A program made the translations under genes and the position numbers. DNA of 64,000 nt from positions 25,095,371 to 25,159,370 of the forward strand of contig OZ020487.1 in assembly GCA_963971405.1 (NCBI GenBank), written 5' to 3'. This DNA comes from Psococerastis gibbosa (Eukaryota > Arthropoda > Insecta > Psocodea > Psocidae). Numbering within the stretch: the first letter of the stretch is position 1; every line of letters begins with the position of its first letter. Of the stretch, positions 1 to 64,000 are shown one piece after another. The notes beneath the pieces are model-generated. The model ran no database searches and was not told the origin of the DNA. It was given only the letters and a program-made list of their open reading frames with translations.

Positions 1-222
1 CCGCGCGCGCGTACTTAAAATGTTTTTTTGGTGCATGTTATATTTAAAAAATAATAATAATTATGTATAACATTTTATTTAAGGAAGAGAAAGTAGGTTA
101 TTTTGATTATAAACATTTAAAAAATATATATTATTAGTGGCTTCTCCCCCACTATACATATAATAATTATTAATGTCCACGACAAGGGCAGTGCCTATAT
201 CCTCACAAAAGCCAAATCCGCC
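1..222. other. No gene; AT-rich sequence starting with a short CG repeat
   Basis: Begins CCGCGCGCGCG, then AT-rich low-complexity sequence with no coding feature. Unlike its surroundings, the opening alternating CG run is GC-only. Confidence 0.5.
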
Positions 223-692
223 CCTGCAGGCTGATCACGGCGATTATAATACCGGGGTTAATATAAAACCCTGGTATTAAAAATGTAAACAAGATAATTT
301 TATAATAGAAAGTGCTATTCAAAATTTGTTTGTTTACAGTTTTAATCCCAGGAGTAAGTTAATACTAAGGCACTATATGCCCGGGTATTGTCATCCGCCA
401 TCTTTTATCCTATATTTCCTATATGCTAAGTATTGTAATTATTTTTAACAAAAGTAAAATATTGAAAAAACGAAAACACGTTTTAATATTTTTTTATGAA
501 ACACTTCCCTAATTGGTAGAACGTTTTTTATATAAAAAATAAATAAACAACGATAAAGTTCTAATAATAAATAGGTAAACGCCCAATGCTTGGCTTATAC
601 AACAGATTTATAATGGATAAAAAATGGCGGATGACAATACCTGTCTAATATAGAGCCCTAGTTAATACCAATCGCCATGATCAGCCTGCAGG
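223..692. mobile_element. Foldback MITE with CCTGCAGGCTGATCA termini
   Basis: The left end CCTGCAGGCTGATCACGGCG (223-242) is the inverse of the right end at 661-692 with few mismatches. A second inner inverted pair (about 378-410 and 612-642, GGCGGATGACAATACC) lies inside. No transposase frame is present, so it is non-autonomous. A partial relative lies in the SoxF intron at 44482-44595. Confidence 0.7.
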
Positions 693-1284
693 TAGTGTAG
701 TACAATTATACTAAAATGCATACAGTCAAAATGCATAATTATGTATGCAGTACCAACACCAACTATACTTTATAGTAAAGTATAATGTGCAGAATTTTGG
801 ATTGTCTTATAACGAGCTTTCGTATAGTAGCTTTCAATACATCTAATTTTTAATGGGAAGGAGCCCAAATCGTGTTGATATTGTCTAGTTGAACAACCTC
901 ATATCGTACAATATGTCTTGAACTTGGTTTAAATATCTGTCTTATGATATCCTATGTAGTCAGATCATTCGTATATGTATAACCTGACGCACAATGCAAA
1001 GGCACGTAGAAAAACGGAAGCATGGAAGGGAGCGTGCATAGCGGCGTGATGGTGGTTGCATACGATTATAGGCCAGGCACATGCCTTGAATCTTACTGCT
1101 GCCGAGTGCTGCCTGTTCTTTTTTTAGTTTCCTCGTACGTTACAGTGTATCTACCTACTATGTTCTCTTCACGTCCTCGTTGCTCCTCGTCCCGTAACAC
1201 CAGCACGATGGGTTGGCTATGTATATTGGCTACCACTTTCTGTTTGGGTGTAAATTACGGTCCCCTCCGTGTCTCCGTTTTAAG
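693..1284. other. No gene seen
   Basis: Mixed-composition sequence. A 93-codon open frame at 1022-1303 has no recognisable domain and runs into the hairpin at 1285, so it is taken as chance. Confidence 0.5.
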
Positions 1285-1490
1285 TATAGTCCACGCAAAA
1301 TGAGAAAATTATGGACATGGAATGTTTTGATCCTGTGCAACACTGTAAAAATATTCTTTGCACAATTTTTGTTATGCCTTATATCCAATGCAACAAGGTA
1401 ACATAAAATGGTGCAAAGAATATTTTTACAGTGTTGCACAGGATCAAAACATTCCATGTCCATACTTTTCTCATTTTGCGTGGACTATAC
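1285..1490. mobile_element. 206-bp near-perfect hairpin element, mariner-like TA flanks
   Basis: The arms 1285-1380 and 1397-1490 are reverse complements with few mismatches around a loop of about 15 bp. The outer end reads TATAGTCCACGC on both sides, so a TA target duplication is possible. Overlapping open frames on both strands are products of the palindrome. Confidence 0.75.
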
Positions 1491-1572
1491 CAATAATAAT
1501 AAATTAAAATAATAAACCTGTAATAGATACACCTATACCGTGTATTTAATTATAAGTCTTATTAGCCTAGTG

Positions 1573-1630
1573 CAGTGGTCCCCAACTAGTGACGGTCTGC
1601 ACGGACCACCGCACCGGTTGGGTACCACTG
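1573..1630. mobile_element. 58-bp miniature hAT-like element with 8-bp target duplication
   Basis: The ends CAGTGGTCCCCAAC and its inverse GTTGGGTACCACTG are typical hAT-type termini. The flanks GCCTAGTG (1565-1572) and GCTTAGTG (1631-1638) match at 7 of 8 positions, the duplication length of hAT elements. Confidence 0.7.
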
Positions 1631-1638
1631 GCTTAGTG

Positions 1639-3679
1639 CTTCTGTTTTAGCTGTACGAGGCTCAAACTCAAAGTGTGAATTCCTTCTGTATCCTTGATCT
1701 ACCCTTGAATTATCTACTTCAAAAGTTCGTATTTGCGTGTTCCTCCAAGTCCCAACTATGCCAATAGACTTTTCCTAGTGCCTACTGTCTAGTGAGGATG
1801 AAAGAGCTGCCTAGGATGTGTCTATGCCTTGAGCAGTTGGCAAAATCTGAACGGCTTTGCCTGTCGCCACAGTGTGCCCATAACTCGCGGCTGAGTTAGT
1901 TTCAACATTTTCATTCCATGTTTTCGCCCACTTGCATATTGTATTGTACACACATGAGGGACGGGGAAAGTCGGGTCCCAACATTCCGAGGGCGAGAGGT
2001 GTCTGTGCGTCGCGTCAGAAACCTTGCTGTTCGGGACGTCTTGGAGCGTCAAAAGTATGTCCGGCTTGGTAACCGTGTATAAAGCTGGGATGTGAGTTAT
2101 AAAATGATAGATCGTATGCCTGTGACTTGTGAGACCTCCCACTAATAGGAGGATAATGACTTGACGATTTTTATATCATCAACTGGCCAGAGGTATAGCG
2201 CGATGCAGGAGATTAAACTAGGTTTTGGGTGTGGGGAGACGTACAATGCAACCTATTCCTCTATTTGAATGAAAAAGGATAATTTAAAACACTATTATCT
2301 TGGGGAGGGTGTAGACCTAATGCCAGCGAAGGGGGTCGTTGAATAGATTCTTAGGGTGGCTGTATATACTCACTAAAAATATCTTCATATATGTAGCTGA
2401 TGCTTGCTAACTAATGGTGTTGGACATCAGATAATGTAAGAAGAGGCTGTTGCTGTTGCCGCATGCTCATTGTTCCAGGCGTAGCACCAACAAGAATCAG
2501 TTATCCGAAAATTTCGTGGGGATAGTGCTAAATATACCAATCACCAATAACGATAAATGTAAACACTAGAGATAAGAATAAATGGTTAAAGGTGTTCGTA
2601 GTTGCATATGCTAGACATAAGCGGAACTTTTGGAATTATTTGCATGACCCGGCTGCATTCGTAATCAAGCGTGTGTTTCCGTCTGTTGGCATGGCAGCCA
2701 TTTTAAGAAATTCAGAATTGAGTCATGTTTACATTTCAAGAGGTAAATCCGAGCCCCTACACCTCCGCATATGATTTGCTTGCGGAAGCAGGGACAAATA
2801 GAAAGCCCACCATATTTTGGCCTCACGTTTTCGCGCCAAATGAAACTCTATAGTTATCTTATGGTACCTAACCCAAGATTTTTAAAACTAAACAAAATGT
2901 GTCTTTATTAAATATTTAGGCTGTCTAACTTCACTGTTATGATAAATATGCTTTCCAAAAATAGCTGAAAATTATGTGGATTAAAAATAAACAATAGCAT
3001 CAAATAAGTTCAATAATCCAAAACAGTAACTGTACCCTATGAAATTTGAAATGTAGCAAATACAAAATTAAATTAGGCCTATAGGCAATAAATAATAAGG
3101 GCAACAAAAAGGCATTTTCTCTTAGTTTTTAATTAAAATACAGAATACCCCCTGCTGTGAGCCCAAAAATGGCGGAAATCAAATTAACATGCGACACTAG
3201 CGCCAATGGTACTTCTAGTATATTATATTAGAAGTTCTTTGGGTAAATCTAATGATAACATATTGAACTGTGACATATTTGCAAATAATTGATGATCAAT
3301 GGTGTACAAAACTATGTCTCTAGTAAAGAAGAAAGTTGTAAGCTCGGGAAATCATTTTCAATGTGTATAATTATTTTACAAAGGAAGGTGAATTAATTGA
3401 ACATTATGTGCTTGAAGTTTGATTTGTGAAATTATTTAAATGAGATTGAAATACGAAATTATGTTTTTTTTCAAATTGAATTTAGGTCACGACTTGCCAT
3501 AATACACGACTGATTCCGAAAGTAACCGAGAAGAGCCGGGTCCGAATAAATGAAATTACCTACATTTGGGTAGAGTAGAGATAACATAATATGCCATATA
3601 ATTTGTTCTACGCTTCGATAATTGCTAACCATGTTATGAAATTCGGATCCGAGAATAATGATAATTCCTTTCGAATACA
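1639..3679. other. No gene seen
   Basis: No domain, splice-consistent exon chain or structured repeat was recognised. Open frames at 1822-2142 (minus), 2592-2774 and 3471-3680 (minus) are short and featureless. The last one ends in the MITE at 3688. Confidence 0.45.
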
Positions 3680-3687
3680 AATGAGTA

Positions 3688-3871
3688 CTAGGACGGATTT
3701 TAAGGGGGGGGTCAGAGGGCCCCCCCCCCCAAAAAAATAACTTACACTAGATAACAATGGGTTTAAAGTGGGAATTAAAATAATTATGTTTTTTAAAGTT
3801 ATAATCCGCTGAACCTGCCCGCTGACCCCCCCCCCCTTCCACCCCTAAATTGGAGGCAAAATCCGCCCTTG
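3688..3871. mobile_element. 184-bp hAT-like MITE with G/C tracts, exact 8-bp TSD
   Basis: Terminal inverted repeats CTAGGACGGATTTT and CAAGGGCGGATTTT (inverse of the right end), with homopolymer G then C tracts just inside. The flanking AATGAGTA at 3680-3687 and 3872-3879 is an exact 8-bp duplication. The same family inserted at 56155. Confidence 0.85.
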
Positions 3872-4187
3872 AATGAGTAGCAGTACTTCAAGAGTTTCGA
3901 CGCATGATGGAAATTGTTGAGAAGCCAGCCGCGCGACAGGAACCGGGCATCACCTGTCTAAATGCAAGCCGGCGTGGGCCTGCATAATGCATATCAACCC
4001 CGTCATGTGGCTCCCCGGCCTACAACAGGTGGTCCATGCGGCCCAAAATCCATATGCTACTGCACAAGCACAGGTGAATATCATAACTCATGCGCCCTTT
4101 ATTTTCATTATTGTATCGTCCCAAGTATGTTTTGGCACGTTCACTCCATTTTCATTTCATCCAAAAATATTCATCAATACCCTAGGC

Positions 4188-4489
4188 CAGGGGCTCCCAA
4201 ACTTTTTAGTTCGTGGACCACTAGATTATTTTATGATTTTTTGTGAACCCCCAAGGCTGTGATAGGAAAATCCTTATATTATTCTGTCAAATAGCTTGTG
4301 CCTACAATTACGTGATGCTAATATTTAGAACTGGTATCGGGTGGATTTTGTAGCTCAGTGCCAAGACTTACTGAATTTTATATCAAATTTCCAATAACTC
4401 AGCTGTTTTAATTTTTTATTTCTTACTTTGGCCCGTGGACCACCTAATATATAGGTATCTGGATGTGGACCACAGTCTGGGAAACCCTG
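4188..4489. mobile_element. 302-bp hAT-family MITE, exact 8-bp TSD
   Basis: The left end CAGGGGCTCCCAAACTTTTT and the inverse of the right end CAGGGTTTCCCAGACT are classical hAT termini, with GTGGACCAC motifs inside each end. CCCTAGGC is duplicated exactly at 4180-4187 and 4490-4497. No transposase is encoded. Confidence 0.9.
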
Positions 4490-4497
4490 CCCTAGGC

Positions 4498-5929
4498 AGT
4501 GAGCTGGATGAATCTTTTTCCGTAGCAATAAATTCTTTTATTTGCAAAATATATACTTATTTTTAGTAGGCGCATTAAAAGAATGATGGACTCAGCTTTA
4601 CATGCAGAACTGTATCTACCAAGTAACCTGTGTAAGTTATTATGCTAAGAACTGGGGTTGCCCGTATCAAAACCAGTCCAATCCAATTCATTAATTGCTT
4701 GCTGCAACTAAGTGGTTAATTTAGGCATAACTGAGCGACTTTTCCTCGAAGGATATGTACTTGTTCGGGGTCACCCTCAGATCACATCGCTATGGGTTGG
4801 GCGCTAAGTGGCAGTTGCCCGTGCAGCGGTGACAGTATTCTGCGCTATCAAATAGGTTCTAATGAAGGGGTACAGGCCTAGGATTGCCTTTATTATCCAC
4901 GCCACATTACGGACCTCAGCACTCAGCTTAAACAGTCGATCATGCGTAAACGTTCAAATTATTTAATTCAATGGATGTCTTTATAGCAACTTTCTAATAT
5001 TCCATAAAAATGGCCATGATTTTTGGAAACTGAATGTTGACGACGGGAAACACACCAGCCATAAAGAATTAATAAATGTCCCTTCTGCATACCCAGTACC
5101 AACTTAAAATAAATAAGTCAATTACAGTATTAAACTAACCCGCTCCAAAGCAAACGACATGCAACTGTTTTTGCCAATTTGAGCCCAATAGAAACTAGAA
5201 AAAAATGTTCCACCAACAACTGTATATAACAATGAACAGAGATATAGTATACTACAGAGATGATGTATGCCGTATGCTTAGTATTTGTGGAACAGCTACT
5301 TCGCTGTGTTTGAAGTTCTTACTTAAAACAGATGACAGGCGTGCTTAAATTTTAATTGCACGCCAAAACGCCAATAGACATGGGCAGCATGAAAATGATG
5401 TAACAGTCCAATCTTCGTTATTTGCTGCATGGGTGACCACTAGCCGCCCTCGCGGCCTCACAAGTGACGTCACAATCCAATATCATGTGACCCGCCTTTT
5501 TTACCAAAAAACCAAACGTTATTTAAAAGTAATTTTAAGGGGTTTAAAAGAAATCCACTATGGTTTCCTGCCCCCTTCTGGAAAATATACGTTGTTGCGT
5601 CCCTGAGGGCAACCTCTGTTTATGTAATAAGACACTCCACTATTTTTCACCTTCGTGGCGCCTTTACATCACGTTAATTCTGCTTTCCACTTCCCTCATA
5701 AACCTTTTCCAGCCTGAGACACAGCCAGGAAACGCTCTTCACCGACATCCTCGAAGGATAGCTTTTTTTGGCTGCGGAAAGTAGCTTCCCAGGTAATTTC
5801 ACTAATTTGGATAGCATATGCAGCAGAAATTTGTACTGTACAAAATAATACATACTATACAGTGCAACATGCGAAGATTTCACCGCAGTAGCCTCCAACC
5901 AATTTGGGTAGATACATACATCTGATAGC
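4498..5929. other. No gene seen
   Basis: Unique-looking sequence with a slightly GC-rich patch near 5430-5500. Frames at 5560-5784 (plus) and 5674-5898 (minus) overlap and have no recognisable content. Confidence 0.45.
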
Positions 5930-6250
5930 TTATGACAGTTATGAGCGGCAAAAAGTCGTTGTCTAGTCTAAGTGGTTGGTTCTCGCCATAACCCCATTTT
6001 ATCAAAATCAAGGTATTTAGATTGAAACGGACCCAAGGTCAAGTGCGCAGAACTTACTGCTCCTGTATTCTGTTGGCAACTCTGTCTGTTGAATTTTTCA
6101 TTTTTCATTTTTCATTTGTCAATATTTGCCTTTGTGAATTTACAACATTGCAACCTGAAAATGCTTCCTTTGCCACATTTCTCCGTACGTTATAATTAGG
6201 TTAGCTTATGACGAAGTGCCATCTATTCTATTTTAATACCCTTGGCATAG
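5930..6250. repeat. Dispersed repeat, inverse copy of 34985-35255
   Basis: Reverse complement aligns with 34985-35255 over several blocks: GAATAGATGGC, CATAAGCTAA, GAATACAGG, GCAGTAAG, GCACTTGACCTTGGGTCC and TTATGGCGAGAACC, in the same order. Type unknown; no terminal repeats were seen. Confidence 0.65.
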
Positions 6251-6564
6251 TATACAACCCAAAATAAAAATGACGCCGCCACCGTTGACGTGTTACTGTT
6301 CCCAGTCTCCTATTGTCCTACGGAGCTCGAAAAGGTAGATGAGCAGTATGTAGGCATGTGTGATGCGGTGACAAGGGGTGTTAGGACTGGTACATTTCGT
6401 AGCAAGATAATTACAGAGATTACGGGGAATGGGCAGCCACATACCGTGGCAGCAAACAGGCGACGCATGAAACGTTTTTCACTCGTCCAGCTAAAGCTAA
6501 AACGTAGTAGTAGGAGTTGTAGTTCTTGTAATTCCTGCATGGCCACCCATAGAGTTCTATACAC

Positions 6565-6790
6565 ATATAAATAAAGACTTTTTATTGTTTCTATTACTAA
6601 GCCAACCTAGCGGAGTTAGGGCTATAAAGCCCTCTCTTACACTAAACTAGGAAAGCCTGGGACCACCTGCTTTTTACATGCCCTCCGAAGCATGGCCAGA
6701 AAATGTAGGTAGTGTGGGACTCAAACCAACAACCTTTCGGGTGAAAGTCAGAGTCCCTACCACTACGCTACATGTATTGACTGACTATGT
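6565..6790 (-). mobile_element. tRNA-derived SINE (family A)
   Basis: On the minus strand it starts GTAGCGTAGTGGTAGG (A-box-like) and has GGTTTGAGTCCC (B-box-like). The arm CTGACTTTCACC suggests a tRNA-Glu (TTC) ancestor. A unique body with TGTAAGAGAGGGCTTTATAG follows, then a TTTATT-type tail. Other copies lie at 9002 and 26745. Confidence 0.7.
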
Positions 6791-6796
6791 CTTGTC

Positions 6797-6880
6797 TGAC
6801 TATATAGGAGAGATGGGATATTCAATAGCGCCAATGTAATTTTTTTTTTTTTAATTCTGGGGCCACCTGGTACATTTTCT
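6797..6880. repeat. Short dispersed repeat shared with 17500-17560
   Basis: Contains GGAGAGAT, a TATTC block, GCGCC, a T-rich stretch and GGGGCCAC in the same order as at 17500-17560. It abuts the SINE at 6565-6790. Confidence 0.4.
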
Positions 6881-7096
6881 TTCAGTAGCTGGGTATAGAA
6901 AACATAGCATCCAGGATTCAAAATATATCGAATGTCTCATCTATCCTATTTAGAACTAAAAAATACACTTACTGAACATTTAAACTAAATTCATAAAAGG
7001 TAGTAAAAGCCTTTAATATCACAAATGGCGCAAATTCTTCAAAAGGAGAAGAATTTGCTTCGAGAGTAAAACGTGCTTTTTTAAAAATTGTTTTAA

Positions 7097-7479
7097 GGGT
7101 GTACAGCCCGTCGGAAATAGGCAGCCCAAAATTTAGTACTTTTTATTTTTTATTTAATTAACTAAGCAAGTTATTAAATATTTGGCTCATTTAAGTTGTA
7201 GAAGACTACTTCATAATAAGGTATTTTTAATTTTTAAAATTGAATTTCTTTCATAAACACGATAATAGTTTATAAATTACCGAGTATAAATTATTATCGT
7301 GTTTATGAAAAAGCTACAATTTCAAAAATTAAAAATACCTTATTAAATGATGCATGAAGTAGTCTTCTACAACTTAAATGGGCCAAATCTCTAATAACTT
7401 GCTTAGTAGCTTAGTTAATTAAATAAAAAACAAAAAGTATTAAATTTCGGGATGCCTATTTCCTACGGGCTGTACACTC
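7097..7479. mobile_element. 383-bp foldback MITE flanked by TTAA (piggyBac-like)
   Basis: Ends GGGTGTACAGCCCG and (inverse) GAGTGTACAGCCCG sit between TTAA at 7093-7096 and TTAA at 7480-7483. Long arms include GTAGAAGACTACTTC, itself a near palindrome, on both sides. The centre has CATAAACACGATAAT inverted. No transposase. Relatives at 45277 and, more diverged, 33646. Confidence 0.75.
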
Positions 7480-7483
7480 TTAA

Positions 7484-8280
7484 GGGTGACTGCAAGCTTG
7501 CGCTTATTTTTACGCCCACCGAGTTATTTCTGTTGTGATGGTATATTGAAGTAGGCTACTTAAATTTGAAAGCTGATTTGTTTTTAATAAAAAAAAATTG
7601 CAACTATAGGCTACATAAAATTCTGGTCGACTAACCTTATATTTCTGTGTCAAATTTGGTTCTAATTTTCAATCTAAGCTTCATCCCAAATACAACTTTA
7701 ACCTACATTTTAAATCAATATGGGTTTTTGGTCGTCTAGAGAGGATTTTTAAAAATTAAAAAAATAAAAATACAGCCCGTAATCTCATAATTGCCGCCTA
7801 TTCATATTTCATTCATATTTGAGTACTGTGTAAGCTATATTTGCTGAAATAATGGGTGACTCTCGCGAATTTATTAAAAATAAATCAACTGAAAACATCC
7901 AAAGTATGGTAATTGGACGAAATTAAATTCATAGTTCAAATTAGAAAGCAGGTTCACTTCCATTTTTGGTCACTAAGATGAGTGATCAGCCATTTAAAAA
8001 GGGCAGGTCTTGGTGAAAATTTATTATGCCCATGTGGGTGCTAGCTGTGTTTTGGGTGGCTTGAGAATTACATGAGTAGGCGGTAGTGTATCGTCTGAGT
8101 CATAGGAGGGGTGCGTCCCTCATTTTCATTAATTTTCAAAATGAACAAGGAGACAGCCTAGCATGTATGCAGGATTTTTATTTTTTTATTTAAGAGAGAT
8201 AAATATGCAAAATAACAAGATTGAAGTCGTTGTATTTTAAAATCTTATCAACAAATACGATAGGCCTATATGCCCAGCAT
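7484..8280. other. No gene seen
   Basis: AT-rich sequence without recognisable coding or repeat structure. Confidence 0.45.
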
Positions 8281-8405
8281 CAAAGTGGACTCGTATCTGT
8301 ACTTGGTTAAGTCATGCTTTTGCCTGTTTCATTGCGTCATTGCGTCAATTGTCTATTATCGCTTGTAGTCGGTGTAGGTTGACATCGAGAACTGATACCA
8401 GTTTG
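8281..8405. repeat. Dispersed repeat, inverse copy of 15219-15350
   Basis: Shares ACTTGGTTAAGTCATGCTTT, GCCTGTTTCATTGCGTCA and GTGTAGGTTGACATCGA with the reverse complement of 15219-15350. Element type unknown. Confidence 0.65.
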
Positions 8406-9001
8406 CTAATGGTGATTTTGGTTTAAATTTGTTAAGTTTGGGACGGGAAATAGGCCTACAGGTGCCCTTTCCCTAGATAGCCCGGTGTGACTTATTAGTG
8501 CATTCATTAACAATTTTCATTTGCTTGCTGTCAAATTAAGCAGCATTGGATTGAACCTGTTGAGTGTTGAATAGAAGGTTCCTATTTTATCCGACCACGA
8601 CGCCATCCTTTGAACAGCTTGCACAGTTGCACCATGCTTGAAAATTCTCCATTTACTATCAAACATACACGATTCAATCACTGATATATTTAGAGAAATA
8701 CTTCCCTCATAAAGATTATTCACGATGACGACAGTTTACACCTGCGAATGGCCAACATGTGTTGTTACGGCATTGCTGGTTACCAATTGCGAAATGATTA
8801 ATTGATTTACTATTGTATCTCGTTCATTGCTCGACTCGACTTTAATAAACCTTTTACTAGCATTACGTATAGGAAGTGAGAGTTTCCTAGTGATTATTTT
8901 GTTGAAAGGTAGCATTATACTGTATACAGTACAACTTGGTTTGTAGACTCAGTTAATTAAGAAATTCAATTTATAAAGAATATTTCTGAATTGAAACTTC
9001 T

Positions 9002-9115
9002 TAAATAAATAAATAAATAAGGACTATTTGCTCTATTAATAAGTCAACTTAGCGGAGTTAGGGCTATAAAGTCCTCTCTTACACTCAACTAGGAAGGCCC
9101 GGGACCGCCTGCTTT
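9002..9115 (-). mobile_element. SINE family A, 5'-truncated
   Basis: Tail (AAATA)n at 9002-9021 then TAGCGGAGTTAGGGCTATAA and CCTCTCTTACACTCAACTAG, matching 6590-6660. The tRNA-like head is missing. Confidence 0.65.
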
Positions 9116-9514
9116 ACTTTATTTTCGTAAGACGAAAATATAAATATCTTATTTGTTGGGAAACAATATAGTGTTGCGATTGTCGGCTAGATGTCTCCAG
9201 TCTTGCTTGCCTTCCGGGTTGGGAGAAGGGTTAGACAAATGCTCTTCTTAGCTCTTTCAGCTCGCTTTTTCCCGTTGCCCGTGGTTGGTATTAAAAAATA
9301 AATGGGTGACTAATCAATCCCTGGCATATGCAAAAGTTTCGCTGCTTTTTAGCCCCCCTGAGCTCCATAATTTACTATTGAAATATACCCCAAGTATGGT
9401 AAAGCAATGATCACAGCATCGGTTATAAGAGAACTTTTGGAAATGTCAGTGGTAAAATTGACCAAAGTTGGAAAGAAAATACGTGACTCATGTCTCATGT
9501 CTATATCGGCTTCG

Positions 9515-9665
9515 ATGGCAAGGTGGTTGCGTGCTTGTACTTGTGTAAGTCTCTGCGCGCCATGCGATCGGAGACGTGTCGTAACTCAGCACAAGTATTA
9601 ATTTACTCATTGAGGCGACTGAAGAGGTCAATCGGATACATTCATTAAATTGTTTGTATGCTATT
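9515..9665 (+). mobile_element. SINE family B, full-length-like copy
   Basis: Head GATGGCAAGGTGGTTGCGTG (A-box-like), CTTGTACTTGTGTAAGTCTC, then CGTAACTCA, GAGGCGACTGAAGAGGTCAA and ATTCATTAAATTGTTTGTATG. Inverse copies lie at 14138, 25400 and 48815. The tRNA origin is inferred from the head only, because the B box is poor. Confidence 0.6.
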
Positions 9666-10770
9666 AACCCTTTTTAAAAATAAAAATAAATAAAAAATAA
9701 AAATAAAAAATGTGGGAAAATCCCTGACTTTTGATTTACCTCGTTTAGTGGAGAACTTCAGCTTGGCACGACTATGCCTTTACTAACCGAGATGGACTGC
9801 ATTAGCCTACAATAGGTTTTATAAAACTTCGACTGCAAACCATGTAAATATCAACTCTGGCATAATAAATAAAATAAATAAATAAAATAAACGTGTATTT
9901 ACAAGATCTAATATACAGTTTTTGTAATAATAGTTGCGCTCCCTCGTACCGTGAGGCGTGTGGGGGTCACGCATTATCTTGAAAGAAAGAAAGCTCCCGA
10001 TATGCTATTTATTTATTTACTTAAATCCAGTAACTTATATTTATTACAATTATTCTCAAGGTGCACAGATAAAGGAATTGTGAGGGCAGGAGTTAGTACC
10101 GGCCACAAAGGGTATATCGTATCGTATAATACTGAATATAGCCTACATTGTGACGAAATCCATTACAAACTTGGTGTTAGCTGCTACCTACGCATTTAGT
10201 TGCATATGTTAACATTTTTAAAAAGTCTCTGATCGCATTAATATTATCAATTATTAGACTTATAAGGTGTTTAAACTCTTAAAGGAGGTAGGCTGGTAGG
10301 TAAAGCGCTGAAGAGTGGGCCGCCTTGTAAGAGTACGTATATGTATTTGCCATTCATCCTTGTCACTCCATAAGCTTCTGTGCATCTATCCTCACCGCAA
10401 ACCATACCCCCAGGATCGCATACTTTAAAATAACTATGGTTTTAACCATATCAAGGTGCTTCCTTTATGTATTAAAATATATTTATTACCTGTAGAGTTT
10501 CGTCCTAATAATTATATTACTGAATTCTGACTTGTTTTGTTTAGTTTTTTTTCTTTTGTTACAGCTGTGTGTTTTTTATTAATATTTTATTTATAACAGC
10601 ATTATTATATTGAATGCATAATAACTATTAAGTTATTATATGTTTTGACTGTACTTAAAAATTTTAATTATGCAAGTGCTATCGTTATGGACCTTATATA
10701 GCGGTTAATGGCACAAATAAAAAAATATTTTTTATTATTACTGTTTTTGCGTTTAATTGTAAGGTCTCGT
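9666..10770. other. No gene seen
   Basis: Has short AAATAAAT runs (9675-9712, 9870-9890) and the featureless frame 9951-10199. Confidence 0.45.
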
Positions 10771-11145
10771 TTAAGGGAGAGATTTCAAAATATTTTGTTG
10801 ACAAGGTATATTTTTGCCGAAAATTTATTAATTACAGGCCCGAAGATATGAAAATGGACAGGTGAAAAATTCATAAATCATTCATGCTTTCTCAAAAATT
10901 AGTCTATTTCCCCGGCTTATTTACAACTATTCTATATTATTATTTCGGTTTAATACACATTATCGGGATTTTCAGTGCTAATAATATTTCAGTTGAGAAA
11001 ATGTAGAAGTCCTTGCATTTTTTATGAATTTTTCACCTGACCACTTTCATTACTTTGCGGCTGTGAAACGAGAAATTAATTAATTTCGTCAAAAATCCAC
11101 GGCAATTTCCTGGTTACAAAATATTTTTAAATCTCTCCCTCAAAT
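10771..11145. mobile_element. 375-bp foldback element, relative of 60612-61025
   Basis: The ends GGGAGAGATTTCAAAATATT and the inverse of 11110-11140 match, and ACAGGTGAAAAATTCATAAA recurs inverted at 11020-11042. No clean target duplication was found. Confidence 0.65.
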
Positions 11146-12218
11146 AACCTGCATACTTTGTGCATCATGTTTCTTAACACAGCCGAGGCCTGTATTGCTT
11201 TGGCCGATATTTTTTTTTATAACTGTATGTTTTTATGGCCAAAAGTATACCCGTCGTTATCAAAAACACATTTATGAACCCATGCACAAGAATATTTAGA
11301 CTGCCACAGTACCTAGTTCACCAGGTGTTTTACTTGGTGGGGCGGAATTATTTGTTTCTCTTCCAGAAGTGAAGCCATCTGAGTATTTATGGCCACTATT
11401 TTTTCAAGAGAGGGGGTGTCCCCAATAGCCCCCAGCCAAAATTGGCTGATTTTGCCGAGAAATTAATTGGATTTGCTCATTAGCAGCAAAATAGATATTT
11501 TCCAGGCTTTTCTTTTTCCGCTGAATTTTGAAATAAGTGACCTCCCCACCCCATGCGCCCAAATAGCCATCACGTAGGAAATTTCCTGATTTGGCCTCCT
11601 TGGTATACGCCGGATTTCAAGGTCACCAGTAGCTGTTGACCTCGTCTCTGGGTTTTGAGTAGCCATTCTCTGCATATTTATTCCATCTGTGGGTCTACAA
11701 AAATATCCGAATGGTGAAATAGTGGTTCACGATTAAGTACAGCAGTACAGTAATGACAAAGACCAACCAAAAATTATAGCTGGGCAACGGGTTCTGTCAG
11801 AAAACCGACCATGCGACGTAAAGAAGAGCCTGTTATTATACACTACCGTTGAGTGGTTAGTACTCCACATCATTTTTTCACACTTGGCTGGGTGTGAAAT
11901 TTTTTTTATGATAAACATTTGGCGATACTCATCGCAGAGCAACATTATTATTAATCCAAGAATTTATTGCGGGTCTGTGCGTATAGTCGTTTCCTTTCTT
12001 CGTGTGCGAGAGTTTCCGGTCGCTATTACGACGAGAAATATTTTGCTACTCGATTAGGATTAACATATTGGAATAGTGCACAAGATGTAACTAGTACGCA
12101 CATATCTTTAAATAAATAAAAGTCATAACTAATTCACAGCCTATATTCGTTGTGTTACTGTTATAAGTATACCATATAGGGTATTTTCCTCCCGGATATG
12201 TTATTTTGTCGGCAGATA
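11146..12218. other. No gene seen
   Basis: Unique-looking sequence. The minus-strand frames 11463-11675 and 11733-11945 show no domain. Confidence 0.45.
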
Positions 12219-12226
12219 GGTCTGAT

Positions 12227-12411
12227 CAAGGCCGTAGCCAAGGGGGGGTTCATGGGGGTTCATTCAACCCCCCCCCCCCCCCCGAATGAAATGGCTTGAT
12301 TTTACTATAGATAGAATCGGATTTTGAGAGGAAAAATAAAAACTACTATGTAATATGCAATGAAATTTCTGAAACCCCCTCCCCCCGAAAGAAATCCTGG
12401 CTACGGCCTTG
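12227..12411. mobile_element. 185-bp G/C-tract hAT-like MITE, exact 8-bp TSD
   Basis: Termini CAAGGCCGTAGCCA and its inverse, with long C tracts inside both ends. GGTCTGAT is duplicated exactly at 12219-12226 and 12412-12419. It is the same subfamily and length as 32470-32654 in the other orientation. Confidence 0.9.
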
Positions 12412-12419
12412 GGTCTGAT

Positions 12420-13239
12420 AATGCAATAGTTGACAACTGTGTGAAGCGCGGTTGTTGAGTTGTTTCGCTATGTCAGGAATACCTGAACCACTGCGAAGCC
12501 AAAATAATAAGGACTTAGTTCAACATATACCTGAACTAAAGAATATTTAACCGAACATAAAAAGCACAAAAACTCCTTCAAGAAAATTCCCTCTGCGGAA
12601 TGATAGTAATAATAATACGTCTATGAGCTATACTCTGCAGGGGGCAAAATAGGCTTTAGGTTCTTTAGGTACAGTAAGTAAACCAAAATAGAATGAAGAC
12701 TGGCACTGAATTTTCGATTTTCAATGTACACAAACTCATTAGAGAAAGTCAGATTTGTTGCAGTTGTCAGTATACCACCCAGGCAAGGTAAAGACTTGGG
12801 TTTAAATCCAGTTTCCGTCCATTTTTCCATGTCTTCCTTTCTTTAATTCTCCTGCCTATAGTGGCGTTCTACATTAAAAAAGTTAAGTATGTACTCTGTA
12901 CCTCTAATAATTGTTGTTATACGATAAAGTTGCAAGTACACGATCCAACTTGGTTTTACAATTTTGTCTTCCGCTGACAATTTAAGTCCATGATCCAGAC
13001 TGTTGCTCCTACGCAGGCTACGTCTACCTACTTGAGCATTTATGCCAAATATCTACTAGTTAAAAGTTACAAAATGTTTTCATGATAGTTATGCTTTAGA
13101 AGCATTTTCGGAAACTCGCGAAAATCGTTGATGGAGATTGGTTCTAATTTATTCTCCCATAGATTGTCATTTATAGGTTCACTGATTTGTTGACTTCAGT
13201 AAGTGCTTAAAATTTGCAAAGGGTACTGACCCAGGACAA
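12420..13239. other. No gene seen
   Basis: No recognisable coding or repeat structure; the minus frame 12621-12830 is featureless. Confidence 0.45.
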
Positions 13240-13490
13240 CTATCAAACCTCCTTGGGTTTATGAAAAGCTAATGGTCGACATGGCAACTGATGGTAGGTT
13301 CGTCCGGTCGGCTCGTGGGACTTTTCCTGTGGGACCGCTGCGACACTCGACCCTCGACCTCTTGCGCGGGTGCCATTTACCGTCCCGAGGCATCCGCCCG
13401 ACAATTTACGCGGGCAATGATGGTACTTAAATCTGTGACGGAACCAGGCTGACTCACTCAGCACGAAGGAGGCCGACTGTTGACAGTCAT
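13240..13490. other. GC-rich unique island, candidate conserved noncoding element or exon
   Basis: About 250 bp clearly GC-richer than its surroundings, with no match to any repeat in the window. The 73-codon minus frame 13243-13464 (Arg/Gly/Pro-rich) does not resemble a known domain. Confidence 0.3.
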
Positions 13491-13759
13491 TTCACATTTG
13501 TTTCTGAACATTAAGGGATCACCGGCGCGGCGGAAAAAATACTGATAGGTGTTTAAAATCAAATTCCACAGGAAATATCGATAGTAGAGCTATATCTTTG
13601 AGGAATTTACCATTAAAAAAGACCATACCAGGGCTGCCCCTCGGCAAAAACAAATCCATCCAGACATTTTGTAAAAATTATCCGGAAATATCCGAAATCT
13701 ACATTTTGTGATTTTAAAAAACCGCATAAATAGATATAGGTTACATTATAATGAGAGTT

Positions 13760-13785
13760 AACTTTGTAAAATATTTTACAAAGTT
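13760..13785. repeat. 26-bp perfect palindrome
   Basis: AACTTTGTAAAAT followed at once by its exact inverse, with no spacer. It may be a small hairpin-element remnant. Confidence 0.7.
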
Positions 13786-14137
13786 ACAAAGGAGACGATT
13801 TTATATATTAGATATACAGTAGGTTATATAATTATGTGTAAATCAATATTTAGTTTAAATAAATTATATCATTTAATTATTAGAATTAGAAAACTCAAAT
13901 ACATATTATTAGCCAAGGAAAATATTTTGATTTTTCTCAGTAAAATGACACGTCCTCGGTTCTTCAAAATGTAATGAAAGACGGAAATACTAAAAATGTG
14001 GAAAAAAAATCAAATATTTAATATACGGATATTATCATATGAAAACTGGGAAAACGGAAAATTAACCGAAACACATTGGTTTTATCCGGAATTGGGGTAA
14101 TGTCGCATACAAAGGATATTTCAGAATAACCTCCAAA
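13786..14137. other. No gene seen
   Basis: AT-rich sequence with no recognisable feature. Confidence 0.45.
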
Positions 14138-14256
14138 TTCGCCTCTGCAGATAACTTGATATTTGTTGAGTTACGACAGGTCTCCGATCGCATGGTGTGT
14201 GGGTGTGTATCGAAACTCGCACAAGTATACACAAGCTGCTAACTAATATGCCATCG
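14138..14256 (-). mobile_element. SINE family B, diverged copy
   Basis: Plus strand reads GTTGAGTTACGACAGGTCTC, CTCGCACAAGTA and ATGCCATCG, the inverse of the family head and middle at 9515-9600. Confidence 0.6.
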
Positions 14257-14457
14257 TGCAGCTAATATAATTCGTCATGTGACAAATCATCCCGTTTTTA
14301 ACCTGTATGTCCCTGAGTCCCCAAGAAGAGGCCCGCGACGCTAGAATCTCCCGTTTTCCCGATAATGCCAAACGAATTGGATGGAGAGAATACGATGTGA
14401 AAATAAAGAAATAAAGAAATAATGCATTTAATAAAACGAACATCTTGTCACACAATT

Positions 14458-14515
14458 TTCTTCTTCTTCTTCGCATGCCTCTTCTATTGAATATTGGCAA
14501 TCATCATGGGAATTA
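14458..14515 (-). mobile_element. Extreme 3' coding end of an RTE/CR1-like LINE
   Basis: Minus strand reads PMMIANIQ then a stop, followed by A/G-rich AAGAAGAAG. This matches the ATMIANLR-stop ending of the LINE copies at 58413 and 24410. Confidence 0.5.
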
Positions 14516-14535
14516 TAAACACGTAGATACTGTAC

Positions 14536-14790
14536 CTACGGGGGGGGGGGGGGTGCTATAGCCTCAAAAGGTTCCTCAAAATGCGTAAAACCCCACTATT
14601 TCAGTCCTATTTTAAACAAATTTTCTGAGACCCCCGGGCCCCCCTTGTGCTCGATTGTATTAATTACCTATATTATAGAATCCTTATTGCTCTGAAAATG
14701 TGTAAAACCCCAATATTTCAGCCCTGTTTAAAAAAAAAAATCGTATATAATCTTAGCCCCCTCCTTGGTTTAATTCTTGATCCGCGCCTG
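14536..14790. mobile_element. G/C-tract element with an internal direct repeat
   Basis: A run of 14 G near 14540, then two related segments starting AAAATGCGTAAAACCCCACT (14579) and AAAATGTGTAAAACCCCAAT (14696), each followed by a C-rich block. It looks like another high-G MITE but the termini are not resolved. Confidence 0.45.
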
Positions 14791-15218
14791 CTTCGGACTC
14801 CCCGAAAGGAAGTCAAGTATGTAGAGTACCGAATGTACTTAGTCATGATGACTGTATAAGAGAATTTTGCATTTTCAATGATGGGATGGTCGAAGTGACC
14901 CCGAAACCAGTGTCCCGTTTTGAAACACATTATAATGGTCCCATTGCATTTACTACTACTGCAGTATACGGTCCCATATTGGGTCCATTTTTTCCAACTA
15001 ATTAAAAATAAGAATCATGAGTGCTTTGAATCGATTCTCAAACTTCGGCCCACTAGACCCGCAGTAAGTTGTTAAGTATGAGTGTTAGTAACTTAGTAAG
15101 GCTTGTTTGAAGGACTTTTTATGGACCTAGGCCTAATTATTGGTCCCTTGTTCAATGCCAACGACCCCATGAATTTCGGACATTATTTGTATTGTTTCCG
15201 TATGCATTTTTGGCCATT

Positions 15219-15350
15219 GGGAAACTGGTATACGTCCTCGATGTCAACCTACACCGGCTCTAAGCGATAATGGACAAGCTGAGACAAGCTTACTATTGAC
15301 GCAATGAAACAGGCAAAAGCATGACTTAACCAAGGACATAGATAAGAGTC
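15219..15350. repeat. Dispersed repeat, inverse copy of 8281-8405
   Basis: See the shared blocks at 8281. Here the sequence reads TCGATGTCAACCTACACCGG ... AAAAGCATGACTTAACCAAG on the plus strand. Confidence 0.65.
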
Positions 15351-17499
15351 ATTAATAGGCTTGGGTTTCGCTGAAACCAAATCACCCTGATTTGAGATGA
15401 AAAGGAGGTATTGTGTAGATAAAGTTGGCAAAGTTCGATTTCGCTAGGTTACTAATACACTAGAGTCTTTTTAAGCTAAGAGAAATCGTTATTTAATAGC
15501 TTTTAATCAAATCGCAATTAACCCCTAATGTACTGTATGGAAGGATTTGCACATTTATTAGCATTGGATTTAATAAAATTTTCGTAAAACGAAAAGAGAC
15601 GTTCCTTCATTTCGTTGGACATCTTTCCCAGTTTTGTCGACCAAATCGATCAATTGAGCTTGCTGCAACACCTCGTGTAAAATAGGTACCACGTACATCC
15701 ACGATATGATAAAGTGTTGCACTCATTGGCTAAATGCGTAGCTGAGGAAGGGCAATATTTGAGTACCTATTTGTTACGTGTATGTTGAACAAGCTTTAAA
15801 GTACTTATGTCAAACTGCAAGGCTTCGATCTCATCTGGCCACTTTTCGAAACTTTCTTCTTGAAATTGTACAAGTTTTCTCCATAATGATTTGCCCCAGA
15901 TTCAAAATGGTATTCATTACCCTGAACTACTCAGGCCAAAGACCCGTATTGTCTGTCTGGGAATATCCTGCCATTTAGAAACTTGGCCGTGTGAAAATTT
16001 TTGCAAGTTATTCCGAACGTGTTTTTAATTGTTGTGTAGTAATAATTACTGTAGTTACTCCCCATCCGTTCTAGTAGTATCTTTAACCTAGATCATGCGG
16101 CTCCCAAATGTTGTCCTTGTTCATTAGCAAATCTTTCCAAGGGAGAAAACGCTGTTCAACTAGTAGTGGTAGTAGGGATGAATATCGTGTCCACTGGCCG
16201 CCATATTTCAGCTGTAGATAAGGTATGTCTACAGCTGGGCTTTCTCTTTGTCCCACGTGGGGTCGTATCCAACATTTTTCACTTGAGATTCGTTCTAATA
16301 TCGTACATGGTTATTGAGAATTCTTCGACTTGATGATAACATTGTCAACATAGTTTGAGCTGGATTTAAAGAATTTTGGGTGGTTTAGATGAAAATAAAA
16401 TTATGGTGAATGAGAGAACGTTGTGAAAGATGCGAAATAGTATACATAAGTAGGTTAATACAGCATACAATGTGTAATTTCATAAGAGACAATGTAGTTA
16501 TTTCAACTAAGGTTTAAGGTTAATTTCTATTTTCTTCCCATGAATGGGACTATTTTATTATTATGTCGTTGAGAAAGGTGTAAGGGATGAAACAATAACC
16601 CTGTTATTAAAAGAATGGAGGCATCGTGTGTCCCAACGAGGGTGGCCTCACCCCGCCTTCCATAATTACAGGGAACGGTCTTCCGTGTCACGTTGTCATC
16701 AAAATCATGACAAACCCCTTTTCTACCACGATTGTTCATATAAATAACTTCATTTAGTTCCATCACAATCTTTACATATTTTTAATTACTGCATTTTCAA
16801 GTAGCCTAAATGTCTAATTTTTTTTGCTAATAAAAAAAATTGAGTTCCTTATACATTGGCCACGTTGTGCTCGCTTGGTCTTAGGGCCAATGCTTACACC
16901 TAGATAATAATCTTTATTCTTCACTTATCTATCATTGATATAACTTTAAGAACCTGCATCACAGTACACTTTTGCCTTCAGGTTGAATTACAGTTTAATC
17001 CGAAGAAGTGTGCCCCGTGTGGACAAATTATTTAAATGAAGATGCCCACTTTCACCACAAACGGCCGTGCATTGATGTAGATGGTGGTATTCCTTTCCGA
17101 TAATTTTTAAGCGATGGTGGGACTGAACCAAAATAACGTGCCCTTTCGCCTGTTGTATAATATGTCAAATAATTGTATAATATGTCAAAACAAGCTTTTC
17201 GAAATAGTTGTGGTGCGAAAAGTGTCTCTTGACTTGGGCTAATTTAAACAGGTAATAATATGGCCATCGGAGATAAAAGGAACGCGTCTTTCAAATAACA
17301 AACTGGGGTCACAATGGCAGTTGGCAAAACAAAACTGTCGACACTTGACCCAGCGTCAGTTTATGGCTTGTTTATTTTGACACTTCTTATGAAGGCTGTC
17401 TCACCCTGATTTAGAGAACGATGAGGGTTGAGGGCGGCATATGCGTCAATAGCGTTGAGCCAATGCCGACTTTACCCACACATGCTGCTGATAGAGTTC
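15351..17499. other. No gene seen
   Basis: 2.1 kb without recognised coding or repeat structure, apart from a direct doublet of TTGTATAATATGTCAAA at about 17154-17187. ORFs 15778-15978, 16544-16747 and 16527-16766 (minus) are featureless. Confidence 0.4.
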
Positions 17500-17632
17500 T
17501 ATATCGGAGAGATAGACATTCGAGTGCGCCGAAAATATTTTTGAATCCCGGGGCCACTCGTTATGATTTTTCAATGGTTGGTCGGAGACGTAGCACCAGG
17601 TGGATTTGCAAAAATATTTTTGGCGCGCTCTT
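17500..17632. repeat. Short inverted-repeat element related to 6797-6880
   Basis: GCGCCGAAAATATTTTTGAA (17527) faces its near inverse GCAAAAATATTTTTGGCGCG (about 17608-17627). The left part matches 6797-6880. Confidence 0.45.
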
Positions 17633-18714
17633 GCTGCTGCCCTCTAGACCCGCCACCATAATATATAATACACTATTTTTCGGGACCTCGATTTCCATCA
17701 TCGCTTGAAAAGGCTCGGTGAGGAATACTTCACGGTAGCGCTATGCATTGGAAGATGTGAATGCCGTCCATATTCCCTACCGATTCTTTCCACGCGATTA
17801 TGGTACGCTTAGACATTAAATTTTATGCAGCATTTGACGACCCTCCAACCAGTCTAATCAAACAAGATATCAGGTTTCATCCGTAACCGTCCAAGCTGCT
17901 CGATTTTGGACAATCCATTCAATGCGCGTGTCTCCCTGAATACGTGATGTAAGTAAGTATATTCGAAATGTGTGTGATAACTGTTTGTTTGTTTTCCAAA
18001 GCCTGTTTTCAGAATTTCAGATTTTAAGCAACCCTGTAAGCCTGGTGGGGAATGAGTCTGTTTCTTGATTTGAGGAATCCTAAGGGCAGAATCCTTCACC
18101 CCAGGAAGAAGTGGAGTTGACTGACATGGGTGTAAAAATTATGAGTCTTAGAATGCAATTTTTCACAAACGTTGAAGTGTAATTACATGAGTACCTACCT
18201 CTAAAATCTTTCAATTCTGTGTATCATTTGCCCGCTAACAAAGCCTTATGTTGTTGTTCTACCTTAAGCAAACGTCTCGTTACATTCACGATGCATAGTA
18301 TCATGGGATCTGTCGTTTTCTGATTAGATGTCTGACATTCTTAAAGGTGGTTCCCTCCCCTTTCAAAACAGGAACTGACAGCTGATGCCCACACCTACTT
18401 ATCCACTCCTTCCACCATGACAAATCTACCGGTATTTAACTGTCACATGTATTGTAATACTGCTGCTATAATACACACTGTAGGTACTAAGTAGGCATTT
18501 GTTTCTACTCTTATTTAGATCGTATCCCAGCTGTGCCAGCGGTCACAACCAAATAGCTAATAAAATTACTAAATTTATCTTCGTGACCATAAGCAGAGAC
18601 ACAAAATGGACCATGTTGTGCTTACTAATTACAAACGGCAAATATTTACGCATAAAAAAATTAATATTATCACTGTAGGCTGCTGATGTAAACAATGATG
18701 GTTTATTGACATTG
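17633..18714. other. No gene seen
   Basis: Unique-looking sequence; the minus frames 17854-18099 and 18543-18743 have no recognisable domain. Confidence 0.45.
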
Positions 18715-19960
18715 CTGGCTTTGAGCAACACACCACCCTGCAATAAGCCAAGCCGATTCCAATGGAAGTGAATATCTGGCGGGTGAGTCTACTCTGGTTA
18801 AAGGCGGCTATTCCACCTACTAATTTGCTTCACTTATCGTTATCGTGGTGCCGACGTGGTAGCAAACATCATTAATAAGTCTCTACCATATTATAACTTA
18901 ATTTATAATAGATAAGTTAAGTATCTACATAATGGCCTCCTTAAAATATAGCAGAGACTTATTAATGATGTCTGCTACCACGTCGGCACCACGATTAGTG
19001 AAGCAAATTAGTCGGTAGAATAGCCGCCTTGAGCCGGGCCATGATTTTGAACATTTTCCGCCGATTTCATTTAGCTGGTGTTCCTGGCTTTGAGCAAAAC
19101 ACCACCCTGCAATAAGTCAAGTCGGTTCCAATGGAAGTGAATATCAGGCGGGTGAGTCTACTCTGGTTAAAGGCGGCTATTCCACCTACTAATTTGCTTC
19201 ACTTATCGTGGTGCCGACGTGGTAGCAAACATCATTAATAAGTCTCTACCATATTATAACTTAATTTATAATAGATAAGTTAAGTATCTACATAATAGCC
19301 TCCTTAAAATATGGCAGAGACTTATTAATGATGTCTGCTACCACGTCGGCACCACGATTAGTGAAGCAAATTAGTCGGTAGAATAGCCGCCTTAAGCCGG
19401 GCCATGATTTTGAACATTTTCCGCCGATTTCATTTAGCTGGTGTTCCTGGCTTTGAGCAAAACACCAGCCTGCAATAAGCCAAGTCGGTTCCAATGGAAG
19501 TGAATATCAGGCGGGTGAGTCTACTCTGGTTAAAGGCGGCTATTCCACCGACTAATTTGCTTCACTTTTCGTGGTGCCGACGTGGTAGCAAACATCATTA
19601 ATAAGTCTCTACCATATTATAACTTAATTTATAATAGATAAGTTAAGTATCTACATAATAGCCTCCTTAAAATATGGCAGAGACTTATTAATGATGTCTG
19701 CTACCACGTCGGCACCACGATTAGTGAAGCAAATTAGTCGGTGGAATAGCCGCCTTGAGCCGGGCCATGATTTTGAACATTTTCCGCCGATTTCATTTAG
19801 CTGGTGTTCCTGGCTTCGAGCAAAACACCAGCCTGCAATAAGCCAAGTCGGTTCCAATGGAAGTGAATATCAGGCGGGTGAGTCTACTCTGGCTTAAGCC
19901 GGGCCATGATTTTGAGTATTTTCCGCCGATGTCCTTTAGATGGTGTTGCTGTCTTTGAGA
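18715..19960. repeat. Tandem array of a 363-bp unit containing a hairpin MITE
   Basis: Three full units at 18715-19083 (369 bp), 19084-19446 (363) and 19447-19809 (363), then a fourth cut at about 19893 and joined to a diverged unit tail (19892-19960). Each full unit contains a hairpin with GCGGCTATTCCACC outer ends and GACGTGGTAGCAAACAT inner arms. The units are nearly identical; unit 1 carries a 4-6 bp duplication (TTATCG). Identical minus frames in units 2 and 3 are by-products. Confidence 0.92.
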
Positions 19961-22275
19961 ACCGTAGTGTGGGAAGTGGCGGCTGTCCCTCGGTGGTTAG
20001 GCGGTTAGAATTCCGTTGTCGGGACGTACGTGACCATAGCGCACGCTAATCCTCTAATGATAGCTTGGGATTCGGCACTTAGATAAATACGCCCATTCAC
20101 ACAACCCGTTGGACGTTCTGTGGCTCTCTTCCAAAAATTTAAACTCATTCAAAGTCATATCAATATAATTTCCATAACATGAATCTAAAGGTATATATAG
20201 GCTCCTATATAAACGTGGGGAAGAAGGATCGAGGCAATAGGAGCTAAATTAAAAAAGAAAACATAATATTTATTTGTAGCGTTTACATTACTTGTAAGTA
20301 GACTTACAAACTGTAATTTTTTTCAAGCCTGTCGTGTACATTTTTTATTGAAATTAGGTACCCACCAAGAATATGCTGTTCAGTAGACAGTATGATCCCG
20401 TGGCACAGACTATTGTGGGGCTCAGATACTCTAGTACTCTAGTACCCCTAACTTTATAGAGAAGAGAGCTGAGCAACCCCCTCACTATGTTACTGGCTAA
20501 ATTTAATAAATTCTTACCACGATGGACCGATGGCTCCAAAATTTCCCCACAGCAATTGTATATACAAAAACAACTAATGACGATGATTATAATGATGATG
20601 ATGGTTATGATGACGATGTAGGTAGATGATAATGAGGGAAGCGTGATGAAAATGTTAAAATGTTAAAATTTTGTATGTGTGACACTATCTAACAGATTAT
20701 ATTGTATATAGACTATAACTAATATTCGCATGGAAAAGGGTATGCAAATGTAACCATCATAACAGACTCATGAAAATATGTCGACGCATTGTATAGGACA
20801 GACCCTAAAATAGTTTAATGTCCCGGCTCCCCAAAAAATTTGCCGGGTCAGCGCCAATGGTAATATCGGAGGCAATTTGCAACTTTTTAACAAATAGCAC
20901 TTGGACTAAGAAATTAGCAGTATTGTGACTTCTTATTAACAATATTAATCGTTCTAATACTAAATCGAATAGGGTCGATACAATGGGGGTGGATTTGGCG
21001 GAAAGGCTTATTACCAATTTTCTCCTACATAGAGCTCTAAAAGAAATATAATCTGATAGTGTTGAAAGTGGTAGAATGTTGGAGGGTAGCCAATGTCATG
21101 GCTTGGAGTAAAAACATGAAGATAGCCCTGCTAAGATGACTCCCATCTAACATACAACATTCGATTTCGGCTCGGTCTTCAGCATGTCGCATTTTTCCTT
21201 TTATGGAAACTGACCTGACTTCAGAAAAAATACATTGGAGTTATTATAGGAGACGTGAACGTATCCCTATTGCAGAAGTGTTTGACTTGTCCCTTGGTTA
21301 GGACTCTCAGTGAATGCTTTTGCTATAGGCATTCCCTTAAATCATTATTTTTTCATCAGGGAACTGGAAAACCTTTAACGATGTTCGTGTGGAAATTTAC
21401 AGAAGCTACATTGCCTACTACTCGTATTGTACTACTACTACTCTTCTGCAGCAACATGACAATGCGAGTGAGAACTCTGTCTGTACAATGTTCATCATGC
21501 TGTTATGGTCAGTGGTTGTAATTGAGATTGCCGAAGACGTTTCAGCATTTTTGGTTTCATGGGAGTTAGCAAGTCGGTGAGACGGTTGTTAAGTGGATAC
21601 GCTGTAAGACAGCTTATTACTATCTCAGAAAACATAAGAATTACGGTCTACAAGAGGAAGGTGCAGCAAAACCCCTCCTCCCGCTCCCAGTCCTATATAA
21701 TAATAATAATTGTGTATTGACCAGAAATTTGACAACTACATTTAAGATAAAATAAATACATTTCTGACAATACATCATTGACGGCGATGAGCGTAAGCCC
21801 ATAGAATTTATAGCCCAAATATAAACCAAGGTTTCCTCTCCCTATTCACATTTGCATCTTCTCCTCGAGGTGAGTAAGCCCACATCACTGATAGTTCAAC
21901 AGGCACGGCTGACAACAGAATGACTGACTCGCCTACAACGACCAGCTTCCTCTTAAATAAAGCGATTTTTGCAGTCGAGAAAATATGGAAGCTGGCTTGC
22001 ATAGATATGCATAGGTCTACAACTACAATTTACAAAATACAAGTTCTGGGCCTGAACAGTTTATTTTTATTTTTATTGTATTTATTTATTTTATACAGGT
22101 TTTTTAATATAATTATAGAATTACATAACATTGCGACACATAACCTTGAATAAAAAATTTGACGACTTTTGAAGATATTTGTATATAGGCTAATTGTGCT
22201 CGCAGCATTCATACCCTTTTTCAGCTACACGAGAATTTATTTTTCTTGACCGGAGTATTATGATAATTTCGATTC
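19961..22275. other. No gene seen
   Basis: Contains a GAT/ATG-rich trinucleotide stretch (20578-20632). ORFs 20805-21017 (minus), 21255-21521 and 21808-22002 (minus) show no domain. Confidence 0.4.
20578..20632. repeat. Imperfect GAT trinucleotide repeat
   Basis: Interrupted (GAT)n/(ATG)n run, low complexity. Confidence 0.7.
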
Positions 22276-22294
22276 AAATAATAATAATAATAAT
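22276..22294. repeat. (AAT)n microsatellite
   Basis: Six uninterrupted AAT/TAA units. Confidence 0.75.
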
Positions 22295-22689
22295 TATTTT
22301 TACAGGCTATTATTGACTAGTTAAGCTTTTAAAAGGAAATCTTTGAGTGTTCACTCAATCAGTGCACGTTTGTCATCGGTCAATCCTTCAAACGTGTGTA
22401 AAATGATTCATGTTGATATCACTATAAAAGGCGGTTCCAAGGTCAAAATTACAAAAGCAGCATTCTGCATTTTTTCTGTTATTTCCCATGGACTTGTGTG
22501 GGATGTTGCAATCTTGCTATACTGTGTTTTGATGAACATTTTTTTCTCATCATAGAATTTTTCCTAATCAGACTTGTTTATAAACATTCACAAATAAGAC
22601 AAATCAATTTTTCGTAAAATAACGGGGTTTTAACTGGTCTATTTTGTATTGCTCTCACATGCTTGAACAATACCTTTCTTTTTCTGCTT

Positions 22690-22960
22690 CTTCTTCTGGC
22701 TCTACAGCCTTAGATGGACTCAACGACACTTCTCCAGTCATCTCGGTTTCGTACGACGCTTCCCGATCCACGTACTCCGAACTCTTTTAATTTGTCCAGT
22801 GGTTTTGTTGACGTACCTGTCGTCGTCTTCTTCCCGTCATGCTTGCTGTGTACAATTGGTTCGACATGAGGTCTTCTAAAGTCTTAGGCGCTGCGCTTTT
22901 ATAAAACGTACTACGTATGTCTTCTCCATTTATTGCTTCTATTTCGGAATATACACTATA
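22690..22960 (-). mobile_element. RTE-like LINE reverse transcriptase C-terminal remnant
   Basis: Minus strand encodes LKEFGVRGSGSVVRNRDDWR followed by SVVESI, then a stop: the usual LxxLGVRxW..AxDRxxWRxxV end of RTE/CR1-type polyproteins. Upstream, GRRRRQVRQQNHWTN follows in another frame, so at least one frameshift is present. Confidence 0.65.
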
Positions 22961-24409
22961 CAATTGAATAATATACTTTATAATATGTACTGTGCATACA
23001 ATAGTACTCATGCTGTGTGTCGTTTTACGTGTATCCTGAGATTTTATGGTGGTTAAAGTCGTATACTTAAATTAGGGACACTATATATGCAAGAAATTGG
23101 TGCTATGTTCCTTACCAAATTATCTTCACAAAATCTCTTGTAGCTCAAAAAATTCATAATTTTAAAGGAATACTGCAATTATCCCTCCAGTGGGTCTCCA
23201 AAACCCAGGCATTAGAGCAGATCCAGCCTTGATTACGAATTAAAATTTTGGACTGAGTAAATTGAATGGTTTTGTATTATTGGAAAATATAGAGACATCA
23301 ATTTTTTGTTTCTGGTCCTGTGACGTAGCCGAAATTTTGTCTCTGCCTGCCTTTTTGATGGCCCTGATCATACCTTATTAGAAGAGATACAAAATAACAA
23401 TTTTTCTTTGTTATTTCCTCATCTGTTCTTCAATGCAGTACCATAAACCTTTATTTAATTCTTCAACCAGTAAGCATCTCGTTGCAGTTTTTGTGATGCT
23501 TTTAAATTCTTGGAAAGCTGACGGTGGTATCTTGAGTTGGTAATTGGTCGGTACCTTAGGCAGTGTGTGTGAACAGAGATGCAACATACCTGTACAGAGA
23601 ACACGACTGTCAAGGCTGTAAGCCCTAAGGATTTAATTGCATACGTAATATCGATAATGAACAGTACCTGAGACGAGTCCGTACGCGACCTGTATGACAA
23701 TGCACGCGGACATAACTAACGCCATCCATGCTTGCGTTCTCAACTCCATTCTTTATTAGAGGCCTGTCTTTGCCCATCAACTTGGAAATTGAATGTTGGA
23801 AATGAAAAAATATAAGTTGCAGAATAATTTCCAGCTCTTTATTGCGGGGACTTCCCAAATGATAAATAACCTTGGTCATCGAACGGTGAGGTTAGTCCTC
23901 GGGGGAAAAAAAAATACAAAATACACGTCGAGTATTATAAGACAAACATGGCCAAAACCCAAATTTCAAAATTCCACACTTCTTTAGTCTCCCCACTAAA
24001 TGTCAGAATCCCGATGAGTCTTCTTAACGGTGCAGGAGTGATTGATTTCACTATCACAATAATCAAGCTATGCTTTACCAACGGGTTTTTATAACTACAT
24101 TTATTTCGCCTGCATGTTTTCATTGATTGTAAAAACCAGAAATGGTTCCTTAAAACCACCTCCACATGGATTTGTCGCAGTCTCGCACAGTTTTTGTTGT
24201 TACTTTCAGAATTAGTTTGGAAATTACTTTGATTAGGAGCACTGCAAACATCAGATAAATATTCGGAATGCAAATTAATGAATGGGATTCGAGATTCAGT
24301 ATTCAGAATGTGTTGATTTTCTTCTTTAATGACGAAATGTTAATATGAAATCAACAAATTTAGTTAATAAAAGCGGCAGACATTCTTCTTCTTCCTCTTT
24401 TTTACATGA
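22961..24409. other. No gene seen
   Basis: Includes a 112-codon minus frame at 23935-24273, the longest outside SoxF apart from two of its exons. It has no signal peptide, domain or biased composition I can recognise, and no clear splice partners. Confidence 0.4.
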
Positions 24410-24640
24410 CTCTTTTAGCGAACATTGGCGATCATCGTGGCAACTTGAAGACTGCTGCTCTGAAACGGGAAGTCTTGCCAAACCACTTTTTTCAATCAGG
24501 ATAATCTCCTTCTGCCTAGAGCCCTCTGCTCTTTCAACTTCTCTTGGATTATAACACGCAGAATGCGATATTTTATTATTATTGTATCCATTCACCTCAG
24601 GATCTCAACATTAGGGACACGATCTCTCCAAGTTATGCGC
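24410..24640 (-). mobile_element. RTE/CR1-like LINE 3' coding remnant with internal deletion
   Basis: Minus strand reads RITWRDRVPNVEILR, later YRILRVIIQEKL, GRRRLSWLKK and finally LQVATMIANVR-stop. Same order as the copy at 58413 but lacking the central part, and with in-frame stops. Confidence 0.75.
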
Positions 24641-24950
24641 GGAAGACATTACCCAGGTTAAATTAAACAGCTGCGACTTGCTGTAATCGAATAGCTCTAG
24701 GATTAGCGGAGAATCAGATTAAAAGCGAGACAAATCTCGAGACTACCTGCATTATCTCCTCCTGGATTGATTTTGACGGACAAGTGCAAGCTCCGTAACT
24801 CACTTAGTATATCGACATTCCCTCCTATTCAATTGCTATTCAAGAATTACCGGCAGGCATTGCCATAGTAGGCGTGACGGAATTAGTTTGCTCTAACAGT
24901 CAGCTCTATAGAAAATCACGGTTTGATCTGACTTATTCTTAGATTTTGTA
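24641..24950. other. Unique mixed-composition block, candidate conserved noncoding element
   Basis: No repeat relatives in the window. Rich in homeodomain-like cores (TAATCGAAT, AGGATTAG, GGATTGATTTT). This is only a compositional impression. Confidence 0.2.
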
Positions 24951-25399
24951 TGCCTGCGAGCTGCAATCTGCAATCTGAAATATTTTTTGTATTTTATTAC
25001 GACGTTTATATACAATATTTCAAGTATAATATTTTATACTTTTTAGCCTGGGTGGGATGTACCACGAATGAATATTATATCATATTATACAAATGATAAA
25101 ATAAAATATCGTAGTTGTACAATAAAATATTGATGGCGGCAGACAGTTTCAGTAGCACTGAATATGACGCTGTACTGTGACCTAAAGAGTTTATAAATGC
25201 GGATACCCGAGAACCAAAAATTTCCTAGGTTTGTAGTGTCTTCGTAAAGAAATCTATCGCATTGTAATATTTTATGCATTTATACAGTACCTGTATAACC
25301 TGTATTCCATGTCTGTCCTTTTTTCATTGTGTTTAGATGTTTGTTGGACTTAGAGAGCATTATTATAATTTTTTTAAATTTTTTTTTATTAAAAACTAT

Positions 25400-25556
25400 T
25401 ATTGGCATACAAACAATTCAATGAATGTATACGAATAGCCTCTTCAGTCGCCTCTGTAGGGAATAGTAATACCCGTGTTGAGTTACGACAGGTCACCCAT
25501 TGCATGATTTGTAGAGACTCGCACAAGTACGAACAAGTTACCACTACGCCATATTA
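25400..25556 (-). mobile_element. SINE family B
   Basis: Plus strand reads CAATTCAATGAATGTATACG, CTCTTCAGTCGCCTC, GTGTTGAGTTACGACAGG, ACTCGCACAAGTAC and TACCACTACGCCAT, the inverse of 9515-9665 over its full length. Confidence 0.7.
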
Positions 25557-26744
25557 GATTTTACATCTAAGTTGGGGGAGTTGTTAGTAATACCCAGAAG
25601 TTTACGCTCTCTTGAGGGCTGGAGCCTACAATATATGAGGAGGTGGAACTGTCTCCTCAAATATTCATGCAGTTGTATAATGGGACCTAGATTAAGATCT
25701 GAAGTCAGCACATCACTATGCCAACTAAAATATCACTCATCAGTCACCCCCTGCATGTTAATTGTTCACTGTACTTGAGAAGTTTTTATTTGGAGGGATT
25801 ATTATTAACGTGATCAGGACAGATCATCCTAAAACCCACCATCAGAGGTGTGGTAGTTCTTACGAATCGTCCTCGTGCGGAAGTGAGCCAAATTGACCAG
25901 AGAAAGCACCGTTTATGATAGTTTTAGCTGCTTTGCTTATGATGCATAGGCACAGGAGGAAGTTGTGCGATGAGTTGCATTGCAGCTCTACACGGGCGCG
26001 GTCCAGCCGCTGAAGTGGAACTACAGGTTAAGGCCCTAACTCTGATGCCATCGATCGAACCAACGACCCTACATCGATGAACCCATTCAGCGTTTACTCC
26101 GTGGTATAGAAACCTGTTATCCGGCTCTCTATTATTTACCCATGGGCTACTATACCTATTCAAAGACGAGGAATGACCAGACACAATGGAATCAGCAGAA
26201 TATCCTCAGTACTAAATAAAATGTTAATATTCATTTGGATACACCCGGAGGCAAAGAAGAGGTACAAGTAGTTGAAGACTGAAACTTCCTTGCACATCCT
26301 TTGATCTCCATTCTCAAACCGAATCTGGTCAGGTTTTGGTCTGTTATTTTGCTATGCCAATATTCGTAACTATACTACTAGAGAACATTTGCATGGCCCT
26401 TGGCAAAATTTCAAAAAATTGGCAAAACCCCTTATTAGCGGAATTGTCAATCAGACTTTTCCAGTGTACTCCCAATCATCGAGTCCAATACATTCGCAAA
26501 ATACCTAAAGCAAGTAGGTAGCCTTCCTACTGAGAAATTGGCCATGTGGGTCCCGTATTATCGACTCATTATCGAAGCAACTAAGGTACTAGTATACGGT
26601 ATATAAAATCAAAATATGTGAAATTTTAACCTTCGGTCTGTGCATACATCTGTGTATTGTGTATCCTTTGCCAATTTCTTGTATACTATACTGTACTACG
26701 AAATTGTGACACTATGGAATCAGCATTACAAATGAAATGTAGAG
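25557..26744. other. No gene seen
   Basis: ORFs 25572-25778, 25924-26184 (minus) and 26336-26521 have no recognisable features. A GGTTCGATC B-box-like string near 26050 on the minus strand has no convincing partner. Confidence 0.4.
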
Positions 26745-26935
26745 TAGGCGTACCCGTACGGACTCTGACTTTCACCAGAAAGGTTCTTGGTTGGAGTTTT
26801 TTCTGGCCAACCTTCGGAGGACATGTAAAGCAGGCATTTGCTGAGTGTAAGAGAGGGCTTTGTAGCCTTCACTCCACTAGGTTGGCTTAGTAATAGAACA
26901 AAAAGTCATTGTTTATTTATTTATTTAAACCTCCG
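26745..26935 (+). mobile_element. SINE family A, near full length
   Basis: GGACTCTGACTTTCACCAGA (tRNA-like anticodon arm), CTTCGGAGGACATGTAAAGC, AGTGTAAGAGAGGGCTTTGT, CTAGGTTGGCTTAGTAATAG and tail (TTTAT)n. The inverse copies lie at 6565 and 9002. Confidence 0.7.
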
Positions 26936-28979
26936 AGCCCGACCCTGAAGATATCGACGGGGTGCCTCAAGGCAGACTGTTGATACCTCCCCCGCAACCA
27001 TACCCCTTTACGTCCAATTAGTGTATGGAACACACACCTCGATTTATACGCTGCGAGGTAATTGCTTCAAGAGTCCGCTCACCAACTAAATTTATGGACT
27101 TTAGAGAAACATTAAATTATAAAAGAAGAAGCAGGCTGTCCCCGGCACGCTAACGTTGTCGCAGCGCCTTCTTCGGGCACAAGACCATAATGAAGAGGGA
27201 TTATTTTTGTTGAATGTTGCCCAGATTGAATAATGGTGGTTAGGCGGAGAGGACCCAGCCCATCATTGTCACAAAATTATTATGAATATTAAAATTACTA
27301 GTATGGTCTAGACTGAGAATCATCCGGAGCTGATGACATATCTTGTAGGGTGGTTTCTATGCTTGGCTTGCGGTCCATTCATTGCATCCTATCTCTTCTC
27401 CATCGAATGTGTTGGAACGCAATAGGAAATTATTGATTGTTTTGATTATTACAGAGCACTTCTCGAAGCGCAGCGAATGTTGAGACAGATTGGTGCCTTG
27501 CTAGATGTCCCGATGAAAACACTTTTTGAATAGCAATGACATAGCCTAAGTACCTGTGAAGTCTAGTTGTATAACTACGGTCATGGTTACTATACCTGTT
27601 AGAGTTGATCAATTTGAACTATTTGAGGCATGTAACATTGGTTTATTATATTCAGCCTTTGTTTTTTAATTAATTTACAAGAGTTCTATAAAGTATCCAG
27701 TTAATGTAATCAGACACGCGTCTCACACCCCTTTGCTATTTTATTCTTTTTACGGTACTTTACTTTTACACTTAGTGTGCACAAAGCGGTTTCTGGTCTT
27801 GCCCCTTCGTGACCCGCTTCGCGGATCAGTATCATCTTCATTATAATGCTAACGATTCTGTCTCCTTAGCACTTATAGTAGGGATAGCATTACTTACTTA
27901 AACTGCACTACACGAATCTTTCCGAATCCAATGACTAGGCTATCCAGGCCGCAACATTTTGGAGCAATCGGCCCGGACACGTTAAGTAAATAGGGATGGC
28001 ATTCATTCAATGTATGCATTATACAGAATGCTGTAAGTTGCAGGTACTGTGCATAATTATTATTACCATATTACAAATTACAATTTTCAAGCCTCTAGCC
28101 TGGCCACAAATTACTGCATCCTAATAGAAAACCTGTTTTGACACAAAAGTCGCTTATTTGTAGATATAAAGCTGATCAACAGCCATATATCAGGGGAAGG
28201 AAACTGTGGAAAGGTGCGGGAGTCGTAATAAATCTAGCCTATATTCTATTACGATTTGATAAGGTGTTTAATTGAAATCTATGAGGCCACAAATAGTCGG
28301 CTTGTCGCTACCTTACTATCGTGTTCTATCATTTTTTATCCCGTATCCCGTATGGTTTACACATACGTGTTTCATTCAACTTTTAGATTATAAATGGCCA
28401 TCTTCATTCGCAATTTGAATCCTGAGTACAATTTTATTTGTCTTATTTGATCCTACCTGAAAGCATGTAGTCTATAGAGTACAAGGCAATTAACGGGAAT
28501 TTGACTCGGTTTTCCCGCAAGTAGGCTATTCAAGGCTTTACGAGCGAATTTTTCACATGCCAGTGGCCTTTTACGTGTAAGTAATTACCTACCAAGCCAG
28601 ATCCCGAACTCAATCACGACCAGCCTATCAAAACATTGGTGTTCGACGTCCATACTCTATGGATTTCTATTAAAAAGTACAAAATAGTGCATTTTTAAAG
28701 ATAGTTTAATGAATCATTAATCATTTATGGGTGACAATTGTATAGGTATAAGCGTAAATCCGAGGCAACACTTGTCACCCCATCTTTGTCCGACTCTGTA
28801 TTTTACCATCTTCAAATTTTGAGTCCTAACCCTAAATATTTTGAGTCCTAACCCTAAATATTTTCTGAAATCTTCCCCGGTTTACCTCAATTAGAGGGCT
28901 AGAATAACACCCGTGCCAGGGGTTCGGACTGGCGATCAATAATGTTATGTTAGTTTTGCAAGACATTCCACATTAAGTG
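26936..28979. other. No gene seen
   Basis: Holds a 22-bp direct doublet with TTTGAGTCCTAACCCTAAAT at 28817-28862; otherwise featureless. Confidence 0.4.
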
Positions 28980-28987
28980 GCCTATTA

Positions 28988-29159
28988 CAGGCCAATACCA
29001 GGATTTTTTTTGGGGGGGGGGGCAACAGCAAAATATTTTTTTTATAAATGATACATCCGTAGTAATTCACCTATGAGGTTGTAAATACAATGACCATCCG
29101 ATCAGATTTAGGGGGGCCATGGCCCCCTTGCCCCCCCCCCCCCCTTGGGTACGGGCCTG
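28988..29159. mobile_element. 172-bp G/C-tract hAT-like MITE, exact 8-bp TSD
   Basis: Ends CAGGCCAATACCAGGAT and the inverse CAGGCCCGTACCCA, with runs of ten or more G or C inside. GCCTATTA is duplicated exactly at 28980-28987 and 29160-29167. Confidence 0.85.
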
Positions 29160-29167
29160 GCCTATTA

Positions 29168-30240
29168 TAGTTTCTAATCACTAGTATAATGCTAGTTACT
29201 TCATTAATACTCTCTGTCCTATATTTCCCAATTGCACACAATCTTTTGTATTTTCCTAGCTGGGATTGCATTGTGTTAAAATGTTAAATGAACCTTTCTT
29301 GGCGAGACTTTCGCCATAGCGTTCGTAGGTGGATAGCGGGTGCGCGTTTGCCGCTGCCGCTCTATTGTGTGATCATTATCTGTGTGGGGAGCTACCAGGC
29401 CGCCTCCCTGAGCGTACCGCACTCATTGTCGCCTCCATAACCGTACAAAATATACGCTATCTACTGATAACCCTAAACTTATGAGTTATGTCTTTAACTG
29501 TTCCATTAGCCGCCATTACGATTTCACTATGGACTACTATGACTGACAGGACCGTAGGTTTATTTTTGTGGGGTGGGGGTGAAGAGCCTACAGACCTGAC
29601 CTCAGCCAGACCATGCCTACATGGGGAGGCGACTCCTCCCACCCTCAGAATACTTTAAGAATTATTTGACACCAAATGCCCTGTAAAAGAACCGGTACTA
29701 GCGAACCCGGACATGCTTTCCTATTAATCTATGGGTGCCTTAATGGATAGAACAGTTCTAAGGAGGTGTATCATTGTACTAGGGTTAAAGTTCGGATGTT
29801 TTTCCCTACTCTAATGCACTAGATTGATCGATGACACAATTAATTGCAAATTTGGGCAGACACATAACAATACACACCAATTTAGACATGGTATGCAATG
29901 TATTGAGCCATGTATTATCAATAGTTTTTTTTTATTAGTCTAAATCAAAGCCTTGCTTGGGAAGCAACCTGTTCAGTTTTTTTACTCTATTTATCACCTA
30001 AAACTTACCTACAGTTGAAAGGTTCCACAGATAATTATTTATTAGGTAGTCACTTTCATGAAAATTGTGTCTTTTTATGGTCTATTTCATCATATAGACC
30101 ATAAGAGTCTTTTTACATTTTTACCCCCAGAATCGAACTATCATGGGTGAGCAACTTAGTGGAATGTGTTCACAATGATAAGGACTACAATATAATGTGA
30201 TTTAAAAAAAAAGTTGGAACCATTTTTGAGAAATAATTTT
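29168..30240. other. No gene; small hairpin near its end
   Basis: Contains a short inverted repeat TTATGGTCTA ... TAGACCATAA at about 30076-30107. Frame 29457-29642 (minus) is featureless. Confidence 0.4.
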
Positions 30241-30512
30241 TTTGTTTTTGGGGGTAAAGCCCCCAAAAATGTGATAGCCCAAAACTGAAAAAAATTATCT
30301 CCTCGAGATATGATTTTTGTGAACCTACATGCCAAATTTTGGCGAAATCCATGGGGAAATTGACCGCAAATCGACCTGACATTTCGTAAAAAGAAAAAAC
30401 ACTTTTTTGGTTCTTAGGGCCTCAAAACGTGTAAATCTGTTGAAGTCTTGAAATCGAAAATTTCGACCATCACAAAGCTATCCGAATACTAACGTTTAAA
30501 TAGGAAAGCAAT
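30241..30512. repeat. Dispersed repeat shared with 50001-50303
   Basis: Shared blocks in order: CCCCCAAAAAT, an AAATCCAT block, GACATTTCGTAAAA, a block with CTTAGGGCCTCAAAAC, TTTCGACCATCACAAA and GGAAAGCAA. From memory, similar CGACCATCACAAA-type repeats occur in many arthropod genomes. Confidence 0.6.
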
Positions 30513-32461
30513 TGAGATCATACTTCGGTAACTAGCCGGTAACGTCACCTCCTGATATACCGTACAATATAAAATTATTATTTTTTAACCCGATTTGCAA
30601 AATTCAGATTTGCCACCGTTGTTGTTAATTTGTTACCTGTTGAGTTCAAATCAGAAGTACGCTATGAATTCAACTAGTATGATTGTGTCATCATTTTTGA
30701 AGTGGCGATTCTCTACCTCTACAGGACTTTACTGATGTGCATAAACTAGACGGCTCGCGACTCTTTTAAACAAGCTTCAATAACGCCCTCTGCCCTATAT
30801 TTCACTTAACCTGTAGCCTAATGACCGCTGATGAAGAGTGTCCCGTTGTGATGAAAGGAAAGCATGAAATGAGGAGTCTGATGAGTTTTTAAAATGATTT
30901 TGCACGGCTTTGCCCCGCCAATAAGGCAACGGGGGCAGCTCAAAGATTACGCCGAGGTATGCTGGCAGGCGTGCCGCGCCGAATCTCTTTTTTTATTGCC
31001 ACTTGAATGGCTCATATTTTTAAAGATGCTGTAACATATTTTAGCCAGTCTCATATTATTACAATATTACCGTTTGTACAACCATGCCTTTATAGTAGTA
31101 GGTTACACTGTAATGCCATATACTGTCTGTCACTGGTACTCAGCAATCAGCATATATACCTTATATTATATTACAGTATAATGCGCACTAGTCAGCCACA
31201 GATTTAGGTTTTACACGCTTCTTGTGGTGGGGGCCCCCAAACTATGACATATTTTTTACTTTTCAACTTTTGTCGGTTAACGAATTTGGGGATATCAGAT
31301 TTAAATAATGTAATAGGTAGGCCTATAGTAACCTATAAGTCCATTCTTTGGCCACCTGTTTGGCTGTTTATAAGTATTTGTGCAAGAAGAGCTTATTATT
31401 GCATAGATTCTAATTTCATTTTGTATTGCAAAACACTAAATTTAAACTTGTAAGTGGTAAAACTTATATGTACGCTTTATTGCAAAAATAGCGTAAGCAT
31501 ATATTAACATATCCGTAAACTGGGGGGTTATTGTCAAGTTTCTAAAGGATTAGCCTATACGTCAACAAGCTATCGAAGATAGATAAGCGTTTCCTCAGAC
31601 ATTTTCATCGGCACCCAACCGAGAACAAAACTACACCTTTTTCGTATCAAAGAATTGAATATTGGGAAAGTCGTGACCATCCGCAGCAACCGTGTTAAAG
31701 GTACCGAAGGAGCTGTGTAAACATGGTTAGGGCCGATAGATGATCGACAGTTGATCCTGGAGAGATGAGTCATGTATTCTCCAAATAGGTCACTGGAGCC
31801 TCCTATTCACATTCACTCACTCATTCATTGACTGTTTGTCACGGGGATAGCGAGGCGAGGGTGTCCTCCCCCGTAGCTTTGTGGGCCGCCCGCAGCCACC
31901 CACGGCTGAAGATGCTCCTTGCCCTCGGGGTCACCAACTTGTGGAGGTGAGCAGAAGAGGTTTTCCAATTAATTAATTAACAAAGTTTGTTTATTGTAGT
32001 TTGAAGATTATGCCTACGAACGCTCTATCGAGCTGAGAGATCTGTCCGCCACCTCCGCGCTTGTGTTTCTCCGTGTTAGCGGCTTGTTGTCTAATTATCC
32101 AAGTTCCCACTAACACTGTTTTTGCATTGGCATTAATTATATTGCCATCCTTTGGAAAAGTGTAGAATTTTTATTAAGGCATACCTACCCACTGTGCAAC
32201 TAGTATTTACTTAATTAATGTGATGGCTCCGACTACAGTTCCACCTGACTAATGACAATTTAAATCCGTAGGGCTATTGAAAATGCCCATAATGCATGGA
32301 CTGTTTGTATTTTCTGTAGTACAGTCTGTACCTATAGCAATAGTCATGATAGACTAAGTACTGAAATTGAAATAGGTCTAAGGTTAATGTTTTGAAATAA
32401 ACCTGTGAATGTTAAATATCATCAAAATTTCCTATTTCGAAAGTTAGAATGGATAGTACTA
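30513..32461. other. No gene; one GC-rich island near 31850-31950
   Basis: The island (GTGGGCCGCCCGCAGCCACC and following) is unlike its AT-rich surroundings. Its minus strand is open for about 35 codons, but no domain or splice partners were recognised. Confidence 0.35.
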
Positions 32462-32469
32462 TTACCTAT

Positions 32470-32654
32470 CAAGGCCGTAGCCAGGATTTTTTTTCGGGGG
32501 GGGGGGGGGTTTCAGAAATTTCATTGGATATTACATAGTAGTTTCTATTTTCCCTCTCAAAACTCAATTCTATCTAGTGTCAAACCATTTCATTTCGGGG
32601 GGGGGAGGGGGTTTGAACCCCCATGAACCCCCCCCCCCCTTGTTTACGGCCATG
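32470..32654. mobile_element. 185-bp G/C-tract hAT-like MITE, exact 8-bp TSD
   Basis: CAAGGCCGTAGCCAGGATTT at the left end and an inverse relative at the right end. TTACCTAT is duplicated exactly at 32462-32469 and 32655-32662. Its body is the inverse of 12227-12411, with the same length. Confidence 0.9.
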
Positions 32655-32662
32655 TTACCTAT

Positions 32663-33504
32663 AGGCAAATATATCCTCTTTTACATCTTAAGCAATCTAA
32701 TAACACCCGTTTTGGGGCTTAGGCTATATTTTTAAAGCGCCAGACTAGAAGTCAGTCGCCCATTAATAAACCTTCGCAGATTTCAAAAGAAAAGTAGTAT
32801 TTATAATAGAGCATGATGGTTGCTGTATTTAAAAAATGTGCAGGTACTCGATAGCCTAGTTCTATCAGTTGTTGTTGGTGGAGAGTGTGGTGAAGGAAGG
32901 TCGTCATGATCATGGATGGTCAAGGAACGTCCAGCAATATTTGACGAAAAAACATGACTTGTAGAGAGCCACGGCGAGGCCGTGATTGGACTGCCGATTG
33001 CTAATTAGCGATCTGTAACAACTTTGTCAGGCGGCTCCGCCGGTAGACTAATCGCAAAAACCAACTTGCTGAGCTAAACTTTACCAGATACAGGGGGAGA
33101 GACATACAAGGACAAGACCGGTATACATGGTTTATGCTTTTAAAGGTTTAGTTACGCATGTAACGGTAACGTAGAAAACTGGGAAAATTGATAGAAACTT
33201 CTTATGAGCGTTGTATTAATTCCACTGAACCTCATTGAGGTACGTTGTTAGCCGGAAAATTTTCCGATCTGAGTATGGCAATCCTGCCTAAGAAAATCTG
33301 AGGGAGTACCGATTTAAGAGTATGCTCGACAATTTGTTTCTTAATCTACAGCACAACTAAATATGCAAATTTAATATGGATTGTTACGATTTAAGATTAT
33401 CTACGAGGCTGCTACATTTGCCCGTTTTATCATATTTGATGTGTACTAATCAATGTCAGAAGTAAAATCCATCATCTTGCTCGTTAGTTTTAGCCATAGC
33501 CTTA
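32663..33504. other. No gene seen
   Basis: No recognised feature other than mixed-composition unique sequence. Confidence 0.4.
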
Positions 33505-33646
33505 AGGCGGGGTTTCCACCGACCTCTCATTGCAGAATGCAAATGACAGTGACGTGGTGGCAGATATCATTAATAAGTCTTGAATGTCTGCTACCACGTC
33601 AATGTCATTTGCATTCTGCAATGAGAGGTCGGTGGAAACCATGCCT
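33505..33646. mobile_element. 142-bp near-perfect hairpin MITE (Harbinger-like module family)
   Basis: Arms AGGCGGGGTTTCCACCGACC ... GCAAATGACAGTGACGTGG and the inverse, around a loop with ATTAATAAGTCT. It shares an outer module and an inner module with 49409-49792, but in the opposite nesting order. Confidence 0.8.
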
Positions 33647-34060
33647 TCGAGTATATACAGTATGTCACGTAGAAAATTGGCACCCCAAAATTAAATCCTT
33701 TTCATTTTTTAATTAAATAACTCAGCGAGTCATTAAAAATTTGGCTCGTGTAAGTTGTAGAAGACTACTTCGTGCATCAATGCATCATATAATCAGGTAT
33801 TTTTACTTTTCGGATTTGCAGTTCTTCCAAAAATCCCAGAATATGCGAAATTTTAGTCCTGCCTTGTCTGTTCTGGTATTTATGGAAGAACTAAGGTACC
33901 AAAAATTTAATATTCCCTCTTATATGATACATGAAGTAGTCTTCTACAACTTCCATTAGCCAAATCTTTAAAGACTTGCTTTGTTAATTAAATAAAAATA
34001 AATAAAAAGTCAATAAAAGCAACAAATTTTGGAGTGCTCATTTTCTACGTCTTAAGTCTC
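33647..34060. mobile_element. Diverged relative of the TTAA foldback family
   Basis: Contains GTTGTAGAAGACTACTTCGT near 33757 and GAAGTAGTCTTCTACAACTT near 33934 as inverted arms, and CCAAATCTTTAAAGACTTGC as in 7097-7479. The ends are degraded and directly abut the hairpin at 33505-33646. Confidence 0.6.
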
Positions 34061-34984
34061 AAAACTTTCCTAGGTAGAATTTTCACAGATTGATTGCAGT
34101 GAGGTTGCATAGGTGAGAGCTGGACAGATTACGGAGTCAGAGGGAGCTGTATTTGAGGGATAAAAAAAATTAAAGAATACTGTCCAGCAACCTAGTTACT
34201 TGTTAGTACATTATGGTATAGTAGGTCGGATCGTTGGTAATTTTTCAGATGGTTTTTTATAGAAGCTAGATAACGGGAGAGTTTAGAAATAAGAAGCTTG
34301 CTTCATTTAGAAATTGTTTCTGAAGCTCACAAATAATATTCAACAGTCAGGTGACGATACATCGATAGAAGTTTAATTGATGCCACCAATAACCCAGAAG
34401 TGCGAAAGCAACAGGGTTGGACACAAAAGTATCAAAATTTGGTACAGTGGAAGGACGTCGGGTTGGCGAATCGGTACTAGATGGACGAGAATTTGGGGAT
34501 TGCTGGGAGGTAAATGGAAGTTGATGTTGATAAGAAGGCAACTCGTCGACGTATCATTGTCCGAGCGGGCAGCTGTTGGTTGCCCATTGTTTTCTCCTAC
34601 ATTGATATGACTTACGCATCCGATTCACACCCAGCCGACACAATAGCAATTGTACGGGGACGCACTCAAGGTCGCCAGCTGATCCTCTTCGAAACCAAGG
34701 ACGGTCTTGCTGTATTGTTCTCCACCTAGAGTCGACAACCTCACTAATAACTCCATTCACGAGCAGCCAAACAATGGGTAGTGTACGCATGAGGGAAGTT
34801 CAAATGCAGGGAAGAATGTGGGTCAACGATGCGTTTTGTTTTGCAGCTTCCATTTCGGTTGGGGTCTCCACACTTCACCGTAAACAATGAATTTCTCTCC
34901 TGTGGATAGGAATATGAATTTTTACGATGCGTGGCTTCAGCTGTGTTAATGTTGAAAGTGGGGGGACTTGAGAAAATTAGTGTC
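34061..34984. other. No gene seen
   Basis: Overlapping frames on both strands at 34347-34790 (60-78 codons) show no domain. Confidence 0.4.
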
Positions 34985-35255
34985 TACGATAACAAAATCG
35001 AATAGATGGCGCCTCACCATAAGCTAAGTATGGCTGACAGTGGTGAAACGTTAAGAGAAATAGCAAAGGAAAGATTTCCATGTTGTTGGGTTCCAACATT
35101 TAAAAAAAAAGCAACAAATGAAAATGGCTTTCAACGGAATGCCTGAATACAGGCGCAGTAAGCTCTGTGCACTTGACCTTGGGTCCCTCGTAATTTGAAT
35201 AGCTTTATTTGGACTATATTGGGCTTATGGCGAGAACCTACTTTTTGCAGCTTCA
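34985..35255. repeat. Dispersed repeat, inverse copy of 5930-6250
   Basis: Aligned blocks as described at 5930. On this strand an ATG at about 35031 opens a frame beginning MADSGETLREIAKERFPCCW, which stops after about 38 codons; the other copy does not keep it. Confidence 0.6.
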
Positions 35256-35754
35256 CTGCATGCGCTGTGGATGACCATCCAGCTAGCCTGGTTAGAATAG
35301 ATTGCAAAAAAGTGGTGGGATGTGTCATCCATGAGACAAGAGAAGGTTTTCAACTGAAGTATGTAGCTAGAATGAAATGTGAATTTTGGGGGCTGCAATG
35401 CACCGTGGCCGCAGGTACAGTTGAAGAGAGAGTTGGCAAGAAATAGTCTAGACATACTGTCTAAAGCCATCGCATCACTTGAAAATTCTCAGTAAGGAAT
35501 ACTGAATGCTGGTACCGCCATTTTCCAATGAATAGAAACATGGTGTTGCCATGGAGTATTCCTTATCGAGCGTATTCAATCGATGGTGGGACCCGCCCTG
35601 AAGGAGACTCCGACCATTGTTGGTAAGGCTGTGGAGGCTGCCTTTTATTAAACTTGAAGCGGCTTCCATCGGATTCCATTTTTAGTAGCTTTACTTTAAC
35701 ATCCAAATAGAGTGCACCACTGAGGGTACCAATGCCAGGGGCTGACCGAGGAAG

Positions 35755-35885
35755 GACCAGAAGCAGGATGTGAGATGCGGAACTCACTAGGAACTCAAGA
35801 GAATGGCCCAGGATAGAGATGAATGGAGAAGAAAATGGAAAGATTTGCTGCAAACCAATCAATAGATTCTGATCAAAGAAGAAGA
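35755..35885 (+). mobile_element. RTE-like LINE C-terminal remnant, plus strand
   Basis: Reads LKRMAQDRDEWRRKWK, the conserved A-x-DR-xx-WR end of RTE-type reverse transcriptases, preceded by PRKDQKQDVR and an in-frame stop. Heavily degraded. Confidence 0.6.
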
Positions 35886-38800
35886 CCTTCGATAGTGGGA
35901 GGGCTCACAGTAGCTAGCTATGTTATTGGTGAAAAATTCGCCACAACCTGGATCCGAACGTGGTTCGCCCTGGTGGTTCGCATTTTATGCTCCTTGTTTT
36001 TTAACTTCTTTATAACTGTTTCATGAACGTTCCTATTATGTAGCAGTAAGTTAGTCCAAATAACGATGAATAAGTGTTTGAGGCGGTATGCGTTGCAGCA
36101 TTCCTCAAATTGTTAAACCTTATTATCTGAGGAATTTCCAGGAATTTGTCGACGTTTCCCACTAACAGCTGTCCGTGGACATTGCGATCTATGGTTCAGC
36201 ACGGCGATCCTTCTCGGCCTCTTCAGGTTTTTATTCAATTTTCTTCTGGAACGAGCGTGCTATAAAATGCACCGTTTCTTTTTCGAATTGACCATTTGAA
36301 ATAATGTCAGTACATAAAGATTGAGTAGGGCCTAGTCGCTAATTTTAGTTTGGTGCCTAGGTAAAACTAAATAAATATTGTAGAATATAAATATTCATAA
36401 ATTTTAGTGTATTACTTAATTATTATATTTAAGAGTATTATAGTATAGTAATAGTACAATATTTGTACGGAATCATTATTTTACATTTTATTTTTGTCTT
36501 GAAGTTGTTATGCAATTTTTTAATAATTAAATTAGCTTAAGTTGCAGATAACTGTAGTTTATGCGTTACGGTATCACACCATTTAGAAATGTTAATGATT
36601 GAGCTGCTAATTTTTCATAATTTTCCCGGTAAAAGATGTTGTTCGTGAAATATGTTTTGTTGTTATGTTTTGTAGCATAGCATATGCATATTATAGGTAC
36701 ATTTACTATAACATTTTTTAAATATACTATATATACACGAAACAGTATTTTCAAGCACTTTTAATAAAAATCAAAGGCTCCCCGCAGTGGATCAAAATAT
36801 CATTAAAAAAGCCGAGTCAAAAAGATGCTTCAACACTCGAAATTTTTTAACAATATTTTGGTTGGTTGATTTGGATGATGGCACTAAGCGGGAAGAGGAA
36901 GACGAAAAAGGTTTGGATGATGAGACTTAAACGTTATTTGAACGGGTTCAACACACATGTTTCCATAAAATTCCAATTTGAGCGCGTTCATGCACTCTAT
37001 AGGTATGTATAGCGCTTAGCCTGCAGTACCCAGGCAACGCTTGCAAACTCCCATTGAAGTCTATTTATTAGGGCTTTGTCTGGCATTGATTCAAAATGAG
37101 GGACGCCTTCGCTGTTTCCCTCTCTCAGGTATGATGACACCATGTCGTGCGTGGGGAATGGTTAATGGTTTAGGTTTGACAATGGTGATGATTTTGATGA
37201 AGAGTCGGTGTGGGTGACGAGCCGAGAATTTGGTCGAAAACGTCGCGATTTCTCTCTAAACCCACTCTAATAACACCTTAATTATTAGGAAGAATCTTCA
37301 ACGCGATACGTTTCATAGTCGTTCGTAATCGTACGTTAAATTATAAGGGAGGCCACGCTTTGAAACCCGGCTTAGTAAACCAGTATTTCTGAGACGATAT
37401 GGCTATAGCGCAATGCGTAATGCACCACCTTCATGTGTTTCAGGAGTTTGAGGCCGGAGGCTCCAAACGCGCGTAGTACGAGAACATAAAAAAGTTTTGA
37501 TTATGATCGCAAACTTTTACCATCTTAAATGCCTCCTAAAAGTGCGAAATATAGTGGAAAGGAAGGTGGGTGACTATGGGGTTTTGCATCCTCCCTCTGC
37601 TAGGCCCCGATAGATTTCCTTGATACGGGCATGATTATTGTGCCATACTGCATATTCTAGACTAATCCCCGACTGCCGGTAATTTTTGATAATACCGTCG
37701 AAATTATAGATAGAGATAGAGTGATGGTATGAGAAGTTTTATGCCAACTCATGGTAATATGTTGTAATACACAAGGTACCCTCACACTGTAATCATTCTT
37801 CATCACGACGGCAGCCCTATCTGGCTTTGGACCTTCTTTTCCATATTTCGAGCCAACCTTCAAAGCCCTGGAACCCCTACCTACTTCATTACCCTTGCCC
37901 CGGAGTTCCAGTTGGGAGTCTGCCATTACGTAATCTCTCATTTGACTGGAGTTGCCCCTTTGACAAATGACCTTTTTTGTAGAGTAGTAAATCTATTACG
38001 ATCATTAAAAGACATTCATCATATTTCTGTACTACGTATCTTATTTTGGGTACCGTAGTCATTGGCAGCCGTGTTATTGCCACGTGTTATATTTTGACGA
38101 ATGTCTTGATTTTGAGACATACCTTGCTCCTAACCTAATATATTTCTAGTGATCTCACCATATCCGGATCAGTCAACATGGTATTTTTTACCCTTTCATA
38201 CTCTTTGCGCAATGCGCATGACAAAATGTCATTTTTACTATCGTCAACATCACCGATGATTGGGGCATACTATAACTTATTGTATTATAGTTGCAGAGCA
38301 AATTGTGTGTACGATGAGCACTTAAAAGTATCAAAATCGGCCTAGTATTAATTTTGGAAAACTGCCGTAACGATAGTATACGTCGATGACAGAAAATATA
38401 TTGTATTTTTTGTGATTTATTTTATGAACGAAGGATTCAAATTAGGAGTTAAAGTTTTATTATGTATAAGTTGATGTGATAAAGGCTTGAAATGATTCAT
38501 TTTCTTTGCTTCTCGCAGGAAGACCTTATATGCCAGGTAACATGACTTTCCGCGGAATCATAATTCAGTATTATTTTATTCCATCTTCCATGATTTATTT
38601 CAGAACAGTGGCGACAGTGAGGCTGAATTGATTAGCAACCTGAAGTCTTCCGATGCAATTACCATCAGTTCTTAGTCTCTGGTTTTCTCGTAAGGCAATC
38701 AAGTCCGCACCGTATGGTAGACTATAGTCTTCTAGAATTTTGTTGTTGTACATCCAGCAATGTGCCTTGCGGCTTCTAAGTCATCCTTTCGATTAGGCTA

Positions 38801-39967
38801 ATTTTCTGAGTCATTTGAAGATTAGCATAGGCTGTATGAACTGCTCTTTACATAGGTTGAGTCAGACCCTATAAGCCAATTTTGTTACGAATATCTAGTC
38901 AATATTATAGAGAATTGAAATACTGTACTGATAAGTTAGTGGTCTAAGTCTCCCAAGTGAGAACTTAACAGTGCATCGTGTTCTGCAAAGGTTACTTTCC
39001 GGTCTCTGAAGAGTCAGGGGCTGTACTTCAGAATTTTCTAATGAGCATAGGGCAAATCGCACAACAAATTTGTATTACTTATTTTAAAGCCCGAAATACA
39101 TTTCCTGGTGTGTGAGTGCTATATTGGGGATGTTGTTATGAGCATTTGTGTCTGTGCTTTGTGCTACTAATTTTGATTATTTTGGCGCTATGTCATTAAT
39201 TGAATAGTTGCCCCAATAATTTTGATTTAATTTCGTAACAGCCTTATTAAACTATTAAGGAACAATTAATATGTCTTTACTACCCATATAAACCCTTAAT
39301 TGTTTCTGAGATGCTTCGTAAAAAGAGTTCCATGCATTTCAACAGCGACAGCAGTTGTTACCGAGTAGATCCCGATTAAACATGAGTTGGGAGAAGGGTT
39401 TGCGTAAGTTATGACATAGCAAAAAGCAGCAGTCCAAGCAACATTAATATCGGGCAGGAATCACGTCCCCGTGGCTGGACCGGGTATCGTCCAGTCGGGC
39501 GGCCTCTGGCGTAAATCCCGGGGGCTCTGACAAGACACCAAAGCCAAGCTACCTGCCTGCCTCAACTCCAGCAATTACTGCATGAATAGCAAACACAAGA
39601 GATCGATAAAACGGATCGTGTATAAATCAATAGGCTGGCGACGACAGAGCGGTTCACCTTTGTTATGTAAATGTTCGGACCGTGCAAGCTCCCTCCTTTT
39701 AGGGAATTGTTTGCAAGAGATGTGCGCGTCCCGGGCCGGACGCATTTGCATGAGCAGGGCAGGTAGCTGTCGGACGGTCCTGTCACATATCTTTGCCGTC
39801 TACCCCGGCCAACATACATCTGGTATTCTGCTATCTAAAACCATAACCTTAATTTCCTAGCCATGAAAAAAGAACGGCCAAGTAATTTTTTGAATGTCTA
39901 CCTAACTTTCTTTTTATTTTTTGTTTTTTTTATGGGAAGAGTTTATTATACATAACATAATAAACAG
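35886..39967. other. No gene; two GC-rich patches near 39430-39560 and 39690-39800
   Basis: About 4 kb with no recognised exon chain. The two GC-rich patches are unique in the window; the second contains ATTTGCAT (39744-39751), an octamer-like site. They lie 2.8-3.1 kb upstream of the first visible SoxF exon. Confidence 0.35.
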
Positions 39968-39970
39968 TAA

Positions 39971-40158
39971 GGCCCGATCCGACGATGACATTTATCATTT
40001 AAGTGACGCTTATCCTGTTGTTATTGCTATTATTATTATTATTATTGAATCGGCTCACATAGGCTAAGTACGTTAGCCGATTCAATAATAACAACAAAAC
40101 TAATCACAAGATATAATAAGCGTCACTAAAATATTAAGTATCATCGTCGGATCGGGCC
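39971..40158. mobile_element. 188-bp Harbinger-like hairpin MITE with TAA TSD
   Basis: Termini GGCCCGATCCGACGATGA and the exact inverse, flanked by TAA at 39968-39970 and 40159-40161. A long (ATT)n run is included in the arm. The inner arms (GAATCGGCT ... AGCCGATTC) also pair. Confidence 0.88.
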
Positions 40159-40415
40159 TAAGTCGAATCGAAGAATTTTATCGTTGGCGCAGTAGTTGCG
40201 TTTAAAGCTTCATTGTTGATGCTTCCTACAAATTCGTTTCTCCAAGATGAACTACTGAGCTCTTCTGAAAGCATTATTTTCTTATGCCCATTCTTCTTCG
40301 AGTCCAATCAGTCCATCAAAAGTATGCCGGAAATTTGAAGTCGGTCTCAACTAAGAGCAGCTGAATAAAACAGGTAGCCCTCGTTGTGTAGCTCATAGCA
40401 ATAGCAAAACGAAGG

Positions 40416-40660
40416 GGGGGGGGGCAAATTGGACAAAAAATTTCAAAATGCATATTATATAACAAAAAAATTAAAACATAAAATTCATTAAACATTTAAA
40501 AATTAAAAATACGCTGCAATGACTTGGATTCCATTGTGGACCTTCGAACCCCCACCTCAGGACTCACGAACCCTCAGGCATTTAAAAGCTGTGTACGTTT
40601 TTATAAAAATGGGGGGGGGGGGTTGTCAATTGATACACCCCCCCCCCCACTCATAAACCG
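40416..40660. repeat. G/C-tract-rich unresolved element
   Basis: Runs of 12 G (40416) and 13 G (40612) with a facing C run (40638). It resembles the G/C-tract MITEs in texture but no termini or target duplication were found. Confidence 0.35.
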
Positions 40661-40689
40661 ATCGTTACGTCACAGGCTCATTTGACTCG

Positions 40690-41045
40690 AAACTCAGAAC
40701 TTCATTATAATCTTTCTTTTTCTTTCTTCTTCTTGATGAACTTCGACATGTTTCGGTATGCAGTCTTGACTCTTCTGACATTCTTACGACCAAGCCATCT
40801 TAGATGTTGCGTTTTTACAAAACGCACTACGGTATGTCTTCCCCATCTGATGCTCCTTCTCCCTAGTCCCTATGTCTGTTTCCTATACGTCACACTCTGC
40901 TTTCAAATAGGGGTCCATAGATTTCCTTATTAGCTCATAGTTTGTTGGCGTCGTTGGCGGTAAGGCTCCAGGTTACTGAACCGTTTGTTGCGATTCTGAC
41001 AAGGGTTTTGTAGGTCTTTAACTTCGTGGCTAAACCTAAATAATA
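40690..41045 (-). mobile_element. RTE-like LINE reverse transcriptase remnant
   Basis: Minus strand reads LATKLKTYKTLVRIATNGSV then TWSLTANDANKL, matching the YKTLIRP..YGSETWTLT region of RTE-type RT. After a stop, RKIYGPLFESRV follows as expected in these proteins. Several stops and frameshifts. Confidence 0.7.
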
Positions 41046-41379
41046 CTGACATTTAACCGTAGCCTGAACGTACGTAAAAGACCCTGTTCTATTCTCCAAT
41101 TAGCATTTTAGAGCTTGTTCTTTGCAGTTCTAGCGTTTAACTGTTTCAAGTAGAGTGGTAGACACTTACCCTAGAAGGCACACGCGTGATTCGATTGTGG
41201 CCCGGTCTCACACCACGCAAAGAAATGTTTTCGTGAGGAATTGAAGCGCACCGCTTTGAACTGGACCATGGGGGTGTTGCGTTGTTGAATAACATTAAAC
41301 ACGGTAAAGAATTAGGAATTTATTTATGCGCCATCCCCATGTTGCAATGCTGAATGTATGGCTAGTACTCCGCACGAAA

Positions 41380-41480
41380 ACTTTAGGTTAGCTGGTAGAG
41401 TAGCCGGAGTAGCCCTTCGGGGCTAAAGCTCGCCTAATATAAAGCCTTTTTTCATTTCATTTCATTCATTTCTAAGCATG
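41380..41480 (+). mobile_element. LINE 3' tail with hairpin and (CATTT)n
   Basis: AGCCCTTCGGGGCT hairpin, then ATATAAAGCC and TTTTCATTTCATTTCATTCA. Similar tail sequence lies in inverse orientation at 48492-48600. Confidence 0.5.
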
Positions 41481-42553
41481 GTGAGAGCGGCCCTTAAAGA
41501 TTCTACCTCTGTATGATGCCCGATCGGTGGAGTTTTCTATGCTCAGCTACCGTGCTACGAATACCTTGTCTTAGCCCGCGATTACATTCTTCTCCTACTT
41601 TAATAACCACTGCACCATATCCGTTGGTGCCCAAATCTCCACACATAAATACTGGAATGACTGATGCCGGTTTTGACCGGTACTCAAACCAACAAACGTC
41701 AAACCTTGCTACTACGCTTATGGATATTGTATGTTATCCTATAACCAACAATTACATATACAGAGTACCTATTTAAATTTGTAGAAAGCGTCTACTGGTC
41801 CATCCTGTTCATTCCTGTACCTCCAATTGTTTGTTATGTAATAACATATTTTATCAAAATTTCTTCTACTACACTATACAGTTCTTTATTGCAATAAGAA
41901 AATGTTTGATATCGTTTATGCCAGTACTTAATACTGTCATGTACTTTCCATAGTAAGGCATACCTTCAGCGCATTGTATGGTTCTTTGTATACGTTTCTA
42001 GCACTAAAGAAACATAAAACTGTTACATATTATATTATCTATGAATCCATTGTTTCAACACTACCACCAGCACATTCAGTTATTTATAGTTGGCACCTAG
42101 TGCGAGTGCCTAGGCACCCATGGAAGAGTTGTAGGAGACTGGCCGGTAATTAAGTCTGCTTCATGACTTCATTTGCAGAGTCCGCTCCGGTGCCACAAAG
42201 GCTCTCCTCGAATTAAAGTCATGCGTATCATCTCCTGAGTGAAATGTATGGTGTGGCTGACCACAACACATCAATCACATTTATATCTGCCTGTGAGTTG
42301 CCTCGCGTGCCGAAATTTAGCCATTTGTTTCTGGGTGCTGTGAGAAATTAGAGGCAGACGCCAGCTCACAAAAAATAAATTGATATTATTATGCCCCTGT
42401 AATTTGTGCTATAACGCAGTTTTTGCTGTTTGTATAGGTTGACTACACACTTCGTACATAGTGCAACAACTTATATAACTTACAATACATGAGACCGACT
42501 ACGTACGGTATTTTTATTGTGTAGCAAATTCAACTTTGTCCTTTCTATTTTAG
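41481..42553. other. Sequence before the first visible SoxF exon; no coding found
   Basis: Presumed SoxF intron. 42080-42360 is unique and less AT-rich, a possible intronic regulatory block. MVWLT at about 42247 is a chance match to the HMG MVW motif. Confidence 0.35.
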
Positions 42554-43002
42554 GAAAGAAATGGCGGGGTTTAACTCCAGCAGATCGACGACCATTTGTG
42601 GAGGAAGCTGAGCGTCTTCGGGTCATTCACATGCAGGAACACCCCAACTACAAATACAGACCTCGAAGAAGAAAGCACAATAAGCGCGGCGGAGGGTCCA
42701 GCCCCCCGGGCGTGGGCAGTCCATCGTCCGCCACTTCGGGCGGGCGGCGCCCCTCGTCAACCCCCGGCCCCTACCCCGGCTCCCCCTCCACCAAGTACCA
42801 GTACAATTTCCCTCTGCCCCAATCGCAGTACTTACAGCAGGTAGCCTCCCCCATGCAGAGCCCTTACTACTACTCTAAGTCGCCCAGTACTTTCGGGTCC
42901 CCTTATCTGCACACCCCCGAGGCGTCCCCGCCCGGCACCCCTGAGCTCAAAGACTCCGTCCATGCTCCGCAAGGTAGCCACGAGTCGGATGATAGCAAAG
43001 AT
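42554..43002 (+). CDS. SoxF: SoxF exon with C-terminal half of HMG box and Pro/Ser-rich linker
   Basis: The acceptor is a T-rich tract ending TTTTAG at 42553 and the donor is GAT|GTAAGT at 43003. It enters in phase 1, completing a Gly codon, and leaves in phase 0. It encodes 149 full codons: HMG helix 3 and the basic tail [11 protein letters not shown], then a Gly/Pro/Ser-rich region with repeated SPxx motifs, ending in an acidic ESDDSKD. Confidence 0.93.
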
Positions 43003-46000
43003 GTAAGTTGTTTTTCAATTTCGTACTTTTTTTATAGCCTACGGTAAGATTGTACTTTAAATGGATATAGGATTTTGAAATGTAAATTAAGCCGTAATAA
43101 TGTTATACATTAGTAGCCTATATTCACCTACAGTAACTTCTAAACCTATATATGTTTAAAGGCTTGACGTCAGCTATACCTTAAGGAATGCTAATACAGT
43201 TGTACAGAGCAATGCGGTTCACAGTATAATTTTCTTGCATTTACTTTTACTTTACAATTTACTTTTTGGCAGTATTTCCTTTGTATTTTCCTAAATAAAC
43301 TAATTGGTGGATTTTGGTGAAATTTGACTCAAACGATTTTCTTGAAATTCACGTACATTGTAGTTGCTATTAACTTATACATAACCCTATAGCTCGCTGG
43401 CACCTTGATAGTTAGGTTCTGGGGGCAAAAAATAATAAGACCAAATTTTCATGAAAAACGAAACTTTTCTATCTATGCTTTCTTACTTCAGGTATTTTTT
43501 TATGTCTTAAATAGAGCAATAAAACCAAGCAGGTTGCTTTCCCAAGCAAAGGTTTGGTTTAAAAAAATATATATATATATTTTTTTTTTTAAAGAAATAC
43601 CTTGCCATTATTACTGAGTTATATAACATTGGCCTGCCCGTACCATCAACAAATTCAGTTGCTTTGTGTTAGGGAAAATCAAGGCTACCCAAATTTAACC
43701 CTAGGACAATTATTTACCATCAAACTACTCACATAATCTGTCACGGTAGTTACTGTATATTAGTTGATAATTAGAAAACATTGTAAGGGTTCACTCATAC
43801 GAGTTCTTTTTAGCTGGATTATTTTTTAGCGTGTTTAATTTTTGAATGGTTGATTTAGATTTAGAAATTATAAATAAGTTAATTTTTTTTGCAGGTTAAG
43901 ACATTAGACTGTAGTGGGAGGGACAAGAGTTCCACGTCTCTACCTACACCAGAAATGTCACCCCTAGAGCAAGAGAAAGAAGCAGAAAAGAAGAAATATG
44001 GTTGCTATGAAAACATTAGCCAGCAGCAGCAGCAGCATCAGCAGCAGCAAGGAGGCTACAGGTTCGCCAGGTACCAGCAGTACCCAAGCCCAGGTCTAGG
44101 CCACGGGCCAGGCCTCACGCAGACGCCCATAGCGGCCATGAGCCTCACCAACGGGGTCGTCATGATGTGCTCCAACCAACGTGCCTACGAACATACTGGT
44201 ATTGTCACAGGTAAGTGCAGCACCAATTTTTCATTTCAGCTGTGCCATGAAGCCTAAAAATTCCAAAAATGTGTTAGGGTTTGAATGTTTTACAATAGTT
44301 TTGTGCATATCGTACCGAACTGTAAATGAGAATATTGCAATACAGTAAAAATTGCACTTTTGTGGTGTCTTTCGAATTAAAATAATAACACTACCCGATG
44401 TAAACTGTTGTTTACTGTTGTTAAAAATATGCGTATATCTTTCGCCTTGCTTACCATACTAGAACACCTGCTGGCCTACTATGGCGATTATCCTTAATCT
44501 TATCCTGGGATCGAAATTGTAAACAAAATAATTATGCAATTGAAAGTGCTATTCAAAATTTGTCTGTTTATCCCCAGGAATATGTTAATACATAGTAGTA
44601 CATAGTAGGCCCGCTGAACTTCTGATTTTTTTGTTCAATTAACATGCGGTCACCGCAATTTAAAGCGATATGCTCGTGTGAAATTCAATGAGCGAATTGT
44701 AAAATATTCAAGAATGGTGATTTGAGAATTGAGTAAACCATTTCGACCACGCATAATAATTAACCACTTTGTCAAATATGTGGTAGTAGAGTATATTACA
44801 GCAGCGAGCAAGGAAGCAAAGTTCCTATAGGTATACGGTACTTACTTCTATCGTATTGGTAATCAACAAATTATTTAATGCAATGAAAATTGGTACTAGG
44901 CCTAGTATGTTACTTCGTTAGTTCAACATAAAATATCAAACTTCTCTATACGATTTCCCCGGTTGAGTGAATAGAAAATCCAAATCCACTAAATGGACAG
45001 AATTAATCATTATTATTTTATGCTTTTTGTGCTGATATAAGGAATTTATTTAGGCTTCCGTTTGCTACACCTAATGGGAAAGAATTATTATATCCGTCAC
45101 AGGTAGCTAGCCCTCATCCATCAATCAATTTCAAGGTTTGTCAGCTCCATTTCCGGTGGCGCATTTTAAATTATCCGATTCCACTTCTTATTACACATTG
45201 GCCTCCCACTGCGTCATGCTTCAAAACGTTATGGGGGATTCACTTGATGCTTGTTGAGATCTCATTCTTAACTTAAGAGCGTACAGAGTACAGTTAATTT
45301 TTGAAATTGTAGTTTTTTGATAAACATGATAATATTTTATAAACAATAACTTTTCACGTATAATCGATTATAGGCTATATATAAAAAAAACTAAAATTTC
45401 GAAAACTAAAAATACCTTATTATATTATGCATCAAGTAATCTTCTACAACTTAAATGAGCCAAATCTTTAATAACTTGCTTAGTTAATTAACTAAAAAAT
45501 AACAAATATTAAATTTCGGGCTGCCAATTTCCTACGGGCTGTACACACTCTTAACGTAACTGTAACGTTTACAAACATCGAGACAATTTGCGGCTGATAA
45601 GTAATGGGCGGATCTCATTCACACACATTTGAACAATATATACTGTATATGTATATACTGTTCGCCCAGAAAAGTTTGCAAATGCACATAAAAATATCCC
45701 GTAATGCTTTACCAAGTCCCGCCTCTCCATGTAAATTCCCTATGCTACATTTTCAAATCAGATAGAACTACTTTGCATGTTACATTGTACATATGGTACA
45801 TATAACACTGACATTAAATTAACTTTGGTTGGGGTCCAGTGGTTAAGACGACGCCCCGGTTAGGCGTAGATCGTGGGTTCGAATCCCGCCAAGCCCAGTT
45901 TTTTCCATATCCTCTAATTTCGGTTACTTTGCTTGTGTTTGTATACACAAAATTTATGGGGGTTCCATTACAAATTTAATGCATTAAGGTCACAAGTGGA

Positions 46001-49000
46001 CATTGCTTATTTTTTTTAGCTAAAATTGTTGATCTGTTGCACTTTTTACGAATTCACGACTCCAATGTCAAATTTATTCCATGTAAACACCTATAACGCC
46101 ATCAAGAAAGCGTGCGTGGCGATTCGACCAAGACGTTGTATTTTGTCAAACATCTTAAATCTGCACAGCATTGGAATTGTGACTTCTTTGTTTCTGTTGC
46201 ACTTCTGATGCGTGTATACATAATAGTCTCCTCAACCTACTGGTTGTGTTTTTATATTTTATTACGTAAAACTTAACCAAGAAAAACATTTTCACAATGA
46301 GTTCTGATGCGAGTACTAATTGATTACATTGATTTCCTTATGTTATGGAGAAGTTTTAAGAAATATTTTATCTATCAGACCAAAATACTAATACTAGCAA
46401 ATTGAAATTAATTTCACTCGGAACTACTTTTCATATAGGCCTATGGTAACTGCAGAGTGCAGATTGTTAATTTACCTGAAGTGAAGACGCCTAGTGATAA
46501 ATACGCAGAGGCTCTCCTTGGGCATTTGGTGACGACCATCAAGCTCTGATATTTCTTGTCACAGGCTGTCCAAGCTTAACAGTCAGCAATCATCCTAGTA
46601 TGAATATACATAATTATGAGGTTCCTTAATCCATATCATACTTTCATCACATTCGTCGAGATCGCGTAGTGAAGTATTGAAGTCTTTTTTCCTTTATATT
46701 TTTGTTGATTTTATACCTCGACGGACTCCTAGACTCTGTTATATCAGAATTGACGCATATCTGACAATAAATCACTGATATAACTTTCAACTTCCTTAAA
46801 TAGTTCGCAAAGGTTTAAGATCATCATTCATGTCTGCTAGTGAATTATCTTGCCTTACCAAACGGTTTATGCGGAAATGTTGCTTCAGTTTCACTGTTTT
46901 GGCCTTCCATCTTCCTCTTACTATGCCTGCTTCCTTTGGTAAGACTTACCACTCTTTTCTGTGGTCTGAATGCCCTTAACTTCGAAATTAACTGTCTACT
47001 TTCAAATTGATCCATTTTATAACACAGTATGGTAAGAAGAAAATTTTATAAATTTCTCAAATTCAAGAAACACACTAATAATATTTATAACAATAAATAT
47101 TACTTTGATTTTGTTCTAAGATGACCCTAACACCGTTCCACTAGCGTTGCTACTGTAGTTGAAGACAATTAACTAACATTCAGAAAATTTTAATTTTAAA
47201 TTTGACATTGGAGTCGTGAATTCGTAAAAAGTGCAACAGCTAGATCGACAATTTTAGCTAAAAAAAATAAGCCATGTCTACTTGTGACCTTAATGCATTA
47301 AATTTGGAATAGAACCCCCATAAGTTTTGTGTATACAAATACATGCAAAGTTGTTCTATCTGATTTGAAAATGCAGCAGAGGGGATTTACATGGAGAGGC
47401 GGGACTTGGTAAAGCATTACGGGATATTTTCATGTGCATTTGCAAACATTTCTGGGCGAACAGTACAAATAAATAATGTACAGTATAGACAAATTACACA
47501 TTGTATTGCAGTATTATAATATGATGTATAAGACTGACATTAAATTAACTTTGGTTGAAGTGGTAACCTTCGAAATTACACAATGCTGTATATACCGTCT
47601 GCAGGTGTATTTTTATTACCGTGGAAATTCAGGTAATACAATTCCTCGCTTTCATATTTCGTTGATGCTACAGCATGTAGGCAGCAGGCACAAGGCATTT
47701 TTAGGTGGCTTCCAAATAATCAATAATTCAACAGGGCCGTAGCCAGATTTTTTTTGGGGTCACCGGAGGTGAGGTAAGCTCAATATATTTAAAACGACTG
47801 CAAATATTTCGGGGGGGGGGGTGTCTGGACCCTAGCTACGGCCTTGATAGTCCAACTTTCTTAATTATTATATCTGTACCTGACGCTCGCTTTAGCCTTT
47901 AGGGCGACTTCGACCACACATTTTAAATCGTTTTGAGCAGTAAGGTTATCGAGCATTCTAAGGCTGTGGGATACGTGGTACCACAAAAACTGTATTTTGT
48001 ATAGAGATAGACTGAGCCAACAAAGCTTCTTTGAATTTATATACAACACTTTGGTAATTGAAATGTGACTGCAAGTTTATGATTATGCAACTAAGTTAAT
48101 TTCGTCCTAAATGACTCGTGGCTATCTTCTCACCCCAGCGATACAAGTTTCTAGAGCCTTCTTCTTAATACTTTTTAACAGTAAAATGTGTAAATTATAA
48201 TATATTATCTACTTTCTTACCTAATTACTTCTACTAGATACGTTACCGTATTTATTTTGAACTATTTTTTTTCGTGTACAGGGACATACTTTCCCCCGGT
48301 GGCTACCTCGCAGGAGTCCCAGTCGATGGCCAACAGTAATGTAAGCAGTGCCAACAGTCTGTACTCGACAGCGAGTGCCACGAGCATGGCTCCCTCGTCC
48401 GCCCCATCGTACATAGCCGAAACCTACGCTGCCGTCCACTACCAGAGCATTATTCGTCCCACTGAGCACTACACTGGTAAGATAATTTGGCTAATGAAAT
48501 GAAATGAAATGAAATGAAATGAAATGAAAAAAAAGAACTACTTTATTGCAAACAAAAGGCGAACAATAAGACTATAAAGCCTTGTTTTCATGCTAACATT
48601 CTGGCTAAGATGAACTGTTTAAATTTTTATTTTTTGTTTCTTGAGAATACTGATTCATGAGAGTTTTTGTTGATTAAGAAAAAATGTCATATTATATTTT
48701 AATAGTCGCTCGGTAAACAGATCTTTTTTTTAGTAGGAGAGGCAAAAATAAATAGATCCCAATTCTATTAATACAAAAGACATTTTTTTTTTTAAATAAG
48801 AAGATTATAATTGCATAGAAACAATTTAATGAGTGTATCCGATTGACCTCTTCAGTCGCCTCGGTAGGTTAGTACCCGTGTTGAGTTACGACGCGTCTCG
48901 CACAAGTGCAAGCACGTTACCACCTGGCCATCGAAGTCGATACTTTAGAACAACTAAAAAACGATCCCCCCCCCCCCTGGTGATCATGGTCCCTCTGGTA

Positions 49001-51340
49001 CCGAAAACTCCAATCTGCAAATTAAATGTTCAAAAAATATAGGAAACCCGTGATGTTCAGAATTGGAAAGTACACACTGTATTGTGTGAATAATTTATAG
49101 GCAGAACTGACACGTGTACATGTTCTACTACTTTACTGGAAATTCAGATTAGACCAGAAATGAAGAAATACTCATTGGCGTCATTGTAGTTCATTCAAAA
49201 TGAGCTAAAAAGCGGTGAGTTAACAAGAAATGGTCTAACAAGGCGTTGAAAATCATTATCAAACTCCTTTGTCATCCTGGCTCCTCATAGCTCAACTTCC
49301 TATCAATTTTTTTGTTTTTCCGGGAATATGGATCTTTTTATTGGCGAACTATCATATTGTCAGCAGCAGTGGAGTTTTTTTAGCCTGCTCAAGATAGATG
49401 GAATGTAAGGTGCCCATTCCATTGACCGGCTAGGGCTATTTCCAAAAACAGTGACGTGGTAGCAGACATTCAAGACTTAGGTGGCGTTTCCACCGACCTC
49501 GCATTGCAGAATTGACGGAAATGTTTATTTTCCTCTATGCCATAGTTAAAATTGATCAATGATCATACAGTAAAATCACAAACAAACAAACTAAAATTAA
49601 AAAATGGCGTCATGGTATATGTAAAGTACGAACATTTTAATAGATTTCTATAAAAAGAAAAATTCTAATTTCCGTCAATGTCATTTGCATTCTGCAATGC
49701 GAGATCGATGGAAACGCAACCTAAGTCTTGAATGTTTGCTACCACGTCACTGTTTTTGGAAATAGCCCTAGCCGGTCAATGGAATGGGCGCCTTATTGGT
49801 TTATTTTTTCTTAATTTGGACGATGGGCTAATATTCTTTACTCATTATATCGTAGTCCTACTAATTGTACCTAAGACTACCTTGTAAGCCTTACCAGTTG
49901 TATTCTACTGAAAATGAATAGTATAAAAATAATATAATGAATAGAATAAAATAATAGTTTTTCAGACATAATTTTTCGTCTATCTTTTTATTTTTTATTT
50001 TTTTATTTTTTGCTGTAAAATCCCCCAAAAATTGAGTTATTCACCCTCAGCGTTAAAATTGAATATATAAAAATGGTCCATAGACATGATTAGAGTGGAA
50101 CTTACCTACATTCCGAATTTCTTCAAAATCCATAAGAAGTTTACCCAGAAATCGACAGACCCATGACAGACAGACATTTCGTAAAATCCACTTTGTTTGC
50201 TTCCTGAGACCTAAAAAGGAGTAGGCTTAGGCGAAATCTCGAAATCAGACATTTCGACCATCACAAAACTTTCGTTATACTACGTATAAATTGGAAAGCA
50301 ACAAGTAGGCCTACATGTATTAGACCAGTTGATTTTTTTGAGTGTAGTGTCAACTTTAGGGCCACCAGCATAGTAAGAAACCAGTATTTCCCTGCCCCAG
50401 TTTTTTATGATCGCCCATTTTTATTGACACCAATGGCACCTAGGATGAACTTTGACGAGAGGTGTCATTTTTGCAGGCATATCATTTGAATATATTAAAC
50501 GACAGACTACAACTATAGATTGCGTGATTTTTAGTAGGCTAGATACTTAGTACCTTACTTACAATGCGTCTGTTTATTGGCTGGAACCGCTGGATAGCCT
50601 ATTGGAAAATTTAGGCTCTTTTCTAATTTGCTTCAAGTTCAAATGTCCAAATTTGAAATAATATAACTGAGGGTGAGAACTATAGATCTAAATTAATAGC
50701 AGCTACATCAGATTCGTGTCTTTTGACTGGCTTTCGGAGACACCTTTTTTGTTGACGAGCCTAGGCGATCAGTCAAGTGGACAACCACTTGCATTGGATA
50801 ATATTCGCACAGGTACGAAGAGAGAGTACAGTTCGGGGTAGAACAATAAGAACTTCAATTGTTTTTTTTTAGTCACAAGCGCAGCAAGGTAGAATTTTTT
50901 TTAAACCATCATTCGAGAATTTAATGAAGTTGTATATTTCAATTGACTTATTCCAATTTCCCTACTCTCTTTCAGGAGTTGCGAGTGGGCCTCAACTATC
51001 AGGGATGCCTCCCAATGATGACCGATCTCATCAATATAATCACATGGGCAACACTACCACACTTGTGTACCCGGTACAGCCCGGTGACAACCCAGGTGAG
51101 CTCCTACTCCCGGAGGAGCAGTGTGTCGACAGGAGCGAGTTTGACAAGTACATCAAGTACCCGCGGACTTGCGACTCGAACCATAACTACTCGCAGTTCG
51201 CGCAGACGCAGCTGCAGCCAGTTCAGGGTTATTATCCGCCTGTCGATGGTCCTCCCCAACATAGTTTTGAAGTTGTCAAAACTGAAGACGATTTCAGTGT
51301 AATTCTCGCTGATGTGAGGAAAACCTGTTACAGCAGCTAG
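42554..51340 (+). CDS. SoxF: SoxF-family HMG-box transcription factor (Sox7/17/18; fly Sox15), 5' partial; join 42554-43002, 43895-44210, 48282-48476, 50976-51340
   Basis: Sequence-specific nuclear HMG-box transcription factor. Four exons encode 441 residues. The first exon opens inside the HMG box ([15 protein letters not shown], then [19 protein letters not shown]), which reads as group F. A Pro/Ser-rich linker, a Gln/His-rich stretch, a Ser/Ala-rich segment and a C-terminal domain follow. The C-terminal domain has the EFDKYIKY core of the SoxF beta-catenin-binding motif and the final segment [17 protein letters not shown], which resembles the vertebrate SoxF tail. Introns are GT-AG with phases 0, 1 and 1 that all match across junctions; the exon at 42554 needs one base from upstream, agreeing with the known SoxF intron inside the HMG box. 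The N-terminal half of the box (the MNAFMVW segment) was not found in 1-42553. Exons are GC-richer than the introns. Family assignment is firm; orthology to a named vertebrate paralogue is not implied. Confidence 0.93.
43003..43894 (+). other. SoxF intron (892 bp), no insert seen
   Basis: AT-rich with a (TA)n/(T)n run at 43560-43590. No transposable element was recognised. Confidence 0.7.
43895..44210 (+). CDS. SoxF: SoxF internal exon, Gln/His-rich
   Basis: The acceptor is (T)8GCAG ending at 43894 and the donor is CACAG|GTAAGT at 44211. It has 105 codons plus one base. An [19 protein letters not shown] segment is followed by a run of Gln broken by one His (about 44020-44050), then a Tyr/Pro/Gly-rich part. 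The frame joins exactly to exons on both sides. The Gln/His run is a CAG/CAT repeat that may vary in length. Confidence 0.9.
44482..44595. repeat. Partial copy of the 223-692 foldback element in SoxF intron
   Basis: ATGGCGATTA, ATCCTGGGAT, TTGTAAACAA, GAAAGTGCTATTCAAAATTT and CAGGAATATGTTAATAC follow the order seen at 232-365. Only the left half is present. Confidence 0.65.
44596..45276. other. SoxF intron sequence, nothing recognised
   Basis: Unique-looking AT-rich intron sequence. Confidence 0.45.
45277..45550. mobile_element. TTAA-flanked foldback MITE, 274 bp, in SoxF intron
   Basis: TTAA at 45273-45276 and 45551-45554. The right end (GCTGCCAATTTCCTACGGGC then TGTACACACTC) matches 7450-7479. 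The left arm is shortened. Confidence 0.7.
45656..47465. repeat. Long inverted repeat with a 1.1-kb spacer, in SoxF intron
   Basis: The left arm 45656-46075 and right arm 47196-47465 are reverse complements, including TTCGCCCAGAAA, AATATCCCGTAATGCTTTAC, CTTAATGCATTAAA-type blocks and GAATTCACGACTCCAATGTC. The left arm is longer only because of an insertion at 45781-45925. The spacer 46076-47195 shows no transposase-like frame. Confidence 0.85.
45781..45925 (+). mobile_element. tRNA-derived SINE (family C) inserted in the left arm of the long inverted repeat
   Basis: Flanked by ACTTTGCATGT (45770-45780) and ACTTTGCTTGT (45926-45936); the uninterrupted sequence survives in the right arm, proving insertion. 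A 73-nt tRNA-like unit at 45825-45897 has CCAGTGGTTAAGACG (A box) and GTGGGTTCGAATCCCGC (perfect T arm and B box). The anticodon arm ACGCC-CCGGTTA-GGCGT gives GGT (Thr-like) but with C at position 33. The acceptor stem is degraded. Followed by TATCCTCTAATTTCGGTT. Confidence 0.85.
47470..47600. repeat. Copy of the 5' module that precedes family C SINEs
   Basis: ATTGCAGTATTATAATATGA, GACTGACATTAAATTAACTT and TGGTTGAAGTGGTAACC match 57516-57590 and, partly, 45781-45831, but no tRNA-like unit follows here. It starts directly after the right arm of the long inverted repeat. Confidence 0.6.
47732..47846. mobile_element. 115-bp G/C-tract hAT-like MITE, SoxF intron
   Basis: CAGGGCCGTAGCCAGATTTT and the inverse of TAGCTACGGCCTTG, with a G run of ten at 47811. 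The flanks match at only about 4 of 8 positions, so it is older than its relatives. Confidence 0.75.
48282..48476 (+). CDS. SoxF: SoxF internal exon, Ser/Ala-rich
   Basis: The acceptor is a T-rich tract ending TGTACAG at 48281 and the donor is CTG|GTAAGA at 48477. Both ends split Gly codons, matching the neighbouring exons. It encodes TYFPPV followed by a Ser/Asn/Ala-rich region and [18 protein letters not shown] pentanucleotide LINE tail begins only 16 bp after the donor. Confidence 0.88.
48492..48600 (-). mobile_element. LINE 3' tail with (GAAAT)n, 16 bp from the SoxF exon donor
   Basis: (GAAAT)n at 48493-48529, then on the minus strand GCAATAAAGTAGTTC (AATAAA) preceded by CTTATTGTTCGCC. 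Read on the minus strand it is a 3' UTR end with poly(A) signal and (CATTT)n tail, similar to 41380-41480. Confidence 0.6.
48815..48935 (-). mobile_element. SINE family B in SoxF intron
   Basis: Inverse of 9515-9665: ACAATTTAATGAGTGTATCC, CTCTTCAGTCGCCTCGGTAG, GTTGAGTTACGACG, CTCGCACAAGTG and GGCCATCG. A C run follows at 48966. Confidence 0.7.
49409..49792. mobile_element. 384-bp hairpin MITE, Harbinger-like, SoxF intron
   Basis: Arms of about 105 nt: GGTGCCCATTCCATTGACC, GTGACGTGGTAGCAGACATT and GGCGTTTCCACCGACCTC, with their inverses in the right arm. Flanks TAA (left) and TTA (right) suit the TWA preference of PIF/Harbinger. The loop (TAAAATTGATCAATGATCA ... ATGGCGTCATGG) is shared with 62823-63256. 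Confidence 0.82.
50001..50303. repeat. Dispersed repeat shared with 30241-30512, SoxF intron
   Basis: ATCCCCCAAAAATTGAG, AAATCCATAAGAA, AGACATTTCGTAAAA, TTCGACCATCACAAAACTTT and GGAAAGCAACA in the same order as 30241-30512. Includes a GACAGACAGACA run. Confidence 0.6.
50304..50975 (+). other. End of the last SoxF intron, nothing recognised
   Basis: AT-rich intron sequence ending in the acceptor CTCTCTTTCAG; no repeat recognised. Confidence 0.5.
50976..51340 (+). CDS. SoxF: SoxF terminal exon with beta-catenin-binding motif and stop
   Basis: The acceptor is CTCTCTTTCAG ending at 50975; the exon has 120 codons and a TAG stop at 51338-51340. [13 protein letters not shown] (about 51120-51160) matches the SoxF EFD-Q/K-Y motif known to contact beta-catenin. 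The end of the exon is tandemly duplicated into the 3' UTR (51341-51452). Confidence 0.92.
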
Positions 51341-51452
51341 TTCAGGGTGCTCACCCGCCCGTTGGCGGCCCTCCGCATTATAGTTTTGAAGTTGTCAACT
51401 GCGGAAGACGTCTGCTGATGCTGATGTGAGGAAAATCTGCTTTAACAGCTAG
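51222..51452 (+). repeat. Direct tandem duplication of the SoxF 3' coding end (51222-51340 and 51341-51452)
   Basis: The 119 bp that encode the last 39 codons and stop are followed at once by a 112-bp diverged copy. Both start TTCAGGGT and both end ACAGC(A/T)... with AGCTAG. The first part of the second copy still reads QG..PPVGGPPHYSFEVV in the equivalent frame, then a short deletion breaks the frame. Because the stop codon is in copy 1, copy 2 is 3' UTR. The copies differ at many sites, so the event is not recent. Confidence 0.88.
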
Positions 51453-51805
51453 TTCAATTTTTGTTCGCTAGGTACTTAATATGTGTATACGTCGACTGTA
51501 ATATATTATTATAATATTGTATTTATTAAAATTTATAGCTGCACTTTTTGTTGTAAATTGAGATACCTAGGCCTATACATATAATAGTCGGCTAAATATG
51601 CAAGAGGCTTCGCGAAGAATTAAGCCTGGGGTAAGAAGATTTGGCCGGAATACTGCCCGTAAGCAAAACCATGGACAACTTTCACCCAAAGCGTAGGGGT
51701 GTGTCTTCCTCTAATCCAACAAATTCATTATCAATAGAATTGTTTATGAAGATTGCTGACGCTATTCAAAGCAATTAGCAAGTTGTTGTTTTTTGTCAAA
51801 AATCA

Positions 51806-51811
51806 AATAAA
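51806..51811 (+). terminator. Candidate SoxF polyadenylation signal AATAAA
   Basis: First canonical AATAAA in an AT-rich stretch after the SoxF stop, giving a 3' UTR of about 470-490 nt. It is positional evidence only; other AATAAA strings occur by chance in this AT-rich sequence. Confidence 0.4.
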
Positions 51812-52188
51812 TCTTACCTGCCGACATGCCTCGAGAAATACGGAGTTTATGACAGTTTTCTTCTGTTTTTCAGAAGTACCGGTAAATTAAAAGATACAAA
51901 ATTCTGTTCAGATTCAGAATTTTCTTGTAAATATACTATTAAATATTAATAATAATAATAATATTTTTTTTCACTTTTTTCCTTGACCCGGACAAGGTGC
52001 ATATATTGAGAAAAACAATTTGTTATTAATTAACATTATCACACTCAAGCTTCCGCTTATCGAGCGATCTTAGTGCAGTGGCACTGCAAGATATAAAATA
52101 TAATTAATAATAAATAATGATAATAAACCATTATAGAGTACTCACTCTAGCCTTCTGGCAATGAATGAGATCCTTCTGAACTCTGGTA

Positions 52189-52221
<33 letters not shown>

Positions 52222-54243
52222 GCCATCAACAGAACAGGTCTACAACGATGACACTTACAATACTTACAGTACAATTCACACGCAACCAAAAAATACACGC
52301 AAAGGCTGGCTTAAAAAAAACAAAAAAACAAAAAAAAAACTATAAAACAACAATTCACCCTACGGCACAGGCCCACCTACTTATAATAGCCAAGATATTA
52401 AAGTACGGTATACAAATTGATTATATAGATGAAATAAGAAGCGTCTTGAAATTCATATAATTAATTTATTAAAAAATTGAAAATTACGGTTTTTTAATTT
52501 TGGCGCAAAATCTCACTTAATTGAGAGTTTTTGTGCGTGGCGTCGCGTCAAAATAATCCTAGTGGTTTAGCCTACATATTTAACTCGTAATAAGTGAAAA
52601 ATTAAAATGTCTCTCTCCCAGTTAATATACCGCACACTTAGACAATGAATATTTTGAATCTCACCAGCAGTTGTAATGCCGCAATGCCTTTATTCCTACA
52701 TAAACAATATATACATTATTGTAATTTACAATTGACACATAATATAATAGGCTACGTAATACAATTAAATATAAGAAAATACACAGATATACTCAGCTTC
52801 CTTCTTCCACGATTGAATTTATAACTCTGTAACAACGTACTTTTAAGAATAGATTGTCAACGCACTGATTTGATGGCCAAGTACACATTACCTTATAAAT
52901 GGTACAGTATATGGTAGGCACTAGGTATTGGCCCTAGTCTTACGAAGGCAAAGTATGACGTTAAAAACTAAAAAGGTTATTTAATAGGTACCTACGGTTT
53001 GAACGCTGAGCGTGAAGTGAGTTTGTCAAAGTTGATGAAAGCAAACATTAAAATTAATTAGTTAAGCTCGACCTCAGGCAACTCTCGATTTGGATTACCC
53101 CATTAGCTGTTCATATTTAACTTATGAGCCCACGAAGGCAGCTTCGTGTGGATGTTAAATTTATAAATCATATTAACCGCTAATGAAGATCGTAAGAAAA
53201 GTTCGTGTTGGAAAGAAAAATACTTTGTTACCAGCCAGACCTGAGGGTCTTTTGTATCGTGTTGATAACTTTTCATTAGCTGCATGCAATAGAAAGGGGA
53301 TATGTTTTTCATATAGAGTAAATCTGGTTATCTATAGCCTACTTTGGGTTGATACGAATATGCTGTCGTTAGCTTACATGGCAGATAAGTAGTCTCGACG
53401 CTATGGGGACACCAAATCTAATGGGAGTCACTATGGTGTCTACTGGAATGTATAACTAATAGGTAAGTTAAACGAGATCCGTTGGGTAAGCTGTCTATCA
53501 TATTCTATACTAAGGAAACACTCATTTTTATAATTTTCTGGTTTGGAGTGAAAATGTAGCCTACATACCGTACCTTTATTTACTTATTGAAGTTTAAAAA
53601 AAAAATACAACATACCAGCCATCCCAGAGAAGTTAGGGCCATTATTGTATAGGTAGGTCCTCTCTTTTACGATCAACTGGGATGACGCAAGGCAACAAAC
53701 AGTCAAATTTAAACAGTGGATGTTACAGTATCATACAAGAACTCCATACATCTATATTAAATATACATGTATGGAGTTTTGTATGATACTGTAACATTAA
53801 ATTTTAATGTCTCATCATAATAATGCAGTGCATACAAGAAAAATCCAGCATTTAGTACCCATATGGGGCTTAAATCACTGACTGACATATTTTCAATTTT
53901 CCATGGAAAAACACAATACAGTACATAAAGCACATACACAGTATATACCCAATCAAAAAATAGGAGAAAAGGAAATAGGTACAGGCTACAAATACCTATA
54001 TATAAATTTAAGATGGATTACGGAGCTGCAGATACAAAATTGAATACGGTAATGTAAAGGGTTGATATAATTTTTAACAGCATGCGTATGGGCCGCAAGC
54101 ATGACAAAGAAGCATATATGCTTCGTAATGACTCTACCTAACCTCGTCAGCAGTACAGTAATTACATGCATCAGAATTCAGAAACACCTTTTTGCCCTAA
54201 ATATCGGGGTGGCTCCCACTGTGCGTCAGATAGGCCTACATTA
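51812..54243. other. Intergenic sequence with low-complexity runs; one palindrome listed separately
   Basis: Contains (AAT)n runs at 51945-51965 and 52187-52209. Frame 52161-52460 is a translation of that repeat. 53600-53690 loosely resembles SINE family A (GTTAGGGCC, CCTCTCTTTTACGATCAACT). No exon chain seen. Confidence 0.4.
53720..53797. repeat. 78-bp hairpin
   Basis: TGTTACAGTATCATACAAG then AACTCCATACAT faces its inverse across a 15-bp loop, with one or two mismatches. Confidence 0.75.
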
Positions 54244-54650
54244 GAATAGAATAGAATTTTATTGATCCATTAAGACATAAAACAGTCCTTTCGGCAATCG
54301 TCAATAATAAACACACAGAAATGAAACACACAAAACCATTTATAAATTTTGTCATCAAACAACTAGATGGCACATACAATATTACATATATGGATATATA
54401 ATGTCAAATGTAATCACAAGAGAAAAATATATTGTCAGTCAAAATCAATTCATGAATTCATATATAGTATAGTAGGATTTCTCAATCAGAAAAGTTTTTA
54501 TATATTTTAGAAACTCTTTCTTGTTTTTATAGCTACAACCATTTGAAATGAATCGCCTGCTCTTTGCGACAGGGGAAAATGTACCAGCAAATCCGTCTTC
54601 TGATTTAATTGTTGGGCAGTTGGTCGAAGTCGGAGTTGCCCTATCGGGTT
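54244..54650 (-). mobile_element. Probable Jockey-like LINE 3' end with (GAATA)n tail
   Basis: Minus strand carries an open frame ending NKKEFLKYIKTFLIEKSYYT then IYEFMN-stop, resembling the FK..LK.FL....YYS..EFL ends of insect Jockey-type RTs. About 220 bp of 3' UTR follows, with ATCAATAAAATTC and a TATTC-repeat tail. Identification rests on this tail pattern; a spliced host exon is a less likely alternative. Confidence 0.5.
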
Positions 54651-54866
54651 AATATAAAATAATAAACTTGCAATATTATGCTAGTGCCCAATACAAAAAT
54701 TAGATACAAATACAATAGCTTACCGTAAACAAATATGATCTTGCTGGAATTTACTTACTTATAGAGGGGACATGCCGCAGCAGACCTGCATCCGATTATG
54801 AATATGTATATGCACCCGCAAAGAGTAGATTACAGTATTTACTACCGTAATTAGGTTGTATCTTAC

Positions 54867-55200
54867 CTTTCCTGGCATAATGACCATCCAGAGACCGCAT
54901 GGGAGGCTGAGGAATGGTGTCTTTAGGGCAGGGAAGTCGGACTTCAGGGGCGGGGAATTAGCGCTTCCATAATGAATGGACAGATGTGCAGGTTTCCTAC
55001 AGGTTCGTGCGTAGAGGGTGGACAGAACAGGGCTTAATTATTCGGTATCAGGCATCTCTCTTTGGTTCGCCGCGCGGCAGATATCGCAGCCTCCATCGGT
55101 CCTCCCTCTCCGGATGTGATTTATGCCGAATGTTTCTTATCACCTAGGCATCGAACCTTGCTTTCTCGAACCGAGCGCATTTCTTGAAAATACGTTTTGC
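54867..55200 (-). other. GC-rich unique block with a possible first coding exon
   Basis: On the minus strand ATG at 54900 reads MRSLDGHYARK and meets a strong donor AAAG|GTAAGA at 54866. About 300 bp of unique, less AT-rich sequence lies upstream, as for a promoter and 5' UTR. No downstream exon could be confirmed. Confidence 0.25.
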
Positions 55201-56146
55201 AGATTTGTGATTTTCATACTCTATTGGCGGCTGCTCTTCGCAGGCACCAGCACGCTGGAATTTATATAGGTATCATTTCTATGTAAGGATTATAGCTATA
55301 TAAATATCTGGAGGTGTTATCTAATCCATCGCAACTATAAGCGGTTTAATCTATTGAATAAAATAATAAAATTTCAAATTTGCAATTGGGATCACCATAG
55401 GTGGATCTAGGGGCAAAACCTTAGATTTTACAGATGAATCGTTTTCATTAAAGTGGAAACAGTGGGGCCCGTGGGAAATTTTATTTAAAGTGAAGGCCTG
55501 AAATAGGGAGTTTGCACATATTGATAGTAGTATAGAATAAATTTTACAGGCGTACTGTAGATTGATATAGCCTACTGAAAGTGCATTTAGAAAGGTCCAG
55601 GGGTCAACCTTGGGTGAATATTTTCTACGCAAATATAGTTTCAAAATAGTTGGGTTTTACACATTCGAAAAGTAGGAAAGTTTTGCAGACCAAGACTTAC
55701 TAAAATTACTCGAGATAGGGGGTCTGGGAGTCTCCCAGTGGGAAATGTTTTGAATATTTATATAGGTTGCAAAACAGTGTGCTTTTACGAATTTCGACAG
55801 GCCGGCGTTGGGAGGCTCAAGTTCAAACTTAACTCTGTATTCTAGGTGCATCTTTCTGTGATGGTGCACTCTGTCAAAATAACTCATTCTCTCTAGTAAT
55901 GTTTGGTCAAAACATTTTGAGGCGTCACGTACGTTCGACGGTATAGACCAATATAAATATAAAATGAAACTTGTGCTCTGCACCGTTTACAATTTGCCAC
56001 TAATTGCAGAATTAGGACTGTTGGGTCCCTTGATCGTACTATACAACTATATTATATAGCCCTGCTCGTATAGGTGGATAGATTGATAAGTTGTGGATTT
56101 TTATCTTCGACCTGGGAGGAGAGAAGTGTTTTCTCAAAATTTGGGG
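55201..56146. other. No gene seen
   Basis: Two minus frames of 97 and 108 codons (55351-55644 and 55657-55983) lie in series but are separated by stops and lack recognisable content. Confidence 0.4.
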
Positions 56147-56154
56147 GTAGCTAC

Positions 56155-56309
56155 CAATGGCGGATTTTAGGGGGGTCTGAACCCCCCCCCCCCACCCGCC
56201 AAATTAAATGAACTGGAATTAAAAATAATAATGTTTTCTAATGTTATAATCCACTGAATCTGCCCGCTGACCCCCTCCCCCCCTAAATTGGAGGCAAAAT
56301 CCGCCCTCG
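56155..56309. mobile_element. 155-bp G/C-tract hAT-like MITE, exact 8-bp TSD
   Basis: CAATGGCGGATTTTAGG and the inverse of TTGGAGGCAAAATCCGCCC, same family as 3688-3871, including ATAATCC and CTGCCCGCTGACCCCC blocks. GTAGCTAC is duplicated at 56147-56154 and 56310-56317. Confidence 0.88.
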
Positions 56310-56317
56310 GTAGCTAC

Positions 56318-57500
56318 CGCATTGCAAACCTGGAAATTAACATTAAATTACATTTGCAACATGTTAAAAATATACATTTCGAGTAAGTTATAGCCAGTAT
56401 GTATATATGGTACATACATACATACATACATACAGTATATATGTTTGTACAGTAACCAACGATAAAAATGTGTAGGTATACTATATGTATTTGTTTTTAA
56501 ATTTCAAACATCGATTACCGTCTTGCATGGTAGCATGTCGCTTAAAAAATAACTTGTAAATGCAAACAAGACAATTTTCGAATGCCAAGTGCAAAACTTC
56601 TTCCTTGCGATTAGGGCGGCATTAACACAAGTAAAATACTATAGATATTATTCAGAGACACCCAGAACGTGCATAACTCTGTTTCGTGGTGGTCTTAGGA
56701 TAGGTCAGAGAAGCATGAGAATGTCTCAGTTTATAACAGATTCAAACGATTCATGATAAATCAATTGGGCACAGTTGGCGCGGCGCGACGGCGCGGGCGA
56801 CCGTGGTACACCGCGCGACAGCTCCACCCCTCTTTCGACCCACACTCACCCCATAACGCCTACGCCTAACTTAGGCCTATGTCAATGAAAACTGAAATGG
56901 TTTTGGAGTTACTAGACTATTTTAAAGACGGCTGAATTTGGTCAGACTCTAGGCGTAGACTGTATAGGCGTGACCTGATCTGAATTATGACGTTTGGTAT
57001 AGCTAGGCCTAACATGCTTGATTCACATTCATTCATCCTTAAAAATTTTGATATCTTATTCTGACGTAATGTAGTCATTGCACATTTTTACTTGATGAAT
57101 TGTACCAACATACTAATACTCACCAAATTGCTCTAAATACCTCTCCTATATTATGCCACTAAGGCAGCTGGGTGGTTTTGTATACAGGCTGTGTGCACCA
57201 AACTGCACACATGGAGTATCTATATCCTTTTCGTAGAACCCCAGAAATAGCCTACGCTAAACATGACGTCTATTTTCAATAATGACTGCAAGAGTTTGGC
57301 AAAAGAAAATTAGATAGACACTCTTGTAAGTATACAATTGATTTCGAATCACCTGTTCACACACTCACACATTGCAATTTGGTACCGTGTCTAGGCCATG
57401 TCAGGCAATGAAAATTTTGAAAAATTTATCTCAAATGTATTTACAAGTTTACAACATACAGTAATGTGATTTTATAAGCCTACAATATACTTTAAGGTGA
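56318..57500. other. No gene; (CATA)n run and a GC-rich patch
   Basis: (ATAC)n at 56411-56434. 56776-56860 is GC-rich (GGCGCGGCGCGACGGCGCGG) with no repeat relatives and no recognised coding. Confidence 0.4.
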
Positions 57501-57700
57501 TAGGCTACCCATAATATTGCAGTATTATATGGAGTATATATATAACACTGACTTTTTTAAATTAACTTTGGTTGAAGAGGCAACCACCTCGTTATAACTG
57601 AAATTAGAGGATAGAGAAAAACTGGACTTGGCCGGATTCGAACCCACAATCTACGCCTAACCGGGGCGTCGTCTTCACTGCTCGACCACAAGCCCGCACA
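57501..57700 (-). mobile_element. SINE family C with an intact tRNA-like head
   Basis: Minus strand 57695-57623 is a 73-nt tRNA-like unit: acceptor GGGCTTG pairs fully with CAAGTCC (one G-T), then D arm, anticodon arm ACGCC-CCGGTTA-GGCGT and T loop TTCGAAT. C at position 33 argues against a working tRNA-Thr. The tail TATCCTCTAATTTCAGTTAT follows. On the plus side it abuts the same module (ATTAACTTTGGTTGAAG) seen at 45815 and 47540, but here the tRNA unit is inverted relative to it. Confidence 0.75.
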
Positions 57701-57759
57701 AGTACAGTTAATGAATATCCTTTACTTATGTATATGCTCGTATTGGCATGATTCGTAAT

Positions 57760-57826
57760 GTTAGACGTAGATCGTGAGTTCGAATCCAGCCAAGTCCAGT
57801 TTTTCTCTATCCTCTAATTTCAGTTA
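57760..57826 (+). mobile_element. SINE family C, truncated copy
   Basis: TTAGACGTAGATCGTGAGTT then CGAATCCAGCCAAGTCCAGT and TTTTCTCTATCCTCTAATTT: the T arm and 3' body only, starting within the anticodon arm. It lies 65 bp from an inverse copy. Confidence 0.75.
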
Positions 57827-58412
57827 GATAGGCTACCCATGAGAGCGTAAGGGGTTTCCGATTGCACGATTTTCCAATATGAATCAGTACATTATTGCAA
57901 GTTTTCACTGTGGGACGGGACGAGTGAAAAAAAATCTTCCCTTCCCGCTGTCCCTGTCACAGTAAATTCTTCTCGCGACTGTTGCTCGACTTTAACCAAT
58001 TATTTAACAATTTAGATAGACGTCCAAATACTACTTAACTGGATTTACTATATATATTCTAAGTCAACGAATCCATGTTCAAAGCACTTCATGTCTTCAC
58101 CGAAAATTAAAGACGAGGATTCAAGTCATTACGTCGGAGCGAGAACCTTCATTACCTGACAAGACAAATGAGACGCGCATTCATTAATTATGAAAATATC
58201 GAAATTACAATTAAATGTGAAGATTGGACCAGCAACTGATTGATGGAATCATTAATACAGAAACCAGCCGACTGTATATTGCTATGTACTGTACTGCCCT
58301 TGTGCACACAGTAGATATACGGTACGGTAATATTCGCTACTCCTTCAAGCGGCTCAACCAAATGAAAAAATATGGGGATTTGAATTTGATTATTTTATAG
58401 AATTCTTTCTTC
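57827..58412. other. No gene seen
   Basis: Unique-looking sequence without recognised features. Confidence 0.4.
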
Positions 58413-58940
58413 TTTTAAAGCCTTTTCTATCGAAGATTGGCGATCATCGTGGCAATTTGGACCTTGGAGACTGCTGCTCTAAAAAGGGAAGTCGTACTCT
58501 TGCCAAACCACAACCTCAGGGTTTTCAAGCAGGATGTTCGTCTTCTGAATGGGGCCCTTATTACATGCAGAAGGTGATACTCTACGTTCCTCATCACATG
58601 ACCGATGTTAGTTTCCGTTTCTTAACCGTCAGCAGCAACTCGGTTTCTGTATCCATTCGTCTCAGGACCTCAGCATTAGGTACACGATCTCTCCAGGGTA
58701 TGCGCAGCATTTGTCTGTGTCCCCACATTTCAAATGCACTGATTCTGCTCACCATGGCTTGTGTGTATTATTGAGAATGCTCAATGTTAAAGACGTAGTT
58801 ATTAGATTACAGCTACGGACCTACGGTGCCTTATATACTTTGCAGTCAGCAACATTCAAAACCGTCCACAAGTGGCCAAGCCGTGCGAAATTTTTGAACC
58901 GAATTCTGTCATCCATCGTTCTTTGCCCTGCATAGGAATA
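58413..58940 (-). mobile_element. RTE/CR1-like LINE reverse transcriptase C-terminal fragment
   Basis: Minus strand reads MVSRISAFEMWGHRQMLRIP, WRDRVPNAEVLRRMDTETEL and LLTVKKRKL, then a frameshift into HVMRNVEYHLLHVIRAPFR and finally FRAAVSKVQIATMIANLR-stop. This is the usual C-terminal region after the RT domain in insect RTE-type elements. Stops upstream show that it is dead. Confidence 0.82.
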
Positions 58941-59882
58941 AATCAGTGGAAATATCGTAAATTTCTTGAAAGAAGAGCACATACGGGCCTGGCTTAGTTG
59001 AAGTTGAACTACTAGTAGAATTGTGGATGCTTAAAAATTGCCAACTTACATGTATATCGAAGGGGCAATATATTATAATATTTAAACCACGTTTATGGAA
59101 CCCTTAGTGAGACACTTATTGTAAGTACGAGTAAATAACTTTATGGCGCGGTATATTCGATAAATAAGCTGTAGATGTACGACAGTACGAGTATTTGGCC
59201 AGTCTGCATGGCCTGGAACTGCTGCCTACGGATGCATGAAATTCATTGAGAGACGTGAATGTACAAACACAATGCAAGTGCTGCATTCTACAATGTATAT
59301 CAGCTATGTAGGACGAAACCAGTCCAGTCAAGTTTGCATTTTTTAATTTTATTTGTACTTTTATTGAAGTAGGTAACTGGGTACCCTATGAAATCTCCAA
59401 AATATGCATATCTCATTATTTACGTATATACCTATTAAGGTATATTGTACCACAACAGTAGGCTATGTTTAAATCGGCAAGTAATCTGCTAGATCCCGAT
59501 TCTTTATGATAACAAGCTTGATCAGGCCAGGCTCTGGCTCTTATGCCACCCCGGGCAAGTAAACAGTAAAGTTAAACAGTAAAAATTTACAATATCACTA
59601 TTTTAGATGGGGCGTGGAAATTAAATAAGTGTGTTAATATTTGTTAATATTTGGTAGCCTATTTGTATTGAACTTTATAACATTAATTTATTTTATGAGA
59701 CACTGTACTATTGTAATTTCATTACCTATAGACCACTACTTGAAAAATTCTGGGCTCTTTTACAATCCTTTTTGCTCCCACGTTTGAGGTTATAGCCTAT
59801 ATGTATATATTTACGATATATAGCCTACACATTATACATTTATATATAAATACGAGTTGAACAAAATTGTGTAAGTACTGAT
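58941..59882. other. No gene; sequence downstream of the small secreted gene
   Basis: AT-rich; the minus frame 59116-59331 is featureless. Confidence 0.4.
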
Positions 59883-59888
59883 TTTATT
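59883..59888 (-). terminator. Polyadenylation signal AATAAA of the small secreted protein gene
   Basis: AATAAA on the minus strand lies 65 nt downstream of the TAA stop, a normal spacing for a short arthropod 3' UTR. Confidence 0.6.
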
Positions 59889-59952
59889 AAAAGAGCGTTG
59901 TACAAAATGACTAGTCTATACCACTGTAGCTGTAGGTTGTTTTTCCTTTTGA

Positions 59953-60056
59953 TTAATTCCTGTGGTCGTCGGCAGGTTGCTTCACCCAGAATCCGTGGGC
60001 AGCGTGGTGTCCATCACTGGGCCCGCGGTAGACCTTTATGTGTACACGCCCATGGC
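59953..60056 (-). CDS. Exon 3 of the small secreted protein (C-terminal part, stop TAA)
   Basis: The acceptor is TTGATATTTCAG. Two bases complete a Gly codon, then 33 codons reading HGRVHIKVYRG, GHHAAHGFWVKQ and PADDHRN before TAA at 59955-59953. The block is distinctly GC-richer than its AT-rich surroundings, as expected for an exon. Confidence 0.75.
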
Positions 60057-62542
60057 CTGAAATATCAAATAGAAATTAAATCAATTATAAACCTTACTTT
60101 ATACAATATGAAGTATAGTATAATACAGGTATGTTACCGTAATTATAAGTAGTCCATTTTTTTTTTCTTAATATTGTAATATTCTACTTAGACTTTCCTG
60201 CAAGGTACTGTCCTAGTGATGGCTAATGATGAGGTTGTAATAGTTTTTGTACACTGTACATTTTGAAGTAAAATCATTTTCAACGCAAAGTAGAGTACCA
60301 TATACCTAGGTAGAGTTTTAGACTATTCGCAGACATGGTTTCATATGAATCTGCTATAAAATATCTCACACCTCATTGTGGCTTCTGGGTCATTGTGTGA
60401 ATGAGAGCTGGTTTGTAACAATAGTCCCACATGCACCACTTTTTAATTAATTAAAGTTAAATATTATTGACTTACGCGTTGCCTTTTAGTATTTTTATTT
60501 TATTTTAATGGAAAAAATAAAATACTGTAAAAATAAATAAAATGGGGTGTGACTCATTTTGCATGTTTCAAGCCTTTTTCATATACCTAACTAACATTTC
60601 TAGCTTTTAGGGGATTAAAATATTTTGTAAACAAAGAGTGACAGGGCCAATTTGAAAAAACTAATTAATTAATCCATGACAAATAGACCTTATTTGAAAA
60701 TAGTCAGATGAAAAATTCAGAAACAAATTCAAGTTTTTACAGTACATTTACATTTTCTCACCTACGGAAGGCTTTAATGAATTATGGAATAAGAACCTTT
60801 CTTTGATTTTAATGAATAATTATGGAATTCCTACCTCAAACAACGCCGATAGAGTGCATAAGAGAGTTTATAGAATGACAGTATAAATCAGTCTCAATTT
60901 AAATATGAATTTTTCATCTGACCATTTTTTATATTTCCGTGGCGGTTGAAAAAGAAATTAATTACTTTCGTTAAATTGACCCGGTAATTCTTTGTTTGCC
61001 AAATATTTTGAAATCTTGGCCTTAATAGGGCCTACTGCCTAGCCTTCTAGCAAGGCCGTGCCCAGGTTTTGATTTCGGGGGGGGGGTCCAATTATTTTTT
61101 GGCGTAATTCATTAGTGAATTTAGGAAAAATTCTTCAAACCATACAGGTTTACACACAAAAATTTATTTTTTTTTGGGGGGGGGGGTCCGGACCCCATGG
61201 ACCACCCGCCTGGGCACGGCCATGCCTTCTAGTTTGATCCGTCATGATGACCGATGTTTGGTAGCTAGTCAGTATTTCCCATACAATTCTTGATTCTACA
61301 ATAGTTTGATTTTTAACAATTTAATTTTGTACATTTGCTCACCTACAGAGCTTCAAAAAACGCAAATAGAATGCTTTAAAGAGAGTTTATAGAATGACAG
61401 TAGTCTATAAATCGGTAAATGGTCTCAATTTGATTCGAATTTTTCATCTGACTATTTTTTAAATTTAAGGAACAATAAATCCGTTGAAAAATAAATTTAG
61501 TAATCACTTTTGTCAAATTGATTCGGTAAATCTTTGTTTGCCAAATATTTTGAAATCTCTGCCTTCCTCTCCTTCTAAGTGTGATCCATCATGATGACCG
61601 ATGTTTGGTAGCTAGTCAGTACCTATTTCTATTGCAATTCTTGATTATAGTTTGATTTATAACAATTTACCATGATGTCCTGAAGCAGCAGGGACAAGAT
61701 CAGTGTCGATGAAAACGGGATTCTCAAGACTGGGTTCGGCTCTGTTGTCCAGAAGAGGCAGCTTGCGTGCTTCGACTACAGCAACTGCTACCACCACCAC
61801 AACCATAACACAAAATACCTGCAAAATATAATATTTATTTTATTTTACTTTATCAGTTTGTAAAAGGGGAGCCTGCACGGGACTTGCCCGTTGGGCTCCC
61901 CTTCCAAATGTAATTATAATGTAATTTGTACACTTGAGGAAGAAACAACTTATTTTTTATTTTTTATATACTATATACTTATTATATACTATTGTGGTAT
62001 ACTTAGAGGTTTTCCAGCTTAATTATAGCCGAAGATCGGCTTCAGTTTCAGATATGAAAGGCTAAAAATTTCGAATTCCTACATAACAAAATGTGGATTA
62101 TTATGAAGGACGACCAAATTATCTGTTATAACTACAGAAAAGTGGGTTATTAAAGTAGATAGTGCATACAAGATACAAGTTGTATATAACTGCATGCATT
62201 AGTGAATCCTAAACAGCAATTAATAGTTGTAGACACAGGATTACCTGTATATCATACCATACTGTAGTTAAGTCAAGTATTAATTGGACAGACTAGTTAC
62301 AACTATTCCATCAAAGGTAGTTTGCCAAGTAAACGGTAAATATTTATACCAAAACTCCAGCGAAGTAACGTACCGATAATTCGATACACAGTATCTCAAT
62401 GAGACTAACTTATTCGTTGCATACGGTATGTAAGCATGGAATAGGCCTACTCTCATGAATGTTCATCGATAACTTGTACAGCATTTCAAAATAATATTGC
62501 ATGACTATAACATACCGTGAAGCCTGCAACCTGTAGACCCAT
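59953..62542 (-). CDS. Small secreted His/Gly-rich protein, 92 aa, unrecognised family; join of complement 62516-62542, 61671-61818, 59953-60056
   Basis: Three minus-strand exons splice to a complete frame. Exon 1 encodes MGLQVAGFT and ends at a GTATGT donor. Exon 2 follows an ATTTTGCAG acceptor. Exon 3 follows a TTTCAG acceptor. The phases (0 then 1) match. Residues 1-26 form a signal peptide with a very hydrophobic core (VFCVMVVVVVAVAVVEA). The predicted mature chain of about 66 residues begins RKLPLL, has no Cys, contains eight His mostly in Gly-His clusters, and ends HGFWVKQPADDHRN. An AATAAA lies 65 nt after the stop. I do not recognise the family: a metal-binding, cuticular/extracellular or antimicrobial role is possible from composition but unproven. 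Start choice: the first ATG that joins in frame to the hydrophobic core, with G at -3 and +4. Gene structure is inferred from sequence alone. Confidence 0.75.
60612..61025. mobile_element. Foldback element in intron 2 of the small secreted gene
   Basis: ATTAAAATATTTTGTAAACA (60615) and GCCAAATATTTTGAAATC (61000) are inverse ends; AGATGAAAAATTCAG faces TATGAATTTTTCATCTGACC. Same family as 10771-11145. Confidence 0.65.
60742..61669. repeat. Diverged tandem duplication inside intron 2 (60742-61329 and 61330-61669)
   Basis: Shared blocks: ACATTT(G)CTCACCTAC, GAGAGTTTATAGAATGACAG, TTTTTCATCTGAC, TTTGTTTGCCAAATATTTTG, CATGATGACCGATGTTTGGT, AGCTAGTCAGTA and ATTCTTGATT. Copy 1 carries the MITE at 61051-61224, copy 2 does not. 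Copy 2 ends at the splice donor of exon 2. Confidence 0.85.
61051..61224. mobile_element. 174-bp G/C-tract hAT-like MITE, exact 8-bp TSD, in intron 2
   Basis: CAAGGCCGTGCCCAGG and the inverse CATGGCCGTGCCCAGG. CCTTCTAG is duplicated at 61043-61050 and 61225-61232; the unfilled CCTTCTA site is present in the duplicate copy near 61570. Confidence 0.9.
61671..61818 (-). CDS. Exon 2 of the small secreted protein (signal peptide core and N-terminal mature part)
   Basis: The acceptor is TATATTTTGCAG and the donor is CATG|GTAAAT. It has 49 codons plus one base: the Val-rich signal core, then RKLPLLDNRAEPSLENP and an acidic VFIDTDLVPAASGHH segment. The donor sits exactly where a duplicated intron segment ends (61669). 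Confidence 0.75.
61819..61925 (-). mobile_element. LINE 3' tail next to the exon 2 acceptor
   Basis: Minus strand: GGGGAGCCCAACGGGCAAGT then CCCGTGCAGGCTCCCC, a nested hairpin, then TAAAATAAAATAAATATT. It looks like the structured 3' end and A-rich tail of a LINE. The tail runs straight into the TATATTTTGCAG acceptor of exon 2. Confidence 0.5.
62516..62542 (-). CDS. Exon 1 coding part of the small secreted protein
   Basis: ATG at 62542 gives nine codons (MGLQVAGFT) ending at a CACG|GTATGT donor, phase 0. These residues supply the start and n-region of the signal peptide completed by exon 2. The 5' UTR extends upstream by an unknown length; I see no convincing TATA box. Confidence 0.7.
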
Positions 62543-62822
62543 ATCTATTATACTACTCAGTAAGTAGCAATGAGGCTGTAGTAAAATAATTGAAAATTAC
62601 TAGTTACTGTGTGGTATACCCTATGTCGGTGTAGTTTAGGGCACCACTTATGATTCAACAAAGTCACATCATATTCAATTTCGTCAGATTTCACTTTCAA
62701 ATAACCAAATTCAAATTGGACTAATATTGTACCTTAGCGCTCTTTCATGTGCAAATACACTAGCCTCCACTGTAAAAACGTGGCTATGTAAGAGTCGAAA
62801 CCGTTGTACCAATTATTCATAA

Positions 62823-63256
62823 GGCGCCCATTCCACATACGTACAACGTCAATGAAAATTATGAAATTGAAGGACATTTCAATTTTACTCTGCCATTGTT
62901 AAAATTGATCAATGATCAGAGAGTAAAATCACAAACAATGAAACAAACAATCTAAAATTAAGAAATGGCGTCATGGGATATGACAAGTACAACTATTTTA
63001 ATTGATTTCTCTAAAAAAAAAGCATTTCTGCATAAAAATTATAATAAGGTTTAAATAATAAGGCGACGAAGAAAACAAATAGGCTACAATTTCAAGAAAC
63101 AAATGCAAACAAATTTCAAAAATTTGGCGCATACGCTTCAATTAAAAATTGTCAATTTTTGAAAAAACATATGGAATGGCCCCCATCAATGAGAAATTGA
63201 AATTTCCGTCAATTTCATAATTTTCATTGACGTTGTACGTATGTGGAATGGGCGCC
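62823..63256. mobile_element. 434-bp Harbinger-like hairpin MITE with TAA TSD
   Basis: Termini GGCGCCCATTCCACATACGT and the exact inverse, arms of about 55 nt extending to AAAATTATGAAATTGA. TAA at 62820-62822 and 63257-63259. The interior shares TTAAAATTGATCAATGATCA and AAATGGCGTCATGG with 49409-49792. It lies about 280 bp upstream of the start codon of the small secreted gene. Confidence 0.9.
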
Positions 63257-63259
63257 TAA

Positions 63260-64000
63260 CCAGCATATGGCTGATGAGTCATGTCCACCTCATCCAATAG
63301 CCTACTGACTTGCACCGTTGTCCGACAAGCGGCCCAGACCAGGGGCTCCAGAGCCAAGGGGTGCCAAAAACAGCCCAAAAATAATTTAAAAATTCGAATT
63401 GTAATTAAAAATATCGGCTATTAAAAAAGTAAAATTATTGCTATAATTAAAATAAAATAAATTTCTGTAGTTTTGAATACCTCTTTGTTACGTGCTTGGA
63501 AAGGGCGCAAAAATTAGCCACAACATTGCAAAATAATGTGGATTTTGAAAAACATTTAAAAAAGAGTTGAAAACGTCAAGCGATGAACGGGAGAATTTCA
63601 GCGTGTGATGATTTGGAACAGTTTGACAAGGCCTCAAGGGAGATTTTAAAACTAGGAATTATGAAGGGGCGCCATCTTAAAATATTTGACGAGAAAGTTT
63701 GATAAAATTGATCCCACATATATACCATATTCTACTCTGTTAGAAAAATATGAGGCGAAGAGTCTGTGCACACGACGTAAAATTGCTGATGCCATATATA
63801 TATCTATAAAGTATTAAATGGCCTAGAAGACAATCAAAATTTCTTGAGCAAACTAAATTTTATTGCACCCTAGTTTCCAACAAGAAATTTTAACTTATTT
63901 TACCAGCCGCAAAACAGGATTGACGTAGCCATAAATTCTCCAATAAACAGGCTCACTCATTTACTAAATGATCATGACACCTTAGATCCATTTATGCAAA
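63260..64000. other. No gene seen
   Basis: AT-rich end of window; no coding frame, repeat or splice-consistent exon recognised. Confidence 0.4.

Follow-up and report, generated by a model that had tools for sequence, protein, structure and literature searches.

Does the minus strand at the right-hand end of this stretch of the Psococerastis gibbosa genome encode a small secreted protein, and what might such a protein do? The stretch analyzed (hereafter the window) spans 64,000 nucleotides (C12:25095371–25159370); the whole genome comprises 409 Mb in 68 contigs. The first-pass annotation had described a complete three-exon gene, in which minus-strand blocks of 27, 148 and 104 nt, separated by introns of 697 and 1614 nt, join into a 279-nt frame encoding 92 aa followed by a stop codon.

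The second and third of these blocks, the stop codon and the polyadenylation signal are all present where they had been placed. Coding exon 2 (61671–61818, minus strand) encodes the hydrophobic core of a signal peptide, the likely cleavage site VEA/RK and an acidic linker, and ends in phase 1. Coding exon 3, which includes the stop codon (59953–60056, minus strand), encodes the His/aromatic C-terminal module HGRVHIKVYRGPSDGHHAAHGFWVKQPADDHRN, and an AATAAA signal (59883–59888, minus strand) follows 65 nt 3′ of the stop. The GC content of the claimed exons is 50–59%, as opposed to 31–34% in the introns and flanks. Scored with a generic matrix for animal splice sites, the acceptors rank in the top 0.2% and 0.9% and the donors in the top 1.6% and 4.1% of all window AG and GT dinucleotides, respectively. 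Intron 2 (60057–61670, minus strand; 1614 nt, phase 1) matches in position and phase the intron of a paralogue on contig C15 described below. It also contains a diverged local duplication (61669–61353 and 61323–60836, two pieces with ~85% and 76% identity), the first copy of which starts at intron base 2, abutting the exon 2 donor, and the second copy of which is split at ~61220–61050, as judged by eye, by an insert whose inverted ends are of the GGCCGTGCCCAGG type.

The first exon is very probably located outside the window. A candidate at 64442–64481 in window-style numbering (C12:25159812–25159851, minus strand), which begins 442 bases beyond the window end, comprises a leader and an ATG followed by a short coding part that ends at a donor, and a putative TATA/Inr promoter accompanies it. 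Its coding part, ATGGCCAGCAAAACG (64456–64442), reads MASKT and runs into the donor ACG/GTAAGT in phase with exon 2, with a probable intron 1 extending from 61819 to 64441 on the minus strand (61819–64000 within the window). TATA boxes sit at about −31 and TCAGT is the arthropod initiator; here, the A of the Inr TCAGTT lies at 64481, 25 nt of leader separate it from the ATG, and TATAAA begins at 64512, that is, at −31, 31 nt from the Inr A. Five TATA+Inr pairs occur in the whole window on both strands, and the sole pair on the minus strand of a 10-kb region formed by the last 2 kb of the window and the 8 kb beyond it (L004) is the one at the MASKT exon. The same region holds three phase-0 ATG-to-donor stretches of at most 150 nt with a donor score of at least 2. 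The MASKT donor scores 6.56, versus 3.75 for the originally proposed MGLQVAGFT exon (62516–62542, minus strand) and 3.68 for a candidate at 67449–67363 (MKSLIFSS...), which has a basic residue and is devoid of a TATA+Inr pair. In 128 kb of strand, five donors score at least 6.5 and have an open phase-0 ATG no more than 150 nt away, or 0.10 per 2.6 kb; four of these five are, by their letters, copies of one repeat.

Joining MASKT to VFCVMVVVVVAVAVVEA puts a basic residue N-terminal to the hydrophobic core, a feature missing from the original version, and yields a predicted 88-aa protein, MASKTVFCVMVVVVVAVAVVEA followed after cleavage by RKLPLL. Stretches like MGLQVAGFT are expected ~0.65 times per 2.2 kb, and the TCATTG at 62573 near that exon is not accompanied by a suitably spaced TATA box. 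We rejected MGLQVAGFT as the main start on account of its weaker donor, its missing basic residue and the better first exon beyond the window; it is probably unused or at best an alternative first exon, and the 92-aa protein gives way to a probable one of 88 aa. Initiation at Met14 (numbering of the 92-aa version) would produce 79 aa and leave a very short signal peptide. Of the gene first reported, exons 2 and 3, the stop and the polyadenylation signal are thus retained, and exon 1 and the claim of completeness are not. The three-exon splicing and the use of this promoter are predictions from the genomic letters.

The mature part, counted from Arg27 of the 92-aa version, has 66 aa, among which are 8 His (12%), 6 Gly and no Cys, in agreement with the Cys-free His/Gly-rich composition reported earlier. 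Secretion, also proposed at that stage, is probable: the hydrophobic core reaches a best 12-residue mean hydropathy of 3.6 and the residues at −3 and −1 of the likely cleavage site are allowed ones. The net charge of the mature chain is −0.15 at pH 7.4 and +6.4 at pH 5.5, and the pI is 4.4 for the N-terminal part versus 9.7 for the C-terminal 37 residues. AlphaFold returned a poor model of exon 3 alone (pLDDT 65.6, pTM 0.20), that contains only two strands of three residues each and nothing clearly resembling a hairpin.

The protein had been called unrecognized, and it remains so with respect to the libraries searched. Pfam searches up to E 10 with the mature 66 aa, the C15 paralogue and each version of the precursor (92, 88 and 79 aa) returned no family of any kind, antimicrobial or other, and the prokaryote library NCBIfam gave no match for the 88-aa version or the paralogue. 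A sequence search of the PDB with the 92-aa version returned 5 matches up to E 10, none of them convincing; the best, a cytochrome subunit (E 0.042), was not taken as homology. The same query produced 16 and 300 pattern matches in viral and GTDB contigs, respectively, none of which was confirmed, as expected for an animal gene. Nine peptide words representing the module or close variants did not occur in any paper of the collection searched. Relatives may well be present in public databases as uncharacterized proteins.

What decides whether the gene is real is its relative within the same genome. Searching the genome with the exon 3 peptide pointed to two places, the window gene and C15:4769099–4769197 (E 3.2e-11, 79% identity), and the reverse search with the paralogue peptide recovered the identical two places; since scoring was confined to single exons and to the top candidates, two family genes is a lower bound. 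The paralogue comprises exons at C15:4767959–4768196 and 4769091–4769209 on the plus strand, which join into a 118-aa protein running from MFYWQVFLSVGLLILSLTSA to ASGYGHHHGRVHIKVFRGPDDHHFAPHGYWVKQPADDGRNYRR with a signal-peptide-like start in the upstream exon. The intron common to both genes is in phase 1 and lies immediately before the module, preceded by Ala-Ser-Gly in both. Three further DNA matches of the GHHGHG type in this genome (L001–L003) were dismissed, as they are short and do not represent paralogues.

The C-terminal modules of the two genes are identical at 26 of 33 residues and share the consensus HGRVHIKV[YF]RGPxDxHxxxHG[FY]WVKQPADDxRN. Codon positions 1, 2 and 3 are identical in 26, 27 and 12 of the 33 codons. 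With ~20 synonymous differences on ~20 sites, pS is 0.984 and saturated, so that dS is not calculable, whereas 14 nonsynonymous differences on ~79 sites give a pN of 0.178; the counts are small and the contrast is large. Since pS is saturated while pN is low, the comparison of the two sequences indicates that the exon 3 module is under protein-level selection across an old duplication. Conservation had been proposed for three motifs: the paralogue bears this out for HGRVHIKV and for HG-aromatic-WVKQPADD, and GHHGHG is less strictly kept. Six of the eight His, all within the last 37 residues, are kept in the paralogue; H76 and H90 (numbering of the 92-aa version) are not. Exon 3 therefore has a homologue within its own genome and exon 2 has none that we found, the sole match to exon 2 in the 409-Mb genome being exon 2 itself; the paralogue linker is longer and not confidently alignable with that of the window gene. 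The paralogue's ATG coincides with the edge of an exon, and the ~15.9 kb examined upstream of it revealed no TATA+Inr pair.

The opposing view, that intergenic DNA happened to contain open blocks or that a dead copy was mistaken for a gene, draws on simulations and on codon usage. We compared the original model, including its exon 1, with simulated 64-kb strands generated by a third-order Markov process. At thresholds set to the observed values, the full model with a hydrophobic start arose in 0 of 5776 strands, the three-exon model irrespective of that start in 3 of 5776 and an exon 2–exon 3 chain in 9 of 5776, and the claimed gene was the sole full model in the window; these strict thresholds were taken post hoc from the observed gene and favor it. 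At loose thresholds, full models arose in 65 of 4222 strands and exon 2–exon 3 chains in 2131 of 4222, and the window minus strand gave two full models, the second of which, at 54171–50105, is probably noise. Codon usage modeled on the neighboring Sox exons did not single out the claimed frames in exon 2 or exon 3 and lends the gene no support: an antisense frame outscored the claimed one in both (0.31 versus −0.23 and 0.20 versus 0.05, respectively), and 513 of 5000 (exon 2) and 2349 of 5000 (exon 3) letter shuffles reached the claimed frame's score. The proportion of purine-any-pyrimidine codons was mixed across the two exons, as the claimed frame came out highest in exon 2 (0.37 versus 0.14 and 0.27 for the other sense frames) and second in exon 3 (0.32, 0.15 and 0.26 for frames 0, 1 and 2, the claimed frame being frame 2). 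These chance statistics are not decisive alone. The exon 3 paralogue and its selection pattern counter both the chance-frame and the pseudogene versions, as do the common intron phase, the stop-free frame and the predicted promoter with its in-phase first exon; the C15 paralogue nearly refutes this alternative, which we regard as extremely improbable, and decides for a real gene. The window gene is almost certainly a genuine member of a family of at least two genes, and because the C15 copy retains the C-terminal piece, it looks useful to the animal.

Our tentative preference, held at somewhat less than an even chance, is that the product has a structural or binding role outside the cell, in the cuticle or another secreted matrix. 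The TATA/Inr promoter just beyond the window would drive the gene, and splicing of MASKT, the signal core with its acidic linker and the C-terminal module would yield the 88-aa precursor, of which ~66 aa would be exported outside the cell after signal cleavage. The working part would be the 33-residue C-terminal module, with its kept His, Trp and aromatic positions, leaving the linker free to vary. Its His side chains might act as quinone cross-linking or binding sites, as proposed for His-rich cuticular proteins. One report describes such proteins in silkworm scales with 6–45% His, mostly of the RR-2 type with some CPLCP, and one with 45% His that laccase2 cross-linked into films in vitro (PMC8062583). 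This reading draws on the inferred secretion, the His content, the kept His and aromatics and what has been published about how His-rich cuticular proteins are used. Against it, nothing direct puts the product in the cuticle, and it carries no chitin-binding consensus: a CPR cuticular protein (Rebers and Riddiford consensus) was rejected as no chitin_bind_4 match was found up to E 10. A genome search with chitin_bind_4 (PF00379) scored 118 candidates, of which 105 match, all 105 above the cut-off, which marks the genome as that of an arthropod; none lies within the window range or at the C15 paralogue, and the nearest on the same contig is at C12:26.04 Mb, ~0.88 Mb away. The poor exon 3 model, the failure to find a homologue of exon 2 and the unsupportive codon usage also count against the cuticle or matrix reading, and the charge shift with pH equally fits a pH- or metal-dependent role.

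That last point would suit a secreted metal-binding or pH-switch protein, possibly a hemolymph or gut carrier, that would hold Zn, Cu or Ni on the GHHGHGRVH and GHHAAH His clusters. The change from a charge of ~0 at pH 7.4 to +6.4 at pH 5.5 is in keeping with it, and the retention of six of eight His in the paralogue is suggestive; the loss of H76 and H90, the lack of Cys and the lack of a convincing PDB relative speak against it and leave it unlikely. None of six upstream regulatory motifs, each expected less than once, was found in the 1 kb upstream of the predicted start site, among them the TGCRCNC metal-response element (0.41 per kb in the window), whose absence is weak evidence against a metal-related role. 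Also weak is the absence from the same 1 kb of a kappa-B-like site (0.73 per kb in the window) as an argument against an inducible immune peptide, in which an acidic pro-part would precede a cationic His/Gly-rich C-terminal peptide. The difference in pI between the two parts, the more cationic state at low pH and the small TATA/Inr gene agree with such a peptide, but no dibasic processing site lies between the acidic and cationic parts, and the mature net charge is near 0 at neutral pH. Saturated synonymous sites alongside few amino-acid changes would also be unlike fast-evolving defense peptides, and we consider an immune role improbable. The probability is similarly low for a secreted signaling or gland-specific (salivary or reproductive) protein whose C-terminal module binds a receptor or partner; strong conservation limited to the 33-residue module beside a freely changing linker would suit it, but the mature chain is without an internal dibasic release site, no positive pointer to a gland emerged and the weak exon 3 model offers two three-residue strands only.

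The surroundings of the gene include a SoxF-group gene on the plus strand (42554–51340; exons ~42554–43002, containing the second part of the HMG box, 43895–44210, 48282–48476 and 50976–51340), the best PDB matches of which are SOX-17 and SOX-18; it is uninformative on the function of the window gene. Positions 51214–51279 are repeated at 51333–51398 with 80% identity, across and after the Sox stop, a pattern resembling a tandem duplication of the gene's end. Two tRNA-like sequences (45827–45897, plus strand, and 57623–57695, minus strand) are 89% alike over 75 nt, and a similar one is visible by eye inside the intron of the C15 paralogue (L007 ~6620–6695); instead of tRNA genes, these may be copies of a SINE derived from a tRNA. 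A satellite-like array at 18715–19897 comprises 3.2 copies of a 363-bp unit with 97% matches and internal inverted repeats. Elsewhere in the genome, chitin_bind_4 cuticular-protein genes form dense clusters at C1:29.12–29.41 Mb and C12:15.36–15.47 Mb; the C1 cluster contains six pairs with equal scores at ~58.8-kb spacing, which suggests that the segment was duplicated recently or is duplicated in the assembly.

The window gene and the C15 paralogue constitute a small family, new with respect to the libraries searched, of an ordinary kind of gene. Annotation easily misses or mis-starts small secreted proteins devoid of Cys or a Pfam domain; here, a within-genome duplicate supplies protein-level evidence independently of transcripts, and the sequence adjoining the window yields a better first exon. 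It is conceivable, though on balance doubtful, that the pattern HGRVHIKV[YF]RGP...HG[FY]WVKQPADD defines an arthropod extracellular module not described so far, duplicated long ago and rich in kept His and aromatics; it would bind metal or matrix, be carried by secreted scaffolds that are otherwise free of constraint and occur well outside this species. The module is short and defined, searchable across arthropods and testable as a peptide; a wide distribution would mean that an extracellular module had gone undescribed, and should it already be annotated in relatives as an uncharacterized protein, the gain would lie in an improved gene model and a family with a clear definition.

Holotricin-3 and tenecin-3 are small, secreted, His/Gly-rich antimicrobial peptides of insects. 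By this description the window gene product resembles them in its size, probable secretion and composition and differs in being non-repetitive, in its Trp-containing conserved module and in its net charge near zero. The His-rich cuticular proteins are mostly RR-2, whereas the window gene has no chitin_bind_4 match even at E 10; its 12% His falls within their range of 6–45%, and secretion, inferred here, would be common to both (PMC8062583). The C15 paralogue is set apart by its 118 aa, longer linker, ATG at an exon edge and lack of a detected upstream TATA+Inr pair, and is like the window gene in its signal-peptide-like start, variable linker, phase-1 intron and C-terminal module.
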